DNA of 64,000 nt from Kaistia adipata DSM 17808. Lineage in GTDB: Bacteria; Pseudomonadota; Alphaproteobacteria; Rhizobiales; Kaistiaceae. Every line of letters starts with the position of its first letter. Positions within the stretch are counted from its first letter, which is position 1. Under the pieces are notes generated by a model. It was not told the DNA's origin. It did no database searches and was given only the letters and a program-made list of their open reading frames with translations. Shown here in pieces: positions 1-64,000 of the stretch. The DNA lies in contig NZ_KE383991.1 of assembly GCF_000423225.1 (NCBI RefSeq), forward strand, positions 382,217 to 446,216, given 5' to 3'. Position numbers and translations under genes: made by a program.

Positions 1-48
1 GTCACCTTCGTCGTGCCGGCGAGCACCTGCCGTCTGGTGCCGGCATGA
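1..48 (+). CDS. C-terminal tail of upstream ORF, probably an ABC importer ATPase (partial)
   Basis: An open frame enters from the left edge and stops with TGA at 46-48, leaving 15 residues that end in RLVPA. The stop overlaps the ATG of the next permease gene by an ATGA junction, so the two are translationally coupled. In PotABCD-like operons the ATPase usually precedes the two permeases and ends in a TOBE domain with a short tail like this one. The ATPase assignment is inference from position only. Confidence 0.5.
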   Translation, partial: VTFVVPASTCRLVPA

Positions 49-944
49 GCAGCCGGGTCGCCGATGCCGGCGTCGAGGCGCCCGCCGCCCATCCGAGTCC
101 GAGCCGGCTGGTGCCGTGGTTCGCGGCGCTCGCTGCCTATGCCGTGCCGATCTGGTTCGTGCTGGCGCCGATGGCGCTCTTTCTCGGCTATTCGTTCTTC
201 AGCGTCGACAAGGGCAACATCGTCTTCACGCCGACGGTCGCCAACTATGTCCGCTTCTTCACCGACCCGGTGTTCCTGCCGATCTTCTGGCGCACCTGCC
301 TGCTCTGCCTCGCCGTCGCCGTGCTCTGCGTCCTGTTCGCCTTCCCCGTCGCCTATTTTCTGACGACGCTGCGCGGTCGCCGCCGCTACGTGCTGCTCGT
401 GCTGCTGCTGGTGCCGCTCCTGATGAGCTACGTCATCAAGATCTACGCCGTCCGCAGCATCCTCGGCGGCAACGGCATGCTCAACAGGGCGCTGCTGGCG
501 ACCGGGCTGATCGACAAGCCCTCCATGCTGTTCGTCTTCAACCTGAACGCCGTACTGCTGACACTGACGGTGCTGCTGATCCCGTTCGCGGTGCTGCCCA
601 TCTTCCTGTCGCTCGAGCGGATCCCGAAGGCGCTCCGCCATGCCTCGGCCGATCTCGGCGCCAGCAACGCGCAGACCTTCTGGCGGGTGACCGTTCCCCT
701 GAGCCTGCCCGGCACACTGTCGGCGATGAGCTTCGTCTTCGTGCTGGCGATCGGCGACTTCCTGACGCCGCAGATGGTCGGCGGCCAGTCGGGCTTCACC
801 TTCGGGCGGATCATCTACAGCCAGTTCGGAACCGCCTTCAACTGGCCCTTTGGCGCGGCGCTTTCCGTCATCCTCGCCGCCGTCGTCATCATTGCGATCC
901 GGCTCGGCGGCCGGGTCGAGAGCAGTCGCGGGAGGATCCAGTGA
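45..944 (+). CDS. ABC transporter permease, spermidine/putrescine (PotB) type
   Basis: This 299-residue inner-membrane permease has six or so hydrophobic segments, starting around residues 25-52 and 85-105. The cytoplasmic EAA-type loop that contacts the ATPase lies at about residues 200-220 (ASADLGAS, then a run ending in PLSLPG). The family imports polyamines, opines or related small cations. The ATG at 45 overlaps the stop of the upstream frame (ATGA). The end overlaps the next permease by one base, so the pair forms a heterodimeric channel encoded in one operon. The substrate cannot be read from the permease. Confidence 0.9.
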   Translation: MSSRVADAGVEAPAAHPSPSRLVPWFAALAAYAVPIWFVLAPMALFLGYSFFSVDKGNIVFTPTVANYVRFFTDPVFLPIFWRTCLLCLAVAVLCVLFAFPVAYFLTTLRGRRRYVLLVLLLVPLLMSYVIKIYAVRSILGGNGMLNRALLATGLIDKPSMLFVFNLNAVLLTLTVLLIPFAVLPIFLSLERIPKALRHASADLGASNAQTFWRVTVPLSLPGTLSAMSFVFVLAIGDFLTPQMVGGQSGFTFGRIIYSQFGTAFNWPFGAALSVILAAVVIIAIRLGGRVESSRGRIQ

Positions 945-1753
945 TGCGCCTCGCCGACAGGATCGCCCCGGCCCTCCTGGTGCTGATGACGCTGTTCGTC
1001 TTCATCCTGCTCTACGGCCCGCTGATGGTGCCGATCGTGTCGTCCTTCTTCACGGTCAGCCATGGCGCCGTCGACTGGTCGCAGCCGACGACCTCGGCCT
1101 ATGTCGCGCTCGCCGCCAACGAAGGCGTGCTGAACGCGCTGTGGACGACGCTCGTCGTCGGCTCCGGCGCGGTCGTCTGCTCGGTCGTGCTCGGCACCGG
1201 CATCGCGCTCTACTACACCTCGCCCAACGCCAAGGGGCGCGGCTTCCTACAGTTCATCATCTTCCTGCCCTTCCTGATGCCACCGATCATCACCGGCCTG
1301 GCGCTGCTGATCTTCTTCCGACAGGTCGAGTTCGAACGCTCGCTGGTGACGATCATCATTGGTCACACGGTCTTCGTGCTGGCGCTCGTCTACCGCACCA
1401 TCCTGACGCGACTGCAATCGCTGAGCGGCAGCCTCGTCGAGGCCTCCTACGATCTCGGCGCCAGTCGCTGGCAGACCTTCCGCCTGGTGCTGCTGCCGAA
1501 CCTCTCCAGCGCCATGGTCGGCGCGGCGGTGCTCGCCTTCGCGCTCTCCTTCGACGAGACGATGATCACCCTGCTCGTCACCGGCACGCAGAGCACCCTG
1601 CCCGTCCGCCTGTGGGCAATGATGCGGCTCGGCTTCACGCCCGACATCAACGCGCTCGTCGCGCTGGTGCTGCTGTTCACGACGGCGCTGTGCCTGATCG
1701 CTGTCCGCTTCCTCATGCCAAAGTCGGCGGTCGCCGGCTCCGACGAGGACTAG
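944..1753 (+). CDS. ABC transporter permease, spermidine/putrescine (PotC) type
   Basis: The 269-residue partner of the preceding permease starts at ATG 944, one base inside the upstream stop and just after a GGAGG ribosome-binding sequence. It shows the usual N-terminal membrane segment (residues 10-35) and the EAA loop at about 166-186 (EASYDLGASRWQTF). No SBP gene follows, so the binding protein must be upstream of the window. It is the last gene of its operon; about 430 bp of non-coding sequence and a decayed gene follow. Confidence 0.9.
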   Translation: MRLADRIAPALLVLMTLFVFILLYGPLMVPIVSSFFTVSHGAVDWSQPTTSAYVALAANEGVLNALWTTLVVGSGAVVCSVVLGTGIALYYTSPNAKGRGFLQFIIFLPFLMPPIITGLALLIFFRQVEFERSLVTIIIGHTVFVLALVYRTILTRLQSLSGSLVEASYDLGASRWQTFRLVLLPNLSSAMVGAAVLAFALSFDETMITLLVTGTQSTLPVRLWAMMRLGFTPDINALVALVLLFTTALCLIAVRFLMPKSAVAGSDED

Positions 1754-2179
1754 TTCGATCGGCTCATCGTGGCAACGGTGGCAACAGCAACGCTTTCGCC
1801 TTCACGACGACCGAAAAAGGCGTCGGGCTGGCTCGCAGGCGAGACGAGTGATTGAGACGGCCAGCTCGCGGCTGGCGCATGCGAATGGGGGTGGATTCGA
1901 TCCAGCAGCTCGGATGCCGGCGGCGCCGCTCGGGGATGCTAAACACTGGCGCCGCTCAACGACCTAACGCATGATTGTCGACGACATCGGCAACCCGTAT
2001 TCCCACCAGATCTGCCGGCGCATCACCGACAATCTCGCTTCGAGATCGACCCGCCGATCGCCACCCGCTGCACGGCTGATGCGCACGGCCGATTTCCACG
2101 ATTTCAACGCGGAGCCCATGCAGGATGCGGTCCGCACGTCCCGAACGGCATCCGCGCTTGCAGAAAATGGTCGGCCCAA
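1754..2179. other. Intergenic stretch, no gene recognised
   Basis: This is 426 bases between the PotC-type permease and the CoA-transferase pseudogene. Short open frames on both strands have no recognisable domain and no convincing ribosome-binding site. I see no clear terminator with a T-tract and no tRNA. Given the decayed gene next door, this may be relic sequence. Confidence 0.5.
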
Positions 2180-3043
2180 ATGCTGCTCAATGGAATCCGC
2201 ATCGTCAGCTTCTGTCATTTTTTGCAAGGCCCGGCGGGCGCGCAATATCTGGCCGATATGGGCGCCGATGTGATCAAGGTCGAGCCGATCGACGGCGCGC
2301 ATGAGCGGCGCTGATCCGGTGCCGACGTCTTCGTCGAGGGCATCAGCGGCTTCTATCTCTGCGCCAACCGCAACAAGCGTTCGATCGGCATCGACCTGAA
2401 GAGCAAGGAAGACCGCGAAGTCGCGTGTCGACTGATCGGCGGCGCCGACGTGGTCATGGAGAACTTCCGCCCCCGCGTCTTCGACAAGCTCGGCTTCAGC
2501 GAGGCGGAGCTGCGCGCCATCAACCGGAACGCCATCTTCGCCTCCGCTTCCGGCTTCGGTTCGACGGGTCCGATGGCGCAGATGCCCGGCCAAGACCTCC
2601 TGATGCAGGCGCGCTCGGGACTGATCGGCGTCACCGGCGCGCCCTCCGGCGGCCCCACTCCCGTCGGCGCGGCCATCGTCGACCATCACGGCGGCGCGCT
2701 GCTCGCGCTCGGCATCCTCGGCGCCCTGGTGCGCCGCCTCGGCGAGGGTGTCGGCACGCGCGTCGAGGCCAGCCTGCTCAATGCCGGGCTCGATCTGCAG
2801 GGCCATGCCGAGGTCTTCCGCGAGATCACCGTGCGCGGCCGGACCTTGCACTTCGTCAACCACCCCAACCGGTATGACGGGACCGTATCCGAACTGCACG
2901 TTCTGGCCCTCGAGATCGGCGAGCACACGCACGAGATCATGGGCGAACTCGGCTACCGCCCCGAGGACGTCGCGCGGCTCCTCGCAAGCCGGGCGGTCGC
3001 GGCATCCCGGCCAATGGAAGCGCTCACCGCCGAGACGGTTTGA
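2180..3043 (+). pseudogene. Decayed CaiB/BaiF family III CoA-transferase
   Basis: Reading from ATG 2180 gives a typical family III CoA-transferase N-terminus (NGIRIVSFCHFL, then ADMGADVIKVEP), interrupted by an in-frame TGA at 2312-2314. The stop falls where the intact relative at 11352-12590 has tryptophan (QRKWGGAN), so TGG to TGA is the simplest explanation. The frame then resumes without a shift (NRNKRSIGIDL, ENFRPRVFDKLG, ASGFGSTGPMAQ, DHHGGALLALGILGAL). Near LNAGLDLQ it jumps to the C-terminal motif NHPNRYDG, missing about 120 residues of the middle domain. A nonsense codon plus an internal deletion mean no working enzyme. It is probably a relic paralogue of the intact gene. Confidence 0.88.
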
Positions 3044-3095
3044 TGCCGACGCCCGCCCTTCCTAGACCGGATCCACCACCCGCGCACCGCCCCAA

Positions 3096-3107
3096 GAAAG
3101 CGCTTTC
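3096..3107. promoter_or_regulatory. LacI-family operator-like palindrome (GAAAGCGCTTTC)
   Basis: A perfect 12-bp palindrome with flanking A on both sides, matching the TGAAAnCGnTTTCA boxes at 12616, 12827 and 16639. It lies 4 bp past the stop of the LacI-family gene and beyond the 3' end of the pseudogene, with no obvious promoter. It may be a relic operator or an auxiliary repressor site. It has no loop or T-tract, so it is not a terminator. Confidence 0.55.
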
Positions 3108-3111
3108 AAGC

Positions 3112-4239
3112 TCACGCCAAGCCGGAGGCCCGCCGCATTGAAGAGCGGCGTTTCCGGATGACCGGCGCAGCTGCGGGGCCGGTCGACCCACGCACCACCA
3201 GCTTCGCCTCGAACGGCGAAATCGGCCCGGCCGGAGCCCCCTCGATGATGGCGATCAGCTGGTCGGCGGCAACCGTCCCAATCTCGCTCGCCGGCACGTT
3301 GACGGTCGTCAGCGGCGGATCCGTCTCCGCGGCGATCTCGACGTCGTCGAAGCCGGTGATCGAGATGTCCTCGGGCACGCGGATACCTTCGCGCCGCGCC
3401 TCCGCGACCGCGCCGACGGCCATGGCGTCGGTAGTGCAGAGAAAGGCGGTGACGGACGGATGGGCGGCGCGAAGGCGGCGGAACGCCTCGCGACCGGCGA
3501 CGATGCTGGGCAGCGGCGCCTCGAAAATGCGGTCCGGCGGCAGGCGGATTCCCTCCTCCGCGATCGCGTCCAGAACGCCGTCTAGCCGCGCCCGCGAACG
3601 ATCATTCGGCAAGCCGGTATTGGCGATGACGGCGAACTCCCGATGCCCAAGCTCGATCAGGTAGCGCGCCATGCGGTAGGTCGCCTGGCGATTGTCGATG
3701 CCAATCGCCGGAATGCCTTGGCGCGACGCGCAGACATAGGTCGTGACCAACGGGGTGCGATGATGCCGGATGAGCGGCAGAGCGTCCGGGGCGAAGGAGT
3801 CTCCGACCAGCACCAGGCCGTCGACGCCGTATTCGAGCATGGCGCGGATCTGGCGGAACTCGCGCAGCGGGTCGTATTGCGAATGCGACAGGATCAGCGT
3901 GTAGCCGCGCGCGCCGAGCCGAGCCTCCAGTGCCTCGACGCCATCGGCGAAGATGGCATTGCCGAGCGTCGGCACCACGGCGCCAACGGTATGGGTGCGG
4001 CCGGAGCTCAGCGCCTTCGCCATGCGATCGGGCGTGTAATCGAGCATCTCGACGGCATGCAGCACGCGTTCCCGGATCTCCGGCCGCACGATGTCGGGCT
4101 GGTTGATCGCCCGCGACGCCGTCGCGAGCGATACCTTGGCGAGACGCGCCACATGTTCGAGCTTCGCGCGCGCCGGCGGGGGCGAGGTATCCGCCTGTCC
4201 CTTGCGCTGCGATGGCGTTTTCTTGTCCGTCTTGTCCAT
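3112..4239 (-). CDS. LacI-family transcriptional repressor
   Basis: The protein has 375 residues. A charged 25-residue N-terminal extension precedes the LacI helix-turn-helix (LEHVARLAKVSLATASRAIN, about residues 27-46), then a hinge and a periplasmic-binding-protein-like effector domain. It is the last gene of a minus-strand cluster of a ribose-type ABC importer and catabolic enzymes, so it probably senses the imported substrate or a metabolite. The shared palindrome TGAAAnCGnTTTCA at 12616, 12827 and 16639 fits a LacI-type site with a central CG and is the likely target. The assignment of regulator to box is inference; no other LacI gene lies in this part of the window. Confidence 0.93.
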   Translation of the reverse strand: MDKTDKKTPSQRKGQADTSPPPARAKLEHVARLAKVSLATASRAINQPDIVRPEIRERVLHAVEMLDYTPDRMAKALSSGRTHTVGAVVPTLGNAIFADGVEALEARLGARGYTLILSHSQYDPLREFRQIRAMLEYGVDGLVLVGDSFAPDALPLIRHHRTPLVTTYVCASRQGIPAIGIDNRQATYRMARYLIELGHREFAVIANTGLPNDRSRARLDGVLDAIAEEGIRLPPDRIFEAPLPSIVAGREAFRRLRAAHPSVTAFLCTTDAMAVGAVAEARREGIRVPEDISITGFDDVEIAAETDPPLTTVNVPASEIGTVAADQLIAIIEGAPAGPISPFEAKLVVRGSTGPAAAPVIRKRRSSMRRASGLA

Positions 4240-4378
4240 GTCCGGACTCTGGATCAGAAGCCTGGTCGCCGCAAGTCGACCGGCCTGACTTGTCGCGGGA
4301 TACGGAGGCTGGCGCTACCGGATGCGAAAGGCCGGAGCGCAGCCGTTCCGGCCAGCGGCACCAAGGCGACGGCCGCCG

Positions 4379-5404
4379 TCAGGCGGCCGCGGCCGAGCGC
4401 GTCAGACGGCTCTGCAGGATGACGACCACCAACAGGAAGGCACCACGCAGCACGGACTGCCAGTAGGCGCTGAGGCTGATCCAACCCATGCCGTTCTCGA
4501 AATTGAGGACGGTGAACAGGATGCCCAGCAGGAGCGTGCCGACTAGGGTCGCTCCGACGGACCCCTTGCCGCCTGTGAGCAGCGTGCCGCCGACCACGAC
4601 CGAGGCGATGGCGAAGAGTTCCCAGCCGACGCCCTCAATGGGCTGGCCGGCGCCGAACTGGGCCGCAAGGATCACGCCGGCCATACCGGCCAGGAAACCC
4701 GACATGACATAGACGAAGAAGATCGTCCGGTCCGTCGGCAGGCCCATCAGACGCGAGGCCTCCTCGCCGCCACCGACCGCGAGCACGTGCCGCCCGAAGG
4801 GTGTGCGGTTGAGGATAAGCGAGCCGACGAGATAGGCAATGAGCGCGATCCAGGCGGGGATCGGGAAGCCGAAAAGGATGCGGATCAGGCCGCCGAGAAG
4901 GCCTGCGTCATCACCCGTGACCCACTCGGGCGCATGGGCAAGGAAGTCGCCCTGACCGAGCGCCATGAAATTGGTTTCGTACGAAGCCGGCACGGACTGC
5001 TGGTTCGAGAGCAGCAGGGCCACGCCGGATGCCGCCAGCATCGTCGCCAGCGTGGCGATGAACGGCAGGATCTTCATCTTCGAGATGATGAAGCCGTTGA
5101 TGATGCCGGCAGCGAGGCCGGCGACCAGGCCACCCGCGAGGCCGGCGACGAGCCCGTACGGGCTGAGATAGGCCGCCACGACGCTGGACATCGCCGCGAC
5201 CGATCCGACCGAGAGGTCGATGCCGCCCGTCATGATCACGAAACACATGCCAAGGCCGACCAGCGCGAACATGGAATTGTAGCGCAGGACGCTGAGCACG
5301 TTGTACTCGCTGATGAAGCCATCATAGCGCCAGGCGCCGAAGGTGATGATTAGCACGAGGGCGAGAAGGGCACCGAAACCGGCGGAAGCGTGAAGACGGG
5401 GCAT
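4379..5404 (-). CDS. Ribose-type (CUT2) ABC transporter permease
   Basis: A 341-residue RbsC-like membrane protein with the family signature GGIDLSVGSVAAMSSVV near residues 65-80 and a second conserved stretch AVGGGEEASRLMGLPTDR in a cytoplasmic loop. The sugar channel of this family is usually a homodimer, but here two different permeases are encoded side by side, suggesting a heterodimer. The start at 5404 shares a base with the stop of the upstream permease, so the two are coupled. A 139-bp gap without features separates its end from the LacI gene. Confidence 0.93.
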   Translation of the reverse strand: MPRLHASAGFGALLALVLIITFGAWRYDGFISEYNVLSVLRYNSMFALVGLGMCFVIMTGGIDLSVGSVAAMSSVVAAYLSPYGLVAGLAGGLVAGLAAGIINGFIISKMKILPFIATLATMLAASGVALLLSNQQSVPASYETNFMALGQGDFLAHAPEWVTGDDAGLLGGLIRILFGFPIPAWIALIAYLVGSLILNRTPFGRHVLAVGGGEEASRLMGLPTDRTIFFVYVMSGFLAGMAGVILAAQFGAGQPIEGVGWELFAIASVVVGGTLLTGGKGSVGATLVGTLLLGILFTVLNFENGMGWISLSAYWQSVLRGAFLLVVVILQSRLTRSAAAA

Positions 5405-6426
5405 TAGGCGCGATCCTGCCTTTGCAGCCAGACGGCGAGAACGATCAGGCCGGCCTTGACGATCAGAGCCGCCGCATCGGGCACGCCATTGGCGAGAAGT
5501 GTGTAGCGCACGAGCTGGATGATCAGCGCGCCGAGCAGCGTGCCGATGATGGTCGCGCGTCCGCCGGTCAATAGCGTGCCGCCGACGGCCACGGCCGCGA
5601 TGACGTCGAGCTCTATGCCCATCCCGATCAGGTTGGCGTCGGCGGCCGAGTTCATCGCGATGACGATGAGGCCGGCGATACCGCTGCAGACACCCGAGAT
5701 CACATAGACGAGCATCTTCACGCGTCGGACGGGAATGCCGGCCAGCCAGGCCGCCTGCTCATTGCCGCCGACCGCGAGCACCTGCCGGCCATATACGGTC
5801 CGCCGGAGCGCCCAGGCAGAAATCAGCACCAAGGCCAGCATGATCCAGACCTGGAACGGTACGCCGAACACGCGGCCAATGGCGATCTGCTGGAACTCCG
5901 GCACCTTGAAGACCTGCAGGTCGCCATTGGTCCAGACCTGCGCGATGCCGCGCCCCGCAATGAACAGGATCAGGGTCGCGATGATCGGCTGCACGCGGAA
6001 ATTGGCCACCAGCCAGCCATTGAACAAGCCGAAACAGCCCGCGAGGATGACCGGCAAGATGATCCCGAGCGCGATGCCGACATAGAGGTTCGGTACGGGA
6101 AACAGCAGACCCTGGAAGATCTGCGGGGCAAATGCCCCAGCGATCGCCATCAGCGCGCCGACCGACAGATCGATGCCGCCTGTCGCGATCACCATCGTCA
6201 TGCCAACGCCGACGATGACGATGACGCAGACCTGCGTCAGGTTCACTGACAGCGTCTGCATTGTGGCGAAGTGAGGCGTGAAGAGGAAGTTGAAGATGAG
6301 CAGCGCGATCAGCGCGGCGAGCGTGCCGACATGGCCGCGCGACAACATCGAAGCGACGCCCGTCCGCGGTGGAGTGCCGACGCTTCCCGGCACCGGCGCG
6401 GGTGCGTTTTCGAGGGCGGAGCTCAT
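5404..6426 (-). CDS. Ribose-type (CUT2) ABC transporter permease
   Basis: A 340-residue RbsC-like permease. After a proline-rich cytoplasmic N-terminus of about 30 residues comes a long hydrophobic array with GGIDLSVGALMAIAGA and the loop AVGGNEQAAWLAGIPVRR. The start ATG at 6426 overlaps the last codons of the ATPase gene (stop at 6423), indicating coupled translation. It is paired with the next permease and is likely to import a monosaccharide, polyol or similar small molecule with the SBP at 8064-9044. Confidence 0.93.
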   Translation of the reverse strand: MSSALENAPAPVPGSVGTPPRTGVASMLSRGHVGTLAALIALLIFNFLFTPHFATMQTLSVNLTQVCVIVIVGVGMTMVIATGGIDLSVGALMAIAGAFAPQIFQGLLFPVPNLYVGIALGIILPVILAGCFGLFNGWLVANFRVQPIIATLILFIAGRGIAQVWTNGDLQVFKVPEFQQIAIGRVFGVPFQVWIMLALVLISAWALRRTVYGRQVLAVGGNEQAAWLAGIPVRRVKMLVYVISGVCSGIAGLIVIAMNSAADANLIGMGIELDVIAAVAVGGTLLTGGRATIIGTLLGALIIQLVRYTLLANGVPDAAALIVKAGLIVLAVWLQRQDRA

Positions 6427-7952
6427 TCGACATCTCCATGTCCGTGGGCCATGGCACCCATCACTGCCGGCTCGGTGATTGCCGCGCCGTCGAGTTCGAC
6501 GGTGGTGCGGCCGTCCCGCAGCACGAAGACGCGATCGGCGCCCTCTACGATTTCCTCGATCTCAGACGAAATCATCAGCACCCCGAGCCCATCATCGGCA
6601 AGCTTGCGGATGAGGCGCTGAATCTCAGCCTTGGCGCCGACGTCGATGCCGCGCGTCGGCTCGTCCAGGATCAGCAGCTTCGGGTTCATGCAAAGCCAGC
6701 GCGCCAGAAGCACCTTCTGCTGGTTGCCGCCGGAGAGCTCGCGGATCCTCTGCTCCGGGCTCGAGCACTTGATCCCAATCTCCTTGATGAAGCGCAGCAC
6801 GATCTCACGCTGGCGCGCCTCGTCGACGATGCCGGCGCGTGACAGAGCCGGCAGCAATGCGAGCGTCAGGTTCTCACGGACGGACATGCCGGGGATGATG
6901 CCCTCATGCTTGCGGTCCTCGGAGCAGAATCCGATGCCCGCGCGAATGGCGTCCACCGGCTCGGTGAAATCGGTCTTCTTACCGAGCAGGCGGATCTCGC
7001 CCTTCTCGTGCGGGCCGGCGCCATAGATGGCGCGTGCCGTCTCGGTGCGGCCGGCGCCGAGCAGGCCGGCGAGGCCGACGATCTCGCCGCGGCGGACGGA
7101 GAGGCTCGCATCATGCACGCGACGCCCGACAGCCACGTCCCGGACCGAAAGCAACTCCTCGCCGATCGCGCGCGTACCCTCGGTGAAGGCCGTCGCGCCG
7201 GCGCGGCGCACTTCGGCGAGATCACGGCCGAGCATCGTGGCAACGAGCTGCAGCTTGGACATTTCCGACATCGGCGAGACGGCGACCGTGCGCCCGTCCC
7301 GCATGACCGTGACACGGTCGCAGACGGCGTAAAGCTCGTCCAGCTTGTGGCTGACGAAGACGACGGCCACCCGTTTGGCCTTCAGTCGGCGAATGGTCTC
7401 GAACAAGACAGCCACTTCGTGCTCGTCGAGCGAGGAGGTAGGCTCGTCCATGATGACGAGGCGGGATTCGAACGAGACAGCCCGCGCGATCGCCACCATC
7501 TGCTGGATGGCGGTCGAGAACTCGCCGAGCGGCCGGCGGACGTCGACATCGACGTCGAACTCGGCCAAAAGCGCCCGCGCGCCGTCATGCATCCGCCGCA
7601 GGTCGAGCAGGCCGAAACGGTTCTTGAGCTCACGGCCGAGATAGATGTTCTCAGTCACCGTGCGGAACGGGATGAGGTTGATTTCCTGGAAGATCGTGGA
7701 GACGCCACCGCGCTGCGCCATCTCGGGCGATGACGCCGACCAAGTCTCGCCGTTGAAGGTAATGCCCCCTGCATCCTTGCGGCAGAACCCGTTGAGAACC
7801 TTGATCATGGTGGACTTGCCAGCGCCGTTCTGGCCAATCAGGGCCATCACCTCGCCTTCGTTGACTTCCAGCGAGGCACCGGTCAGGGCCGGGATATTGC
7901 CGAATGACTTGTCGATGCCTCGCATCGACAGAAATGGTTCTGCGGTGGCCAT
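6423..7952 (-). CDS. Ribose-type (CUT2) ABC transporter ATPase, two ABC domains
   Basis: A 509-residue RbsA-like protein with two fused nucleotide-binding domains. The first has Walker [10 protein letters not shown], a degenerate signature ([11 protein letters not shown]) and Walker [12 protein letters not shown]. The second has a degenerate Walker A (GLLGAGRTE) but a good signature (LSGGNQQK) and Walker [13 protein letters not shown]. This split of intact motifs is usual for the family. I chose ATG 7952 (MATAEPF) over an in-frame TTG at 8009 because the family begins just before the first beta strand. It lies between the SBP and the permeases of the same importer. Confidence 0.92.
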
Positions 7953-7980
7953 GGACGATTGTCTCGTAGCTGACGACAGC

Positions 7981-8054
7981 CGCCGCCCGAAAGGCGGCGA
8001 CTGTCGCAAGGAATGGTCGAGGCTGAGACGGCGGGCGGCGCCAGCGACGCCCGC
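7981..8054 (-). promoter_or_regulatory. Hairpins at the SBP-ATPase junction inside the operon
   Basis: Two GC-rich inverted repeats lie between the SBP stop and the ATPase start: CGCCGCC/GGCGGCG (7981-7999, 5-base loop) and GCGGGCG/CGCCCGC (8031-8054, 10-base loop). Neither has a T-tract. Such junction hairpins in SBP operons commonly stabilise the upstream mRNA or cause partial termination, raising SBP over the membrane subunits. Function is inferred. Confidence 0.5.
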
Positions 8055-8063
8055 CTGCAGGGC

Positions 8064-9044
8064 TCAATAGGCCTCCGGCAGGTACTCCGCGACGTTCTCC
8101 TTGGTGAAGACGCGATCCTTGTTGACGAGACGCGGCGCGATCGTCTCGCCCTTGCCGTACTTGACGACGGCGTCGAATGCGGCCGGACCGAAGTTCGGAT
8201 TGCACTCGACCACGACGACCATCTTGCCGTCCATCAGCGCCTGGGCCGCGTCCTTGGTTCCGTCGATCGAAGCGATGATCAGGTCCTTGCCCGGAACCTT
8301 GCCGGCAGCTTCCATGGCAGCGATGGCGCCCATGGACATCTCGTCATTGTGCGAATAGAGCGCCGTCGCCTCGGGATGCGCCTGATAGAGCGTCTCGAAG
8401 ACCTGGCGGCCCTTGTCGCGGGCGAAATCGCCGGACTGCGAAGCGATCACCTGCATACCAGGATGATCCTTGATGTAGTCCGCGAAGCCCTTGGCGCGAT
8501 CGTTGGCCGGCGACGAGCCGACGGTTCCGACGAGTTCGATGATCTTGGCTTCGCCATTGACGGCCTTGGTCAGCGCCTCGGCGGCCAGGCGACCTTCCTC
8601 GACGAAGTCCGACCCGATGAAGGCAACGTAGTCCTCGCCGCCCTTGGCCAGGCTCGGATCGACGCCGCGGTCAATCAGGAAAAGCGGGATGCCCGCCTTC
8701 TTGGCTTCCATGACGGCCGGGATCAGCGGACGCTCTTCACGCGGCGCGAGCAGGATGACGTCGACGCGCTGCGCGATCATCGAGCGCACATCGGCGACCT
8801 GCTTGGCGGCCGAACCGGCGGCGTCGGTATAGACCAGCTGCCAGCCGCGCTTCTTGGCCTCGTCCTGCATGCTCTTCGTCTGCTGCAGGCGCCACGGATT
8901 GTTACTCTCGGTCTGGGCGAAACCGATCTTGTACGTGTCCTTCTCCTTCAGCTTCGGCATGTCCGCATAGGCCGGACGCAGACCGAAGGCTCCGATCGCG
9001 GCGCCACCGGCGGCGATCTGCAGCAACGAACGACGATTGATCAT
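8064..9044 (-). CDS. Ribose-type (CUT2) periplasmic sugar-binding protein
   Basis: A 326-residue SBP with an export signal MINRRSLLQIAAGGAAIGA ending in an AxA-like AYA site near residue 27. The NRRSLLQ stretch resembles a twin-arginine motif. The mature part is a type 1 periplasmic-binding fold (GFAQTESNNPWRLQQTKSM, then LLAPREERPLIPAVMEAK). The start ATG 9044 is fixed by a strong GGGAGGAAG ribosome-binding site; longer frames begin in non-coding sequence. Two hairpins follow before the ATPase gene. The ligand is unknown; the neighbouring alcohol oxidase and CoA-transferase suggest a polyol, sugar alcohol or hydroxy compound. Confidence 0.93.
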   Translation of the reverse strand: MINRRSLLQIAAGGAAIGAFGLRPAYADMPKLKEKDTYKIGFAQTESNNPWRLQQTKSMQDEAKKRGWQLVYTDAAGSAAKQVADVRSMIAQRVDVILLAPREERPLIPAVMEAKKAGIPLFLIDRGVDPSLAKGGEDYVAFIGSDFVEEGRLAAEALTKAVNGEAKIIELVGTVGSSPANDRAKGFADYIKDHPGMQVIASQSGDFARDKGRQVFETLYQAHPEATALYSHNDEMSMGAIAAMEAAGKVPGKDLIIASIDGTKDAAQALMDGKMVVVVECNPNFGPAAFDAVVKYGKGETIAPRLVNKDRVFTKENVAEYLPEAY

Positions 9045-9132
9045 TTCACTTCCTCCCTCGGACCGGTTTGAGCGGGGTCCGATCTCCGCGTCCTCTGCTC
9101 GAGGCCCTTCTCCCAAAGGCCCCTTCCCTGCT

Positions 9133-10740
9133 TCAGGCCACGCTCTCGGCGTAGCCGGCATTCGGCCTCAGGATCATGTCAGCCCCTTTTTCAGCGATCA
9201 TGATCGTGGCGGCATTGGTATTCGCACTCACCATCTTCGGCATCACCGAAGCATCGATCACCCTCAGCCCCTCCAGACCATGGACTTTCAATTTGGCATC
9301 AACTACGGCCATCGCATCAATACCCATCTTGCAGGTACCAACCGGATGGTACTGGGTGTGCGCCGACCGACGCACATAATCATCGATCTGAGCATCTGTC
9401 CTAACGTCACGTCCAGGGGAAACTTCAGTGCCGCGGTAGGGATCAAATGCCTTTTGCGTCAGGACGTCCCGACAAATCTTGATACCGTCGCGCAGAACCC
9501 GCACGTCTTCTTCGGCAGCCAGGTAGTTGGGATCGATCTCCGGGTGCTTCGTCGGATCGCTAGAACGAATCAGGACGGTCCCGACACTCTCGGGCCGCTG
9601 CACGTTGATGAGCGGCTGGTAGCCATGCAGTTCGTGCAGCGTCTTCCCGTGCTCGCCATACATGATCATGATGAAGTGATACTGGATGTCCGGGGCGACC
9701 AGATCCGGGCGGGTCTTCACGAAGCCGACGGCCTGGATGCCCGGATGAGCGATTGGACCGCTACGTGTCAGCGCGTAGCGCACCAGCGCCTTGGCAACAT
9801 TGAGGGGCTTCAGTTCACGCAGCAGCGAAATCGGCTGCGTGCATTGCTGCTGGATCTCGGTCGCGACATGGTCAGATAGGTTCTGGCCGACGCCCGGGAG
9901 CTCCTGCACAGTACGAATGCCGACGGAGCGCAGATGGTCACCATCACCGACACCGGAAAGCTGGAGGAGTTGCGGCGAGTTGATAGCGCCACCGGCGAGG
10001 ATCACTTCGGCGTCGGCGCGCACCACCTCGGTGCGGCCGTTGCGGACATATTCAACACCGACGGCGCGGCCGCCCACGATGAGGACGCGCGAGGCGAGCG
10101 CGCGGGTGATTACCTTGAGATTGGGGCGCGACAGCGCGGGCTTCAGATAGCAATAGGCGGTGCTGGCGCGGCGCCCATTCTTGATCGTACTGTCGAGCGG
10201 GCCAAACCCCTCCTGGCTCGACGCGTTGACGTCGGGGTTGCGCGGATAGCCCGCCTGAACACCTGCTTCCAGCCAAGCCCGCGCGAGCGGATGGAAGTCG
10301 TGCACGCGCGACGTATGCAGCGGTCCACTGCCGCCATGGAACTCGTCCTCGCCGAGCTCCCAATTCTCCGCGCGCTTGAAATAGGGCAGCACGTCCGAAT
10401 AGGACCAGCCGCGATTGCCCATCTGCGCCCAACCATCATAGTCGGAGGCATGCCCGCGAATATAGACCATGCCGTTGACTGAGCTGGATCCGCCGAGGAC
10501 CTTGCCGCGCGGCCACTGGAACGAACGGCCGCAGCAGTGCTTCTGCGGCACCGTATGGTAGCCCCAATCGACCGCGCCCGAGATCATCAGCTGCCGATAG
10601 CCGGCCGGCATGTGGATGAACGGATTGCTGTCGCGTCCGCCCGCCTCGATCAATATGACACTGGTGGAGGGATCCGCGCTCAGCCGGTTGGCGAGGACGC
10701 AGCCCGCGGAGCCCGCGCCCACAATCACGTAGTCAGTCAT
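9133..10740 (-). CDS. GMC-family FAD-dependent alcohol oxidoreductase (choline dehydrogenase-like)
   Basis: A 535-residue flavoprotein of the glucose-methanol-choline family. The N-terminal FAD motif is VIVGAGSAGCVLANRL, followed by GGSSSVNGMVYIRG. The C-terminal active-site histidine lies in TQYHPVGTCKMG, and the second conserved pair is in VSANTNAATIMIAEKGADMI. The family oxidises primary alcohols to aldehydes. With the aldehyde dehydrogenase at 13207 and the CoA-transferase at 11352 it would take an alcohol to an acyl-CoA. It is resolved from the SBP by 88 bp and belongs to the same minus-strand series. The true substrate is not evident. Confidence 0.92.
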   Translation of the reverse strand: MTDYVIVGAGSAGCVLANRLSADPSTSVILIEAGGRDSNPFIHMPAGYRQLMISGAVDWGYHTVPQKHCCGRSFQWPRGKVLGGSSSVNGMVYIRGHASDYDGWAQMGNRGWSYSDVLPYFKRAENWELGEDEFHGGSGPLHTSRVHDFHPLARAWLEAGVQAGYPRNPDVNASSQEGFGPLDSTIKNGRRASTAYCYLKPALSRPNLKVITRALASRVLIVGGRAVGVEYVRNGRTEVVRADAEVILAGGAINSPQLLQLSGVGDGDHLRSVGIRTVQELPGVGQNLSDHVATEIQQQCTQPISLLRELKPLNVAKALVRYALTRSGPIAHPGIQAVGFVKTRPDLVAPDIQYHFIMIMYGEHGKTLHELHGYQPLINVQRPESVGTVLIRSSDPTKHPEIDPNYLAAEEDVRVLRDGIKICRDVLTQKAFDPYRGTEVSPGRDVRTDAQIDDYVRRSAHTQYHPVGTCKMGIDAMAVVDAKLKVHGLEGLRVIDASVMPKMVSANTNAATIMIAEKGADMILRPNAGYAESVA

Positions 10741-10809
10741 GGTCCCTTCCTCCCGGTCGTGCGCTGCCCCTCCCAGTCGGGGACCGCCGCGGCACAGACG
10801 CCGAAGCGC

Positions 10810-11274
10810 CTACGCGGCTTCGCGCTCCGCACCCTCGTTCTTCACCCATTTCAGAAGATGTTCGCCCACCGCGACGAGGGTACCGTCCTGCTTATGAACG
10901 TCGACCTGTGCCCGCGTCCGGCGACGCTCCACATCGACTTCCTTGATCGTGTAGGTGACATTCACGGTGTCGCCGAAGAACACCGGACTCAAGAAACGAA
11001 CGCGGTCATAGCCGAGCGATACCGGCGTCGAATCGATGCCCTGTGACAGGCTGCGATCGATCATCAGCGTCGACGCGGTGGACATGAACCCGATGGTCAG
11101 CGCGCCATGCGCGATGCGATGGCCATAGACCGACTTCTTCATGAACTCCTCGTTGACGTGATTGCCCGAGAAGTCGCCGGTGATGCCGGCATATAGATAG
11201 ACATCGGCCTCGCTCACCGTCTTGGAGAAACGCACCGCGTCGCCAATCTCTGCATGCATCGATTTCGTCATCAT
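10810..11274 (-). CDS. MaoC-family dehydratase (enoyl-CoA hydratase-like)
   Basis: A 154-residue single hot-dog domain. The hydratase catalytic signature is clear: YAGITGDFSGNHVNEEF with conserved Asp and His, then YGHRIAHGAL. The family adds or removes water on CoA thioesters. ATG 11274 (MMTKSMHAEIGD) follows an AAGGACGAGG ribosome-binding site and is preferred to an upstream frame start at 11307. The position between a CoA-transferase and an alcohol oxidase suggests that the acyl-CoA made by the transferase is dehydrated or hydrated here. Confidence 0.9.
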   Translation of the reverse strand: MMTKSMHAEIGDAVRFSKTVSEADVYLYAGITGDFSGNHVNEEFMKKSVYGHRIAHGALTIGFMSTASTLMIDRSLSQGIDSTPVSLGYDRVRFLSPVFFGDTVNVTYTIKEVDVERRRTRAQVDVHKQDGTLVAVGEHLLKWVKNEGAEREAA

Positions 11275-11351
11275 GGCCTCGTCCTTGCCCGTTCCTGGGC
11301 CCTGCAAATCGAAGAATTGATGGACCGGGATCGAAACCGGGTCTCTGATCG

Positions 11352-12590
11352 CTACTCGGACCGAACGGGCCGCGCGCCGCGCGGCGCCTCGCCATCGACG
11401 ACGAATTCCCCGCCCACGATCCCGTCACGCAGCAGAGCGGCAATACCCGGTTCGTCGTAGCCAATCTCCGCCAGAACCTCGGCCGTCTGAGCACCGAGTT
11501 TCTGCGGCGGAAGCCGCACCTCCGGCGCCTGGCCATCATAGCGGACCGGGTGGGTGACCAGTGTCACGGGCGAGCCGGTCGAGCCCGGCACGGTGACGAA
11601 ATTGCCATTGTGGAGGACCTGAGGATCCTCGGCGAGCCGGCTATAGTCATTGACCGATGAATGCCAGATTCCGCGCTCGGCGAAGATCTTGCTCCACGCC
11701 TCGGTCGTCGCCTTCTTCAGTGCCCGCGCGATGCTCGCCGCAGCCTCCTCACGCCGGGCATAGGCCTCGGAACTGGGAACCCGCTCGATCTCGGGAATGT
11801 CGATGGCATCGGCGATCGCCTCCATCGTGCCGAGCGAGATGGCGATGAAGCTGTCGCGGGTCGCGTAGATTCCATAGGGCGCACCGTAGTACCAGCCCGA
11901 GATCCGACCGGTCTGACGAATGTCGTCATCGCGCGGACCGTTCATGTAGCAGACCAGCGATTCCATCTGCAGATCCAGCGCCGCGTTGAGCAGGCTGACG
12001 TCGACGCGACCGCCCTCACCGGAACGCTCACGCCGGAAGAGCGCGGCAAGAATGCCGGCGGCGAACAAAGCTGCCCCATGATGGTCGACCACGGAGACAC
12101 CGACGCCGCGCGGCCCATCCTCCTGCGTGCCGGTGATCGCGGCGAGGCCGGACATCGCCTGGACGATCAGATCCTGTCCAGGCCGCTTCGCATAGGGGCC
12201 GTCGGGACCGAAGCCGGACGCGGCGGCGTAGATGATGCGCGGATTGACCTTGCGGATGTCCTCATAGCCGAGGCCGAGCTTGTCCATGACGCCGGGCCGA
12301 TAGTTCTCGGCCACGACATCGGCGCTCTCCACCAGCTTGCGCGCGATCGCCAGGCCCTCGGGATTCTTGAGATCCAGGGCGAGGCTGCGCTTGTTCCGGT
12401 TGCCCGTGAGTTGCAGCATGGTCTGCCCGTCGAGGAAGCGGTTCGCCCCGCCCCATTTGCGCTGGAATGCCCCTTCGACCGGCTCTACCGCGATAACGTC
12501 CGCACCAAGATCCGCGAGGAACTGGATGCCGACCGGACCCATCAGGAAGTGATTGAAGCTGACGATCCGAATGCCCTCGAGATGACGCAC
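11352..12590 (-). CDS. CaiB/BaiF family III acyl-CoA transferase
   Basis: A 412-residue family III CoA-transferase: RHLEGIRIVSFNHFLMGPVG at the N-terminus, ADLGADVIAVEPVEG, NRNKRSLALDLK and ASGFGPDGPYAKRPGQD with the catalytic aspartate. The complete small domain is followed by VTHPVRYDG. I place the start at GTG 12590, just after GGAGGGGCA; an alternative TTG at 12605 would lie upstream of that ribosome-binding site. A predicted promoter (12634-12662) and a LacI-type operator (12616-12629) lie immediately upstream, so this is probably the first gene of the operon running down to the LacI gene. A broken paralogue sits at 2180-3043. Confidence 0.93.
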   Translation of the reverse strand: MRHLEGIRIVSFNHFLMGPVGIQFLADLGADVIAVEPVEGAFQRKWGGANRFLDGQTMLQLTGNRNKRSLALDLKNPEGLAIARKLVESADVVAENYRPGVMDKLGLGYEDIRKVNPRIIYAAASGFGPDGPYAKRPGQDLIVQAMSGLAAITGTQEDGPRGVGVSVVDHHGAALFAAGILAALFRRERSGEGGRVDVSLLNAALDLQMESLVCYMNGPRDDDIRQTGRISGWYYGAPYGIYATRDSFIAISLGTMEAIADAIDIPEIERVPSSEAYARREEAAASIARALKKATTEAWSKIFAERGIWHSSVNDYSRLAEDPQVLHNGNFVTVPGSTGSPVTLVTHPVRYDGQAPEVRLPPQKLGAQTAEVLAEIGYDEPGIAALLRDGIVGGEFVVDGEAPRGARPVRSE

Positions 12591-12615
12591 TGCCCCTCCG
12601 AACAAATTCGTTTTC

Positions 12616-12629
12616 TGAAAGCGATTTCA
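12616..12629. promoter_or_regulatory. LacI-family operator TGAAAGCGATTTCA
   Basis: Arms TGAAA/TTTCA around a central CG. It begins 4 bp downstream of the predicted -10 of the minus-strand promoter for the CoA-transferase operon, that is at about +1, where a repressor would block transcription. The same box occurs at 12827 and 16639. Centre-to-centre distance to the 12827 box is 212 bp, about 20 helical turns, compatible with looping. Confidence 0.72.
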
Positions 12630-12633
12630 TAGA

Positions 12634-12662
12634 CGCATACCGCAACTACTCCCGCGTGGCAA
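12634..12662 (-). promoter_or_regulatory. Predicted sigma-70-type promoter of the CoA-transferase/transporter operon
   Basis: On the minus strand, TTGCCA (12657-12662) and TATGCG (12634-12639) are separated by 17 bp. Initiation would fall inside the operator at 12616-12629, about 30-40 bp before the GTG start. The -10 is weak, but the coincidence with the operator supports it. Confidence 0.5.
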
Positions 12663-12791
12663 TGGCCGCAACCAGGACCCTTCCGCCGCAACGCGATACT
12701 GACAACGGCTGCGTTGCGGCTCAACCCGAAACGCAGCGTCTCCCTTCCCTATCTCCGGAAGCCAAGGACAGCCAAATCCTGCGATCGAACA

Positions 12792-12820
12792 TTGCAACGC
12801 CGACGCAAAGTCGGTAGCAT
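12792..12820 (+). promoter_or_regulatory. Predicted promoter of the aldehyde dehydrogenase gene
   Basis: TTGCAA (12792-12797) and TAGCAT (12815-12820) with a 17-bp spacer. Initiation near 12827 would fall at the first base of the operator at 12827-12842. The transcript would carry an untranslated leader of about 380 bases to the ATG at 13207. I see no gene or recognised riboswitch in that leader (12843-13206). Confidence 0.5.
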
Positions 12821-12826
12821 CTCGAA

Positions 12827-12842
12827 ATGAAATCGGTTTCAT
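12827..12842. promoter_or_regulatory. LacI-family operator ATGAAATCGGTTTCAT
   Basis: Six-base arms ATGAAA/TTTCAT around TCGG, with the central CG of LacI-type sites. It sits at the predicted +1 of the plus-strand promoter that reads toward the aldehyde dehydrogenase, in the divergent region shared with the CoA-transferase operon. Confidence 0.72.
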
Positions 12843-13206
12843 TACTCGCTTCGCTGACACAGCAATTCTGCGCGCAGCGCGACAGGATGAAACCTGCGAA
12901 AGCTGCCTGCACGACGCAGGCGACACGCCATGCGAGCAGGAACGACAAGCGCGAAAGTAGCCAACAGGTCAGGAAGGAGCGCGTTCTATCCGAAGGATGA
13001 CGACGGCGTGACGCTCGAGCGCGAGGTCGGCGCGGCGACACGGCCTATGCCGGCGAACACATCCTGAGATGGGCGATCCGACGGCGAAGAACACAGCCAA
13101 GGCCGGGCCGGGAGGGGAATGGGCGCGTTTGCAGTTCGCCAACGATAGAGCGGGTCGTCCAGCGATCCGCCCCTCGCGCCTCAAGTACTCAGCAAGGAAC
13201 GCACCG

Positions 13207-14688
13207 ATGAACCAAGTTTCGACCACCCGCGACTACGGCCACCATCTGGCCGGCGCCGACCAGACCCCAGCGAAGACGATCGAGCGCGCCTCCCCCGCGA
13301 CGGGCCGCCTCGTGGCGCGCTTCGCCGAGGGAACCGCGGCGGATGCAGCCGCCGCCATCGCCGATGCGCGTGAAGCCTTCGACAATGGCCCCTGGCCGCA
13401 GATGACCGGCATGGAGCGCGCCGCCGTCGTGCGGCGCTGGGCCGATCTGATCGAGGAGAATCTGGAGCGCCTCGCCCGCATCGAGGTCGACGAGGTCGGC
13501 AAGCCGATCCGCCAGGCGCGCAGCGACCTGCACAACGTCGTCTCGCTCACACACTTCGCCGCCGGCCTCGCGATGCAGGTGCATGGCGAGGCCTACACCA
13601 ATCTTGGCTCGCAGAAAGCAGGCTGGATCCACCGCGAGCCGGTCGGTGTCGTCGGCATGATCATCCCGTGGAACTTCCCGGCGCTGATCTTCGCCCAGAA
13701 GGCACCCTTCGCCCTCGCGGCCGGCTGCACCATTGTGGTGAAACCGTCCGAGTTCACCTCTGGCACGGCGCTCGAACTCGCCCGCCTCGGCGCGATCGCC
13801 GGCCTGCCGGACGGCGCCCTCTCCGTCGTGACCGGCTATGGCGACCCGGTCGGCGAGACGATTGTCAAGAGCCCCGACGTCGACTTCGTCTCCTTTACCG
13901 GCTCGACCGCTGTTGGCCGCCGCATCCTCGCCAACTCGGCCGAAACGCTGAAGCGCGTCTCGCTCGAGCTGGGCGGCAAGTCGGCCAACATCGTCTTCGC
14001 CGACGCCGATCTGGAGGACGCCATAGACGGCTCTCTCTACGGCATATTTTATAACCAAGGCGAATGCTGCTGCTCGGCGACGCGACTGCTCGTCGACGAG
14101 GCCATCGCCGACGATTTCGTCGAGCGCCTCGTGGCGCGCGCCCGGGCGCTGAAGCTCGGCGACGTGCATGCCGACAACGCCGATGTCGGCGCAATGATCA
14201 GCGACAGGCATTTCGACAAAGTCTGCTCCTACCTCGACAAGGGCAAGGCCGAGGGCGCGACACTGCGGCTCGGCGGCGGGGCCAGCGAGAAAACGGACGG
14301 CCTGTTCGTGCAGCCGACCATCTTCGACAACGTCACGAGCGACATGACGATCTTCCGCGAGGAGATCTTCGGACCGGTGCTGTCGATCGTCCGCTTCAAG
14401 GACAAGGACGAGGCCGTCCGCATTGCCAACGACACCGCCTATGGTCTCGCCAGCTCGCTGTGGACCAAGAACTTCGACACGGCGCACCAGATCACGCCGA
14501 AGCTGCGCAGCGGCTCGGTCTGGATCAACACGACGATCGACGGCGCGCCGCAGATGCCATTCGGCGGCTACAAGGCCTCCGGCTTCGGCCGCGAAATGGG
14601 TCAAGCGGGCTTCGACGAGTTCACCAACATCAAGACGGTGTTTGCCCATCTCGGCAAGCGCGAGCCCTACTATCCCCAGAAGGGATGA
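13207..14688 (+). CDS. NAD(P)-dependent aldehyde dehydrogenase
   Basis: A 493-residue enzyme of the aldehyde dehydrogenase superfamily that would oxidise an aldehyde to the acid. Features are the cofactor-binding PWNFPALIFAQKAPFALAAG, the glutamate motif LELGGKSANIVF, a catalytic cysteine at about residue 288 within an unusual CCC run (NQGECCCSATR), and the C-terminal PFGGYKASGFGREMG. ATG 13207 follows AAGGAAC and gives the family-typical N-terminus; a longer open frame begins at 13069. It is transcribed away from the CoA-transferase operon from a shared regulatory region and ends at a strong terminator. It probably takes the product of the GMC oxidase at 9133. Confidence 0.95.
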   Translation: MNQVSTTRDYGHHLAGADQTPAKTIERASPATGRLVARFAEGTAADAAAAIADAREAFDNGPWPQMTGMERAAVVRRWADLIEENLERLARIEVDEVGKPIRQARSDLHNVVSLTHFAAGLAMQVHGEAYTNLGSQKAGWIHREPVGVVGMIIPWNFPALIFAQKAPFALAAGCTIVVKPSEFTSGTALELARLGAIAGLPDGALSVVTGYGDPVGETIVKSPDVDFVSFTGSTAVGRRILANSAETLKRVSLELGGKSANIVFADADLEDAIDGSLYGIFYNQGECCCSATRLLVDEAIADDFVERLVARARALKLGDVHADNADVGAMISDRHFDKVCSYLDKGKAEGATLRLGGGASEKTDGLFVQPTIFDNVTSDMTIFREEIFGPVLSIVRFKDKDEAVRIANDTAYGLASSLWTKNFDTAHQITPKLRSGSVWINTTIDGAPQMPFGGYKASGFGREMGQAGFDEFTNIKTVFAHLGKREPYYPQKG

Positions 14689-14743
14689 TCTCCCCGGGGC
14701 CGGAGACCTCCCGCTCCCGCTAGAACCCCGGCCCCGAACTCAA

Positions 14744-14775
14744 GGGCGCTACGATGCCTCGTAGCGCCCCTTTTT
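14744..14775 (+). terminator. Rho-independent terminator after the aldehyde dehydrogenase
   Basis: A perfect 11-bp stem GGGCGCTACGA / TCGTAGCGCCC with a TGCC loop, followed by C and TTTTT (14771-14775). It is the best intrinsic terminator in the window and ends the plus-strand transcript before the convergent flavoprotein gene. Confidence 0.92.
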
Positions 14776-14832
14776 GCCCCCAACGGGCGGCAGCGCCTCC
14801 GACAACGGAAGCGCCCCCCGGCGAGCCGCCCT

Positions 14833-16563
14833 CTAGAGATCGCCCAGGCGGGCGCGGAAGAAGCCGTGCTCGGCATGGCGATCGAGCAGGATGTTCTGCG
14901 CAAAAGCCGGGTCACGCGCCGGACAGTCCTCGCGATAGTGGCTACCCCGGCTCTCGGGACGCGCCAGCGCCGCGAGCGCCATCAGCTCCCCCACCGCGAT
15001 GAGGTTGCCGAGCTCCAGCGCCTGGACGACATCCGCCGGGGTCTCGATGCGCGCCGTTTCGTCAAGCTCTTGGCGTAGCGCCGCGCATTCCTCGCGAAAG
15101 GCCAGCAACCCTTGCTCGTCGCGCAGGATCAGCAGATGGCGGTTGGCGGCAATCTGCAGCCGCTGCCGCAACACGGCGAGATCCTGCGTCGCGCCCGCCG
15201 CGGGGCCGCTCGGCAGAGCGTCATGCCCCTCGAGCGGATCGGCGATCATCCGGTGATCGATCGCGCGGGCGCGCGCAGCGGCCGCGCGGCCGGCACGACC
15301 GCCGAACACCTGGCATGTCACCGACATGTTGCCGCCGAGACGGTCCGCGCCATGCGGCCCCGCCGCCACCTCGCCGGCCGCGAACAGGCCCCTGATGTTG
15401 GACTGGGCATCCTGGTCGATCCGCAGGCCGCCATTGATCGCATGCGCCGAGCAGGTGATCTCGACCTTGTCCTTGCTCAGATCGGTGCCACGCTCCTTGT
15501 ACCAGTCATAGGTCAGCGGCCACATGCGGGCGACGCTGCGACTCTGGTCCTGGAGAATGGAATCGAGGTCGTCATGAATGAAGTCGAGCCATAGCCCGCC
15601 CTTGTCCGTGCCCCTGCCCTCGTTGATCGCCTTCTGGATCGAGATCTCGATGAAGCGTGAGATGTCGCTCGAGCTGAACGGAAAGTGGCGCTGCTTCTCG
15701 GCGATCACCGCCGCGATACTCAGCCCCTCCGGCAGATAGTCGGACAGGAACGGCCGCCCGTCGCGATCCGAAAGGTTGGGGCGCGCATCCCAGAGATAGT
15801 TACCGAACAGGTTGACGAATGGATCGATGATCGAGACGCCGGCCTGCATGAACTCCATGTTGACGAGATGCGCGCCAGCGCGGTGCGCCATGGCGTATCC
15901 GTCGCCGGTGATGTCCGAGGGGTAGAGATTGGTACGGAAGAGCTGGCTCGCCCCACCGGTGGTCAGGATCGTCGCCTTGGCCCGGATCACCACCAGCTCG
16001 CCTCTGGCATCGACCGCGACCGCCCCGAGACACTCGCCGTCGCGCACGATCAGGTCCTTGATCATCAGCCGATCGAGCGCAGACAGGCCGCGCCGCGTCG
16101 CCTCCGAGCCGAGCGCCTTCACGATCGGCTTGAAATGGTCCTTGATGACGTGCGAGCGCGGCCTCGACGAGAAGCAGGCCTGGAACGTCAGATAGGGTGC
16201 CCCCTCCCGCTCGCATGTACGCTCGAAATGGACGCCATAGCCCTCCAGATAGCGCAGGGCCGCCTCGGCCTCGTCCGCCAGGATCGCGGAGAGCCGGGGA
16301 TCCGACATGCCCTGCCCGGCCGCAAGAATGTCCTTCAGGAAGGCATCGGGACCGTCGTCAGGGTCGCCGGCGCCGTCGGGAACGTTGAAGGCACCGACTT
16401 CGGCGACGCTGTGGAAGGTCGCGCCGCTCCGCCGAAACTCGCCCTTGATGACGACCGTGACCTCGGCGCCACCTTCCTGCGCCTCCAGCGCCGCGCGCAA
16501 AGCCGCCCCGCCGCTCCCGATCACGAGAACGTCGGTCCTGATCTCCCTCACATGCTGGGGCAT
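14833..16563 (-). CDS. FAD-dependent fumarate reductase/succinate dehydrogenase-type flavoprotein
   Basis: A 576-residue protein of the FrdA/SdhA/NadB family. It opens with an FAD dinucleotide motif VLVIGSGGAALRAALEA (about residues 12-28). It carries substrate-domain features (FHSVAEVGAFN, SAHAINGGLRID), the FAD-binding RLGGNMSVTCQVFGGRAG, and the helical C-terminal domain with SRGSHYREDCPARD. ATG 16563 follows AAGGAC; the longer open frame to 16743 runs through the operator and promoter. No iron-sulfur or membrane-anchor subunit is next to it, so it is probably a soluble oxidoreductase for an unsaturated or keto acid rather than a respiratory complex. The operator at 16639 places it in the LacI regulon. 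Confidence 0.9.
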   Translation of the reverse strand: MPQHVREIRTDVLVIGSGGAALRAALEAQEGGAEVTVVIKGEFRRSGATFHSVAEVGAFNVPDGAGDPDDGPDAFLKDILAAGQGMSDPRLSAILADEAEAALRYLEGYGVHFERTCEREGAPYLTFQACFSSRPRSHVIKDHFKPIVKALGSEATRRGLSALDRLMIKDLIVRDGECLGAVAVDARGELVVIRAKATILTTGGASQLFRTNLYPSDITGDGYAMAHRAGAHLVNMEFMQAGVSIIDPFVNLFGNYLWDARPNLSDRDGRPFLSDYLPEGLSIAAVIAEKQRHFPFSSSDISRFIEISIQKAINEGRGTDKGGLWLDFIHDDLDSILQDQSRSVARMWPLTYDWYKERGTDLSKDKVEITCSAHAINGGLRIDQDAQSNIRGLFAAGEVAAGPHGADRLGGNMSVTCQVFGGRAGRAAAARARAIDHRMIADPLEGHDALPSGPAAGATQDLAVLRQRLQIAANRHLLILRDEQGLLAFREECAALRQELDETARIETPADVVQALELGNLIAVGELMALAALARPESRGSHYREDCPARDPAFAQNILLDRHAEHGFFRARLGDL

Positions 16564-16638
16564 CCATGTCCTTTCCCGCCGACACCGGCGGACGGCCGGT
16601 CGGCGGCCAAGAGAACGATCACGACGATAGTTGAGAAC

Positions 16639-16650
16639 GAAAGCGATTTC
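16639..16650. promoter_or_regulatory. LacI-family operator GAAAGCGATTTC
   Basis: Same core as the boxes at 12616 and 12827, lying at the predicted start of transcription of the FrdA-like gene and 210 bp upstream of the divergent SIS gene. It extends the putative regulon across 13 kb. Confidence 0.68.
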
Positions 16651-16656
16651 ATAAAT

Positions 16657-16685
16657 GATATAGCCAATCGCGACGGCAAGGGCAA
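16657..16685 (-). promoter_or_regulatory. Predicted promoter of the FrdA-like flavoprotein gene
   Basis: On the minus strand, TTGCCC (16680-16685), a 17-bp spacer and TATATC (16657-16662). Initiation would fall in the operator at 16639-16650, the same geometry as the CoA-transferase promoter. Confidence 0.5.
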
Positions 16686-16860
16686 TCGGCGCATCCGGCG
16701 GGACCACGTGCGGTTTGTCCTGCCGCGACCGCTCCGGCCACACCCGACGATCATCACGTCTGAGAGCGGCGACTTTGGCGCGATCATGCTTTGCAGTGCG
16801 ACGGCCGCCTGTGCTTCACTCGATCCGGGAACCGATCCCGCCGCAGGAGGAAACCAAGAA

Positions 16861-17427
16861 GTGAACAGCGTCAGCAGCAGCCCCTATCAAGGCGCCCTGA
16901 AGGAGCTTGAAAGCGTCTTCAGTCGCCTCGACGACGCCAAGGTCGACGAAGTCGTGGACGTCATCGCGAAGGCCAGGAGCACGGTGGTGTTCGGCGGCGG
17001 GCGCGAGCGCCTGCAGATCATGGGCTTCGCCATGCGCCTCTATCACATGGGCGTGCCGGTCGCCGTCGAAGGCGACATGACGACCCCACCGGTCGGCCCT
17101 GGCGATGTTTTCCTCGTCACGGTCGGCCCCGGCGAGATCTCCACGGCGCTGGCGCTGATCGGCGTGGCCAAGGCAGCCGGCGCGACGGTCGTCGTGATCA
17201 CCGCACAGCCGAATGGCCGGGCCCCACGCATGGCCGACCTGGTGCTCCACCTGCCGGCCCAAACCATGGCCGACGACCAGGGCGCGGCGAAGACCTCCAT
17301 CCTCCCGATGGGCTCGCTCTATGAGGGCGCGCTCTTCGTTCTCTTCGAGATCATGGTGCTGAAGCTGCGTGAGCGCGTCGCAATCACACCGGAGGCGATG
17401 CGCGCCCGGCACACGAACCTGGAATAG
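16861..17427 (+). CDS. SIS-domain sugar isomerase (6-phospho-3-hexuloisomerase-like)
   Basis: A 188-residue single SIS (sugar isomerase) domain: VVFGGGRERLQIMGFAMRLYHMG, GDVFLVTVGPGEISTALALIGVAKAAGA, then a C-terminal helix LYEGALFVLFEIMVLKLRERV. This resembles the hexuloisomerase HxlB subgroup, but no hexulose-phosphate synthase is present, so the ketose phosphate it acts on is unknown. The start is GTG 16861, fixed by the strong AGGAGGAAA upstream. It is divergent from the FrdA-like gene and may share its operator region. Confidence 0.85.
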   Translation: MNSVSSSPYQGALKELESVFSRLDDAKVDEVVDVIAKARSTVVFGGGRERLQIMGFAMRLYHMGVPVAVEGDMTTPPVGPGDVFLVTVGPGEISTALALIGVAKAAGATVVVITAQPNGRAPRMADLVLHLPAQTMADDQGAAKTSILPMGSLYEGALFVLFEIMVLKLRERVAITPEAMRARHTNLE

Positions 17428-17501
17428 GTCCGAGGCGGCCACACAGGCCCTGTCTCAAGCACTACGCCGGCGCGAGCCGGCGAAGCGCCTCGCGATCCAG
17501 A

Positions 17502-17535
17502 GGTGGCGAAGCGAAGGTGTCCCCGCTTCGCCACC
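17502..17535. terminator. Strong hairpin between convergent genes, putative bidirectional terminator
   Basis: Perfect 12-bp stem GGTGGCGAAGCG / CGCTTCGCCACC with a 10-base loop, located between the convergent SIS and enolase-superfamily genes. There is no long T-tract, so intrinsic termination is plausible but unproven. Confidence 0.6.
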
Positions 17536-17583
17536 CGGCCCCCCGCCCCCCCTGGATCGAACTTCGAAGAATTGCGGGCCGCG

Positions 17584-18684
17584 CTAGCCGACGGACCAAG
17601 CCTCGAGCATGGCCCAGTTGAACTGAACGCCAGTCCCCGGATCATCCGGAGCGATCGCACGACCATTCTCGACTACCAACGGCCGGAATGTGCAGCGATC
17701 GATCTGGAAGGCGTGCACCTCCAGCCAGCCGGCATTCGGCACGGCCGGAACGAGGCTGACGTGAAGCTCCTGCATGCCGTGACTGCAGACGGGCATGCCA
17801 AGCTCCTCGGCAAGCTTCGCCACCCGCAGGAACCCGGTCACTCCACCGCAGTTCGAAGCGTCGGGCTGAATGAAGCCAAGCGACGAATGCTGGAACGCGT
17901 GCTTGAACTCCTGCAGCGTGTGCAGGTTCTCGCCCTGGGCCAACGGGATGAAGGTGGCACTCGCCAAGCGCCCATAGCCCTCGAAATCGTCGGGCTCCAT
18001 CGGCTCTTCAAACCAGGTCAGGTCGAACGGCTCGAAGGCGCGCGCCGCGGCCGTGGCACGCTCGAGGTCGTAGCCGAAATTGCCGTCGACCATCAGCTTC
18101 GCCGCAGGCCCGATCAACTCGCGGACGGCGCGCAGACGGGCGATGTCCTCGCCGAGATCGGGCTTGCCGACCTTGATCTTGATGGCCTGGTAGCCTTGAG
18201 CGAGGTAGCCGGAGACGCTCTCGACCAGCTTCTCGATGGGATAGTTGAGATCGACGCCGCCGCGATAGGTGAGCGGGGATTTGCTAGCGCCGCCGGCCAT
18301 CTTCCAAAGCGGCAGATTGCGCACCTTGCCGCGCAGGTCCCAGAGCGCAATGTCGATGGCCGAGATGGCGAAGGAGGCGACGCCGCCCCGCCCGACATAG
18401 TGCAGGCGCGAATGCATCTCGTCATAGAGCGTGTCGATGTCGTCGGCATCATGCCCGATCAACATCGGCGCCAGATCGTGATCGATCATCGCCTTGGTCG
18501 CGCGCCCCCCGGTGCCGATCGTGTAGGTGTAACCGACGCCCGACTCGCCGCCCGTCGTGCCGATCTCGACGGTTGCGAGCTCGTAGAAGGTCTGCAGGCC
18601 ATGCCGCGCATCCTGCATCGGCTCCTCGAGCGGCACGTGGAAAACGCGCGTCCTGATGTCACGAATGGTCTGTCGGCTGGACAT
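17584..18684 (-). CDS. Mandelate racemase/muconate lactonizing-type enolase superfamily enzyme
   Basis: A 366-residue two-domain enzyme. The KxK base motif is AIKIKVGK (Lys169, Lys171). The three metal ligands fall at Asp200 (VDGNFGYD), Glu226 (WFEEPME) and Glu252 (GENLHT), and a His302/Asp275 dyad is visible ([15 protein letters not shown]). All residues for a mandelate-racemase-subgroup racemase or sugar-acid dehydratase are therefore in place. ATG 18684 follows AGAGGAAGAG and is preferred to the upstream frame start at 18729. It is downstream of and co-directional with the frameshifted aldehyde dehydrogenase. The substrate is likely a sugar acid, but it cannot be named. Confidence 0.9.
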
Positions 18685-18736
18685 GCTTCTCTTCCTCTGG
18701 AGAAATGATTGCCAAGCGATCCGGGCCAAGGCCCGA

Positions 18737-20211
18737 TCAGGCCCAGTTCACGTACATGGTCTTCTTCTGGAAATAGCCATCCAGGCCGTACTTCCCGTCC
18801 TCGCCGCCGAGGCCGGACTGGCCCCAGCCGGTATGGAAGCCCTGGATCAGCTCGCCATTGGTGCGGTTGAAGTAGATCTCGCCGAAGTCGAGCTCCGCCG
18901 CGATCCGCATCAGCCGCATCAGGCTGCCGGTATAGGCATAGGCCGAGAGACCGTAGTCGGAATCATTGGCGAGCCGCAGCGCCTGCTCGAAATCGTCGAC
19001 GATGACGATCGGCACGACCGGGCCGAAGATCTCCTCGCGCATCGCCGGCACGTCATTGCCCTGGGCGAGCAGGACGGTGGGCGCATACCAATGGCCGCGC
19101 GACCGGGCGCCCTCCGTCAGCCGCCCACCCTCCAGCAGGACCTCGGCACCGGCCTCGGTGCTGCGGCGGACGATGTCGACAATCTTGTCGACTTCGGGTC
19201 CGCTGATCTTGGGGCCGATATCGGGATTGTCGAGCGGGTCGCCGATCACCAGCGCGCGGCTGCGCGCGACGAATTTCTCGATGAATTCCTGGGCGATGGC
19301 GCGATGCAGATACATGCGCTCGTTGCAGGTGCAGATCTGGCCGCAGTTGGTATAGCGGGCCGTCACCGCGCTCTCCACGGCGCGGTCGATGTCCGCATCC
19401 TCCATGACGATGAAGGGCGCCTTGCCGCCGAGTTCGAGCCGAATCGGCTTGATGCGTCGAGCGCCTGCGGCGTAGATCTCGCGCCCGGCGCGGGTGCTGC
19501 CGGTCATGGTGACGAGGTCCGATTCCGGACTCTCGACCAACGCCTGGCCGAGGCCGTGACCGGTGCCGGTGACGACGTTGACCACGCCCGCGGGGATGCC
19601 GACCCGCTCCGCCAGCGCCGCGATCGCAAGGCCCGAAAGCGGCGTGAACTCGTGCGCCTTGAGGACAAAGCTGTTGCCGCCACTAGCGCCGGCCCGAGCT
19701 TGCGGCCGGTCAAGGCGGCGGGATAATTCCAGGCCGTCAGGCCGACCACGACGCCATAGGGAACGCGCCGGATCCAGATCTCCTCGTTCGCCATGTCGGA
19801 GGGCATGATGTCGCCCTCGATGCGGCGCCCGCTCTCGGCGGCATAGCGCAGGAAGGTCTCGGTCGCGCCAATTTCGCCATGGGCCTGGTTGAGAGGCTTG
19901 CCCTGCTCAGCGACGACGACATGGGCCAGCAGGTCGCGATGATCGCGCACGGCATCGGCGAGCAGGCCCACCAGCCGACCGCGCTCGGGCGCCGGCGTGG
20001 CGGCCCAGACCGGCTGAGCCTTCCGAGCCGCTTCCAACGCCGCATGCGCATGATCAGCGGATCCCGCCGGTACCGTCGCGACAACCGCGCCATTGGCCGG
20101 ATTCTCGACCTCGACCCGAGCCGCTGCAGGCCCTTCCAGCCATGTGCCGCCGACAAGCATACCCAGATGCGACGGCTCCCCCGCCAACGCGGCCTTCAAT
20201 CTGTCGAGCAT
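18737..20211 (-). pseudogene. Aldehyde dehydrogenase (AldA-like), frameshifted
   Basis: Two overlapping frames together make one full-length aldehyde dehydrogenase of about 490 residues. The N-terminal part (from ATG 20211 or GTG 20223) runs to WNYPAALTGRKLGPALVA. It then leaves frame near 19678, where GCGGCAACAGC is seen but GCGGGCAACAGC (A-G-N-S) is expected, a one-base loss. The other frame continues with VVTGTGHGLGQALVESPE, LELGGKAPFIVMEDAD and the catalytic Cys in NCGQICTC, resembling E. coli lactaldehyde/glycolaldehyde dehydrogenase. Everything else is intact, so this is a recent inactivation or an assembly error. An operator lies just upstream of its start. Confidence 0.85.
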
Positions 20212-20224
20212 GCGTCCATCCACG

Positions 20225-20239
20225 TTTGGTCAGACCAAA
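20225..20239. promoter_or_regulatory. FadR/GntR-type operator TTTGGTCAGACCAAA
   Basis: A perfect inverted repeat TTTGGTC-A-GACCAAA, the TGGTCnGACCA pattern bound by FadR-subfamily GntR regulators. It lies directly upstream of the frameshifted aldehyde dehydrogenase, in the divergent region shared with the GntR gene at 20431. Confidence 0.75.
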
Positions 20240-20344
20240 TCTTTATGTTCGTTGGACCACACATCGAAAAACCTGTCAACGGATCGCAAAAATCGAAAGA
20301 TTACGACCTAGTCGGCACCACTCGCGACCGATCGATTGGCTTTT

Positions 20345-20356
20345 TTGGTCCGTCCA
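20345..20356. promoter_or_regulatory. Second, imperfect GntR-type half-palindrome
   Basis: TTGGTCCGTCCA differs from the TTGGTCnGACCA pattern at one base and lies 75 bp upstream of the GntR gene start. It could be the autoregulatory site. Confidence 0.4.
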
Positions 20357-20430
20357 TATGGGTCCGCTATTGATATTCGCCGAGCTTTGGTGGATTGCTG
20401 CGGGACTGATTTCGTGCCGAGCGGAAACCG

Positions 20431-21156
20431 ATGCCGAGCGACCACCCCCTCGATGACACGCCAGCCCGCGCGGGAAACCAGCGCGCGGCCGACGCGATCG
20501 TGACGGCTATCGAGCAGGACATCGTCTCGGGCCTCCTCGAGAACGGCAGCCCGCTGCCGCCCGAGCGCGATCTGATGGGCCGCTTCGGCATCAGCCGCAC
20601 GGTGGTGCGCGAAGCGATCGCGACACTGACGACGCGCGGCCTGCTAGAGAGCAAGCCGCGCCACCGTCCGATCGTGCGCCGGCCCGGCTATGACGCCGCC
20701 TTCTCGGCGGTCGGCGGCGTGGTCAGCCACCTGCTGCGGCAGGATGGAGGCGTGAAGACGCTCTACGACGTGCGCATCTTCCTCGAGGCCTCGCTTGTCC
20801 GTCACGCCGCCCTGCACGCCCGCAAGGAGGACATCGCGGCGCTCCGCACGGCGCTGGAACAGAACCGCGCCGCGATCGACGACCCCGTTCTCTTCGACAA
20901 CACGGACGTCGCCTTCCACGCGATCTTCTATCGCATCCTCGGCAATCCGGTACTGCCGGCCGTGCACAGAGCCTTCGTCACCTGGCTGTTCGAGCACTGG
21001 CAGAGCATGAACCGCTCAGCCGAGCAGAACCTCATCTACTACGCGGGGCACAAGGCGATCTTCGACGCCATCATCGATCGCGACCCCGATGCCGCGGAAC
21101 AAGCACTCCTCGTCCATCTCGGCGAGGCATGGGAGACGGTCCGCGGCACGTTCTAG
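20431..21156 (+). CDS. GntR-family (FadR subfamily) transcriptional regulator
   Basis: A 241-residue protein with an N-terminal winged helix-turn-helix (PPERDLMGRFGISRTVVREAIATL, about residues 43-66) and an all-helical FCD effector domain. The metal/acid-binding residues are visible (DVRIFLE, DVAFHAIFYRILGNP, HKAIFDAIIDRD). Members sense organic acids. It is divergent from the aldehyde dehydrogenase and enolase-superfamily pair and upstream of a GMC oxidase, and the TTTGGTCAGACCAAA site between the divergent genes is the obvious target. A sugar acid or its breakdown product is a reasonable effector. Confidence 0.93.
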   Translation: MPSDHPLDDTPARAGNQRAADAIVTAIEQDIVSGLLENGSPLPPERDLMGRFGISRTVVREAIATLTTRGLLESKPRHRPIVRRPGYDAAFSAVGGVVSHLLRQDGGVKTLYDVRIFLEASLVRHAALHARKEDIAALRTALEQNRAAIDDPVLFDNTDVAFHAIFYRILGNPVLPAVHRAFVTWLFEHWQSMNRSAEQNLIYYAGHKAIFDAIIDRDPDAAEQALLVHLGEAWETVRGTF

Positions 21157-21185
21157 CGCACACGATATCAGGGAGGATAGCGGGA

Positions 21186-22808
21186 GTGGCTCGGGAGGAG
21201 TTCGACTACATCGTCGCCGGCGGCGGGTCGTCCGGCTGCGTCGCCGCCGCACAGCTGGTAACCAAGGGAAACCATCGCGTACTTCTGCTCGAGGCGGGGC
21301 ACTCGCACCACCATCCGCTCCTCGACATGCCGCCGGGCATCTTCAAGATGATCAACGGCAGCAAGTACATGAAGTACCACACGACAATCCCGCAGCCGCA
21401 TCTCGACGGCCGCGCGCACGACATACCGCAGGGCAACGTGCTCGGCGGCGGCTCATCGGTGAACGCGCAGGTCTATATCCGTGGCCGCGCCGCCGACTAT
21501 GACGACTGGGATGCGATCCTGCGCGGCAACAATGACGGCGCCGACTGGAGCTGGAACGCCGTTCTCCGCCACTTCCGCGGCATGGAAGGCAACAACCGCC
21601 TCTACAATGACGCCCATGGCGCCGACGGCCCCCTCCTCGTCTCGGATCCCGGCCACATCAACGAATTGTCGCGCTGGTTCGTGCAGGCGGTGCAGGCCCT
21701 CAAGGAGCCATTCAATCCGGACTTCAACGGCCCCGCGCAGCGTGGCGTCGGCTTTTACCAGTTCATGAACCGGGCCGGACGCCGCAGCAGCGCCGCCTAC
21801 GCCTACGTCGAGCCGCTGAAGGACGACCCGCGTCTCACCGTCCGCCTGCATGCCGAGGTTTCGCGCGTGCTGATCGAGAACGGCAGGGCCGTCGGTGTCG
21901 CCTACCGCATCAACGGGACGGAACACACAGCCTATGCGAAGGGCGAGATCATCGTCAGCTCCGGAGCGCTGGTCAGCCCCAAGCTGCTGATGCTGTCGGG
22001 CATCGGCCCCGCCGACCATCTCGCCGGGCACGGCATCGCCTGCAAGATCGACCTCCCCGGCGTCGGCGCCAATTTGATCGACCATCCGGAAGTGCCAATC
22101 ACGGCCACCACCAATGGCCGCTTCGGCTATTTCAACCAGGGCAATGGCTGGCGCATGCTGAAGAACGGCCTGCAGTTCAAGCTGTTCGGCAGCGGCCCGA
22201 TCACCACGGCGGGCGTCGAGGCCGGCGCCTTCGTTAACCCGCTCGATCCCGAGGCAACACCGACGATACAGGCCTTCTGCGTGCCGATCGTCTATCTCGA
22301 TCGCAACACGCGGAACTCGATGAAGGACACCTACGGCCTCACCATCACCACCGTCGTCGTCAAACCCAAGTCGCGCGGCTTCGTCAAACTGCGCTCCGCC
22401 GATCCCGCAGCGATGCCGCTCGTTTCGCCCCACCTGCTGCAGAACGAGGACGACATGCGACAGATGGTGGCCGGTCAGCGATTCTTCCTGCGCGCCTTCC
22501 ACACCGAGCCGCTCGCCCGCCGGATCGAGCGCGTCGCGCTGCCGCCGACGCCGGATCCAGACGACGAGGCGCTGCGCACGCACTGCCGGCGCTTCGTGAA
22601 GACCAACTACCATCCGGCCGGCACCTGCAAGATGGGCGCGGATGGCGACCCAATGGCCGTGCTCGATGCCCGCATGCGGGTGCGCGGCGTCGAGGGTCTC
22701 AGGGTGTGCGACATGTCGGCGGTACCCAACATCAACGCCGGCAACACCAACGCGCCGGCGATGATGCTCGGCGACCGCTGCGCCGACTTCATCCTCAGCG
22801 CGACGTAA
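21186..22808 (+). CDS. GMC-family FAD-dependent alcohol oxidoreductase
   Basis: A 540-residue GMC flavoenzyme: FAD motif DYIVAGGGSSGCVAAAQL, GGGSSVNAQVYIRGRA, active-site histidine in TNYHPAGTCKMG and the second conserved site in NINAGNTNAPAMMLGDRCADF. The start is GTG 21186, preceded by GGGAGGATAGCGGGA. The longer frame to 21129 overlaps the GntR gene and lacks a ribosome-binding site. It is 30 bp downstream of the GntR gene and so likely in its operon. It differs clearly from the GMC gene at 9133, so the two are not a recent duplication. Confidence 0.92.
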   Translation: MAREEFDYIVAGGGSSGCVAAAQLVTKGNHRVLLLEAGHSHHHPLLDMPPGIFKMINGSKYMKYHTTIPQPHLDGRAHDIPQGNVLGGGSSVNAQVYIRGRAADYDDWDAILRGNNDGADWSWNAVLRHFRGMEGNNRLYNDAHGADGPLLVSDPGHINELSRWFVQAVQALKEPFNPDFNGPAQRGVGFYQFMNRAGRRSSAAYAYVEPLKDDPRLTVRLHAEVSRVLIENGRAVGVAYRINGTEHTAYAKGEIIVSSGALVSPKLLMLSGIGPADHLAGHGIACKIDLPGVGANLIDHPEVPITATTNGRFGYFNQGNGWRMLKNGLQFKLFGSGPITTAGVEAGAFVNPLDPEATPTIQAFCVPIVYLDRNTRNSMKDTYGLTITTVVVKPKSRGFVKLRSADPAAMPLVSPHLLQNEDDMRQMVAGQRFFLRAFHTEPLARRIERVALPPTPDPDDEALRTHCRRFVKTNYHPAGTCKMGADGDPMAVLDARMRVRGVEGLRVCDMSAVPNINAGNTNAPAMMLGDRCADFILSAT

Positions 22809-22836
22809 ATCGCCGGGCCGCGTCGCTTCTCCGCCG

Positions 22837-23583
22837 CTAGAGCTCCACGCGGAATCGATAGCGGTCGGCCCGGTAGGTCACGACTACGAACTCGACCGGC
22901 ATACCGGCTGCCGACTTTGCGACACGGGTGACCACCAGAACCGCCGAAGCAGGCTCAACGTCGAGCAGGCGCGCAGTCTCGCCACTCGCCAGATTCGCTT
23001 CGATGAACTCGACGCCGCCCGAGATCTCGACATCCAGGTTCTCGCGTAGCCACGCATAAAGCGATCCGCCGGCAAGCTGCGCCTCGGTCGGCGGCGGGAC
23101 ATTGCCAAAGAGGTCCGGCCGGATCCACGACACCGAGTAGCCCATCAGCCGGCCGTTCGCGCTGAGCAGCCTGTCCGAGCGGAACGGCTTGTCGGAAGAG
23201 GCAAGGCCCAGCGCATGCGCGACCTCGCCGCTCGCCTGCTCCCACCCCGCCGAAAGCACGGCGAAGGATGGCTTCAGCCCACGCAGCAGCATGTCCTCGG
23301 TGAAGCCGCGGATCTGGTTGACCGGCTGATCGACACGACCGCCAAGCACGATCGACCCGACGCCAGAACGGCGCGTGATCAGCCCTTCCTGGACCAGCTT
23401 GTTCAAAGCCGAGCGCGCGGTGGTGCGACTGACGTCGAACACCCGGTTCAGATGCGCCTCGGTGGGCATGACGTCGCCAGCCTGGAACTCACCTTCGACG
23501 ATCGACTGCCTGAGGATGTTGGCGATCTGAAACCATTTCGGCGCCCCCTCGTCCGAAAGCCGTGCCGCATCCCAACCCATCAT
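22837..23583 (-). CDS. GntR-family (HutC subfamily) transcriptional regulator
   Basis: A 248-residue regulator. The winged helix-turn-helix spans about residues 20-75 (LNRVFDVSRTTARSALNKLVQEGLITRR) and is followed by a chorismate-lyase-like UTRA effector domain (DQPVNQIRGFTEDMLLRGL, PADRYRF-like C-terminus). Such proteins often sense sugars or phosphosugars and repress adjacent uptake operons. It is divergent from the PfkB-BtpA-ABC operon. The near-identical boxes at 23591 (8 bp before its own start) and 23781 (at the operon promoter) suggest that it represses both. Confidence 0.93.
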   Translation of the reverse strand: MMGWDAARLSDEGAPKWFQIANILRQSIVEGEFQAGDVMPTEAHLNRVFDVSRTTARSALNKLVQEGLITRRSGVGSIVLGGRVDQPVNQIRGFTEDMLLRGLKPSFAVLSAGWEQASGEVAHALGLASSDKPFRSDRLLSANGRLMGYSVSWIRPDLFGNVPPPTEAQLAGGSLYAWLRENLDVEISGGVEFIEANLASGETARLLDVEPASAVLVVTRVAKSAAGMPVEFVVVTYRADRYRFRVEL

Positions 23584-23590
23584 ATCCCGC

Positions 23591-23606
23591 CAAATGTCAT
23601 GACAAA
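23591..23606. promoter_or_regulatory. Putative HutC-type operator 1 (CAAATGTCATGACAAA)
   Basis: Contains the perfect palindrome TGTCATGACA and shares 15 of 16 bases with the box at 23781. It lies 8 bp upstream of the GntR/HutC start, as expected for autoregulation. Confidence 0.65.
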
Positions 23607-23760
23607 TGCATGATCTATCATTCCGGACGGCTCGCGAGCAAGGGCATCCGTATCTTCCGCATGGCGCGACGCCAAACTAGAGAGCCATGACCGACCCAGA
23701 GACGCCCTTGACTTAGTCCAAATGATCAAATTTTAGCCAGATCGATCCTCAGTGCTTTTT

Positions 23761-23790
23761 TTGCTCAATCCCGGCTTGATCAAATGTAAT
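23761..23790 (+). promoter_or_regulatory. Predicted promoter of the PfkB-BtpA operon
   Basis: TTGCTC (23761-23766), an 18-bp spacer and TGTAAT (23785-23790, five of six bases of the consensus). The -10 lies inside operator 2, so repressor binding would exclude polymerase. Confidence 0.45.
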
Positions 23791-23796
23791 GACAAA
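23781..23796. promoter_or_regulatory. Putative HutC-type operator 2 (CAAATGTAATGACAAA)
   Basis: A direct copy of the box at 23591 with one change. It overlaps the predicted -10 of the kinase operon and ends 32 bp before the TTG start. Confidence 0.65.
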
Positions 23797-23828
23797 GTTA
23801 CAAATTGAGCCATCGCAGGGAGGCGACC

Positions 23829-24716
23829 TTGGCGCACTATCTTTTTGTCGGCGACGTCAGTCTGGATCTGAGCCTGCAAGCGCCCCACATGCCGGCGCCA
23901 GACGAGAAGGTGCACTGCACCGCCTCGACCGAAGGCCTCGGCGGAGTCATCACCAACACTGCGGTAGCCTTCTCGCGAGCTGGCGGCGACGCCGCGCTCG
24001 GCATCCAGCTCGGCGACGACCTCGCCTCGATCCAAGTCCGCAACGAACTCGAGGCAACGCGCCTGGACCTGCGGCCGGCGATGGTCCCCGGCGGCCTCTG
24101 CCGCGTCGTAACGATGATCGAGCCGCACGGCGAAAAGCGGCTGCTGCTCTATCCGGGCGTCTCGCTCTATCCCGACGATGCGGCAGTCCGAGCGCTTCGG
24201 CTCGACGACATCGCCCATCTCCATACCGCCTGCTTCGGCCCCGCCGCCCCGGCGCTGGTCGAGCGGGCGCGGCAGGCCGGCATCGGCTGGTCGATTGACC
24301 TCGAGCCCGCCAGTTTCCCACATGGCATCGCCAGCCTCGCTCCGGTCCTCGACGGCGCCCGTGTCGTCTTCGTGAACGACCGCGCCGCCGATGCGATCGG
24401 CCGCGATCCGATCGGCCGGCTACGCGACCTCGGTGTGAGCGACGTGGTGCGTACGCGCGGCCCCCTCGGCGCGGAACTCTACCGCGAGGGCGGCGAGATG
24501 CTGTACGCGCCGCCGCCCGCGGGCCTCGACATCGTCGACACGACCGGCGCGGGCGACTGCCTCGCCGGCTGGTTCCTCGCCGGCCTCGCCGCCGGATGGC
24601 GGGTCGACATCATTCTGGCACGCGCCGTGCGCGCCGCATCGATCGCCTGCACAAGGATGGGCGCGCAGACCGCCTACCCGACGCTCTCCGAAATCGAAAC
24701 TCAAGAACAAGGCTGA
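23829..24716 (+). CDS. PfkB/ribokinase-family carbohydrate kinase
   Basis: A 295-residue kinase of the ribokinase fold. The N-terminal strand AHYLFVGDVSLDLSL leads to the substrate-binding GLGGVITNTAVAFSRAGGDAALG. The C-terminal anion-hole and base motif DTTGAGDCLAGWFLAGL has its catalytic Asp at about residue 243. It would phosphorylate the imported sugar or nucleoside with ATP. No ATG gives a full domain: TTG 23829 follows GGGAGG at the right spacing and is the best start. An upstream TTG at 23805 is also in frame. It is the first gene of an operon running to 29390. Confidence 0.9.
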   Translation: MAHYLFVGDVSLDLSLQAPHMPAPDEKVHCTASTEGLGGVITNTAVAFSRAGGDAALGIQLGDDLASIQVRNELEATRLDLRPAMVPGGLCRVVTMIEPHGEKRLLLYPGVSLYPDDAAVRALRLDDIAHLHTACFGPAAPALVERARQAGIGWSIDLEPASFPHGIASLAPVLDGARVVFVNDRAADAIGRDPIGRLRDLGVSDVVRTRGPLGAELYREGGEMLYAPPPAGLDIVDTTGAGDCLAGWFLAGLAAGWRVDIILARAVRAASIACTRMGAQTAYPTLSEIETQEQG

Positions 24717-24725
24717 AGAGGTAGA

Positions 24726-25571
24726 ATGTCTCCCCCCATCGTAATGCCGGCCAAGCCGAGCGCCCTTGCCACCCATTTCGACAAGAAGAAGCCGATCATC
24801 GGCGTCGTGCATTTGCGCCCGCTTCCCGGCGCACCCCGCTACGAGGGCGAAGCGATGCGCGACATCATCGCCGCGGCGCTGCGCGACGCGCGCACGCTCG
24901 CCGATGGCGGCATCGACGGCATCATGGTCGAGAACGCCAGCGACATGCCCTTCTCCCGTCCCGAGCACATCGGCTTCGAAACGGTCGCGGCCCTCTCCGT
25001 CATCTGCCAGGAAATCCGCAACACCGTCAGCGCACCGATCGGCATTACCTGCGTGGCGAACGGCGCCATCCCCGGCCTCGCCGTCGCCAAGGCGGTCGGC
25101 GCGCGTTGGGTGCGCGTCAACCAGTGGGTCAACGCCTATGTCGCCAATGAAGGCTTCCTGAACGGACCGGCCGCCGAGGCGCTGCGCTACCGCGCGCAGA
25201 TCGGCGCCAAGGATGTTTCCATCTTTGCCGACGTGCATGTGAAGTTCGGCGCGCACGCCATCACCGGCGACCGCTCGATCACCGAGCAGGCGACCGACGC
25301 CGAATGGTTCGACGCCGACGTACTGATCGCCACCGGCACCCGCACGGGATCGCCGACCCAGCCGGAGGAAGTGGCCGAGGTCCGCGCAGGCACCAACCTG
25401 CCAGTCATCGTCGGCTCGGGCCTGTCGCCCGAACAGGTGCCCACCCTGATGCCCGTCGCCGACGGCGCCATTGTCGGTCAATGGCTGAAGGTGGACTCAC
25501 GCTGGTGGAACCCCGTCGATCCGGCCCGCGTCGAGCGCCTGATGAACGCCGTCGAGAAGTCGCGGAAATGA
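24726..25571 (+). CDS. BtpA/SgcQ-family TIM-barrel protein
   Basis: A 281-residue protein with the family hallmarks: IIGVVHLRPLPGAPRYEG at the N-terminus, GGIDGIMVENASDMPF, ARWVRVNQWVNAYVANEG, and the phosphate-binding-like C-terminal strands LPVIVGSGLSPEQVP and DGAIVGQWLK. The last two resemble the phosphate grip of phosphosugar TIM barrels. The family includes cyanobacterial BtpA and E. coli SgcQ; no reaction is established. Located 9 bp after a PfkB kinase, it may act on the phosphorylated product (aldolase, isomerase or hydrolase). It overlaps the next gene by 4 bp (ATGA). Confidence 0.88.
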   Translation: MSPPIVMPAKPSALATHFDKKKPIIGVVHLRPLPGAPRYEGEAMRDIIAAALRDARTLADGGIDGIMVENASDMPFSRPEHIGFETVAALSVICQEIRNTVSAPIGITCVANGAIPGLAVAKAVGARWVRVNQWVNAYVANEGFLNGPAAEALRYRAQIGAKDVSIFADVHVKFGAHAITGDRSITEQATDAEWFDADVLIATGTRTGSPTQPEEVAEVRAGTNLPVIVGSGLSPEQVPTLMPVADGAIVGQWLKVDSRWWNPVDPARVERLMNAVEKSRK

Positions 25572-26305
25572 CGAGCCTCACCGGAGACACCGACGTCTTT
25601 TCATCGGCGCCACCATCGGGCACCACGCCCAAGGCCTCGGTGATGTTCGTCGCCACGCGCCAGGACGAGCTGCCCGGCGTCTATGGCGCGGCGCACCACC
25701 GCGCCATCCTGGCTGTCCTCGACGAGCTCGCCGCCGAGGGCTGGACGCTGTCGCTGCGTCGCGTCTTCGATCCCGCGGCGCCGAACACGCCGCGGGCGCT
25801 CGACACCGGTTTCACCCACATGCACGATATCGCCGGCGTGTTCGAGGCACCCGACCTCGAAAGCGCGCTTGCCGGAACCATCCGGCTCGAGAAGGCCGGC
25901 TGGGCGCGCGCCTTCCGCACGGAATGGCTGATGGGCGTCAAGGAGTTCGCCCCGGTCATGGGCAAGGGCGCGCTCACCGATCATGGCTGGTCCTTCCTCG
26001 CGCTTTGGGAATGGAACGACCAGTGGTGCGAGGCGACGCCGGAGGAACGCACCGAATACGACTTCGAGTGCGACATCGCCTTCAAGGGTGACCTGGCGCT
26101 CGGCGTCAACATCGCCGGCCGCCACCGTATGGACTGGTCGCATTCCTGGCACCATCTCGGCGCTTGGGAAATCGACGGTCCGGACACCGCCGACGCCGCC
26201 ATCCGCGGCCACGAGCGCGTGGCCGATTTCAAGTTCACCACATCGCGACACATCGTGGGCCGCCTCGCGCCGCTCGCCGACCTGATCGCTCCGAGGTACG
26301 CCTGA
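25568..26305 (+). CDS. Conserved hypothetical protein, possible ferredoxin-like (dimeric alpha-beta barrel) fold
   Basis: A 245-residue soluble protein without a signal peptide or membrane segment, not assigned to a named family. It is rich in Trp and His, with DHGWSFLALWEWNDQW in the middle. Its C-terminal 50 residues align without gaps to the 99-residue product of the next gene: GRHRMDWSHSW...WEIDG against GRFHIRGQHDF...WKFAG, both ending in VG about 27 residues later. The two are probably related domains. Small barrels of this kind include sugar mutarotases, which would suit a sugar operon, but this is a guess. It overlaps BtpA by 4 bp, so the genes are coupled. Confidence 0.8.
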   Translation: MTSLTGDTDVFSSAPPSGTTPKASVMFVATRQDELPGVYGAAHHRAILAVLDELAAEGWTLSLRRVFDPAAPNTPRALDTGFTHMHDIAGVFEAPDLESALAGTIRLEKAGWARAFRTEWLMGVKEFAPVMGKGALTDHGWSFLALWEWNDQWCEATPEERTEYDFECDIAFKGDLALGVNIAGRHRMDWSHSWHHLGAWEIDGPDTADAAIRGHERVADFKFTTSRHIVGRLAPLADLIAPRYA

Positions 26306-26306
26306 C

Positions 26307-26606
26307 ATGACCCAATCCGTCTGGATCCACTATTCTCGCCCCCGTCCGCACTGGTACCTGCTGGGCGACAAGGAAAAGCAGGCACTCGCCGACGCCTGGC
26401 AAGCTGTCCGCGACGGCGCCAAGGCCGCCGGCGCCGAGTTCCACGGCCGCTTCCACATCCGCGGCCAGCACGACTTCCAGGAAGTCGAGATCTGGAAGTT
26501 CGCCGGCACCACCGAGGCGTTCAACCATTGGCAGGCGCTCTGCGCGGCGCGCTACAACGAGTTCCACGCCTTCTCGAACAATGTCGGCCTGGAAACGGGC
26601 ACATGA
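26307..26606 (+). CDS. Small conserved hypothetical protein, related to the C-terminus of its upstream neighbour
   Basis: A 99-residue soluble protein (VWIHYSRPRPHWYLLGDKEK at the start, NHWQALCAARYNEFHAFSN near the end). The alternation of beta-like and helix-like stretches suggests one ferredoxin-like domain that could dimerise, like Dabb proteins or rhamnose mutarotase. It begins 2 bp after the previous gene and overlaps the ATPase gene by ATGA, so its stoichiometry is tied to both. The function is not recognised. A mutarotase or small auxiliary subunit is possible. Confidence 0.8.
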   Translation: MTQSVWIHYSRPRPHWYLLGDKEKQALADAWQAVRDGAKAAGAEFHGRFHIRGQHDFQEVEIWKFAGTTEAFNHWQALCAARYNEFHAFSNNVGLETGT

Positions 26607-27367
26607 GCACGCCGCTGCTGGAAGCGACCGGCATCCGGCGCACATTTGGCCATGTACAGGCCCTCAAGGGCGCCAATTTCCGCGTCATGCCGGGCGAGAT
26701 CGTTGCCCTGATCGGCGATAATGGCGCCGGCAAGTCAACCCTCGTCAAGATCCTCTCCGGCGCCGACAAGCCGGATGAGGGCACGCTGCGCGTCGAGGGC
26801 AAGGCGGTGAGCTTCACCTCCCCGCTCGACGCGCAGGAATGCGGCATCGCCACCGTCTATCAGGACCTGGCGCTCGCCCCCGACCTGACGCCGGCCGACA
26901 ATCTCTTCCTCGGCCGAGAACTCACCCGCAGCGGCCTTCTCGGCAAGCTCGGCTTCCTCGACCGCCGCACCATGCAACGCCAGGCGGTCGAGCAGTTCGC
27001 CAAGCTCGGCGTCCAGCTGAAGTCTCAGCGCGTGTCTATCGCCTCGCTCTCCGGTGGCCAGCAGCAATCCGTCGCCATCGCCCGCGCGGCGATGTGGGCG
27101 AGCAAGCTCGTCATACTCGATGAGCCGACAGCCGCGCTGGGCGTGGTCCAGACGCAGCGCGTGCTCGACCTCTGCCGGCGCGTCCGCGACGCCGGAACCT
27201 CCGTCGTCCTGATCAGCCACAACATGCCACAGGTCCTGGAAGTCGCCGACCGCGTGCATGTGTTGCGCCTCGGCCAGACGGTCGCCGACCTCCGTGCCGC
27301 CGACGCGAGCGTCGCGGACCTGGTGCGCGAGATGACCAGCGGACAAGCCAAGGAACTGGCAGCATGA
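26603..27367 (+). CDS. Sugar ABC transporter ATPase, single ABC domain
   Basis: A 254-residue ATPase with one complete nucleotide-binding domain: Walker A GDNGAGKST, Q-loop VYQDLALAPDL, signature SLSGGQQQS and Walker B VILDEPTAALGV, then the switch histidine ISHNM. Most CUT2 ATPases carry two fused domains. This one matches the shorter FrcA-like subtype that dimerises. ATG 26603 overlaps the small upstream gene, and the end overlaps the permease gene by ATGA. It powers import with 27364-28398 and 28437-29390. Confidence 0.93.
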   Translation: MSTPLLEATGIRRTFGHVQALKGANFRVMPGEIVALIGDNGAGKSTLVKILSGADKPDEGTLRVEGKAVSFTSPLDAQECGIATVYQDLALAPDLTPADNLFLGRELTRSGLLGKLGFLDRRTMQRQAVEQFAKLGVQLKSQRVSIASLSGGQQQSVAIARAAMWASKLVILDEPTAALGVVQTQRVLDLCRRVRDAGTSVVLISHNMPQVLEVADRVHVLRLGQTVADLRAADASVADLVREMTSGQAKELAA

Positions 27368-28398
27368 GCAACGAACTCGCCATCGCCCCCGTCGAGAGCA
27401 CGGAAGACCGGCTCCTGAGGCTCGTCGCCGGCGGTTGGATCTTCCTCCTCCTGCTCGCGCTCGTCGCGATCTTCCTGGTGCTGAGGCCAGCCCAGTTTGG
27501 CTCCGCCTACAACGTCCAGCAGCTCTTCATCAACGCGGCCATCCTGCTCGTGCTGGCTGTCGGTCAGACCTATGTGGTGATCACCTCGGGCATCGACCTC
27601 TCGGTCGGCTCGGTCCTGGTCTTCGCCTCGGTCGTCTCGGCCAAGCTAATGCTTTTCCTCTCCGGTGCCGGCGGCACCACCTATGGCACCACGGCCGCAG
27701 GCTGGGACATCATCGCGATCGGCACGGTCGCGGCCCTACTCGTCGGCGTGGCCTGGGGCACGTTCAACGGCATCCTGATCGCCGTCACGAAGATCCCGCC
27801 GCTCATCGTCACGCTCGGCACCATGGGCATGGCGCTCGGCGGCGCGCAGATCCTCTCCGGTGGTGTCGACGTCCGCGCCATGCCGGAACTGCTGGTGACC
27901 CATGTCGGCTCCGGCCGCATCCTCGGCATCCCTACGCTGGTCGTGATCGCGACCGTGACCGCCGTCATCGCCGGCATCGTGCTGCACATGACCCGCTTCG
28001 GCATGCACATCTTCGCCGTCGGCTCCAACGCCGAAGCCAGCCGCCGCAGCGGCATCCCGACGACGGCGCGACTGATCCAAGTCTACGCCATCTCGGGCCT
28101 GATGGCCGGCATCGCCGCGGTCATGTCCAACGCCCGCTTCTCGACGACCACCATCAATGGCCACGCCATGGACAACCTCGCCACCATCTCGGCAGTGGTG
28201 CTTGGCGGGACCAGCCTGTTCGGCGGTGTCGGCAGCGTGTTCGGCACCGTGGTGGGCGTCTTCATTCCCATCATCCTGCTCAATGGCTTCGTCATCCTTG
28301 GCATTCCGCCGTTCTGGCAAACGGTCGCCATGGGTGCCGTGCTGATCCTCGCCGTCTGGATCGACCAACTGAAGCGACGGCTTCGCAAACGGGGCTAG
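27364..28398 (+). CDS. Sugar ABC transporter permease, CUT2 (RbsC/FrcC) type
   Basis: A 344-residue membrane protein. Its first hydrophobic segment starts near residue 22; the family motif SGIDLSVGSVLVFASVVSAK and the loop AVGSNAEASRRSGIPTTARL follow. One permease is encoded, so a homodimeric channel is expected, in contrast to the two-permease importer at 4379-6426. It is translationally coupled to the ATPase. It lies 38 bp before the SBP gene. Confidence 0.93.
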   Translation: MSNELAIAPVESTEDRLLRLVAGGWIFLLLLALVAIFLVLRPAQFGSAYNVQQLFINAAILLVLAVGQTYVVITSGIDLSVGSVLVFASVVSAKLMLFLSGAGGTTYGTTAAGWDIIAIGTVAALLVGVAWGTFNGILIAVTKIPPLIVTLGTMGMALGGAQILSGGVDVRAMPELLVTHVGSGRILGIPTLVVIATVTAVIAGIVLHMTRFGMHIFAVGSNAEASRRSGIPTTARLIQVYAISGLMAGIAAVMSNARFSTTTINGHAMDNLATISAVVLGGTSLFGGVGSVFGTVVGVFIPIILLNGFVILGIPPFWQTVAMGAVLILAVWIDQLKRRLRKRG

Positions 28399-28436
28399 CG
28401 CCACGCACGCTCCGCAATACCAAAGGGGAATAGAGA

Positions 28437-29390
28437 ATGACCAAGACGATCGTATCGGTGACTGTGGGTCTCGTGCTGACCTCGCTCTCCGCTTCGGGTG
28501 CCTTCGCGCAGGAGGCCAACTCGGTAGCCCTCGTGCTCGGCTCGAGCGGCAGCCCGTTCTACCAGGCCATGCAGTGCGGCGCGCAGGCCCGCGCCAAGGA
28601 GCTCGGCCTTTCGCTTACCGTCTCAGCCGCGGACCAGTTTGCCGCCGACGCGCAGATCCCGGTGGTCAACGCAGTGACAGCGAGCGCCCCCAAGGTAGCT
28701 GCCATCGTCCCGACTGACATGCAGGCGCTGATCCCGCCGATGCGCGAACTCGCCGGACGCGGCACGCAGGTAATCACGGTCGACCAGACCATCTCCGATC
28801 CGTCGATCCTAAAGACCCAGATTCTGACCGACAACAAGGCCGGCGGCGGCATGGCGGCCGACGCGCTGGCGGCGCTGATCGGCAAGAAGGGCAAGGTTCT
28901 GGTCATCACCCAGCCCCCCGGCTCGCTGGCCCAGGACGCGCGCGAGGCCGGTTTCGCGGCGACGCTGGCCGAGAAATATCCGGACATCCAGTATCTCGGA
29001 CCGCAATACCAGTCGAACGATCCGCAGCGCGCCGCCGAGATCATCACCTCGACGCTGTCCGCCCATCCTGACCTCGCCGGCGTGTTCTCCACCAATGACC
29101 AGGGCGCGATCGGCGCGATCACCGGCCTCCGCCAGGCTGGCGCAGTCGGCAAGGTGAAGATGGTGGCCTATGATGCCGCCAGCGCCGAGGTTGCCGCGCT
29201 AAAGAACGGCGAGCTCCAGGGCCTGATCGCCCAGAGCCCGAGCCAGCAGGGCGCGGTCGCGATGGACATCGCCGCGAAGCTCATTGCCGGCGAGGCCGTC
29301 AAACCCGTCACCATGGCCGAGATCGTCGCCATCGGCGCCGATCAGCCGGAACTCGCCGACAAGTACGAGTACGTCGCCGGCTGCATGTAA
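28437..29390 (+). CDS. Sugar ABC transporter periplasmic binding protein
   Basis: A 317-residue SBP with a classical Sec signal ending in GAFAQE (cleavage about residue 24) and a type 1 periplasmic-binding fold (NSVALVLGSSGSPFYQAMQCGAQ, VAAIVPTDMQALIPPMREL, GVFSTNDQGAIGAI). The start ATG 28437 follows AAAGGGGAATAGAGA. It is the last gene of the kinase-BtpA operon and has the best-conserved ligand-contact pattern for a pentose or hexose. A pentose or nucleoside-derived sugar would suit the PfkB kinase. The ligand is not determined. Confidence 0.92.
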   Translation: MTKTIVSVTVGLVLTSLSASGAFAQEANSVALVLGSSGSPFYQAMQCGAQARAKELGLSLTVSAADQFAADAQIPVVNAVTASAPKVAAIVPTDMQALIPPMRELAGRGTQVITVDQTISDPSILKTQILTDNKAGGGMAADALAALIGKKGKVLVITQPPGSLAQDAREAGFAATLAEKYPDIQYLGPQYQSNDPQRAAEIITSTLSAHPDLAGVFSTNDQGAIGAITGLRQAGAVGKVKMVAYDAASAEVAALKNGELQGLIAQSPSQQGAVAMDIAAKLIAGEAVKPVTMAEIVAIGADQPELADKYEYVAGCM

Positions 29391-29397
29391 GCCTCGC

Positions 29398-29425
29398 CGT
29401 GGCCGCCGGCACGCCGGCGGCCACG
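29398..29425 (+). terminator. GC-rich hairpin at the end of the kinase-BtpA-ABC operon
   Basis: CGTGGCCGCCGGC and its exact reverse complement separated by two bases, 8 bp after the SBP stop. The stem is very stable but lacks a T-tract, so it may act as a terminator or as an mRNA 3' stabiliser. Confidence 0.6.
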
Positions 29426-30125
29426 GACGACTTCAGCGGACACGGCGGCGGACGGCCGGTTGAACGCTGGGAAGGAGCCTCGGCCCATGCTCAACGCGGC
29501 GGTCGCCGCCGCCCGGGCTGCTCGGTCCGACGCCCGATCTGAGGATGATCGCGCCGATCGGCCAGGCGCTCCGTTCTCGATGCCACCATTCTGGCGCTGC
29601 CGCCCCAGCCAACTACCGAACCAGGACAGAATCGCATGCGCGCCGACTATGGCGGCGGAAGGTGCCGTCTTGCCAACGGACCCGCGATAGAGCGCGCTTG
29701 AGCAGATGGCAGACGGCGGCCGCATCCTCCGCAGCGCGCGGTCGAAATGATGCGCGTCAGCATTTTGGGAGCGTTCTGCTTCTTCCGCCATGGGATCAGT
29801 CCGGCTTTTGTCGGCCGCAGCTTCCGCAATGATTCTGCCGCAGCCTCGCCTCGAACTCGACGTCCAGAAGCTACCCCTCTCCCTCCCTGCCGGCCTGGGC
29901 GGCGCCGGGTCTGCCGTGTCCGCCACCTGGGCAGTCCCCAAGCAAAACGGCTTCATTGCCCTGCGCTGGAACGCGCTTTTCAACGCTGAGAATTTCTTTC
30001 CGCTTGCGGAAGCAGGCTACCACTTGCCGAATGGCGGGCGTACACGGATAAGTCAGGCTTGACCGCGCTTCGGGGCGGGCTCCAGATAGCGATGTCCAGC
30101 GCGGTCCGGCGAGCGCGCCGTGCCC
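29426..30125. other. 700-bp intergenic stretch, no gene recognised
   Basis: Open frames on both strands here are short or of odd composition, have no ribosome-binding site and resemble nothing. The longest, on the minus strand (29342-29983), is Arg/Ala/Ser-rich and starts inside SBP coding sequence on the opposite strand. The right end must hold the promoter of the GGDEF-EAL gene. I could not pick a convincing -35/-10 pair. Confidence 0.5.
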
Positions 30126-32342
30126 ATGAACAGGGAAGAGACCTTCTGTGTTTCCGAGGCGCCAGCCCTGATGCTCAAGATAGTCATCGTCGACGACAGC
30201 TCGACCAATCAGCGCATCTATTCAAAGCTGGCTAGGCAGCTCGAGTCCGAGCTCGACATCCGCGCCTTCGGAAATCCGCGCAAGGCCCTGGAATGGATGG
30301 CGGAGAACACCGCCGACCTGATCATCACCGACTACAAGATGCCGGCCATGACGGGCGCCGAGCTGACCGCCGCCGTCCGCGCGGACAGCCGCAACTGGGA
30401 CGTCCCGATCATCGTCGTCACGGCCTATAGCGACCAGGAGTTCCGCGTCACGGCGCTCGAGGCGGGCGCGACGGACTTCCTGCTGAGCCCGGTCGACCAT
30501 GTCGAGTTCCTGGCCCGGGCAAAGAACCTGCTAAAGCTGCGGGCGCAGCAGCTGCTGATTTCCGAGCGCGCCGACCAGCTCGAGATCAGCCTGCACGTCA
30601 AGGAGAAGCTGCTGCGCGAGAGCCGTGAGGCGCTGGCGCAGGTGATCGACACCGTGCCCGCCATGATCAACGCGACCGACCGCGACGGGCGCTGCGTCTT
30701 CGTCAATGCCCACCAGGCCGCCTTCTTCGGCAAGGTGCCGGCCGATCTGGTCGGTCAGCCGATCGAGGCGCTTCTCGGCGAGGACCGCGCCCATATCAGC
30801 CGCCGGCTCGACCAGCTGATCCTCAAGACCGGCCGCGCCATGCCGCCGCGCCAGGAAGACGTCTGGGCGCCGGATGGCGAGCACCGCATCTATCTGACCA
30901 GCAAGGCGCCGCTCTACGACGGCATGGGCGAGATCGTCAGCGTGCTGTCGACCTCGATCGACATCACCGAGCAGCGCCATGCCGAACGGCGCCTGCTGCA
31001 CATCGTCAACCACGACCCGCTCACCGGCCTGCCCAACCGCGCGATGCTGCGCGATCGCCTGCGTCGCGAACTGGCCCGCGGCCGTCGCGGCGACCAGAAT
31101 TTCGCCCTGCACTTCATCGACCTCGACCGCTTCAAGGCGGTGAACGACGCCCATGGCCATCATCGCGGCGATGCGCTGCTGCAGCGCGTCGCCGAGGCGC
31201 TGCAGACGCTGGTCGGCAGCACCCATACGGTGGCGCGTCTCGGCGGCGACGAGTTCGCCATCCTGCAGCCGGACATCGACGGACCCGAGGATGCCGGCCG
31301 GCTGGCGCAGTCGATCCTCGACCTGCTCAACAGCACCGAGGACAGCCCGCTCGCCCTCAATATCGGCGCGAGCATCGGCGTTACGCTGGCGCCCCTCGAC
31401 GGCACGGATCCGGACGAACTGCTGAAGAATTCGGACCAGGCCATGTATCTGGCCAAGTCGCTCGGCGGCGGCACCTGGCGCTTCTTCGCCGCCGACATGC
31501 GGCCACGCGCCAGCCAGACCGCCCATCTCGAGACCGAGTTGCGCGGGGCGCTGTCGCGGCAGGAATTCGTGCTGTTCTACCAGCCGCAGATCGACCTTCG
31601 CAGCCGGAAGATCGTCGGCGCCGAGGCGCTGCTGCGCTGGCAGCATCCGCAGCGCGGCCTGCTCTCCCCCGGCGCCTTCCTGAGCCTGGCGGAAGAGACC
31701 GGCCTGATCCTGCCGATCAACGAATGGGTCCTGAACGAGGCCTGCCGCCAGGGCGCGGCGTGGGAGGCGATCGGCCATGGCGATCTGCGCATCGCCGTCA
31801 ACATGTCGCCGATCCAGTTCCGTCGCCAGGGCGTGGAAGGCCTAGTCAAGGACGCCCTGCGGGCGAGCGGCATGCGGCCGACCTCGCTGGAACTCGAACT
31901 CACCGAAGGCATCCTGCTCGGCCATGACGAGCAGATCGTCAAGCAGATGCATGTCCTGCGATCGCTCGGCGTCACCCTGTCGGTCGATGATTTCGGCACC
32001 GGCTATTCCTCGCTGAGCTACCTGCGCAGCTTCCCGCTGCACCGGCTGAAGATCGATCGTTCCTTCGTGCAGGATCTCGGCAGCGATCCCAGCGCGCTCG
32101 CGATCGTGCGCACGATCATCGACCTTGGCCACATCCTGAACCTCCAGGTCCTCGCCGAAGGCGTCGAGACGGAGCCGCAACTCTCGCTCCTGCGACTGGA
32201 AGGATGCGACGAGGTGCAGGGCTACCATTTCAGCGCGCCGCTCCCGCCCGATGCCTTCGTCGCCTGGGTGGCGCAGCACGGCCGGGCGAGCTCCGGCCCC
32301 GCCTCCGGGGCGACGGAGACCGAGCATGCGCGCGCCGAATAG
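30126..32342 (+). CDS. REC-PAS-GGDEF-EAL cyclic-di-GMP turnover protein
   Basis: About 738 residues in four domains. The N-terminal receiver carries the phospho-acceptor Asp69 (DLIITDYKMP), but the conserved Lys that should precede Pro is Ser (DFLLSPVD). A PAS domain covers about 170-285. The cyclase has canonical GGDEF (373-377) but lacks the RxxD inhibitory site. The EAL phosphodiesterase has EAL at 500-502 (GAEALLRWQHP) and the catalytic ELTEG, DDFGTGYSSLSYL, KIDRSF and LAEGVE. Both enzymes look competent. The start could be ATG 30126 or ATG 30171 (MLKIVIVDD). The end overlaps the RpfC-like sensor by 17 bp, so the two are co-expressed and may form a phosphorelay. Confidence 0.93.
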   Translation: MNREETFCVSEAPALMLKIVIVDDSSTNQRIYSKLARQLESELDIRAFGNPRKALEWMAENTADLIITDYKMPAMTGAELTAAVRADSRNWDVPIIVVTAYSDQEFRVTALEAGATDFLLSPVDHVEFLARAKNLLKLRAQQLLISERADQLEISLHVKEKLLRESREALAQVIDTVPAMINATDRDGRCVFVNAHQAAFFGKVPADLVGQPIEALLGEDRAHISRRLDQLILKTGRAMPPRQEDVWAPDGEHRIYLTSKAPLYDGMGEIVSVLSTSIDITEQRHAERRLLHIVNHDPLTGLPNRAMLRDRLRRELARGRRGDQNFALHFIDLDRFKAVNDAHGHHRGDALLQRVAEALQTLVGSTHTVARLGGDEFAILQPDIDGPEDAGRLAQSILDLLNSTEDSPLALNIGASIGVTLAPLDGTDPDELLKNSDQAMYLAKSLGGGTWRFFAADMRPRASQTAHLETELRGALSRQEFVLFYQPQIDLRSRKIVGAEALLRWQHPQRGLLSPGAFLSLAEETGLILPINEWVLNEACRQGAAWEAIGHGDLRIAVNMSPIQFRRQGVEGLVKDALRASGMRPTSLELELTEGILLGHDEQIVKQMHVLRSLGVTLSVDDFGTGYSSLSYLRSFPLHRLKIDRSFVQDLGSDPSALAIVRTIIDLGHILNLQVLAEGVETEPQLSLLRLEGCDEVQGYHFSAPLPPDAFVAWVAQHGRASSGPASGATETEHARAE

Positions 32343-34836
32343 GTTTCTTCAGGCGCTGGCCGCCCCCCTCCGCCGAGTGATGACGCGCCTGCGGGAGCGG
32401 CCCGACAGCGAACACGAGATGAGCTTCAACCGGCTCGTCTTCGCCATCATCATCGTCATCGTCCTGCTGGTGAACCGCAGCGGCGGAGACATGGGCTATG
32501 CCCTCGACGTCATGGCGCTCTACATTCCGCTCGCCCTGGCCGTGCTCGCCCATATCCTCATCTATCCGGGCATCTCGCGCGGGCGCCGCTTCTTCGCCCT
32601 GGTGATGGATTGCGGCTTCCTCTCGTGGCAGCTGCATCTCGGCGGCGAGGTCGCGGCGCTGTTCTTTCCGATCTATCTCTGGGTGATCTTCGGCAATGGC
32701 TTCCGCTTCGGCCTGACCTCGCTCGCCATCGCCATTCCCGTCGCCACGCTCTGTTTCGCCATCGTGGTGCTGACGACGCCATTCTGGTTCCAGCTCTGGC
32801 ACCTCTCCATCGGCCTGTTGAGCGGGCTCGTCATCCTGCCCGCCTATGCCGGCACGCTGATCCGCAAGCTGTCGCAGGCGACGCAGACCGCCGAGGAGGC
32901 GAGCCAGGCGAAGAGCCTCTTCCTCGCCAGCGTCAGCCACGAATTGCGGACACCGCTCACCGCCATCGTCGGCATGACGGGCTTGCTGCGCGCCAGTCCG
33001 CTGGTCGCCGAACAGCGCGACATGGTCGAGACCGTCGAGGTCGCCTCCCGTTCGCTGCAATCGCTGATCAACAGCCTGCTCGACCTCTCCCGCATCGAGG
33101 CGGGGCGGATGCCGGTGTCGAACAGCGAGATCGACCTGATCGCGCTGCTCGTCGATGCACGCCGTCTCGTCGAGAGCCAGGTGCGCGAATGCGGCCTGAC
33201 CTTCGACATCCATGTGACGCCGCGCACGCCGCTGCGGCTCTATGGCAGCCGCCAGCACCTGCACGAGATCCTGGTCAACCTGGTCGGCAACGCCGTGAAG
33301 TTCACCCGCGAAGGCGGCATCACCATCGCGGTGGACGGCCAGCAGGCGGAAGACGGCAAGCTTCGGCTGACGATGGAGATCACCGATACCGGCATCGGCA
33401 TCGCCCCGCAGGACCAGCAACGGATCTTCGAGGACTTCACCCAGGCCAATGCCAGCATCATGAACCGCTTCGGCGGCACCGGCCTCGGCCTCGCCATCGC
33501 CCGGCGACTGGTCGAGCTGCTCGGCGGCTCGATCTCGGTCGAAAGCGCCCTCGGAGAAGGCAGCACGTTCCGCTTCGACATCCTGGCCTCGACCTTGCCG
33601 GACGAGGGCCTATACGCCGAGGAGCCCTGGCGCGAGCGCGGCGTCGTCCTCGTCTGCCGGGATGCCACACCGCTGGAGGCGTTGATCGGCAGCCTCGCCT
33701 CGCTCGGGGTGAAACCGATCCTGGCCGATCCGCTTCTCGGGCCGGCACGCATGTTCCCGCCCGAGGCGGCCAATGCCGTGCGCCTGCTGTTCGAGCCGAA
33801 TGGCCGCAATCTGCCGCTGCCGTTCGCGGTGGCAAATGGCATGCCGACCAAGGGCGTCCTGATCCAGCCGGACGCGTTGCCGACGCTTCCCAGCCTCGCC
33901 ACGCGGCAGCGCTGCACCAGCCTGATCTCGGAACGCCCGACGGCGGCGGAGCTGCGGCGCGTTCTGACGATCGCCTGCCGGCTGAACACGCCGACGCCGA
34001 CGCTCGCGCAACGGCGCGCCGCGGCGCCACGCCCGATCCGGCCGAGCCGGCCCCGTCGCGTGATGCTGGCCGACGACAACCGCATCAACCAGCGCGTCTT
34101 CTCGCGCATCCTCGAGGCAGCGGGGCACTCCGTCCTGCTGGCGGAGACGGGCGACCAGGCGCTCGACCTGCTGGAAGAGAAGGCCGATCAGATCGACATC
34201 GTGCTGATGGACTTCAACATGCCCGATACGGACGGGCTGGAGGCCACCAAGCTCTATCGCGTGATGGCCACGGGCAGCCGCAGGCTGCCGATCGTCGGCC
34301 TCACGGCCGATGCGACCGCGCTCCACGACAGCCGGTGGCGCGATGCCGGCATGGACGACTGCCTGATCAAGCCGGTCGAGCCGGCCGAACTGCTCGCCGC
34401 CATCGATCGGATCACCGGCGATGCAGCCGATCCATCGGCCCGGCCCGAAACGCACCTGACCCTCGTGCGCTCCAACCTTCTGCCCACCCTGGACGAAAAG
34501 GCGGTCGAGCGGCTGCGGCGGCTCGGCAATGCGGAGTTCGTGAACGACCTGATCGAAGACTATCTGGCGGACGCCGAGGTCATGCTGGACCGTCTGTCCA
34601 AGAGCGCGGCGCGGGGCGATATCGAGGCGTTCCGCAGCGACGACCACGCGCTGCAGAGCAGTTCGGCGAACATGGGCGCTCTCGCCCTCGGCGGCATCTG
34701 CAGGTCCTGGCGGGACCTGCGCGGCGACGAACTCAAGGCGAGCGCCGCGGAATTCACCAGGCAGGCCAGGGCCGAACTGCGGCGGACCCAGAAAGCCATG
34801 CGCCTCTGTTCGGGGCGCGAGGCCGGGCTGGGCTGA
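32326..34836 (+). CDS. RpfC-like membrane hybrid sensor histidine kinase (HK-REC-HPt)
   Basis: An 836-residue protein. A short cytoplasmic start with RPDSEHEM is followed by five to six membrane segments (about 38-175, including FPIYLWVIFGNGFRFG). The DHp domain has His205 (SVSHELRTPL). The ATPase domain has NLVGNAVKF, DTGIG and GGTGLGL. A degenerate middle region follows, then a receiver with Asp629 (IVLMDFNMP) and Lys (LIKPVEP), then an HPt with His774 (HALQSSSANMGA; the usual Lys/Arg after HxL is Gln). The membrane module and domain order match the DSF sensor RpfC. ATG 32326 follows GGAG. It is convergent with an RpfF-like synthase. Confidence 0.92.
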   Translation: MRAPNRFLQALAAPLRRVMTRLRERPDSEHEMSFNRLVFAIIIVIVLLVNRSGGDMGYALDVMALYIPLALAVLAHILIYPGISRGRRFFALVMDCGFLSWQLHLGGEVAALFFPIYLWVIFGNGFRFGLTSLAIAIPVATLCFAIVVLTTPFWFQLWHLSIGLLSGLVILPAYAGTLIRKLSQATQTAEEASQAKSLFLASVSHELRTPLTAIVGMTGLLRASPLVAEQRDMVETVEVASRSLQSLINSLLDLSRIEAGRMPVSNSEIDLIALLVDARRLVESQVRECGLTFDIHVTPRTPLRLYGSRQHLHEILVNLVGNAVKFTREGGITIAVDGQQAEDGKLRLTMEITDTGIGIAPQDQQRIFEDFTQANASIMNRFGGTGLGLAIARRLVELLGGSISVESALGEGSTFRFDILASTLPDEGLYAEEPWRERGVVLVCRDATPLEALIGSLASLGVKPILADPLLGPARMFPPEAANAVRLLFEPNGRNLPLPFAVANGMPTKGVLIQPDALPTLPSLATRQRCTSLISERPTAAELRRVLTIACRLNTPTPTLAQRRAAAPRPIRPSRPRRVMLADDNRINQRVFSRILEAAGHSVLLAETGDQALDLLEEKADQIDIVLMDFNMPDTDGLEATKLYRVMATGSRRLPIVGLTADATALHDSRWRDAGMDDCLIKPVEPAELLAAIDRITGDAADPSARPETHLTLVRSNLLPTLDEKAVERLRRLGNAEFVNDLIEDYLADAEVMLDRLSKSAARGDIEAFRSDDHALQSSSANMGALALGGICRSWRDLRGDELKASAAEFTRQARAELRRTQKAMRLCSGREAGLG

Positions 34837-34848
34837 ATCTCCGGCGGC

Positions 34849-34879
34849 TGGCGATGCGCCCCCCCGGGACGCATCGCCA
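34849..34879. terminator. Hairpin between convergent rpfC-like and rpfF-like genes
   Basis: Perfect 10-bp stem TGGCGATGCG / CGCATCGCCA with an 11-base loop, in the 50-bp gap between the two stops. A bidirectional terminator is likely, although there is no T-tract. Confidence 0.6.
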
Positions 34880-34886
34880 ATCGACC

Positions 34887-35855
34887 TCACTCGGCGGCCA
34901 CGAGAACGGAAACATCCGATTGCAGGCTGGCGAGACGCCGGTTCTGGGCCGAGCAGAGACGATCCATCTTGCGAAGGTCGGCTTCCGTCAGGTTCAGCGC
35001 CGCCTCGGCCCAGATGTCGACGACATCGATCAGTTCCTCGAGCGTCACCGGGTTGACCCGCCGCCGGGCCCGATAGAGCGCATGATGCGCGTTATGCTTG
35101 CGATTGTGGCGCGCGATATAGTCAAGCACGGCCGCGTGTCCCTGCCCATCCTCGGCCAGAACATCCACCACCCCCATCTCGTAAAGTTCCTCGGCCGTAT
35201 GGATGCGGCCCGAGAGGATGAGCGCCTCGGCCTTGTCGCGGGACATGCGCCGGGACAGGAAGCTGTAGGCGCCCATGCCGGGGAACATGTTGAACAGGAT
35301 TTCCGGCAGGCCCATCTTGGCGCTGCGCTCGGCCACGATCAGGTCGAAGGAGAGCGCGTGCTCGAAGCCGCCGCCGAGCGCATCGCCCTGCACCAGCGCC
35401 ATGGTCACGACCGGCGCGTCGAAGGCCACGGCATTGCGGTGGATGGCCTCGACGGCGACATGGCCGTAGTGGCGCATCGCATCGAGGTCCCGGCTACGGA
35501 TCCGCTGCGCGAAATGGCCGAGATCGCCGCCCAGATTGTAGATGCCCGGCACGGCCGAGGCCATGACGAACCAGGAGAACGGCGCGTCGGCGGGGCTCGC
35601 CAGGTTCGAGAAGGACTGGGTGATGGCCGCCTGCATCCGGCTGATGTCGTGCATCAGCTCATGCGTGTAGGACGGCTTGTCGACCGGATCCATGTAGCAC
35701 CAGCAGGTCGAATTGGCCGTGTCGATATCGAGATGCAGGTTGTCATAGCCGATGTCGCGGATCGCCCTGGCGGCATCGGACATGGCGGCATTGCCCGCGC
35801 CGGCCGTCATCGCATGAAGAGCAATCGGTGCATTGATCATTGGGAGGGAAGTCAT
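34887..35855 (-). CDS. RpfF-like crotonase-family DSF synthase
   Basis: A 322-residue enoyl-CoA hydratase-fold enzyme. The oxyanion-hole segment is NLGGDLGHF (about 107-115). The DSF-synthase signature is VQGDALGGGFEHAL, then MGLPEILFNMFPGMGAYSFL. Glu165 and Glu185 are exactly 20 residues apart, the spacing of the two catalytic glutamates of Xanthomonas RpfF. RpfF makes cis-2-unsaturated fatty acid signals from acyl-ACP or acyl-CoA. ATG 35855 follows GGAGACAAGGA. The convergent layout with the RpfC-like sensor matches Xanthomonas rpf clusters. The chain length of the product is unknown, and an ordinary enoyl-CoA hydratase role is the main alternative. Confidence 0.9.
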   Translation of the reverse strand: MTSLPMINAPIALHAMTAGAGNAAMSDAARAIRDIGYDNLHLDIDTANSTCWCYMDPVDKPSYTHELMHDISRMQAAITQSFSNLASPADAPFSWFVMASAVPGIYNLGGDLGHFAQRIRSRDLDAMRHYGHVAVEAIHRNAVAFDAPVVTMALVQGDALGGGFEHALSFDLIVAERSAKMGLPEILFNMFPGMGAYSFLSRRMSRDKAEALILSGRIHTAEELYEMGVVDVLAEDGQGHAAVLDYIARHNRKHNAHHALYRARRRVNPVTLEELIDVVDIWAEAALNLTEADLRKMDRLCSAQNRRLASLQSDVSVLVAAE

Positions 35856-36294
35856 TCCTTGTCTCCATTTTTAGGTTAACCAGCAAGAACGCCACGCGCG
35901 GGAGTGCCGCGAGGACACTGTCCAATACATTAGGTCCATGACACGGGACGAAAATGAGAAAGTAGCGCCCCGTCGGCCCGATCAAGGCCGCATATGCGTT
36001 CAAGGTGAATCGCGCGGTACGCAGAACAAAGTTCATCAAGGGCTACGAGCAACCGCGGCCGCGAGGACGCGGCCGAATACTCGATTGCCTGCCGGCGTGC
36101 TTGGCCGGCTCGCCGGAGGCGCTCTGCCGCAAGGATCGGACGGTCAGACACCTGTGGCAGCGGTTCGATCAACGGCCGATTCCGCTGCAGATCCACGCCA
36201 AACGCCCGATCGCCGGGCGGCTCGAGAACGCCGCGGCACCACCATGGCCCGTGGCTTGAAACCCTGGCGAGACTGGCCTGTCCCACCATCAACT
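35856..36294. other. Upstream region of the rpfF-like gene, no second gene recognised
   Basis: These 439 bases hold an AT-richer stretch near 35865-35935, the likely promoter of the rpfF-like gene, then GC-rich sequence. Overlapping frames of 84-147 codons on both strands have no recognisable domain; none has a convincing ribosome-binding site. It may contain a degraded gene, but I cannot name one. Confidence 0.45.
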
Positions 36295-36319
36295 GCCGGC
36301 GCAGGCGGCCTGCGCCGGC
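36295..36319 (-). terminator. Hairpin after the L,D-transpeptidase gene
   Basis: Perfect 11-bp stem GCCGGCGCAGG / CCTGCGCCGGC with a three-base loop, 14 bp beyond the stop of the minus-strand gene. There is no T-tract. Confidence 0.6.
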
Positions 36320-36332
36320 GGCTAGGCCCGCC

Positions 36333-37043
36333 CTATGCCGAGAGGACCACGACCTTCGTGTCCACCGGCGTCCGCGCGTAGAGGTGGATCATGTCCTGGC
36401 TGAGCAGGCCGACGCAGCCGCTGGTGACGCCCTTGCCGATCGAGTTGGGATGGCTGGAGGCGTAGATCGTGTAGAGCGTGTATTTGCCATCCTGGTAGAG
36501 ATAGAGCGTGCGGGCGCCGAGCGGATTGTCGAGGCCGCCCGGCATGCCGCCGGCATATTTGGCCGCCTCGGGCTGGCGCGCGATCATCTCCCTGGGCGGC
36601 GTCCAGGTCGCCCATTCGGCCTTGCGGCCGACATAGGCGTCGCCACTCCAGCGGAACCCGTCACGGCCGACATTGGCGCCATAGCGCGTCGCCATGCCGT
36701 CGCCCTCGACGCGATACACGTAGTATTTTCCAGGATCGACGATGATCGTGCCGGGCGCTTCCTTGGTCGCGTAGCGAACCGTCCGGCGGTAATACTTCGG
36801 ATCGACCTTGCTGACATCGGCGGCGGGAATCGGAAATTTTTCGTCGGGCACCGGTCCGTAGACCTTCTTCGCCTCGGCGAGGCTCATGCCGCCGGATGTC
36901 GCGCAACCGGCGAGCCCCAGCGCGGCGACGCCGGCGCCGGCACCCAACAGGAACGACCGGCGGCTGGGCCGCTCCGGTCCACACCCGAGCAGGGCGAGCT
37001 CTTGCATCCGGCGATTGTCGGCATTCCGATCGTCCATGGTCAT
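36333..37043 (-). CDS. YkuD-family L,D-transpeptidase, exported lipoprotein
   Basis: A 236-residue envelope enzyme. The N-terminus carries a twin-arginine-like signal SRRSFLLGAGAGVAALGLAG with a lipobox LAGC immediately after it, so a lipid-anchored periplasmic protein exported by Tat or Sec is predicted. The catalytic core is at the C-terminus: a histidine in SSHPNSIGKGV and the nucleophile cysteine in TSGCVGLL, the YkuD pattern. The family makes 3-3 peptidoglycan cross-links or anchors proteins to the wall. ATG 37043 follows GGGAAG; ATG 37037 is an alternative. It is monocistronic and not obviously tied to its neighbours. Confidence 0.92.
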   Translation of the reverse strand: MTMDDRNADNRRMQELALLGCGPERPSRRSFLLGAGAGVAALGLAGCATSGGMSLAEAKKVYGPVPDEKFPIPAADVSKVDPKYYRRTVRYATKEAPGTIIVDPGKYYVYRVEGDGMATRYGANVGRDGFRWSGDAYVGRKAEWATWTPPREMIARQPEAAKYAGGMPGGLDNPLGARTLYLYQDGKYTLYTIYASSHPNSIGKGVTSGCVGLLSQDMIHLYARTPVDTKVVVLSA

Positions 37044-37462
37044 GATGTCGGACTTCCCATCTCTTCGTACCCCGGCAGGGATGATACCCGGGAATGCTCC
37101 GCCGCGCGCGCCTTGCCGAACTAAATTTCTCGGCTGCGGTTCAACCGACAAGCCTGGCTTGGGCACCCGGACGGCAGCCCGATCCGCCCTTCCCAGCTTC
37201 CGGCTTGGACCGGCGGCAGGCTCGCCCCGATCGCGTCTCTCCCCCGAGCCGCCCGTGATCGCAGGCGGGCCTTCGCCGCGACAGCATCGGTCGCTGCGGC
37301 GACGGAGACCGGATGCGGCACTCGCAGCCCCTTCGGCAAGGCGACGAGGCTGGCGCACGCCGTTCGCCGCCCGGAGCAAAGGCAGCCTCCCCGCGAGGAA
37401 ACCATCGCCTTGCCTGTTCGCCGCCCAGCCGCTACAGCACGCGGAAAGACGGAGTGGTGCCA
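37044..37462. other. Divergent intergenic region between the L,D-transpeptidase and LacI genes
   Basis: These 419 bases must contain two divergent promoters. Long frames reading through on both strands are extensions of the flanking genes without ribosome-binding sites. I see no palindrome resembling the operator at 38568, so I find no sign here that the LacI gene autoregulates. Confidence 0.45.
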
Positions 37463-38527
37463 ATGAAGCCCTCGACGCTGATGGAAGTTGCCCAGCGCGC
37501 CGGCGTGTCGACCGCGACGGTCGCACGCGTGCTGAAGGCGAAGGGCTATGTCTCCGACGTGGCGCGCAGCCGCGTCGAGGCGGCGCTGAAGGCGACCGGC
37601 TACAGGCCCAATGCCGTCGCCCGCGGCCTGCGCCAGCAGCGCAGCTTCACCATCGGCCACATGCTGACGGCCATCACCGCCAATCCGTTCTTCGTCAACG
37701 TCGCGCACTGGGCCGAGGAGGCCGCGCTCGCCGAGGGCTACAAGACCTTCCTCTTCAACCATGACGGCAATCCGGAACGCGAGCGGCTCGGCGCGGAACG
37801 CTTCATCGAACGCCGCGTCGACGCGGTGCTGTTCACCAACGCCGTCGACAGCCGCAACGTGCAGCTGTTGCGAGAGGCCTCGATCCCGGTCATCCAGCTC
37901 GAGCGCGCCGCGACGATCGAGGCGCCCTCGATCCGCGTCGACAACCAGACCGGCGCGCTCGAGGCGATCGCTCATCTCGCCGAACTCGGCCACCGGCGCA
38001 TCGCCTTCATCGGCGGCGACCCGAACCTCATCCGGCGCGGCGACAGCCATTTCACCAGCGTCGAGGAAGAGCGCCTGGCCGGATACCGGATCGGACTGCG
38101 GCAAGCCGGCCTTCCTGTCGACGAGGCGCTCATCCGGCTCGGGCTCTACTACAGCATCGCCGACGGCGGCTCGGGCATCGAGGGCTACAAACACATGAAG
38201 GCGCTGCTCGCCCTCCCCGAGCGCCCGACCGCAATCTTCGCCACCTGCGACATCCTCGCGGCCGGCGCGCTGCAGGCGATCTACGAGGAAGGCCTCCGGG
38301 TGCCGCACGACCTGTCGATCATCGGCTTCGACGACACGCTCGCCGCCAACCTCGCGCCGCAGCTGACCACGGTGGCGCAGCCGATGGAAGATCTCGGCCG
38401 CCTCGGATTCCGCACCGCACTCGCCGCGATCGAGGGCGAAAGCGTCCCGAATGACTTGGTTCTACCCGCGCGCCTGGTCCTGCGGCGCTCGACCGGTCCC
38501 GCACCGCACCCAAACTCGCGCCGCTGA
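37463..38527 (+). CDS. LacI-family transcriptional repressor
   Basis: A 354-residue LacI-type repressor: helix-turn-helix LMEVAQRAGVSTATVARVL at residues 6-24, hinge helix PNAVARGLRQQ, then a periplasmic-binding-like effector domain (IGHMLTAITANPFFVN, FIGGDPNLIRRGDSH, SIIGFDDTLAANL). ATG 37463 follows GGAGTGG. It lies upstream of, and in the same direction as, a CUT1 sugar importer. The perfect 20-bp palindrome at 38568-38587 between the two is its probable operator. The inducer is presumably the imported sugar. Confidence 0.94.
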   Translation: MKPSTLMEVAQRAGVSTATVARVLKAKGYVSDVARSRVEAALKATGYRPNAVARGLRQQRSFTIGHMLTAITANPFFVNVAHWAEEAALAEGYKTFLFNHDGNPERERLGAERFIERRVDAVLFTNAVDSRNVQLLREASIPVIQLERAATIEAPSIRVDNQTGALEAIAHLAELGHRRIAFIGGDPNLIRRGDSHFTSVEEERLAGYRIGLRQAGLPVDEALIRLGLYYSIADGGSGIEGYKHMKALLALPERPTAIFATCDILAAGALQAIYEEGLRVPHDLSIIGFDDTLAANLAPQLTTVAQPMEDLGRLGFRTALAAIEGESVPNDLVLPARLVLRRSTGPAPHPNSRR

Positions 38528-38532
38528 GCCGA

Positions 38533-38561
38533 TTGACCTCGCCTTGTGCGGGTGCTAACGA
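38533..38561 (+). promoter_or_regulatory. Predicted promoter of the CUT1 importer operon
   Basis: TTGACC (38533-38538), a 17-bp spacer and TAACGA (38556-38561) preceded by TGC, an extended -10 feature. The -10 is poor, but initiation would fall at the left edge of the operator. Confidence 0.4.
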
Positions 38562-38567
38562 TTTTAA

Positions 38568-38587
38568 ATGTGTCATCGATGACACAT
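38568..38587. promoter_or_regulatory. LacI-family operator, perfect 20-bp palindrome
   Basis: Arm ATGTGTCATC followed by its exact reverse complement, with CG at the centre, 40 bp after the LacI stop and 120 bp before the SBP start. It has no loop or T-tract, so an operator is far more likely than a terminator. Confidence 0.8.
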
Positions 38588-38707
38588 GATGAAAACAGCC
38601 GTTTTCGACGAACGACAGGCCTGCGCAAGACAGGCTTCAGAACGAATTCCAGGAAACGCCGGCCACCGTCGCACGACGGCAGAGCCACTCATCGGAGGGC
38701 ATACCCC

Positions 38708-39979
38708 ATGCGCATCAAGACTCTTCTGGCCGCGACCACGATCGCGGCGGGCCTTCTGTCCGGACCCGCCCTCGCGGAGACGACCGTCAATTTCTGGCAG
38801 TTCTCGACCCGCGATGCCGACATCGCCGCCTGGAACGAGGCGATCGCCGCCTTCGAGAAGGCCAATCCGGACATCAAGGTCAACATGGAGATCGTGCCCT
38901 GGTCGGAACAGCAGCAGCGCCTCGTCAGCGCGCTCTCGGCCGGCGGCCTGCCCGACGTCTCCATGCTCGGCAACAACGTCGTCGCGCAGTTCCAGTCGGC
39001 CGGCGCCCTCGCCCCGCTCGACGACTATTTCGCCGCCTATGACAAGGAACACGGCACCAATGTCGCCGAGGACATCTGGCCGGGCGACAAGGGCTACTAC
39101 AACCTCGCCGGCAAGTGGTGGGCCTCGCCGATCAGCGTCGAGACGCGGGCGCTCTACTACCGCAAGGACCTGTTCAAGGACGCCGGCCTCGCCCCCGCGA
39201 AGCCGCCGCAGACCTGGGCCGATTTCGCCACCGACGCGGTCAAGCTGACCAAGGACGGCACCTATGGGGCGGCGCTGTCGATGAGCCTCGACTACTTCAC
39301 CGTCCAGAACTTCATGAGCGCCTATCTCGGCTATGGCGCACGCATGATCGGCGAAGACGGCAAATGCGGCTTCGAGACGCCCGAGTTCAAGGAAGCGCTC
39401 GACACCTATGTCAGCGTCTACAAGAACAAGGCGACCCATCCCGACGCGCCGAGCATGAGCGGCGACACCTTCCGCAAGGGCTTCCGGGATGGCAAGTTCG
39501 CGATGATCCTGTCGGATGCCGGCCTCTACAAGGACCTGCAGAACGACAAGTCCGCCTTCCTCGACGAAGTCGGCATCGCCATGGTGCCGGCCGGCCCGAA
39601 GAACCGTTCCGGTTTCCTCGGCGGCTGGCCGCTGGTGCTCTGGGATGCCTCGGAGAACAAGGAGGCGACGGCGAAATGGATCATGTTCGCCACCCATGGC
39701 GACGCGCTGAAGACGCTTGCCACCAATGGCGGCTTCATCCCCGGCAGCGTCTCGCTCGCCAAGGGCGCGCCCTGGACGGAGTTCCCCTACCCGCTCTTTG
39801 TCGAGCAGCTGCAGGATGCCCGCCCGTACCAGTATCCGAACGAGGCGATCCCGCAGATGGGCCAGCTCGAGGTCGACACGATCCAGAAGGCCGTGCAGGC
39901 CGTGGCGCTCGGTCAGCAAACGACCGATCAGGCGACCGCGCAGCTCTGCACCAGCATCAACGAAGTGCTGGCTCGCTAA
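38708..39979 (+). CDS. CUT1 (family 1) ABC transporter sugar-binding protein
   Basis: A 423-residue SBP. The Sec signal MRIKTLLAATTIAAGLLSG ends at ALA (about residue 24). The mature domain shows family 1 features: VNFWQFSTRDADIAAWNEAI, VPWSEQQQRLVSAL, LPDVSMLGNNVVAQF and MVPAGPKNRSGFLGGWPLVLW. ATG 38708 follows CGGAGGG. It is the first structural gene after the operator at 38568. No ATPase is encoded in this operon, so a shared MalK/UgpC-type ATPase, possibly 52417-53493, must serve it. Confidence 0.93.
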   Translation: MRIKTLLAATTIAAGLLSGPALAETTVNFWQFSTRDADIAAWNEAIAAFEKANPDIKVNMEIVPWSEQQQRLVSALSAGGLPDVSMLGNNVVAQFQSAGALAPLDDYFAAYDKEHGTNVAEDIWPGDKGYYNLAGKWWASPISVETRALYYRKDLFKDAGLAPAKPPQTWADFATDAVKLTKDGTYGAALSMSLDYFTVQNFMSAYLGYGARMIGEDGKCGFETPEFKEALDTYVSVYKNKATHPDAPSMSGDTFRKGFRDGKFAMILSDAGLYKDLQNDKSAFLDEVGIAMVPAGPKNRSGFLGGWPLVLWDASENKEATAKWIMFATHGDALKTLATNGGFIPGSVSLAKGAPWTEFPYPLFVEQLQDARPYQYPNEAIPQMGQLEVDTIQKAVQAVALGQQTTDQATAQLCTSINEVLAR

Positions 39980-39998
39980 GGCGCGCCAGGTCATCCTC

Positions 39999-40931
39999 AT
40001 GGCCACGACACGCCAGGATTCCGTCCGGGCAACCATCGGGGCGGCCGCGCGCCGCCCCGATCGGGCCCGCCTCTATGATCGCCTGCTGCCCTACGGCATG
40101 ATGGCGCCTGCGGTGTTCGTCGCCTTCGCGATCGCCATCGTCCCGCTCTGCTACGCGTTCTGGCTGTCGCTGCAGGACTGGTACATGCTGCGCCAGCCCG
40201 TACCGAAATGGGGCGGGCTGGTGAACTACCGCCAGCTCCTCGTCGACACCCAGCTCTGGATGGCCTTCGGCCGCACCTGGATCTGGACGATCGGCACCGT
40301 CTTCGTCGAGCTGCTCCTCGCCCTTCCGATCGCGCTGCTGCTCAACCGCGAGACGGCGATCGCGCGGACCGCCTCGGCGGTGATCCTGCTGCCCTGGGTC
40401 ACGCCCTTCATCGTGCTCGGCTTCGGCTGGCGCTTCCTGCTCGATTCCGACGTCGGCCCGATCCACGCCTTCCTGCACGCGATCGGCATCGCCGGCGACA
40501 GCTCCGTGCTGAACGATCCGGTGCTCGCCTTCGCCACCATCATCTTCATCTCGGGCTGGAAGGGCACGCCGTTCCTGGTGATCGCCCTGCTGGCGGCGCT
40601 GAAATCGATACCCGACGAGCTCTATGAGGCCGCCGAGGTCGACGGCGCCAATGCCTGGGCGCGCTTCCGGCACGTCACGGTACCGGCGATCCAGAACACG
40701 GTCGTCACCGTCGGCCTCGTGCTCGGCATCCTCGCCTTCTACTCGTTCGACCTGCCCTGGATCATGACCAAGGGCGGCCCGCAGGACGCGACGACCATCG
40801 TCGGTATCGCCATGTACAAGGCCGTCTTCCTCGATCTCAGGCCCGCCTACGCCGCAGCGATCAGCATCGTCATGCTGCTCCTGCTGTTCATCGCCTCGCT
40901 GCTCGCCCTGAGGGCGCGGAGGACCACCTGA
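39999..40931 (+). CDS. CUT1 ABC transporter permease (MalF/UgpA type)
   Basis: A 310-residue permease. The N-terminal 30 residues are charged and cytoplasmic; membrane segments begin at PYGMMAPAVFVAFAIAIVP. The EAA loop is LYEAAEVDGANAWARFRHVTVP. The start is ATG 39999, 20 bp after the SBP stop, with AGG upstream. It pairs with the next gene, which it overlaps by one base (TGATG). Confidence 0.93.
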   Translation: MATTRQDSVRATIGAAARRPDRARLYDRLLPYGMMAPAVFVAFAIAIVPLCYAFWLSLQDWYMLRQPVPKWGGLVNYRQLLVDTQLWMAFGRTWIWTIGTVFVELLLALPIALLLNRETAIARTASAVILLPWVTPFIVLGFGWRFLLDSDVGPIHAFLHAIGIAGDSSVLNDPVLAFATIIFISGWKGTPFLVIALLAALKSIPDELYEAAEVDGANAWARFRHVTVPAIQNTVVTVGLVLGILAFYSFDLPWIMTKGGPQDATTIVGIAMYKAVFLDLRPAYAAAISIVMLLLLFIASLLALRARRTT

Positions 40932-41758
40932 TGCGCCGGACCTCCCCGCTTCGCGAAGCGACCCTCGACGCGGTCACGCTCGTCGTCCTGTTCCTGCTGC
41001 TCGTGCCGATCCTCTGGGTGTTCGTCGCCTCGGTCCGGCCCGAGACCGACATCACCGGGGGCGGCCTCTGGCCCGAGCGCTTCACCTTCGACCACTATGC
41101 GGCGATCCTCGCCAAACGGCCATTCCTGATCGCGCTGAAGAACAGCCTGATCGTCGGCATCGTCGTGGCTGTCGTCACCACGGCGCTGGCGCTTCCCGCC
41201 GCCTATGCGCTGAGCCGCTTCCAGTTCCGGGGCCGCAACGGGTTCGGCCTGCTGATCCTCGGCACGCAGATGCTGCCGAGCCTCGCCGTGCTGGTGCCGC
41301 TTGTCGTGATCGTGCGCCAGCTCGGCCTCACCAACACGCTGACGGCGCTGATCTTCACCCATCTCGCGCTCGGCATGCCGATCGCGGTGTGGATGCTCAA
41401 GGGCTACATCGACGCGATCCCCAAGGAGCTCGAGGAGGCGGCCATGATCGACGGCTGCGGCCGGATCGGCGCGCTGACGCGGGTGGTGATCCCGCTGATC
41501 CGTCCGGCGATCATCGCGGTCGGCACCTTCGCCTTCGTGCTTTCCTGGGGCGAATATCTGATGGCGCTGGCGCTGATCTCGAAGGCCGACGTGCGCACGC
41601 TGCCGCTCGCGCTGCAGGGCCTGTTCGATCCCTATTCCTTCTCCTGGGGCCAGGTCATGGCCGGCGGCACCGTCATTGCCCTGCCGGCGATCCTCCTCTT
41701 CCTCATCTTCCGCAAGCAACTGGTCGGCGGCCTCCTGGCCGGCGGCGTGAAAGGATAA
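40931..41758 (+). CDS. CUT1 ABC transporter permease (MalG/UgpE type)
   Basis: A 275-residue permease with a first membrane segment at about 17-36 (VTLVVLFLLLVPILWVFVAS) and the EAA loop LEEAAMIDGCGRIGALTRVVIP at about 165-186. The C-terminus FRKQLVGGLLAGGVKG is typical of MalG-type subunits. Translation is coupled to the preceding permease. Two catabolic genes follow within 100 bp. Confidence 0.93.
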   Translation: MRRTSPLREATLDAVTLVVLFLLLVPILWVFVASVRPETDITGGGLWPERFTFDHYAAILAKRPFLIALKNSLIVGIVVAVVTTALALPAAYALSRFQFRGRNGFGLLILGTQMLPSLAVLVPLVVIVRQLGLTNTLTALIFTHLALGMPIAVWMLKGYIDAIPKELEEAAMIDGCGRIGALTRVVIPLIRPAIIAVGTFAFVLSWGEYLMALALISKADVRTLPLALQGLFDPYSFSWGQVMAGGTVIALPAILLFLIFRKQLVGGLLAGGVKG

Positions 41759-41762
41759 TGCC

Positions 41763-42806
41763 ATGAGCGCCATGACGCGTTCGCTCTACTTCAACGGCCC
41801 GCGCAGCCTGACGATCGAGGAGGAACCGCTGCGCACGCCGGGCCCCGACGAGGTCGTGATCGAGGCGCTCGTTTCCGGCATCAGCGCCGGCACCGAACTC
41901 AACGTGTTCCGTGGCCTCGCGCCGCAGTGGCGCCAGCACATGGACCCGGTGACGCGCCTGTTCCTCGACGGCGGCGCCGACTGGAGCTGGCCGGCCCGCT
42001 ACGGCTACGCCATGGTCGGCCGGATCGTCGAGACGGGCTCCTCCGTAACGCGCGTCAAGCTGGGCGACCTCGTCTACGCCTATGCGCCGCACGGCCGCCA
42101 CGCCGCCCTCAACGAGAAGGCCATCATCCCGCTCGGCAACCTCGAGGATGCCGAACTCGGCGTTTTCTTCTCCAATCTCAACACCGCTTATAATGGCGTG
42201 CTCGACGCCAACCTGCCGCTCGGCGCCGACGTCGTCGTTTCGGGCCTCGGCGTGATCGGCCAGATCGTCGTTCGTCTCCTGAGGCGGAACGGCGCGCGCA
42301 CCGTGATCGGCATCGACGGCATCGACCTGCGGCGCGACCTGGCGCTGGCCGGCGGCGCCGACCATGTGCTGCGCCCGGGCGAGGACAAGGTCGCCGAGCG
42401 CGTACGCGAAATGACCGACGGACGCGGCGCCGACGCCGTCATCGAGGTCTCGGGCGCCGCCCCGGCGCTCAACGAGGCGATCCGCACCGTCGGCTTCAAC
42501 GGCCTCGTCGTCGCGATGTCCTGGTATGGCGGCACGTTCGAGAGCCTGAGCCTCTCCGGCGAGTTCCATCACAACCGCCCGCGCATCGTCTCGTCGCAGG
42601 TGGGCTCGGTCAATCCGTTCCTCGGGCCGCTCTGGTCGGTGCCGCGCCGCGCCCAGATCGCGCGCGAATACCTCTCGACCTATGCGCGCGACCTGAAGGG
42701 CTTCATCACGCATCGCGTTCCGCTCCAGGACGCGGCGCGCGGCTACCAGCTGCTCGACCAGGGTTCGCCCGAGGTCATGCAGGTTCTGATCGACTATCGT
42801 TCCTGA
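41763..42806 (+). CDS. MDR-superfamily (zinc-type alcohol dehydrogenase-like) oxidoreductase, zinc ligands absent
   Basis: A 347-residue medium-chain dehydrogenase. The N-terminal GroES-like domain reads VVIEALVSGISAGTELNVFRG, so the catalytic-zinc Cys normally found before Gly-x-Asp is replaced. The Rossmann domain has VVSGLGVIGQIVVRLLRRNGA and GRGADAVIEVSGAAPAL. This matches the threonine-dehydrogenase-like subgroup found in sugar operons that lacks classical zinc ligands. It would oxidise or reduce the imported sugar with NAD(P). It starts 5 bp after the permease stop and so is co-transcribed. Confidence 0.88.
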   Translation: MSAMTRSLYFNGPRSLTIEEEPLRTPGPDEVVIEALVSGISAGTELNVFRGLAPQWRQHMDPVTRLFLDGGADWSWPARYGYAMVGRIVETGSSVTRVKLGDLVYAYAPHGRHAALNEKAIIPLGNLEDAELGVFFSNLNTAYNGVLDANLPLGADVVVSGLGVIGQIVVRLLRRNGARTVIGIDGIDLRRDLALAGGADHVLRPGEDKVAERVREMTDGRGADAVIEVSGAAPALNEAIRTVGFNGLVVAMSWYGGTFESLSLSGEFHHNRPRIVSSQVGSVNPFLGPLWSVPRRAQIAREYLSTYARDLKGFITHRVPLQDAARGYQLLDQGSPEVMQVLIDYRS

Positions 42807-42840
42807 ACGCCGGCCCCGAGCCAGAAAGCGGATCCGTTCC

Positions 42841-43620
42841 ATGAAGTACTCTGCCTGTCTCGAATGGCTTTTCGCCGCCGAAGCGCCCGTTTTCGCCGAT
42901 CGCATCCGCCTGGCCCGGAAGGCCGGGCTCGACGGCATCGAATTCTGGCTCTGGAGCAACAAGGACATCGACGCGGTGAAGGCCGCGCTCGACGAGACCG
43001 GCCTCGCGATCACCGGCTTCGTCGCCGAGCCGATGGTGCCGCTGACCGACCCGGCGCGGCATGACGAGTTCCTCGAAGGTCTCCGGAAATCGATTGACGT
43101 CGCCCGGCGCCTCGGCGCGCCGACGCTGATCGCCCAGGCCGGGGCCGACCTGCCCGGTCGCAGCCGGGCCGAACAGCGCGCGGCGCTGACCGACTGCCTC
43201 GGCCGCGCCGCCGACATCCTTGCCGGCTCCGGCGTGAGGCTCGCGGTCGAGCCGCTCAACACGCGGGTCGATCATGTCGGCTACTTCCTGCCCTCGACCG
43301 TCGAGGGGCTTGATATCATCGACGATGTCGGCCGCCCCGAGATCAAGATCCTCTACGATATCTACCACTCCGCCGTGATGTCGGAGGATATCGCGACGGT
43401 GCTCGACGGGCGTCTCGACCGCGTCGCTCATGTCCATCTCGCCGACACCCCTGGGCGGCACGAGCCCGGATCCGGCACGCTCGACTGGAAGGCCCGCCTC
43501 GGCTGGCTCGCGCGGAACGGCTATCAAGGCATGGTCGGCCTCGAGTACAAGCCGACCAAGGACACCGCCGCCAGCCTCGCGGCGGTGCAGGCATGGACCG
43601 GAACGAACGGCGGCCGTTGA
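42841..43620 (+). CDS. Sugar phosphate isomerase/epimerase-like TIM barrel (hydroxypyruvate isomerase type)
   Basis: A 259-residue AP-endonuclease-2-fold enzyme. The N-terminus MKYSACLEWLF and GLDGIEFWLW match hydroxypyruvate isomerase relatives. Metal ligands appear in LAVEPLNTR (Glu), LYDIYHSAVM (Asp, His), HVHLADTPGRHEPGSG (His) and VGLEYKP (Glu). The family isomerises or epimerises keto sugars using a divalent metal. It is the last gene of the CUT1 operon, 34 bp after the dehydrogenase. It would act on the keto-sugar product. Confidence 0.88.
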   Translation: MKYSACLEWLFAAEAPVFADRIRLARKAGLDGIEFWLWSNKDIDAVKAALDETGLAITGFVAEPMVPLTDPARHDEFLEGLRKSIDVARRLGAPTLIAQAGADLPGRSRAEQRAALTDCLGRAADILAGSGVRLAVEPLNTRVDHVGYFLPSTVEGLDIIDDVGRPEIKILYDIYHSAVMSEDIATVLDGRLDRVAHVHLADTPGRHEPGSGTLDWKARLGWLARNGYQGMVGLEYKPTKDTAASLAAVQAWTGTNGGR

Positions 43621-43640
43621 GCCGCGGACGATCGAAGACT

Positions 43641-43672
43641 GCCCCCGTCCCGGCCTCCGCGCGGACGGGGGC
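43641..43672 (+). terminator. Hairpin at the end of the CUT1-dehydrogenase-isomerase operon
   Basis: Perfect 10-bp stem GCCCCCGTCC / GGACGGGGGC with a 12-base loop, 20 bp after the last stop. There is no T-tract. Confidence 0.6.
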
Positions 43673-43967
43673 GCGACGCGCGGATCGCACCGCGCGCTTT
43701 CCCCGATGCCGTCCACAACGTTGATTTTCATTGGTAGTCAATCAAATAAGGCTACGAGGTCCAAAACCATTCAGTTGCCAGCCCTTTCGGAATTGCCCAC
43801 CTTTTCCATAGGAAAATTTCCGGATTGACAGTTGATGGCGTTCCCCTCAACCTCATACGGCCATCAATGATATTCCAGGAACCGGTGCAGGGGAAATTGC
43901 CGGGTTGATCGGTCGTGTCGTAGATGGGCACCAGACACTGCGTCTTGTCAAAATCCGGAGGTTGGTT
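43673..43967. promoter_or_regulatory. AT-richer upstream region of the nucleoside importer operon
   Basis: This stretch is noticeably less GC-rich than its surroundings, typical of a promoter. It contains an inverted repeat TTGATT (43721-43726) / AATCAA (43740-43745) that could bind a regulator and a TTGACA at 43825-43830, for which I find no good -10. No regulator gene adjoins the operon. Frames here have no recognisable product. Confidence 0.4.
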
Positions 43968-44981
43968 ATGTCCAGTTGGTCCCGTCGTCTCGTGGCGCTT
44001 TGCGGCGCGTCGGCTTTCGCGCTCATGAGCCAGGCCGCGCTCGCCAAAGACGTCAGCGTCGCCGCGATTTCCGGCTACTTCGCCCAGGGCTTCGGCGTCG
44101 CGATCGTCGAGGGCCTGAAGAAGGCCGAGAAGGATCTCGGCGTGAAGGTGAAGCTGGTCGATACCGGCAACCGCGCGCTCGACTATGAGGAGCAGTTCAA
44201 CAATCTCGCCAAGGGCGGCGAGTACGACCTCGTCTTCGTCATGGGCTGGGAGCTGGTCGACGCGCTGCAGAAGGCGGCCGAGGCCTATCCGAACACCAAG
44301 TTCGTGTTCATCGACGGCGTCCTCGACTCCAAGAAGATCATCTACGCCAATTTCGCCCAGAACCAGGGCTCGTTCCTGGCCGGCGCGCTCGCCGCGCTGA
44401 TGGCCGAGAAGGGGAGCGAGGTCGAGGGCCTCGGCGACGGCAAGGCGATCGGCTTCGTCGGCGGCCGCGACATCCCGGTCATCCGCGACTTCCTCGTCGG
44501 CTATGAGCAGGGCGCCAAGACCGCGGCTCCCGACGTGCGCCTCGACGCCGTCTTCGCCGGCACCTTCGACGATCCGGCCAAGGGCAGCGAGCTGACCATG
44601 GCGCTGTACGGCCAGGGTTCGGACATCGTCTACAACGTCGCCGGCCCGACGGGCGAAGGCGTGCTCCAGGCCAGCGCCGCCGCCGGCAAGTACTCGATCG
44701 GCGTCGACGTCAACCAGTGCGACGTCGCGCCGGGCCACGTGATGGCGTCGATGCTGAAGAACGCCAACGTCGCCGTCTACGACCTCGTCAAGGACGTGGT
44801 CGACGGCAAGACCCTCGAGCCGGGCAGCATCCACACCGCCGACGTCAAGTCGGGTGGCGTCGAGCTGCTGCTCTGCCCCGGCGTCGCCGACAAGATCCCG
44901 GCCGACGTCAAGGAGAAGCTCGAGGCCCTCAAGGCCGATATCGCTTCGGGCAAGATCACCGTCGCGACCACCACCCAGTAA
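43968..44981 (+). CDS. BMP-family (PnrA/nucleoside-type) periplasmic binding lipoprotein-like SBP
   Basis: A 337-residue SBP with a Sec signal (SSWSRRLVALCGASAFALMS, cleavage after AALA). The BMP fold is clear: VAAISGYFAQGFGVAIVEGL, YDLVFVMGWELVDALQKAA, FIDGVLDSKKIIYANFAQNQGSFLAGALAALMA and SIGVDVNQCDVAPGHVMAS. BMP proteins bind purine nucleosides or related compounds. The start ATG 43968 follows GGAGG. A hairpin separates it from the ATPase gene. The two nucleoside hydrolases downstream support a nucleoside ligand. Confidence 0.93.
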   Translation: MSSWSRRLVALCGASAFALMSQAALAKDVSVAAISGYFAQGFGVAIVEGLKKAEKDLGVKVKLVDTGNRALDYEEQFNNLAKGGEYDLVFVMGWELVDALQKAAEAYPNTKFVFIDGVLDSKKIIYANFAQNQGSFLAGALAALMAEKGSEVEGLGDGKAIGFVGGRDIPVIRDFLVGYEQGAKTAAPDVRLDAVFAGTFDDPAKGSELTMALYGQGSDIVYNVAGPTGEGVLQASAAAGKYSIGVDVNQCDVAPGHVMASMLKNANVAVYDLVKDVVDGKTLEPGSIHTADVKSGGVELLLCPGVADKIPADVKEKLEALKADIASGKITVATTTQ

Positions 44982-44994
44982 GTCTGGCCGTCGA

Positions 44995-45021
44995 CCCCGC
45001 CCATCCTCGCGATGGGCGGGG
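44995..45021 (+). promoter_or_regulatory. Intra-operon hairpin after the BMP-type SBP gene
   Basis: Perfect 10-bp stem CCCCGCCCAT / ATGGGCGGGG with a 7-base loop in the 187-bp gap before the ATPase. It is probably a partial terminator or stabiliser that sets high SBP expression. Confidence 0.6.
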
Positions 45022-45168
45022 CGACCGTCCTCTCGAGTGCAATATCTTCCGGCGGCGGCGCGTCGCGACGTGCTGGCCTCTTGTGCTGCCGGCGCATTGC
45101 GTGCTGGCTGCGACGTGCCGAACTGCCGGCCGATGGCCAGGCGCGGCGCGCACCAGGGACATCTTCTC

Positions 45169-46707
45169 ATGTCATTCGCCATCGAGCTGAAATCGATCAC
45201 GAAACGGTTCGGCTCCTTCGTCGCCAACGAGGACGTCAATCTCGCCGTCGAACGCGGCAAGATTCACGCCATCATCGGCGAGAACGGAGCCGGCAAGACC
45301 ACCTTGATGAACGTCCTGTTCGGGCTGCTGCAGCCCGACGAGGGCGAGATCTGGATCGATGGCGAGAAGAAGGTTCTGCCCAATCCCGCCGCGGCGATCG
45401 CCGCCGGCATAGGCATGGTGCACCAGCACTTCAAGCTGGTGCCGTCGCTCACCGTCGCCGAGAACGTCTTTCTCGGCATGGAGATCCGCAAGGGCGGCCT
45501 GATCGACCATGCCGCGCAGATCCGCAAGACCGCGGAGCTCTCCAAGCAGTTCGGCCTACAGGTCGATCCGACCGAGCGCGTCGGGCTGTTGTCGGTCGGC
45601 ATCGAACAGCGCATCGAGATCCTGAAGGTCCTGGCGCGCGGCGCGCGCACCATCATCCTCGACGAGCCGACCGCCGTGCTGACGCCGCAGGAGAGCCGCG
45701 AGCTGTTCCAGACGCTGCGCGGCTTCGTCGCCCAGGGCATGACGGTCATCTTCATCTCGCATCACCTGGAAGAGGTGATGGAGGTCTCCGACACCGTCTC
45801 GGTGCTGCGCCACGGCAAGAACGTTGCTTCGCGGCCGACGGCCGAACTGAGCAAGTCCGACCTCGTCCAGCTGATGGTCGGCCGCCTCGTCTCGTTCGAT
45901 CGCCTGCCACGCGGGCCGATCGCCGGCAAGACGGTACTCGAGGTCGAGGACCTCTGGTGCCGCGACGAGCGCCAGCTGCAGGCGCTGAAGGGCGTCTCCT
46001 TCCAGGTGCGGGCCGGCGAGATCGTCGGCATCGCCGGCGTCGCCGGCAACGGCCAGACCGAGCTCGCCGAGGTGCTTTCGGGGCTGCGCCCCTCGAGCCA
46101 TGGCAGGATCAAGCTCGCCGGGCGAGACATCACCGGGCGCTCGGCGCGCGAGATCCGCGCGGCGGGCGTCGGCCATGTTCCCGGCGACCGCCTGGTGCGC
46201 GGCGTGGACCGCAACGCCTCCATCGCGCTCAACCTGCTGATGGGCAGGCAGGACCAGAGCCCCTGGTCGCGCCACGGCATCATCGACCGCACCTATCTGC
46301 AGCAGCAGACCAAGGCGCTGATCGAGCGCTTCGACATTCGCGCCCGCAGCCCGGAATCGACCGCCAAGAGCCTTTCCGGCGGCAACATCCAGAAGGTCGT
46401 GCTGGCGCGCGAGTTCACCGGCGGTGCCGACTGCCTGCTGATCGACCAACCGACGCGCGGCGTCGACATCGGCGCGCAGGAATCGATCCATGCCGAGATC
46501 ATGCGGCAGCGCGCGGCTGGCAAGGCGATCCTTGTGATCTCCGTCCAGCTCGACGAGCTGATCGCGCTCGCCGACCGCATCCTGGTGATGTTCGGCGGCA
46601 CCATCATGGGCGAGATCGCCGGCGACCGGGTCGACGAGGAGGAGATCGGCATGCTGATGGCCGGCGTCGTCCCCGACCCCCATTCCCAAACCGTGGATAC
46701 CGTCTGA
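45169..46707 (+). CDS. Nucleoside-type ABC transporter ATPase, two ABC domains
   Basis: A 512-residue ATPase. Domain one has Walker A GENGAGKTT, the Q-loop VHQHFKLVPSLTV and Walker B IILDEPTAVLTP. Domain two has a degenerate Walker A (GVAGNGQTE), signature LSGGNIQK and Walker B LIDQPTRGVDIGA (Asp-Gln in place of Asp-Glu). This layout is that of YufO/NupA-type ATPases partnered with BMP proteins. ATG 45169 follows AGGGAC; longer frames upstream run through the hairpin. The stop overlaps the permease start (TGATG). Confidence 0.92.
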   Translation: MSFAIELKSITKRFGSFVANEDVNLAVERGKIHAIIGENGAGKTTLMNVLFGLLQPDEGEIWIDGEKKVLPNPAAAIAAGIGMVHQHFKLVPSLTVAENVFLGMEIRKGGLIDHAAQIRKTAELSKQFGLQVDPTERVGLLSVGIEQRIEILKVLARGARTIILDEPTAVLTPQESRELFQTLRGFVAQGMTVIFISHHLEEVMEVSDTVSVLRHGKNVASRPTAELSKSDLVQLMVGRLVSFDRLPRGPIAGKTVLEVEDLWCRDERQLQALKGVSFQVRAGEIVGIAGVAGNGQTELAEVLSGLRPSSHGRIKLAGRDITGRSAREIRAAGVGHVPGDRLVRGVDRNASIALNLLMGRQDQSPWSRHGIIDRTYLQQQTKALIERFDIRARSPESTAKSLSGGNIQKVVLAREFTGGADCLLIDQPTRGVDIGAQESIHAEIMRQRAAGKAILVISVQLDELIALADRILVMFGGTIMGEIAGDRVDEEEIGMLMAGVVPDPHSQTVDTV

Positions 46708-47750
46708 TGTCGGACCGCTTCGACAGCCTGTTCGGCCAGACCCTGGCCATCCTGTTCGCGCTGGGGCTGGGCGCGCTCGTCATCCTGACGGTCGATGAAA
46801 GCCCCGCGCGGGTGTTCGTCACGCTGCTGAACGGCGCGTTCGGCAGCCCCGAGCGCATCGCCGGCACGCTGCTGCAGACGACGCCGATCCTGATCTGCGG
46901 CATCGCCGCCTGCATCTCGTTCCGCGGCGGCCTGTTCAACATCGGCATCGAGGGCCAGCTCTTCATGGGCGGCTTCGCGGCCACGCTGGTCGGCTTCTCG
47001 TTCAACCTGCCGCCGGTTCTGCATCTGGCGCTCGCCATGGCCGCCGCCATCGTCGCCGGCATGGCCTGGATCGCGATCCCCGCCTTCTTCCGGGCCCGCT
47101 ACAAGACCAACGAGGTGGTCTCCACAATCCTCGCCAACTATGTGGCGATCCTGTTGACCTCCTATCTCACCATCAACTGGTTCAAGCGCCCCGGCGGGCA
47201 GTCCGAGACGCCGCCGATCCTCGAGAGCGCCTACCTGCCGGAGCTGTTCTCCTTCTCGCGGCTGAACTGGGGGCTTATCATCGGCCTGGTGCTGGCGCTC
47301 GCCGTGCACTTCTTCTTCACCCGCACCGCGCGGGGCTATGCCGTCAGCGAGATGGGCGCCAATCCGAAATTCGCCGAATATGGCGGCATCAACATCGGCA
47401 AGCTGACCTTCCTGGTCCTCATCGCCTCCGGCGCCGTCGGAGGCCTGGCCGGCGGCGTCGAGGCGCTCGGCGTGCACCATCGCTTCATGGAGGGTTTCGC
47501 GCCGGGCTTCGGCTTCGACGGCGTCATCGCCGCGCTGCTCGCCAACGGTCACCCGATCGGCACGATCTTCACCGCGCTGTTCTTCGGCGCGCTCCGGAGC
47601 GGCTCGCTGCTGCTGGAGGTCGACACCACGGCGTCGCGAGAGATCATCACGGTCATCCAGGCGCTCATCATCCTGGCCGTCTCGGCCCAGATCACCATCC
47701 GCCGCAAGGCATCGGATTCGACCGCGGGAGAGCGTCGATGGAAGTTCTAG
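46707..47750 (+). CDS. Nucleoside-type ABC transporter permease 1
   Basis: A 347-residue branched-chain-permease-fold protein with FRGGLFNIGIEGQLFMGGFAA, NEVVSTILANYVAILLTSYL and the loop AVSEMGANPKFAEYGGINIGK. These are the YufP/NupB features. It overlaps the ATPase gene at its start and the second permease by 13 bp at its end, giving tight coupling. The two different permeases form the channel of the nucleoside importer. Confidence 0.93.
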   Translation: MSDRFDSLFGQTLAILFALGLGALVILTVDESPARVFVTLLNGAFGSPERIAGTLLQTTPILICGIAACISFRGGLFNIGIEGQLFMGGFAATLVGFSFNLPPVLHLALAMAAAIVAGMAWIAIPAFFRARYKTNEVVSTILANYVAILLTSYLTINWFKRPGGQSETPPILESAYLPELFSFSRLNWGLIIGLVLALAVHFFFTRTARGYAVSEMGANPKFAEYGGINIGKLTFLVLIASGAVGGLAGGVEALGVHHRFMEGFAPGFGFDGVIAALLANGHPIGTIFTALFFGALRSGSLLLEVDTTASREIITVIQALIILAVSAQITIRRKASDSTAGERRWKF

Positions 47751-48733
47751 AGCGTCTCCTCAACGTCACGCTGGTCATCGCGACGATCCGCACGACGGCG
47801 CCGATCCTGCTCGTCGCGCTCGGCGGCTCCTTCACCACCAAGGCCGGCATCTTCAACATCGGCCTCGAGGGGCAGATGCTGGTCGGCGCCTTCTTCGCCG
47901 TCATCGGCACGATCGCCTCGGGCTCGCCCTGGATCGGCGTGCTCTGCGGCGTCGCCGCGGCGCTGACGCTGGCGCTGATCTTCGCTCTGCTGGTGGTGAC
48001 CTTCAAGGCGAACGAGGTCGTGGTCGGCCTGGCGCTGAACATCCTCGCCGGCGGCATGACCGTGTCGCTGATGAAGGCGATCTTCGGCACGCGCGGCTCG
48101 ATCTTCGGCCACGGCCTCGTCGGCCTGCCGCCGCTCAAGCTGCCGAACGTCAAGGATCTCGGTTGGTTCGGCCAGATGATCTCCGGCTACACGCCGCTGG
48201 TCTATCTCGCCTTCATCCTCGTGCCGGTGCTGATTCTGTTCTACAACCGCGCCCGGCTCGGCCTCTATATCCGCGTCGTCGGCGAGAAGCCGGAAGCAGC
48301 CGAGGCTCTCGGCATCTCGATCACACGCATCCGCTACACCGCCTCGCTGCTCTGCGGCCTCTTGGCCGGTCTCGCCGGCGCGCATCTGTCGCTCGGCTAC
48401 ACGACGATGTTCACCGAGAACATGTCGTCGGGACGCGGCTTCATGGCGGTGGCGATCCTGATCTTCTCGAATGGCGATCCGCTGAAGATCCTGCTCGGCT
48501 GCCTGCTGTTCGGCTTCTCCGATGCGCTCTCGCTGCGCCTGCAGACGCTCGGCATCTCGTCCTATCTCGTGCTCGCCGTGCCCTATCTGGTCGCGCTGAT
48601 CGCGCTCTTCGCGCTCTCCTACCGGTCACGCCCCCGCGTGATCCAGGAGACGCTGGCGAGCATGGGCCGCGCCCTTTCCGTCAAGTCCAACACCATCAAA
48701 CCACGTACCGCCACGGACGCTTCCAAGCCGTGA
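47738..48733 (+). CDS. Nucleoside-type ABC transporter permease 2
   Basis: A 331-residue YufQ/NupC-like permease: FTTKAGIFNIGLEGQMLVGAFF, NEVVVGLALNILAGGMTVSL, loop RVVGEKPEAAEALGISITRIR. The start ATG 47738 lies inside the end of permease 1. The C-terminal 30 residues are polar and cytoplasmic. A nucleoside hydrolase gene follows after 12 bp. Confidence 0.93.
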   Translation: MEVLERLLNVTLVIATIRTTAPILLVALGGSFTTKAGIFNIGLEGQMLVGAFFAVIGTIASGSPWIGVLCGVAAALTLALIFALLVVTFKANEVVVGLALNILAGGMTVSLMKAIFGTRGSIFGHGLVGLPPLKLPNVKDLGWFGQMISGYTPLVYLAFILVPVLILFYNRARLGLYIRVVGEKPEAAEALGISITRIRYTASLLCGLLAGLAGAHLSLGYTTMFTENMSSGRGFMAVAILIFSNGDPLKILLGCLLFGFSDALSLRLQTLGISSYLVLAVPYLVALIALFALSYRSRPRVIQETLASMGRALSVKSNTIKPRTATDASKP

Positions 48734-48745
48734 CGAGGGGATAAA

Positions 48746-49759
48746 ATGGAACGCATCATTCTCGACGTCGACTCCGCGGGCGACGACATTCTCGCGGTGC
48801 TGTTCGCGGCGATCTCGCCGTCGATGAAGCTTGAAGGCGTCACCACCTGCACCGGTGCCGCCGGCCCGATCGACCAGGTCACCAACGTCGTGCTCAACAC
48901 GCTGGCGCTCGCCGGCAAGGGCGACGTGCCGGTGGCCAAGGGCGCCTGGCGTCCGATCGTCGGCAATTCCAAGGAAGACATGCAGGCGCCGGTGCATTTC
49001 GAGAAGCGCCTCGTCGCGCGCTTCGGCGACCGGCTGAAGAAGTTCAACCCGCCGGCGCCGACGCCGACGCTGAAGGTGATCGACAAGCACGCGGTCGACT
49101 TCATCATCGACACGGCGATGGCCAATCCGGGCGAGATCACGCTCGTCGTCACCGGCCCGATGACCAACGCCGCCATGGCCTTCCTGCAGGAGCCGGCGCT
49201 CGCCAAGGCGCTGAAGCGGATGGTGCTGCTCGGCGGCAATTTCGTCACGCCCGGCAACATCACGCCGCTGTCGGAATACAACATCTGGGCCGACCCGGAA
49301 GCCGCCCGCGTCGTGCTCAACCAGGGCGTCGACACGATCCTGGTGCCGCTCGACGTCTGCGAGGACAACCGCGCCGCCGCCTCGATGCTGACCCGCGATG
49401 ACCTCGCCGACCTGAAGGACGCCGGCGATCATCCGGTCCTCCAGATGATCCAGGACTCGTTCCCGATCTACATCGACATCTGGCGCGAGTTCTTCGATCT
49501 CGTCGGTTTCCCGATGGACGACATCATCACCGTCGCGCTCGCCTTCGACCCGACGCTCTGCACCATGACCGAGCCGCTGTTCTGTGACATCGTGCTCGAC
49601 GGACGCGTCGCGCGTGGCCAGACGGTCGCCTATCGCGGCCGCCAGCTGCTGCCCGGCGGTGGCCCGAAGACGACGCGGATCTGCACCGACATCGACGGCC
49701 GCCGCTTCATGAAGCTCTTCAAGGAAACGATCGTCCGCTACCAGACGGCAGCGGCGTAA
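48746..49759 (+). CDS. Nucleoside hydrolase (IUNH family)
   Basis: A 337-residue enzyme that would cleave the N-glycosidic bond of a ribonucleoside to base and ribose. The calcium-binding start motif is DVDSAGDD, with Val-Asp-Ser in place of the usual Cys/Thr-Asp-Pro; the substrate-binding EYNIWADPEAAR follows. The C-terminal HDP motif is replaced by a divergent stretch (GFPMDDIITVALAFDP), where Asp-Asp may supply the last calcium ligand. It sits next to a second, more canonical copy. The divergent motifs suggest an altered substrate. Co-transcription with the importer is implied by 12-bp spacing. Confidence 0.88.
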   Translation: MERIILDVDSAGDDILAVLFAAISPSMKLEGVTTCTGAAGPIDQVTNVVLNTLALAGKGDVPVAKGAWRPIVGNSKEDMQAPVHFEKRLVARFGDRLKKFNPPAPTPTLKVIDKHAVDFIIDTAMANPGEITLVVTGPMTNAAMAFLQEPALAKALKRMVLLGGNFVTPGNITPLSEYNIWADPEAARVVLNQGVDTILVPLDVCEDNRAAASMLTRDDLADLKDAGDHPVLQMIQDSFPIYIDIWREFFDLVGFPMDDIITVALAFDPTLCTMTEPLFCDIVLDGRVARGQTVAYRGRQLLPGGGPKTTRICTDIDGRRFMKLFKETIVRYQTAAA

Positions 49760-49768
49760 GGGCAGAGA

Positions 49769-50722
49769 ATGACCATGACCGACATGACCAGCACCCGCCC
49801 GACGCCGATCCTGCTCGATTGCGATCCCGGCCACGACGACGCCATCGCGCTTGTGATGGCGCATCGCTCGAAGGCGATCGACCTCCTCGGCGTCACCGTC
49901 ACCTGCGGCAATGCCGAGCCGGAGAAGACCGTCTCCAACACGCTGCGCATCCTCGAGTTCATCGGCGCGCATGACGTGCCGGTCGCCGCCGGCTGCGTGC
50001 GCCCGCTGGCGCGTCCGCTGGTGCTCGGCACAGCCGACGGCCCGAGCGGCCTGGAGGGCTCGCCCTACCTGCCGCCGGCAACCAAGAAGCTCGAGCCGAT
50101 GCACGCGGTCGACTTCATCGCCAAGACGCTGCGCGAGCAGGACGAGCCGCTCCGCATCGTCGCTACCGGCCCGCTCTGCAACATCGGCCTGTTCGTGCTG
50201 AAGTATCCGGAGCTGCTGTCCAAGATCAAGGACATCACCTGGATGGGCGGCGTCTTCTGGCGCAAGAGCGAGTACATCACGCCGACCGAGTTCAACGCCT
50301 TCTGCGATCCGGAAGCGCTGAAGATCGTGCTCGACAGCGGCATCCCGATCACCATGGTCGGCCTCGACGTCACCATGCAGGTGCTGGTCGAGGCGCCGCA
50401 GTTCGCCGAGCTGGAGAAGATCGACACCGAGCTCGGCCGCGTCGTGGTCGACTGGCTGAAGTTCTACGAGAAGCTGCACCGCAACTCGATGGGCGTCGGC
50501 GGCGCGCTGCACGACCCGCTGGCGCTGGCGCTGATCATCGACCCGACCCTGGTCAAGACGCGTCCGGCCCATATCGGCGTCGACCTGACCGGCACCTACA
50601 CCTTCGGCGCGACGGTTGCGGACTACTGGAACGAGCGCGGCCTGCCGCCGAACGCCGAAGTCTGCAAGGAAGTGGATTCGGATCGCTTCTTCGAGCTGCT
50701 CTACAGCCTGCTGCGCGACTAA
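49769..50722 (+). CDS. Nucleoside hydrolase (IUNH family, canonical)
   Basis: A 317-residue enzyme with the canonical DCDPGHDDAIAL calcium motif, TGPLCNIGLFV, WMGGVFWRKSEYITPTEFN and FCDPEALKIV, and the C-terminal HDPLALALIIDP. Inosine-uridine preferring hydrolases have this pattern. It begins 9 bp after its paralogue; the two are well diverged, so this is not a recent tandem duplication. It ends the operon before a double hairpin. Confidence 0.93.
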   Translation: MTMTDMTSTRPTPILLDCDPGHDDAIALVMAHRSKAIDLLGVTVTCGNAEPEKTVSNTLRILEFIGAHDVPVAAGCVRPLARPLVLGTADGPSGLEGSPYLPPATKKLEPMHAVDFIAKTLREQDEPLRIVATGPLCNIGLFVLKYPELLSKIKDITWMGGVFWRKSEYITPTEFNAFCDPEALKIVLDSGIPITMVGLDVTMQVLVEAPQFAELEKIDTELGRVVVDWLKFYEKLHRNSMGVGGALHDPLALALIIDPTLVKTRPAHIGVDLTGTYTFGATVADYWNERGLPPNAEVCKEVDSDRFFELLYSLLRD

Positions 50723-50770
50723 CCGAACCTGCATGGCGCCGCCTTGATGATGAGGCGGCGCGCTGCTCTC

Positions 50771-50840
50771 GTTCCGTCCAGGGGGCGCCTGACGGAACGA
50801 ACGGGCCGGCCCGGCGGTTGATCCGCCGGCCGGCCCTTTT
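50771..50840 (+). terminator. Tandem hairpins ending the nucleoside operon
   Basis: The first repeat GTTCCGTC / GACGGAAC (50771-50798) is followed by a long GC stem, GGGCCGGCCCGGCGG against CCGCCGGCCGGCCC with a one-base bulge (50803-50836), a TTGAT loop and TTTT at 50837-50840. The second is a credible Rho-independent terminator. Confidence 0.8.
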
Positions 50841-51186
50841 CCTGTCGGATCTAGCGCGCCTCGCGCCGAATGCCGATGACAGCTGCGCGGCCCATCGCTT
50901 GGGCGCAACCGCCGCCCCAACGCACCGCCCTCCGACGCCGGTCGGATAATCGTCGACACCCGGATATTACCATATTGTCCCCGGCATTCCGCCGACGCCG
51001 CCGGGCCGCTGCGTCAGGACATGCACTCCTCGGCGCCACCGCTGGATCGCCGTGCCATCCCGCGCAACATGGGCGCGGCGCTTGATGGCGTCCGCTCCGA
51101 TCACGCTGCCGATCGAGCACGACGATGCTTGACTACGACCCGTCGCCCAGCCGAAATGCAGTCGGATCCACGACTTATTCAGGCCG
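50841..51186. other. Intergenic stretch upstream of the LacI gene, no gene recognised
   Basis: 346 bases. The only notable part is an AT-richer segment near 50945-50980 that may hold a promoter. Frames here are short and Arg-rich, typical of GC-rich non-coding sequence. Confidence 0.45.
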
Positions 51187-52221
51187 ATGAAGAAATCCGA
51201 TCAGCCGCGCCGGGCCACGCTCGCCGACATAGCCGAACGCGCAGGCGTCTCGCGCAGCCTCGCTTCGCTGGCCATCCGCGGCGAAGGCGCCGTGCGACCG
51301 GAGACACGCGAGCGCATCGTCGCCGCCGCGGCGGAGCTGAACTACCAGCCGAACATGCATGCGCGCTCGCTGGCGAGCGCCGACGCCGCCTATCTCGGCG
51401 TCGTCGTCGGCCAGATCGAGAACGGCCTGCAAGCCGAGATCGCCAAGACGGCGAGCCTCCTCGCCCGCGAGCAGGGCTACAGCGTGCTGCTGTCGATCGA
51501 CGCGGACACCGACGCCGACGCCGAGAACGCCATCCGCACACTGATCGCGCACCGCGTCTCCGGCATTCTGCTGATCGGCGCGCCCTACGAGAAGAAGACG
51601 ATCGCTCGGGTCGCCGAATGGATCCCGGTCGTCTATGTCGGCCGCCTGCTCAAGGTCGTGAATGTCGACAGCGTCACCACCGACGACGTCACCGGCGGTA
51701 CAATGGCGGTCGAGCATCTTGTGTCGCTCGGCCACCGCCGCATCGCCCATATCGACGGCGGCGCCTCGCCCGGCGCCGAGCGCCGGCGCGACGGCTATCG
51801 CGCCGCGATGACAAAGCACGGGCTTGAGGACGAGATCCGCATCCTCGACGGCGCCTACACGATCGATGCGGGAGCGGAGGCCGCGCGCCGGATCCTCGGC
51901 GATTCGGCGCCGCGCCCGACCGCCATTTTCTCCTGCAACGACATGACGGCGATCGGCCTGATCAACGAGTTCATGAAAGCGGGCGTCGCGATTCCTGGCG
52001 ACCTCTCCGTCATCGGCTATGACGACATCACGCTCGCCGGCACCGAAACCCTGTCGCTCTCGACCATCCATCAGTCGGCCCGCGATCTCGCTACCGCTGG
52101 CGTCACCGCCATGATCGACCGGCTCAACGCTCCCGACGCACCGGTGAGCAAGATCCTGGTGCCGCCGCGACTGGTGGCCCGCCGATCCACCCGCACGGCC
52201 TCGGTAGAACCCGCCGCCTGA
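51187..52221 (+). CDS. LacI-family transcriptional repressor
   Basis: A 344-residue LacI-type protein: helix-turn-helix LADIAERAGVSRSLASLAIRG at about 12-32, hinge PNMHARSLAS, then the effector domain (YLGVVVGQIENGLQAEIAK, HLVSLGHRRIAHIDG, SVIGYDDITLAGTETLSLS). Upstream ribosome-binding sequence is weak. It is followed by the perfect 22-bp palindrome at 52331 and the CUT1 importer/pathway operon, which it very likely represses. The palindrome core resembles sites used by sugar-responsive LacI proteins in alphaproteobacteria. Confidence 0.94.
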   Translation: MKKSDQPRRATLADIAERAGVSRSLASLAIRGEGAVRPETRERIVAAAAELNYQPNMHARSLASADAAYLGVVVGQIENGLQAEIAKTASLLAREQGYSVLLSIDADTDADAENAIRTLIAHRVSGILLIGAPYEKKTIARVAEWIPVVYVGRLLKVVNVDSVTTDDVTGGTMAVEHLVSLGHRRIAHIDGGASPGAERRRDGYRAAMTKHGLEDEIRILDGAYTIDAGAEAARRILGDSAPRPTAIFSCNDMTAIGLINEFMKAGVAIPGDLSVIGYDDITLAGTETLSLSTIHQSARDLATAGVTAMIDRLNAPDAPVSKILVPPRLVARRSTRTASVEPAA

Positions 52222-52233
52222 GCGTGACGCGGC

Positions 52234-52250
52234 CTCTTGTCCGACAAGAG
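52234..52250. promoter_or_regulatory. Short inverted repeat CTCTTGTC-C-GACAAGAG
   Basis: A perfect 8-bp inverted repeat with a single central base, 12 bp after the LacI stop. It could be an additional operator; the one-base centre cannot form a normal hairpin loop. Confidence 0.4.
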
Positions 52251-52297
52251 CCCATGCGCCCCCCTGTGCGCCATCCCGGAATCGACGTTCAGCCGGC

Positions 52298-52326
52298 TTG
52301 ACAAGCCCGGCCACATCCGGTGAGAT
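52298..52326 (+). promoter_or_regulatory. Predicted promoter of the CUT1/SDR/creatininase operon
   Basis: Consensus TTGACA (52298-52303), a 17-bp spacer and TGAGAT (52321-52326). Initiation falls at the left end of the 22-bp operator, the same repression geometry as at the other LacI boxes. Confidence 0.55.
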
Positions 52327-52330
52327 CGCG

Positions 52331-52352
52331 TTTATTGGAGCGCTCCAATAAA
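52331..52352. promoter_or_regulatory. LacI-family operator, perfect 22-bp palindrome
   Basis: Arm TTTATTGGAGC followed by its exact reverse complement, with a central CG. It lies 110 bp after the LacI gene and 64 bp before the ATPase start, overlapping the predicted transcription start. Confidence 0.85.
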
Positions 52353-52416
52353 TCGATCGACCGCGCTGCGACCCGGCCACCGGGCCGGGCCACTATTGCC
52401 AGAAAGACGGGGAAAC

Positions 52417-53493
<1,077 letters not shown>

Positions 53494-53574
53494 CCGGGAC
53501 TGCCGCCAAGAAAGCAGACCGGACCTGCACCAGCCGCCCACACCAGACGGGCGAACCAGAACGGGAGATCCTCC

Positions 53575-54951
53575 ATGCTGAAAAAGCTTCTGACAGGCGG
53601 CTCCGCCGCGCTCGTCGCCGGATTGCTCGCCTCGGCGGCGCCGGCCCAGGCCGAGACGACGATCAATGTCGTCGGCTTCGGCGCCGGCTTTGCCTGGGCC
53701 GACCTGTTCGGTCCCTCGGGCACGGAAAAGACCCAGGCGCTGCTCGACTTCGAGAAGAAGGAGGGCATCGTCATCAACATGGAATATGCCGACGAGGACG
53801 TGGCGCGCCAGAAGGTGCTGCTCGACCTCGTCAACGGCACCGGCAACTATGATCTCGTCATGCTCGGCAGCGACGGCGCCGTGCAGACCTATTCCGCCGC
53901 CGGCTATCTCGAGCCGCTCGACGGCTATGCCGACAAGGCGACCGACTATTTCGACGCCAAGAAGGTCTACGCGCCCTTCCTCGAAGCCAACCGCGTCGAC
54001 GGCCAGCTCTGGGGCCTGCCCTACTACTCGTTCGGCGCCGGCGTCCTCTACCGCAAGGATATCTTCGACAAATACGGCATCACCAGCTTCCCGAAGACCA
54101 CCGAGGAGCTCGAGAAGGCACTGCAGACGGTCAAGGACGGCCTCGCCAAGGACGGCATCACCGACGTTTACCCGCTGACCATGCGCGGCGCGCCCGGCGA
54201 GGAGCCCTCGCTCGACCTGACCGGCTTCGTCTATGCCTATGCCGGTGATTCCGCCTGGTTCGAGGGCGGCGCCGATACGCCGGCCAAGATCAAGGAAACC
54301 GGCGCCAAGCCGGATTTCACCGGCAAGTTCAAGCCCGGCTTCGAGACCTTCGTGCGCTGGTCGAAGGAGTTCGGCCCGCCGGGGATCGCGACCCATACCT
54401 GGGTCGACATGATGAACCTCTATGCCCAGGGCAAGGCCGTCGTGCTGATGCCGTCGGCGATCAACGGCTTCGCCGGCCTCGGCAGCTCCGAGGTCGCCGC
54501 CGTCAAGGAGAACAGCGTCTTCGCTCCCTCCCCGGTCGGCCCGTCTGGCGAGGCGATCCAGAGCTTCTGGACCTTCTCGGTCGGCATGAGCAAATACGCC
54601 AAGGACAAGGAAGCCGCCTACAAGGCACTCGCCTTCCTGACCAGCCAGCCGGTGATGGAAAACTTCGCCACCCAGATCGGCTGGCCGTACACGACCTATC
54701 CGGAAATCATGCACGGCCCGATCCTGACCGGTAAGTGGCCGAAGGAGACGCTCGACGCGATCGAGGCTTCCTTCAACGACGCCGAACCGCACTACTTCCC
54801 CTACATCCCCGAGCTGACCGAGTTCATGGACAAGATCGGCACCGCCGCGTCGGAATCGATCTCCGGGGCGACCACCACCGACGAGGCGCTGAACAACCTG
54901 CAGGTCTGGGCGACCGACCGCATGGACCGCGCCGGCTACTACAAGAAGTAA
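53575..54951 (+). CDS. CUT1 ABC transporter sugar-binding protein
   Basis: A 458-residue family 1 SBP. Sec signal KKLLTGGSAALVAGLLASAA ends at AQA (about residue 27). Mature features are YADEDVARQKVLLDLVNGTGN, YDLVMLGSDGAVQTYSAAGYL, GLPYYSFGAGVLYRKDIFDKYG, and MPSAINGFAGLGSS in the hinge region. The ATG follows GGGAGATCCTCC. A hairpin follows before the permeases. Its ligand would feed the SDR/PTE/kinase genes downstream, suggesting a cyclic or lactonisable sugar. Confidence 0.93.
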   Translation: MLKKLLTGGSAALVAGLLASAAPAQAETTINVVGFGAGFAWADLFGPSGTEKTQALLDFEKKEGIVINMEYADEDVARQKVLLDLVNGTGNYDLVMLGSDGAVQTYSAAGYLEPLDGYADKATDYFDAKKVYAPFLEANRVDGQLWGLPYYSFGAGVLYRKDIFDKYGITSFPKTTEELEKALQTVKDGLAKDGITDVYPLTMRGAPGEEPSLDLTGFVYAYAGDSAWFEGGADTPAKIKETGAKPDFTGKFKPGFETFVRWSKEFGPPGIATHTWVDMMNLYAQGKAVVLMPSAINGFAGLGSSEVAAVKENSVFAPSPVGPSGEAIQSFWTFSVGMSKYAKDKEAAYKALAFLTSQPVMENFATQIGWPYTTYPEIMHGPILTGKWPKETLDAIEASFNDAEPHYFPYIPELTEFMDKIGTAASESISGATTTDEALNNLQVWATDRMDRAGYYKK

Positions 54952-54971
54952 CGGGTCCGTCCCGATCCAAC

Positions 54972-54993
54972 GGGCCGGCGCTTGCGCCGGCCC
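54972..54993 (+). promoter_or_regulatory. Intra-operon hairpin after the CUT1 SBP gene
   Basis: GGGCCGGCGC and its reverse complement around TT, followed by TCTCTCC. It lies between the SBP and permease genes, as in the operons at 8064 and 43968. Confidence 0.55.
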
Positions 54994-55026
54994 TCTCTCC
55001 CCCGATGGCCTGAGGTTCGCGGCAAG

Positions 55027-55881
55027 ATGTTGCAAGACTGGCGCTTTTGGTTCCTGGCTCCGATGGTGCTCGCGCTCGGAATCGTGGTGCTGTTCCCGTC
55101 GGGCTATCTCGTCTGGATGAGCGTGACGCACTGGATCGTCACCGACCCCAGCGTCTATTTCGACGGCGTCCAGAACTTCACGACCCTGTTCAAATCGGCC
55201 AGCTTCGCCCAGGCCGTGCAGGTGACGGCGCTCTATCTCGTGCTGTCGACGATCCTGATGCTGGCCCTCGCCTTCGGTCTGGCCCTCGCCCTCTCCGGCC
55301 CTGGCTCGCCGGGCTTCATCCGCGCCATCGTCGTCATGCCGCTGGTCATCCCGCCCGTCGTCGCCGGCTTCACCTGGCGCTTCCTGATGAATGGCGAGAT
55401 GGGCTTCCTCGGCGCCTTCGTGCTGCCGAATGTCGGCATCACCACCAACATGCTGGCCAATCCAACCGGCGCGCTGATCTCGATCGTCATCGCCGACGTC
55501 TGGAGCCGCACGCCCTTCATGTTCCTGATCTTCCTGGCGGCGCTGCAGGCGATCCCGCGCGACCATTACGAGGCGATCCGCCTCGACGGCGCGACCGCGC
55601 TGCAGGAATTCTGGCTGGTGACGCTGCCGATGATGCGCAGCGCCGTCGTCATCGCCCTGCTCTTCCGCGTCATCGACGCGCTCAACACCTTCGAGCTGAT
55701 CTATGTGATGACCAAGGGCGGCCCCGGTCGCTCGACCCAGACGCTGTCGCTGCTCGGCTGGAAGACCGCCTTCCAGGGCTTCGACTTCGGCGGCGCCGCC
55801 GCCCTCGGCGTCGTCATGCTGGTCGTCACCACGATCTGCGCCTCGATCGTCTATCGCCGCTTCCTGAGGATGCCGTCATGA
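55027..55881 (+). CDS. CUT1 ABC transporter permease (MalF/UgpA type)
   Basis: A 284-residue permease: first membrane segment FLAPMVLALGIVVLFPSGYL, EAA loop YEAIRLDGATALQEFWLVTLP, and a C-terminal membrane helix followed by VYRRFLRMPS. ATG 55027 gives the usual short cytoplasmic start (MLQDWRFW); upstream in-frame codons run back into the hairpin. It overlaps the next permease by ATGA. Confidence 0.92.
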   Translation: MLQDWRFWFLAPMVLALGIVVLFPSGYLVWMSVTHWIVTDPSVYFDGVQNFTTLFKSASFAQAVQVTALYLVLSTILMLALAFGLALALSGPGSPGFIRAIVVMPLVIPPVVAGFTWRFLMNGEMGFLGAFVLPNVGITTNMLANPTGALISIVIADVWSRTPFMFLIFLAALQAIPRDHYEAIRLDGATALQEFWLVTLPMMRSAVVIALLFRVIDALNTFELIYVMTKGGPGRSTQTLSLLGWKTAFQGFDFGGAAALGVVMLVVTTICASIVYRRFLRMPS

Positions 55882-56714
55882 GCCATTCGGGTCCCGCCGG
55901 ACAGAACCCGTTCGCCCGCCTCGGCCGCCTGGCCTTCCTCGGCGCGACGCTCGTCTTCGTGCTGCTGCCGATCGCCTGGCTGGCGCTCGGCTCGCTGAAG
56001 ACCCGCAACGAGGCCCTGGCGCTGCCGCCCAAGCTGATCTTCACGCCGGACTTCTCCGCCTATCACAAGATCGTCGCGCAGGGTTTCCTCGGCGCCTTCG
56101 GCAACAGCCTCACCATCGCGCTCAGCAACGTGGTACTGACGCTGCTGCTCGGTACGCCGGCCGCCTATGCACTGACCCGCATCCGCGGCAAGGTGCAGGA
56201 CAACCTCTCCTTCTGGGTGCTGTCGATCCGCATGGCGCCGCTCTTCGCCGTCATCCTGCCGCTCTACGTGCTGTTCAAGTCGATCGGCCTGCTCGACACG
56301 CGCTTCGCCGTCTCGCTGGCGCATCTCACCATCACGCTGCCGCTCGCGGTCTGGATGCTGATGACCTATTTCCGCAGCGTGCCGGAGGACCTCGACCAGG
56401 CGGCGATGCTGGATGGCGCCACGCATCTGCAGATCCTGCTGCTCGTCATCGTGCCGATCGCCCGGCCGATGCTGGCCTCCGTCGCCATCGTCGTCTTCAT
56501 CCTGTCGTGGAACGAGTTCCTGCTCGCCTTCATCCTGACCTCGCGCGGCTCGCAGACCGTGCCGGTCGCCGTCGCGTCGCTCGCCGGCACCATGTCGTTC
56601 GACTGGCCGCTGATCGCCGCCGTCTCGGTCTGCTCGATGATCCCGGCGCTGCTCTTCGTCGGCTTCGCCCAGCGCCACATCGTCTCCGGCCTCGCCTCGG
56701 GAGCGGTGAAATGA
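55878..56714 (+). CDS. CUT1 ABC transporter permease (MalG/UgpE type)
   Basis: A 278-residue permease with first membrane segment FLGATLVFVLLPIAWLALGS, EAA loop LDQAAMLDGATHLQILLLVIVP and C-terminus QRHIVSGLASGAVK. It is coupled by ATGA overlaps both to the previous permease and to the SDR gene that follows, so importer and enzymes are made together. Confidence 0.93.
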   Translation: MSHSGPAGQNPFARLGRLAFLGATLVFVLLPIAWLALGSLKTRNEALALPPKLIFTPDFSAYHKIVAQGFLGAFGNSLTIALSNVVLTLLLGTPAAYALTRIRGKVQDNLSFWVLSIRMAPLFAVILPLYVLFKSIGLLDTRFAVSLAHLTITLPLAVWMLMTYFRSVPEDLDQAAMLDGATHLQILLLVIVPIARPMLASVAIVVFILSWNEFLLAFILTSRGSQTVPVAVASLAGTMSFDWPLIAAVSVCSMIPALLFVGFAQRHIVSGLASGAVK

Positions 56715-57445
56715 ACCGCCGCCACATCGTCATCACAGGGGCCGCGCGCGGCATCGGTCGGGCACTGGCCGAGCGCTTCCTCGCCGAAGGCTGGCTCGTC
56801 ACCGGCGTCGACCTCGGCGCTGCGGCGCTTGCCGATCCGGCCTATCGCCACGCAATCGCCGACATCACCGACGAGCCCGCCTTCGACGCGGCGCTCGAAG
56901 CGGCGTGGGCCCGCGCGCCCGTCGCGGCCGTCATCGGCAACGCGGCGCTGACCGATCTCGCCCACCGCGCCGCGATCGACCTGCCTTATGCCGACTGGCA
57001 GCGCATCCTGCGCGTCAATATCGACGGCGCCTTCCTGACCGGCCGGCTCGCCGGCCGCCGCATGGCCGCGCAGGGCCATGGCAACATCGTCTTCGTCACC
57101 TCCTCGCTCGCCTTCCTCGATCAGGCCAAGGCCGAGGACGCGCCCTATTGCACCTCGAAGAGCGGCGTCGAGATGCTGGCCCGCGTCCTGGCGCTGGAGC
57201 TTGGCCCGCAGGGCGTCAACGTCAACACGCTGTTCCCCTCGGTGAAGATCGACACCGGCTTCTTCGCCCATCTTTCCGAGGCCGAGCGGGCCGAACTGGC
57301 GCCGCCCTCCATCCTCGACCCGGCCGCGCTCTGGCTCGCGGGCCGCATGCCCGACTATCACGGCCCGGTCTCGATCGACCAGGAGCGCTACGACGCCGAC
57401 CCCGCCTATCGGGCGAGCCTCACCCAGGAGGAGACCGCAGCATGA
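56711..57445 (+). CDS. Short-chain dehydrogenase/reductase
   Basis: A 244-residue classical SDR. Cofactor motif VITGAARGIGRALAE at about 7-21; the usual NNAG is GNAALT; the catalytic Ser lies in VFVTSSLAF and the YxxxK in PYCTSKSG. Asp in VDLGAAAL after the second strand suggests NAD preference. It would oxidise a hydroxyl of the imported sugar or cyclitol. ATG overlap with the permease gene and ATGA overlap with the creatininase-family gene show tight coupling. Confidence 0.92.
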   Translation: MNRRHIVITGAARGIGRALAERFLAEGWLVTGVDLGAAALADPAYRHAIADITDEPAFDAALEAAWARAPVAAVIGNAALTDLAHRAAIDLPYADWQRILRVNIDGAFLTGRLAGRRMAAQGHGNIVFVTSSLAFLDQAKAEDAPYCTSKSGVEMLARVLALELGPQGVNVNTLFPSVKIDTGFFAHLSEAERAELAPPSILDPAALWLAGRMPDYHGPVSIDQERYDADPAYRASLTQEETAA

Positions 57446-58206
57446 GCGAACCGATGTTCCTCGACGCCGGCCGCGCCACGCTGCCGGAAATCGAACGCTT
57501 CATCGAGCGCGTGCCCTTCGCCATCCTGCCGGTCGGCTCGACCGAGCAGCACGGCCCGCACCTGCCGACCAATACCGACACGCTGATCGCCGAGCGGATG
57601 GCGCTCGAGATCGGCAAGAAGAGCTGTGGCCTGATCCTGCCGGCGGTGCCGCTCGGCTATGCCTGGGTCTGGCGCGACGTGCCGGCGACGCTGACGCTGC
57701 GCTTCGACACCTATATGCGGATGATCCGCGACGTCGCCGAGAGCCTCGACCGCTGGGGCATCAAGGCCGTCTATGTCGTCTCCGGCCATGGCTCCAACCC
57801 GCAGCCGATCAAGCATGCGCTGCGCGAGCTGATCCACGACCAGCTCGACATCAAGATGCTCTACGGCATGTATGGCGGGCTCAAGGAAATGCTCGCCGAG
57901 GCCGACAGCAAGCCCTGGCACGACGACATCCACGCCGAGGAAATCGAGACCGCTCTGATGCTGGCGATCGCGCCGGAGCTGGTCCACATGGACCGCGCCG
58001 CAGCCGACTATCCGCCGGTGCCGCCCGACTATGGCAAGTCGGAGCTCTCGATGGGCAATTTCATGCGCAGCGGCGTGTTCGGCGACCCGACGCCGGCCAC
58101 CGCCGAAAAGGGCGAGCGCTGGATTTCGCTCGCCGCCGACCGTTCCGCAGCACTCTGGCAGGGCTTTCTCGCCCGGCACGGCCTGATCCCAGGAGAAGAC
58201 AAATGA
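57442..58206 (+). CDS. Creatininase-family metal-dependent hydrolase
   Basis: A 254-residue member of the creatinine amidohydrolase superfamily. The metal motif GSTEQHGPHLPTNTD carries Glu35, His37 and Asp46. Further conserved features are VVSGHGSNPQP and DIHAEEIETALML with another His/Glu pair. True creatininase is unlikely in a sugar operon; relatives hydrolyse cyclic amides or, in inositol pathways, diketo-inositol rings. The position between an SDR and a phosphotriesterase-family enzyme fits ring opening of an oxidised sugar or cyclitol. Confidence 0.88.
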   Translation: MSEPMFLDAGRATLPEIERFIERVPFAILPVGSTEQHGPHLPTNTDTLIAERMALEIGKKSCGLILPAVPLGYAWVWRDVPATLTLRFDTYMRMIRDVAESLDRWGIKAVYVVSGHGSNPQPIKHALRELIHDQLDIKMLYGMYGGLKEMLAEADSKPWHDDIHAEEIETALMLAIAPELVHMDRAAADYPPVPPDYGKSELSMGNFMRSGVFGDPTPATAEKGERWISLAADRSAALWQGFLARHGLIPGEDK

Positions 58207-59129
58207 CCGAAATCATGACCGTCAACGGGCCGATCACGCCCGACCAGCTCGGCATCACCGACTATCACGAGCATCTCTATGTCGAGCCGCCGACCTGGCT
58301 GCACGGCAAGGATCCCGATTTCGCGCTCGACTCCGTCGAGAAGTCGGCCGAGGAGCTGCAGAGCTTCGCCGATGCCGGCGGCCGCACCATCTGCGAGCTG
58401 ACCGCCGTCGACTTCGGCCGCAACGTCGGCAAGATCAAGGCGATCGCCGACAAGGTGCCCGAGGTCAACGTGATCATGACCGCCGGCTACAACCGGCCGC
58501 ACTACATGGGACGCTGGGGCTACGCCGTCGCCGAGGCGGACATGATCCGCGACACGGTGCGCGACCTGACCGTCGGCATCGACGGCACCGACATCAAGGC
58601 CGGCATCATCAAGTGCGGCACGGAATACAACAACTTCAACGAGATGGGCCAGAAGCTCGTCCGCGTGGCGGCCGCCGCCTATCGCGAGACCGGCCGCCCG
58701 GTGATCACCCACACCACCGCCGGCACGATGGGCTACGAGCAGTCGGACCTCCTGATCGAGCAGGGCGTCGACGCCCACCGCATCGCGCTCAGCCACATGG
58801 ACCGCAATCCGGATGCGCCCGAGCACAAGCGCATCGCCAGCCTGGGCGTCTATGTCGGCTATGACTGCTTCGGCAAGTCGAAATACGGACCGGAGAGCCG
58901 CCGCGTGACGCTGATCCGCGACATGATCGATTCCGGCCACGGCCAGCGCCTCTTGATCGGCAACGATCTCGGCCGCCCGAGCTACTGGCGCGCCTATGGC
59001 GGCGGCCCCGGCCTCGACTTCGTGCTGACCTCGTTCCGCGCCCGTCTGCGGCAGGAAGGCTTCACCGAGGACGAGCTGACCATGCTGTTCATCGACAATC
59101 CCCGTCGCTTCTTCGCCGGCGAGCGCTGA
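58203..59129 (+). CDS. Phosphotriesterase-family metal-dependent hydrolase (probable lactonase)
   Basis: A 308-residue amidohydrolase-superfamily TIM barrel. His22 and His24 (DYHEHLY), a likely carbamylated Lys137 (AGIIKCGTE), His170 (VITHTTAG), His198 (ALSHMDRN) and Asp255 (IGNDLGR) supply the binuclear metal site. Bacterial relatives in sugar operons are lactonases acting on sugar or phosphosugar lactones. It is coupled to the creatininase-family gene by an ATGA overlap and 6 bp before the kinase. Confidence 0.9.
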   Translation: MTEIMTVNGPITPDQLGITDYHEHLYVEPPTWLHGKDPDFALDSVEKSAEELQSFADAGGRTICELTAVDFGRNVGKIKAIADKVPEVNVIMTAGYNRPHYMGRWGYAVAEADMIRDTVRDLTVGIDGTDIKAGIIKCGTEYNNFNEMGQKLVRVAAAAYRETGRPVITHTTAGTMGYEQSDLLIEQGVDAHRIALSHMDRNPDAPEHKRIASLGVYVGYDCFGKSKYGPESRRVTLIRDMIDSGHGQRLLIGNDLGRPSYWRAYGGGPGLDFVLTSFRARLRQEGFTEDELTMLFIDNPRRFFAGER

Positions 59130-59135
59130 TCCGAC

Positions 59136-60629
59136 ATGCAGGCGACGCTCGGCATCGATATCGGCACTTCGGCGGTCAAGGTGGTGGTCGTCGGTGGCGA
59201 CGGGTCCGTTCGGGCCCGCGCCAGCCGGCCCTATCCGACCCGGACCCCGGCCTCCGGCTTCGTCGAGCAGTCGGCTGAAGACTGGTGGGCGGCGAGCTGC
59301 GCCGCCTGCCGTGACGCCCTCGCCCAGATCTCCGACACGGCGATCGCCGGTGTTGGCCTGTCGGGACAGCTGAACGGCTTCGTGCTGCTCGACGCCGAGG
59401 ACCAAATCCTCGGCGACGCCATCATCTGGCTCGACACCCGCGCCGTCGCGGAGGCACGGGATCTCGACCAGCGCCTCGGCGAGCCGCTGCGCCAGCGCGC
59501 CGCCACCGAGCTCAGCGCCATCGCCGTGCTCTCCAAGCTTGCCTGGCTGGCGAAGCACGAGCCGGCGCGACTGGCGCGGACGCGGCGCGTCCTGCTGGTC
59601 AAGGATTTCATCCTCTGGAAGCTGACCGGCGTCGAGGCGACCGACCCGTCGGACGGCTCCGCGACCGGCATGATGGATGTCGAAACATCGAGCTGGATCG
59701 GCGAACTGGCCGGTGCCGCCGGCTTCGATCCGAACATCCTGCCGGCGATCCTGCCCGCCTGCGCCATTGCCGGCGCGATCACGGAAGCTGCCAGCGCCGC
59801 GACCGGCCTCGCTGCCGGCACGCCGGTGGTCCCCGGCGGCGGCGACGTTGCCGCGCTCGCGGTCGGCTGCGGGGTGGTCGAGCCGGGTGTGCTCGGCGTG
59901 ACGCTCGGCACCGCCGGCCATGTCGTACTCTCCGAGGCCGGTCTGCCGGCCGCCCGCACCCATCGCGGCTTCTGGCACATCAGCCATGCCGAACCGGGCC
60001 TCTCGATCTGGCTCGGCCTCGTCATGAGCGGCGGCCTCAGCCTTTCCTGGCTGCATCGGCTGCTGTCGTCCTGGCGCGACACGCCGCTGAAGTTCGAGGA
60101 CATGGTCGCGTTCAGCGCCGAGGTGCCGCCCGGCGCCCGCGGCCTCGCCTTCGCGCCCTTCCTCGAAGGCGCCGCGACGCCCTATTCGGCGCCGGAAGCG
60201 CGCGGGGCGTTCTCCGGCCTCTCCTCCTCGCATGGCGCGGCCGAGATGGTCGTCGCCGTCATGGAAGGCGTCGCCTTCAACGTCCGCCAGTCGGTCGAGA
60301 TGTTCGAGGCGCTTGGCGGCCATGTCGACGAGATACGCGTCGCCGAGGGCGGCGCCCGCGTCGACCGCTGGTGCCAGATCCTTGCCGACGTGCTGCAGCG
60401 CCCGCTCGTCCGCATCGAGGAGCTCGACGCGTCCAGCGTCGGCGCCGCGCTGATGGCGCAGGTCGGCCTCGGCGCCGGCACGCTTGCCGAAGTGGTCGGG
60501 CGCACGGTCGCCTTCGGCCAGCGCTTCGAGCCGGATCCCGGCAGGGCGCCGGCCTATGCCGAGGCCTACCGCCGATATCTGGATCTCGCCGGCCACACGA
60601 TCGGCATCCCGCCTCCGCCGTCGGCCTGA
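59136..60629 (+). CDS. FGGY-family carbohydrate kinase (xylulokinase-like)
   Basis: A 497-residue kinase with both actin-like domains: GIDIGTSAVKVVVVGGDG at the N-terminus, VGLSGQLNGFVLLD, IIWLDTRAVAEA, catalytic base Asp in VPGGGDVAALAVG and the C-terminal RVAEGGARVDRWCQILADVL. This is nearest to xylulokinase, but FGGY substrate assignments from sequence are unreliable. It would phosphorylate a ketose or sugar acid made by the preceding hydrolases. It is the penultimate gene of the operon. Confidence 0.92.
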   Translation: MQATLGIDIGTSAVKVVVVGGDGSVRARASRPYPTRTPASGFVEQSAEDWWAASCAACRDALAQISDTAIAGVGLSGQLNGFVLLDAEDQILGDAIIWLDTRAVAEARDLDQRLGEPLRQRAATELSAIAVLSKLAWLAKHEPARLARTRRVLLVKDFILWKLTGVEATDPSDGSATGMMDVETSSWIGELAGAAGFDPNILPAILPACAIAGAITEAASAATGLAAGTPVVPGGGDVAALAVGCGVVEPGVLGVTLGTAGHVVLSEAGLPAARTHRGFWHISHAEPGLSIWLGLVMSGGLSLSWLHRLLSSWRDTPLKFEDMVAFSAEVPPGARGLAFAPFLEGAATPYSAPEARGAFSGLSSSHGAAEMVVAVMEGVAFNVRQSVEMFEALGGHVDEIRVAEGGARVDRWCQILADVLQRPLVRIEELDASSVGAALMAQVGLGAGTLAEVVGRTVAFGQRFEPDPGRAPAYAEAYRRYLDLAGHTIGIPPPPSA

Positions 60630-60735
60630 CCCGTCCGCTCTTCTTCCAGACCCAACTGCACCAACCGGCGCGCAGAGCCTCGCCGGAACGAACTCTCACG
60701 CCCGGCCGATGCCGCGCCTAGACAAGGAAACCAAG

Positions 60736-61086
60736 ATGACCATCACCCGGATCGAGCCCGGCCCGCGCATGAGCAACGCCGTCGTGCACAATGGCGTCGT
60801 CTACCTCTCCGGCCTGGTCGGCCGCGACGGCGAGGACGTCGCCTCGCAGACCCGCGCGGCGCTTGCTGACGTCGATCGGCTGCTGGCGCTCGCCGGCACC
60901 GACAAGTCACATCTGATCTCGGCGACGATCTGGCTCGCCGACATGGCCGACTTCGCCGCGATGAACACGGTCTGGGACGCCTGGGTCGATCCCGCCAACA
61001 CGCCCGCCCGTGCCACCGGCGAATCCCGCCTCGCCAAGGACAAGTACCGGGTCGAAGTCATGATCACCGCCGCGCTTCCCGTTTGA
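60736..61086 (+). CDS. RidA-family (YjgF/YER057c/UK114) protein
   Basis: A 116-residue RidA-like protein: MSNAVVHNGVVYLSGLVGRDG, QTRAALADVDRLLALAGTDKS, IWLADMADFAAMNTVWDAWVD, then ARATGESRLAKDKYRVEVMITA. The usual catalytic Arg before the last strand (PAR-x-x) is present at PARATGE. RidA hydrolyses reactive enamine/imine intermediates; this subgroup (YjgH-like) is less studied. ATG 60736 follows AAGGAAACC. It is the last gene of the operon, 106 bp after the kinase. Confidence 0.9.
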   Translation: MTITRIEPGPRMSNAVVHNGVVYLSGLVGRDGEDVASQTRAALADVDRLLALAGTDKSHLISATIWLADMADFAAMNTVWDAWVDPANTPARATGESRLAKDKYRVEVMITAALPV

Positions 61087-61169
61087 GCAAGCGCATCCCG
61101 CAATCGCCGTTCTCGTTCGCTCTTGCGGGCGAGAAATCGAAGCGCTCGAGGCGGGCACGATGCGATGGT

Positions 61170-61193
61170 CGAGGGACGTGCCAGGGTCCCTCG
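61170..61193. terminator. Hairpin between the RidA gene and the convergent pseudogene
   Basis: 8-bp stem CGAGGGAC / GTCCCTCG with an 8-base loop, followed on the plus strand by a C-run. A weak bidirectional terminator candidate. Confidence 0.45.
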
Positions 61194-61246
61194 CCCCCCC
61201 TCCTGTCAGGACCGCCCCGATCCGGCGCGGCGGATCGCCAAAGTCG

Positions 61247-61645
61247 CTTCGCCGCCCACATCTCGACCTCGACGAGGAAGCAGGACGGCCTGCACCACGG
61301 TTCGCACCGCCGGCATCCTTTGCGCATAGACCTGGTTGAAGGCCTGCCATTCGGCGAGGTCGGTCATGTACACATTGACCATTGGCCTTGAACACATCGT
61401 CGAAGCTGCATCCCGCCGACGCGAGCTGACGCCGACAGTTCTCAAGCGTCGCCTTCCGACTGCTCCGCGACGGTGGAACCGACCCCACGGCCATCCGGGG
61501 CGACCGCCACCTGCCCCGAGATCACGACCAGCCGCCCGGCATCGATATCGAGCACGGACGAATAGGGGCCGGCCGTGCGATGCTGCGTTGCGCCGGGCAC
61601 CGGATGCTTGACCAGACGCCTCGGGCCAGTCCTGTCCTCGTGCAC
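61247..61645 (-). pseudogene. Degenerate RidA-family gene with three frameshifts
   Basis: On the minus strand, recognisable RidA pieces lie in order but in different frames: GPYSSVLDIDAGRLVVISGQ (from 61645), then KATLENCRRQLASAGCSFDD after a shift near 61455, then NVYMTDLAEWQAFNQVYAQ and PAVRTVVQAVLLP after a shift near 61380, then LVEVEMWAAKR after a shift near 61277. Three shifts in 400 bp exclude simple sequencing error. It follows the permease at 61652 by 6 bp, so it was probably the last gene of that minus-strand operon. It is a different RidA subgroup from the intact gene at 60736. Confidence 0.85.
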
Positions 61646-61651
61646 CCCTCC

Positions 61652-62542
61652 TCAGCCCTTGATGGCACCGCGCAGCATGCCTTCGACCACGAAGCGCCAG
61701 ACCATGGCGACGAGGATCAAGGTCGGCACGATGGCGATGAAGATCGACGCATTCAGAAGCCCCCAGGACACATCGGTGTTGCGGGCCAGGGCCGCCATGA
61801 CGACGGAAATGGGCCGGCTGCCGGAATCGCCGGACAGGACCATGGAGAACATGAACTCGGCATAGGAGAGCATGAAAGCAAACAGTCCTGTCGCCGCGAC
61901 GGAAGGCAACGCCACCGGCAGCGCGATGCGCAGGAAGGTCTGCATTCGGGTGCAGCCGTCCAGTTGCGCCGCCTCGAACAATTCGACCGGCAGCTTGCGG
62001 AAGAAGACCGAGATGATGAGCACAACGAAAGGGATCGCCTTCACGGCATGGACGAAAATGATCCCGAGCTTGGAGCCCAGCAGCCCCATCGCCTCGATCG
62101 TCATGTAGATCGGCGTCACCAGCGCCACGGTCGGAACCAGCGGACTGAGGATCAGGAACATGAAGGTGAGCTTTTTCCCGCGGAAGGCCACGCGCGCATA
62201 CATATAGGCTGCGGGCGTCGCGAGTAACAACGCGAGGAGAGCGGCCGAGAACGAGATCTGAACCGAGTTGACGAGAGCGAAAGGAACCTGCCGCGCCGTC
62301 TGGGAGATCATGGCTCGGTTGGCGCCAGCCTGCTGATAGCTGTCCGGCAATTCGCCGGTGAAGATGTAGCGGTAGTTGTCGAAGCGGATACCCTCGTCAA
62401 GAAGGCCCTTGTTCTCGTCGAACAGGACCCGATCCGGAACCAGGCTGCCCGTCAGCGACATCAGCACCGGGCCTCCCGTGAAGAGGAGGATCAGCATGGC
62501 GCCGGCAAAGGTGCCGAGCCGGCCGGCAAGCGTGCGGAGCAT
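61652..62542 (-). CDS. CUT1 ABC transporter permease (MalG type)
   Basis: A 296-residue permease with a first membrane segment at about 12-30, a 75-residue periplasmic stretch, and the EAA loop LFEAAQLDGCTRMQTFLRIALP. Its start at 62542 is 1 bp after the preceding permease stop, so the two are coupled. No enzyme gene follows; a decayed RidA-like gene adjoins. Confidence 0.92.
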   Translation of the reverse strand: MLRTLAGRLGTFAGAMLILLFTGGPVLMSLTGSLVPDRVLFDENKGLLDEGIRFDNYRYIFTGELPDSYQQAGANRAMISQTARQVPFALVNSVQISFSAALLALLLATPAAYMYARVAFRGKKLTFMFLILSPLVPTVALVTPIYMTIEAMGLLGSKLGIIFVHAVKAIPFVVLIISVFFRKLPVELFEAAQLDGCTRMQTFLRIALPVALPSVAATGLFAFMLSYAEFMFSMVLSGDSGSRPISVVMAALARNTDVSWGLLNASIFIAIVPTLILVAMVWRFVVEGMLRGAIKG

Positions 62543-62543
62543 G

Positions 62544-63422
62544 TCAGGCTTCCTCGAACAGATCGGACGGCATCGCCTTGGAAATCGCCAGGATCAGCAG
62601 TGCCGAGATGGCAACGACGATGAAGGCGACAGCCGAACCAGCGCCGAAATCATACATCGAGAAGCTCTCGCGCCAGATCTGGAAGGCCAGCAGGGTCGTC
62701 GCGGTGCCGGGACCGCCGCCCGTCATCGCATAGACCAGGTCATAGGCCGTGAAGGCGGTCAAAGCGTTGTAGATCAAGAGAACGACGATCATCGCCTTGA
62801 TCTGCGGAAAGGTGATGAAGCGGAAGCGCTGCAGCGCATTGGCCCCGTCGATCTTCGCCGCCTCGATCGCCTCCTCATTGGTTGCCGACAGCGCCGCCAT
62901 CACGAGGACCACGGCAAACGGAACCTGCGTCCAGACATGAGCCGCAACGATCGAGACGAAGACGAGATTGACGTCGATGAGCCAGGGAATCGAGCGCTCG
63001 ATCAATCCGAGCGATTTCAGCAGGCCGTTGAGCACGCCGAAGCTCGGATGAAACACCCACACCCACAGAACTGCGCTGATGGCGCCGGGCAGCACCCAAG
63101 GCAGCAACACGACGGACCGGACGATACCCGCTCCAAAGAACGGGCGGCGCAGGAACAGCGCCACGGCGGTGCCGATGATCACGACCAGAGGTGCGCAGAA
63201 CAGCACGAAGAGCAGCGAATTGCGCAACGCGTCGGCGAAGTAGTCGCCGAAGATCACGGTTTTGTAGTTCTCCAGCCCGACAAAGGGCTGGTCCGGCATC
63301 AGCACCATGACCTGGTGCAGGCTGGTCCAGAGCGCCTCGGCGACCGGATAGATTGTGAAGAGGGCGACGGGTATCAACGTCGGCAACACCCAGGCGGCCG
63401 GAAAGCGTTCGATGGTCGACAT
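62544..63422 (-). CDS. CUT1 ABC transporter permease (MalF type)
   Basis: A 292-residue permease: MSTIERFPAAWVLPTLIPVA at the start, SVVLLPWVLPGAISAVLWVWVF in the middle and the EAA loop AIEAAKIDGANALQRFRFITFP. It lies 86 bp after the SBP gene and forms the channel with the next gene. The ATPase of this importer is not in the window; it may lie upstream beyond 64000 or be shared. Confidence 0.92.
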   Translation of the reverse strand: MSTIERFPAAWVLPTLIPVALFTIYPVAEALWTSLHQVMVLMPDQPFVGLENYKTVIFGDYFADALRNSLLFVLFCAPLVVIIGTAVALFLRRPFFGAGIVRSVVLLPWVLPGAISAVLWVWVFHPSFGVLNGLLKSLGLIERSIPWLIDVNLVFVSIVAAHVWTQVPFAVVLVMAALSATNEEAIEAAKIDGANALQRFRFITFPQIKAMIVVLLIYNALTAFTAYDLVYAMTGGGPGTATTLLAFQIWRESFSMYDFGAGSAVAFIVVAISALLILAISKAMPSDLFEEA

Positions 63423-63508
63423 TATCGGGGAAACCCTGAAGAGCCGTCCGGATCAACCGGAACGAAAGGACCGGGTCCACGATATCGCGGACCCGGCACG
63501 TCGTCAGA

Positions 63509-64000
63509 TCACTTCGCGAAACGCGCCTGCATCATGTTCCAGCGCTCGGCGCCCGCCTTCATCGTCTCGGCAACGCTCGCCTCGCCGACCATGGCCTTGG
63601 CCAGCAGCGGCCGGAAATAGGCAGACCAGATCACCGTCCACTCGGTCCAGGTGCCCGCCCTGGCGGATGCGACCTGCTTCTCCAGCGTCGGCACGTCGAC
63701 CCATTTCTGCCAGGCGTCGATGACGTCCTTGTTCTGGAACAGCGGCATCTGGCCAAAACCCAGGCCCTTCTCCGCCGCCCAGCGCTCGGCCACCTTGTAG
63801 GGCTTGCCGGCCATGAAGTTGACGAACTTCCACGCCGCTTCCGCCCGCTCGGCGTCCGCCGCCGTCTTCGCCGTGACGGCATAGAACTTGGTGAAGCCGA
63901 GCGTCGACTGCGCCGAGCCCGGCATCGGCGCCAGCGCGAACTGGCCGGCGAGCGCCTGCTCTCCCGGCGTGTTCATCGCCGCCAGGACATAGTTGTAGAC
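63509..64000 (-). CDS. CUT1 ABC transporter sugar-binding protein (partial, C-terminal part)
   Basis: The frame runs off the right edge, so only about 163 residues of the C-terminus are seen. FALAPMPGSAQSTLGFTKFYAVT, AAWKFVNFMAGKPYKVAERW and the tail MKAGAERWNMMQARFAK are typical of family 1 extracellular SBPs. An internal ATG at 63976 is not the real start. It is the upstream gene of a minus-strand SBP-permease-permease operon. Confidence 0.88.
   Translation of the reverse strand, partial: VYNYVLAAMNTPGEQALAGQFALAPMPGSAQSTLGFTKFYAVTAKTAADAERAEAAWKFVNFMAGKPYKVAERWAAEKGLGFGQMPLFQNKDVIDAWQKWVDVPTLEKQVASARAGTWTEWTVIWSAYFRPLLAKAMVGEASVAETMKAGAERWNMMQARFAK

Follow-up and report, generated by a model that had tools for sequence, protein, structure and literature searches.

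Gene organisation and distribution

The window, the whole 64,000-nucleotide stretch of DNA from the soil bacterium Kaistia adipata that was analysed, carries a set of three genes, two on the + strand and the third on the - strand, all located where a preliminary description had placed them. Gene 1 (30126-32342, + strand) occupies the position of rpfG and encodes a response regulator with the Pfam domains Response_reg, PAS_4, GGDEF and EAL, the receiver of which falls in the RpfG-receiver clade; an internal ATG at 30171 was judged as plausible a start. It overlaps by 17 nt gene 2 (32326-34836, + strand), which encodes an RpfC-type hybrid sensor kinase of 836 aa that consists of the sensor followed by HisKA, HATPase_c, Response_reg and Hpt domains (Pfam). 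Gene 3 (34887-35855, - strand) encodes a 322-aa crotonase, a predicted DSF synthase of the RpfF type. Genes 2 and 3 are convergent, with stop codons 50 bp apart; both genes, and the orientation previously likened to that in Xanthomonas, were as described. Scans for promoters and terminators gave no signal above chance, and no foreign base composition was seen.

The three-gene layout was found again elsewhere. Counting the window, 50 of the 144 distinct loci have the same four-domain regulator before an RpfC that lies beside RpfF, totals that are not frequencies, since the named loci were the best 80 of 172 by similarity to the Kaistia protein. RpfF faces RpfC in 48 of the 50 GGDEF-EAL loci. 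Because the same arrangement was typed so often, the layout is not due to chance. Typing covered 34 of the 63 phylum matches and left out four duplicate loci. Automatic typing mislabelled as C_only two REC-PAS-GGDEF-EAL loci (L104 and L153) and one REC-PAS-HK locus (L146), and loci L040 and L080 are cut off by contig ends.

Among 101 relatives, the RpfC sensor was present in 15, all of them among the 17 with RpfF, and in none of the other 84. RpfF was found in 10 of 14 Kaistia genomes, the sensor in 10 and the receiver in 9, in the same genomes; where RpfF and the sensor occurred without the receiver, the receiver spot lay at a contig end. The 5.7 kb cassette is all-or-none in Kaistia and mostly sits amid unrelated neighbours, and its widest extent (30016-35975) bounds nearly all of the DNA common to six other Kaistia and Ancylobacter loci. 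The three genes appear to travel as a unit.

The preliminary description had regarded this wiring as unusual for an alphaproteobacterium, a view that did not hold, as in the order sample each of the five genomes with RpfC that lie outside Kaistia had the GGDEF-EAL form (two assigned by eye). Nor is it the norm across all alphaproteobacteria; that proposal was rejected because a REC-PAS-histidine kinase was commoner than the GGDEF-EAL form at the regulator place in the evenly drawn class sample. DSF-type genes occurred in 24 of the 385 alphaproteobacterial species of the even sample, and HD-GYP was found at the rpfG position in none of the alphaproteobacterial loci examined.

The regulator and its receiver

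The replacement of the HD-GYP protein RpfG by a REC-PAS-GGDEF-EAL protein, as first proposed from the sequence, was borne out by the Pfam domains and by the RpfG-type receiver. A search of the genome for HD-GYP (PF13487) found none, whereas the same search was positive in 4 of 14 control genomes. An HD-GYP protein elsewhere in the genome was also rejected by a regular-expression scan, in which the four PF01966 matches lacked the HD-GYP motif. Since the HD-GYP effector is absent and PAS-GGDEF-EAL stands in its place, the regulator was not assigned to RpfG. The GGDEF domain (31008-31466, + strand) has an intact signature, and the RxxD inhibitory site is absent from the window copy; the EAL domain (31536-32240, + strand) retains its metal-binding and catalytic signature residues. 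GGDEF was intact in 48 of 48 loci and the EAL catalytic residues were present in 48 of 48, one of which has EGL in place of EAL.

The receiver domain (30180-30518, + strand) has its phospho-acceptor at Asp69 (30330-30332, + strand). In the receiver tree, 43 regulator receivers (18 GGDEF-EAL, 12 HK and 13 HD-GYP) were split from 28 others by a branch with values of 95/88; one of the 21 Kaistia receiver loci was left out, and a quick tree placed seven more receivers, from untyped loci, within the regulator clade. On this evidence the receiver is orthologous to that of RpfG, with only the effector differing. The usual Lys position of receivers is occupied by Ser121 (30486-30488, + strand). The residue here was Ser or Thr in 50 of 50 GGDEF-EAL and 14 of 14 HK regulators, Lys or Arg in 17 of 17 HD-GYP regulators, and Lys in all 28 control receivers (controls scored by eye). 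The lack of the conserved Lys makes ordinary phospho-switching doubtful.

The regulator might not be phospho-switched at all: the Lys-less receiver would serve for docking, the PAS_4 domain would sense the fatty acid directly, as in RpfR or RpfS, and the system would be RpfF-RpfR-like with RpfC as an accessory. The loss of Lys in all 64 GGDEF-EAL and HK regulators fits this proposal, as does the DSF-binding domain of Xcc RpfS, which is likewise a PAS_4 domain according to the available part of a review (PMC4504480). Nevertheless, the PAS_4 domain (30648-30977, + strand), on which RpfR residues were placed by spacing, lacks four of the five BDSF contacts of the RpfR PAS domain (S169, N172, Y183, R187 and N202) that are named in the accessible portion of PMC6361424. 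In terms of these contacts, N172 and Y183 were each present in none of the 50 GGDEF-EAL loci, the R187 position was Glu in 49 and Asp in one, the N202 position was Lys in all 50, and the S169 position was Ser in 37. In addition, the receiver Asp pocket and Thr were invariant (48 of 48), as were the HisKA His, REC Asp and HPt His of RpfC in all 50 GGDEF-EAL loci; a dead relay would need neither. Direct sensing with a docking-only receiver is therefore unlikely, and a phosphorelay from RpfC to the regulator is preferred. An RpfR-type receptor as such was rejected on the basis of these listed PAS residues and of the N-terminus, which is a receiver and not an FI domain.

The RpfC-type sensor and the putative RpfF-type synthase

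The membrane sensor module of RpfC (32377-32880, + strand) carries the DSF-sensing motif RPDSEHEM (32398-32421, + strand) at the start of approximately five hydrophobic segments, as judged by hydropathy. In agreement with the original reading of an SEH motif at the membrane module and an HK-REC-HPt order, the motif was found as R25-P-D-S-E-H-E-M32 and the Pfam domains occurred in that order. Homology to RpfC extended beyond these generic domains: over approximately 170 aa the sensor was 28-35% identical to those of five RpfC proteins of the HD-GYP type. By prediction, its sensing and relay residues are those of RpfC.

The DSF-sensing residues of Xcc RpfC are R15, D17, S18, E19 and Q22, as given in the part of PMC5391125 that was available. 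Four of these five are present in the window protein, and the Q22 position is Met. Met was found there in 47 of 50 GGDEF-EAL loci, and Gln in 14 of 14 HK and 17 of 17 HD-GYP loci. Together with the change from Lys to Ser in the receiver, this substitution argues that sensing and switching would be unlike those in Xanthomonas. One locus, L148, combines GGDEF-EAL output with Gln22, which ruled out Met22 as a strict mark of that output; Met22 therefore marks a clade of the RpfC tree and is not tied to output. From the careful version of this tree L146 was left out as a long branch.

It could be argued that RpfC senses another lipid or cue and not the DSF-like product of its own cassette, with no classical autoinducer loop. 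The replacement of Gln22, which the source names as required for DSF sensing in Xcc, points in this direction, as does the S18 position, at which no more than 42 of the 50 GGDEF-EAL loci have S or T. However, R15, D17 and E19 were mostly kept (42, 46 and 50 of 50, respectively), the sensor was never found without RpfF among the 101 relatives, Met22 behaves as a clade mark, and a Met could reflect a different chain length or branching within a normal loop. A foreign ligand is thus quite improbable, and sensing of the cassette's own product remains the preferred reading.

The RpfF-like protein was found to have two Glu residues 20 apart, as previously noted, at E165 (35361-35363, - strand) and E185 (35301-35303, - strand). 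In Xcc RpfF numbering, the catalytic pair is E141 and E161, and the thioesterase-linked Gly residues are G86 and G138, as reported in the available portion of PMC9040811. When this numbering was carried over by alignment with Xcc RpfF, both Glu and both Gly residues were present in the window protein and in all 50 GGDEF-EAL loci. The protein scored 382 bits on the profile PRK08788, the cut-off of which is 177, and Xcc RpfF was the best PDB chain in the sequence search (7.9e-51), the first chain not of RpfF type scoring 4.8e-15. In a quick tree, for which two short rows were left out and an 82% identity filter reduced 142 rows to 90, the protein fell in with the RpfF of Xcc and of the Burkholderia type and was separated from four crotonases encoded in the same genome (SH-aLRT 99), which answered the question of whether it clusters with ordinary enoyl-CoA hydratases. 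The top 12 PDB chains matched by its predicted fold (five entries; target TM 0.89-0.93) were all of RpfF type. Counting against the fold argument, P. aeruginosa DspI, which the accessible part of PMC4504480 also implicates in a DSF-type signal, ranked only 23rd, among ordinary crotonases. The score on the NCBIfam RpfF equivalog NF053515 was 208.7 bits, under the cut-off of 550. That cut-off is narrower than the RpfF family, since Burkholderia-type RpfF from B. arboris scored 187 bits and only one of five other RpfF-type proteins, the nearest neighbour of Xcc RpfF among them by tree position, passed (579).

The protein is a putative DSF synthase on the strength of its profile match, tree position, active site and predicted fold, the product being a prediction. 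The tree, the fold and the linkage of sensor and RpfF ruled out the reading that a generic hybrid kinase here neighbours an ordinary crotonase. A role in fatty-acid metabolism, with the pair acting as a metabolic sensor rather than in signalling, could draw on the sub-threshold NCBIfam score and on the label "crotonase/enoyl-CoA hydratase family protein" in 8 of 14 matching plasmid records (the other six have no annotated feature at the gene), but is very improbable given that the tree, Glu pair, thioesterase-linked Gly residues and fold are all as in DSF synthases and that linkage with RpfC was strict within the sample.

Proposed pathway and comparison with known systems

The three genes probably constitute a self-contained DSF-type quorum-sensing cassette, in which a DSF-type phosphorelay would drive a GGDEF-EAL c-di-GMP enzyme. 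As expected from the protein families, RpfF would convert a 3-hydroxyacyl-ACP to a cis-2-unsaturated fatty acid, which RpfC would sense at the membrane; phosphate would pass from H205 to D629 and H774 of RpfC and then to D69 of the regulator, and the GGDEF and EAL domains of the regulator would then alter c-di-GMP. In addition, the 3m6m complex suggests restraint of RpfF by RpfC. We infer that a fatty-acid signal controls c-di-GMP. Phosphodiesterase is slightly favoured over cyclase as the net output, because the described core routes, RpfG and RpfR, both degrade c-di-GMP.

A broader model is offered tentatively, as a possibility that we hold with some doubt. The RpfG receiver may be a general socket behind RpfF-RpfC, into which HD-GYP, PAS-GGDEF-EAL and PAS-HK effectors would have been swapped at least three times (by parsimony). 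The alphaproteobacterial receiver, lacking the Lys switch, would work by a non-canonical mechanism, and the sensor of the main GGDEF-EAL clade would have a new ligand preference (Gln22 to Met). The whole would be a horizontally mobile third DSF type, with an output able to raise and lower c-di-GMP.

The RpfC relay here ends in a GGDEF-EAL protein, and one receiver type is joined to three effectors across Proteobacteria, an output swap that related bacteria share or vary further. Rewiring of a quorum signal by effector exchange thereby becomes testable, as do signal transmission by a receiver without Lys and the residue that tunes the fatty acid recognised by RpfC. The results also suggest DSF-type signalling in several alphaproteobacterial groups, where the genes tend to carry crotonase annotation only.

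Two core routes of DSF perception are given in the available part of the review: RpfC-RpfG (HD-GYP) and RpfR (PAS-GGDEF-EAL) (PMC4504480). The Kaistia locus shares with Xanthomonas RpfF/RpfC/RpfG the convergence of RpfF and rpfC, a regulator gene directly upstream of rpfC, a homologous sensor module, the relay order and an orthologous receiver. It differs in its PAS-GGDEF-EAL effector in place of HD-GYP, in the receiver Ser in place of Lys, in Met at RpfC position 22, and in that inspection of the adjacent ORFs by eye showed no rpfB- or rpfH-like gene. As in the BDSF system RpfF/RpfR of Burkholderia and Enterobacterales, a DSF synthase is paired with a PAS-GGDEF-EAL protein; however, the Kaistia protein has a receiver where RpfR has the RpfF-interaction (FI) domain, its PAS domain is without four of the five listed BDSF contacts, and a full RpfC is present. 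The alphaproteobacterial REC-PAS-HK versions (such as L131, L139 and L089) have the same RpfF-RpfC pair, REC and first PAS domains and receiver Ser (or Thr), but their output is a second histidine kinase with no c-di-GMP enzyme, and their RpfC retains Gln22.

The predicted DSF synthase and its sensor

Three genes at window positions 30126-35855 make up the locus, as assigned by Pfam domains: a REC-PAS-GGDEF-EAL regulator gene and an HK-REC-HPt sensor kinase gene on the forward strand, which overlap by 17 nt, followed by a crotonase gene on the reverse strand. The kinase and crotonase genes are convergent, with their stop codons 50 bp apart. By eye, this cassette is flanked on both sides by sugar ABC transporter genes (26528-29390 and 36333-40931), and the right side also has a LacI-type regulator and an L,D-transpeptidase-like gene; these flanking genes appear unrelated to it.

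By the tests available (profile, tree, predicted fold and active site), the crotonase is a predicted DSF synthase, and its proposed grouping with RpfF rather than with ordinary enoyl-CoA hydratases was upheld. It scored 382 bits against PRK08788 (cut-off 177), and in the RpfF tree, made by a quick method with long branches flagged, 90 locus rows and the Xanthomonas (Xcc) RpfF chain stood apart from four of the genome's own crotonases (SH-aLRT 99). In a sequence search of PDB chains, four RpfF-type proteins ranked first, at E values from 7.9e-51 to 5.8e-48, followed by a fatty-oxidation subunit (E 4.8e-15). When the predicted structure (mean pLDDT 85.6) was used in a fold search, the first 12 rows, from five entries, were all RpfF-type (target TM 0.89-0.93, rmsd 2.0-2.5); the rows beneath had a target TM of 0.55-0.83 and E values of 6e-14 or weaker, with Pseudomonas aeruginosa DspI at rank 23. 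E165, E185 and both thioesterase-linked Gly residues were invariant in the alignment of all 50 loci with a GGDEF-EAL regulator before rpfC (GGDEF-EAL loci). A genome search found no second RpfF, the next crotonase having an E value of 2.9e-12. Among the best 80 of 172 named loci, RpfF proteins from Kaistia granuli, K. defluvii, K. soli and K. terrae were 85-89% identical to that of the window.

On the NCBIfam RpfF model, NF053515, the window protein scored 208.7 bits, under the cut-off of 550. That cut-off is narrower than the RpfF family: when six RpfF-type proteins were scanned, it was reached only by the closest to Xcc RpfF, and RpfF of Burkholderia arboris, which adjoins an RpfR-type PAS-GGDEF-EAL gene, scored 187 bits. 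Annotation by this model therefore misses part of the family.

The sensor kinase is, as judged from its sequence, an RpfC. Its homology beyond the generic HK-REC-HPt domains, as the preliminary description had supposed, was borne out by the 170-aa membrane module, which was 28-35% identical over its full length to those of five HD-GYP-type RpfC sensors. In a search of 101 relatives with a 16-row profile (E <= 1e-6), the module was present in 15, all among the 17 with RpfF over the cut-off, and absent from all 84 without RpfF; in the two genomes with RpfF and no module (G040, G054), a GGDEF-EAL gene adjoins rpfF instead (L154, L156). The HisKA His, receiver Asp and Lys, and HPt His were invariant in 50/50 GGDEF-EAL loci. 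Residues R15, D17, S18, E19 and Q22 are described as required for DSF sensing by Xcc RpfC (PMC5391125). GGDEF-EAL loci keep R15 in 42/50, D17 in 46/50, S18 as Ser or Thr in 42/50 and E19 in 50/50; at position 22, 47 of them have Met and the other three have Gln (L148), Leu and Ile, one each. This position is Gln in all 14 HK and 17 HD-GYP loci, and Gln in nine and Met in five of the 14 rows in which rpfC lacks a recognised partner.

A regulator with an exchanged effector

The regulator is, on sequence comparison, the counterpart of RpfG carrying another effector. In a receiver tree resting on 122 columns, the regulators encoded before rpfC (18 GGDEF-EAL, 12 HK and 13 HD-GYP) fell on one side of a branch (95/88) from 28 controls, namely 20 other Kaistia-genome receivers, taken from the best matches, and eight RpfC receivers. 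This agrees with the earlier claim that REC-PAS-GGDEF-EAL stands in place of the HD-GYP protein. The 30 GGDEF-EAL and HK receivers formed a further clade (100/98), and an earlier quick tree with different controls gave the same result. The window PAS matched the PAS of HK-type regulators with up to 95 bits and RpfR with at most 20. Since the receivers share a clade and the PAS matches that of HK-type regulators, receiver and PAS would have been kept and the effector exchanged.

The receiver Lys position is Ser or Thr in 50/50 GGDEF-EAL (48 Ser, 2 Thr) and 14/14 HK regulators (13 Ser, 1 Thr). All 17 HD-GYP regulators have Lys or Arg there (three by eye), and Lys is present, by eye, in 28/28 controls. 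The receiver acidic pair, phospho-acceptor Asp and Thr were invariant in 48/48. In 48/48 regulators the GGDEF signature was intact, as were the metal-binding and catalytic residues of the EAL domain, one regulator having EGL for EAL, and the regulator could have both cyclase and phosphodiesterase activities. The RxxD inhibitory site is absent from the window regulator and variable elsewhere (R in 18/50, D in 27/50).

The window PAS belongs to PAS_4, the family of the DSF-binding domain of Xcc RpfS (PMC4504480), so it may bind DSF directly. Four of the five BDSF-contact residues of RpfR (PMC6361424), which we mapped by exact spacing in an RpfR row, are missing from the PAS, with R187 replaced by Glu in 49/50 and N202 by Lys in 50/50; as a first reading, RpfC rather than the PAS would therefore be the signalling route.

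Distribution of output types

After removal of four duplicates from 148 typed loci, the gene before rpfC encoded REC-PAS-GGDEF-EAL in 50 of 144 loci, REC-PAS-HK in 14 and REC-HD-GYP in 17; of the rest, rpfC was present with no partner recognised in 14, an EAL-type protein was seen without recognised rpfC in 20, and neither turned up within the limits used in 29. For ten output proteins of these kinds, the domains were confirmed by Pfam. RpfF faced RpfC in 48/50 GGDEF-EAL loci, so that the three-gene layout recurs, and in 14/14 HK and 17/17 HD-GYP loci. The wiring had been called unusual for an alphaproteobacterium, a view that did not hold. By class, 48 GGDEF-EAL loci were alphaproteobacterial (two unassigned), as were all 14 HK loci, and the 17 HD-GYP loci were all from elsewhere (0/91 alphaproteobacterial loci). 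These comparisons indicate a DSF-type cassette in which the effector of RpfG has been exchanged and which is widespread rather than unique.

The 80 named loci are skewed towards the query. An even class sample gave RpfF at E <= 1e-45 in 24/385 alphaproteobacterial genomes, the window's included; at 24 of the 25 places (all except the window's own), REC-PAS-HK preceded rpfC in 13 by listing and in L146 by eye, GGDEF-EAL in one (L148), and nine lacked a typed regulator directly before rpfC, several at contig ends. The seven RpfF genomes outside the genus in the order sample comprised five with GGDEF-EAL and RpfC (L153 and L157 by eye) and two with GGDEF-EAL and no RpfC. In the phylum sample, 63/398 genomes had an RpfF match, of which 34 were typed, including the window.

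On an unrooted RpfC tree of 54 rows, made by a careful method with the sensor motif left out, the output label required at least three changes, the minimum for three states being two. A 100/99 branch separated 20 rows (all GGDEF-EAL except L148, plus three without a recognised partner) from all HK and HD-GYP rows. L148, a second GGDEF-EAL case, lies among HK rows, its nearest-neighbour placement being weakly supported.

Other output forms were also observed. REC-PAS(-PAS)-histidine kinases precede rpfC in many alphaproteobacteria (L131, L133-L137, L139, L140, L142-L145, L089, L091), so that the RpfC relay would there feed a second kinase, not a c-di-GMP enzyme. A GGDEF-EAL gene adjoins rpfF without rpfC at L120, L121, L124, L154, L156 and L161; L120, L121 and L124 are plasmids of Methylobacterium oryzae, Sphingomonas parapaucimobilis and M. 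radiotolerans, with the two genes convergent, and by eye the N-termini at L120, L121 and L161 resemble several membrane helices. Such proteins may be a further, sometimes plasmid-borne, type of DSF receptor. On a conjugative plasmid of Methylibium petroleiphilum (L126), an RpfF-like gene lies between iron-containing redox enzyme and ferritin genes, and the 10.8-kb stretch yielded no gene resembling rpfC or rpfR. In family f231, outside the Alphaproteobacteria (L180-L187), rpfF faces an rpfC that is not immediately preceded by any recognised regulator gene, and in the phylum sample several of this family's RpfF matches show one in-frame stop.

Probable cassette transfer and relation to known systems

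RpfF and the sensor occurred in the same 10/14 Kaistia genomes, and the receiver in nine of these; the tenth genome (G007) has its regulator gene cut off by the end of a 5.1-kb contig. In comparisons of the window with six loci and their 8-kb flanks, from Kaistia species, Ancylobacter moscoviensis and the Kaistia-like 'Mesorhizobium' BR1-1-16, DNA similarity in pieces above 250 bp was confined to about 30016-35975 (78-84%), besides three pieces of 278-554 bp; a seventh, 5.1-kb locus (L040) matched at 89% from 31526 to 36114. More than 1 kb of flank was shared by 2/10 Kaistia pairs, 2/28 Ancylobacter pairs and 38/502 pairs with over 3 kb of common cassette, many in Roseomonas relatives, where the cassette seems to have been inherited in place. 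RpoB of A. moscoviensis and Breoghania is 82.7% and 82.3% identical to the window's, yet RpfF is 80.1% and 51.3% and RpfC 76.2% and 40.7% identical, respectively; K. soli RpfC is 74.7% identical, below that of Ancylobacter, despite an RpoB identity of 91.1%. Because of this discordance, movement of the cassette between families is favoured. Its base composition gave no sign of transfer.

The two residue-level departures, receiver Lys to Ser/Thr and RpfC position 22 to Met, yield clear predictions. Among the open-licence papers listed, judged by title and abstract start, with subscription papers outside the scope, none described an RpfC whose partner is a GGDEF-EAL or HK protein. Alphaproteobacteria are said, from KEGG orthology, to contain an RpfC-RpfG pair (PMC8895600). 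Lysobacter RpfG is reported to bind three hybrid two-component proteins (PMC8463545), a finding that interestingly parallels the REC-PAS-HK form.
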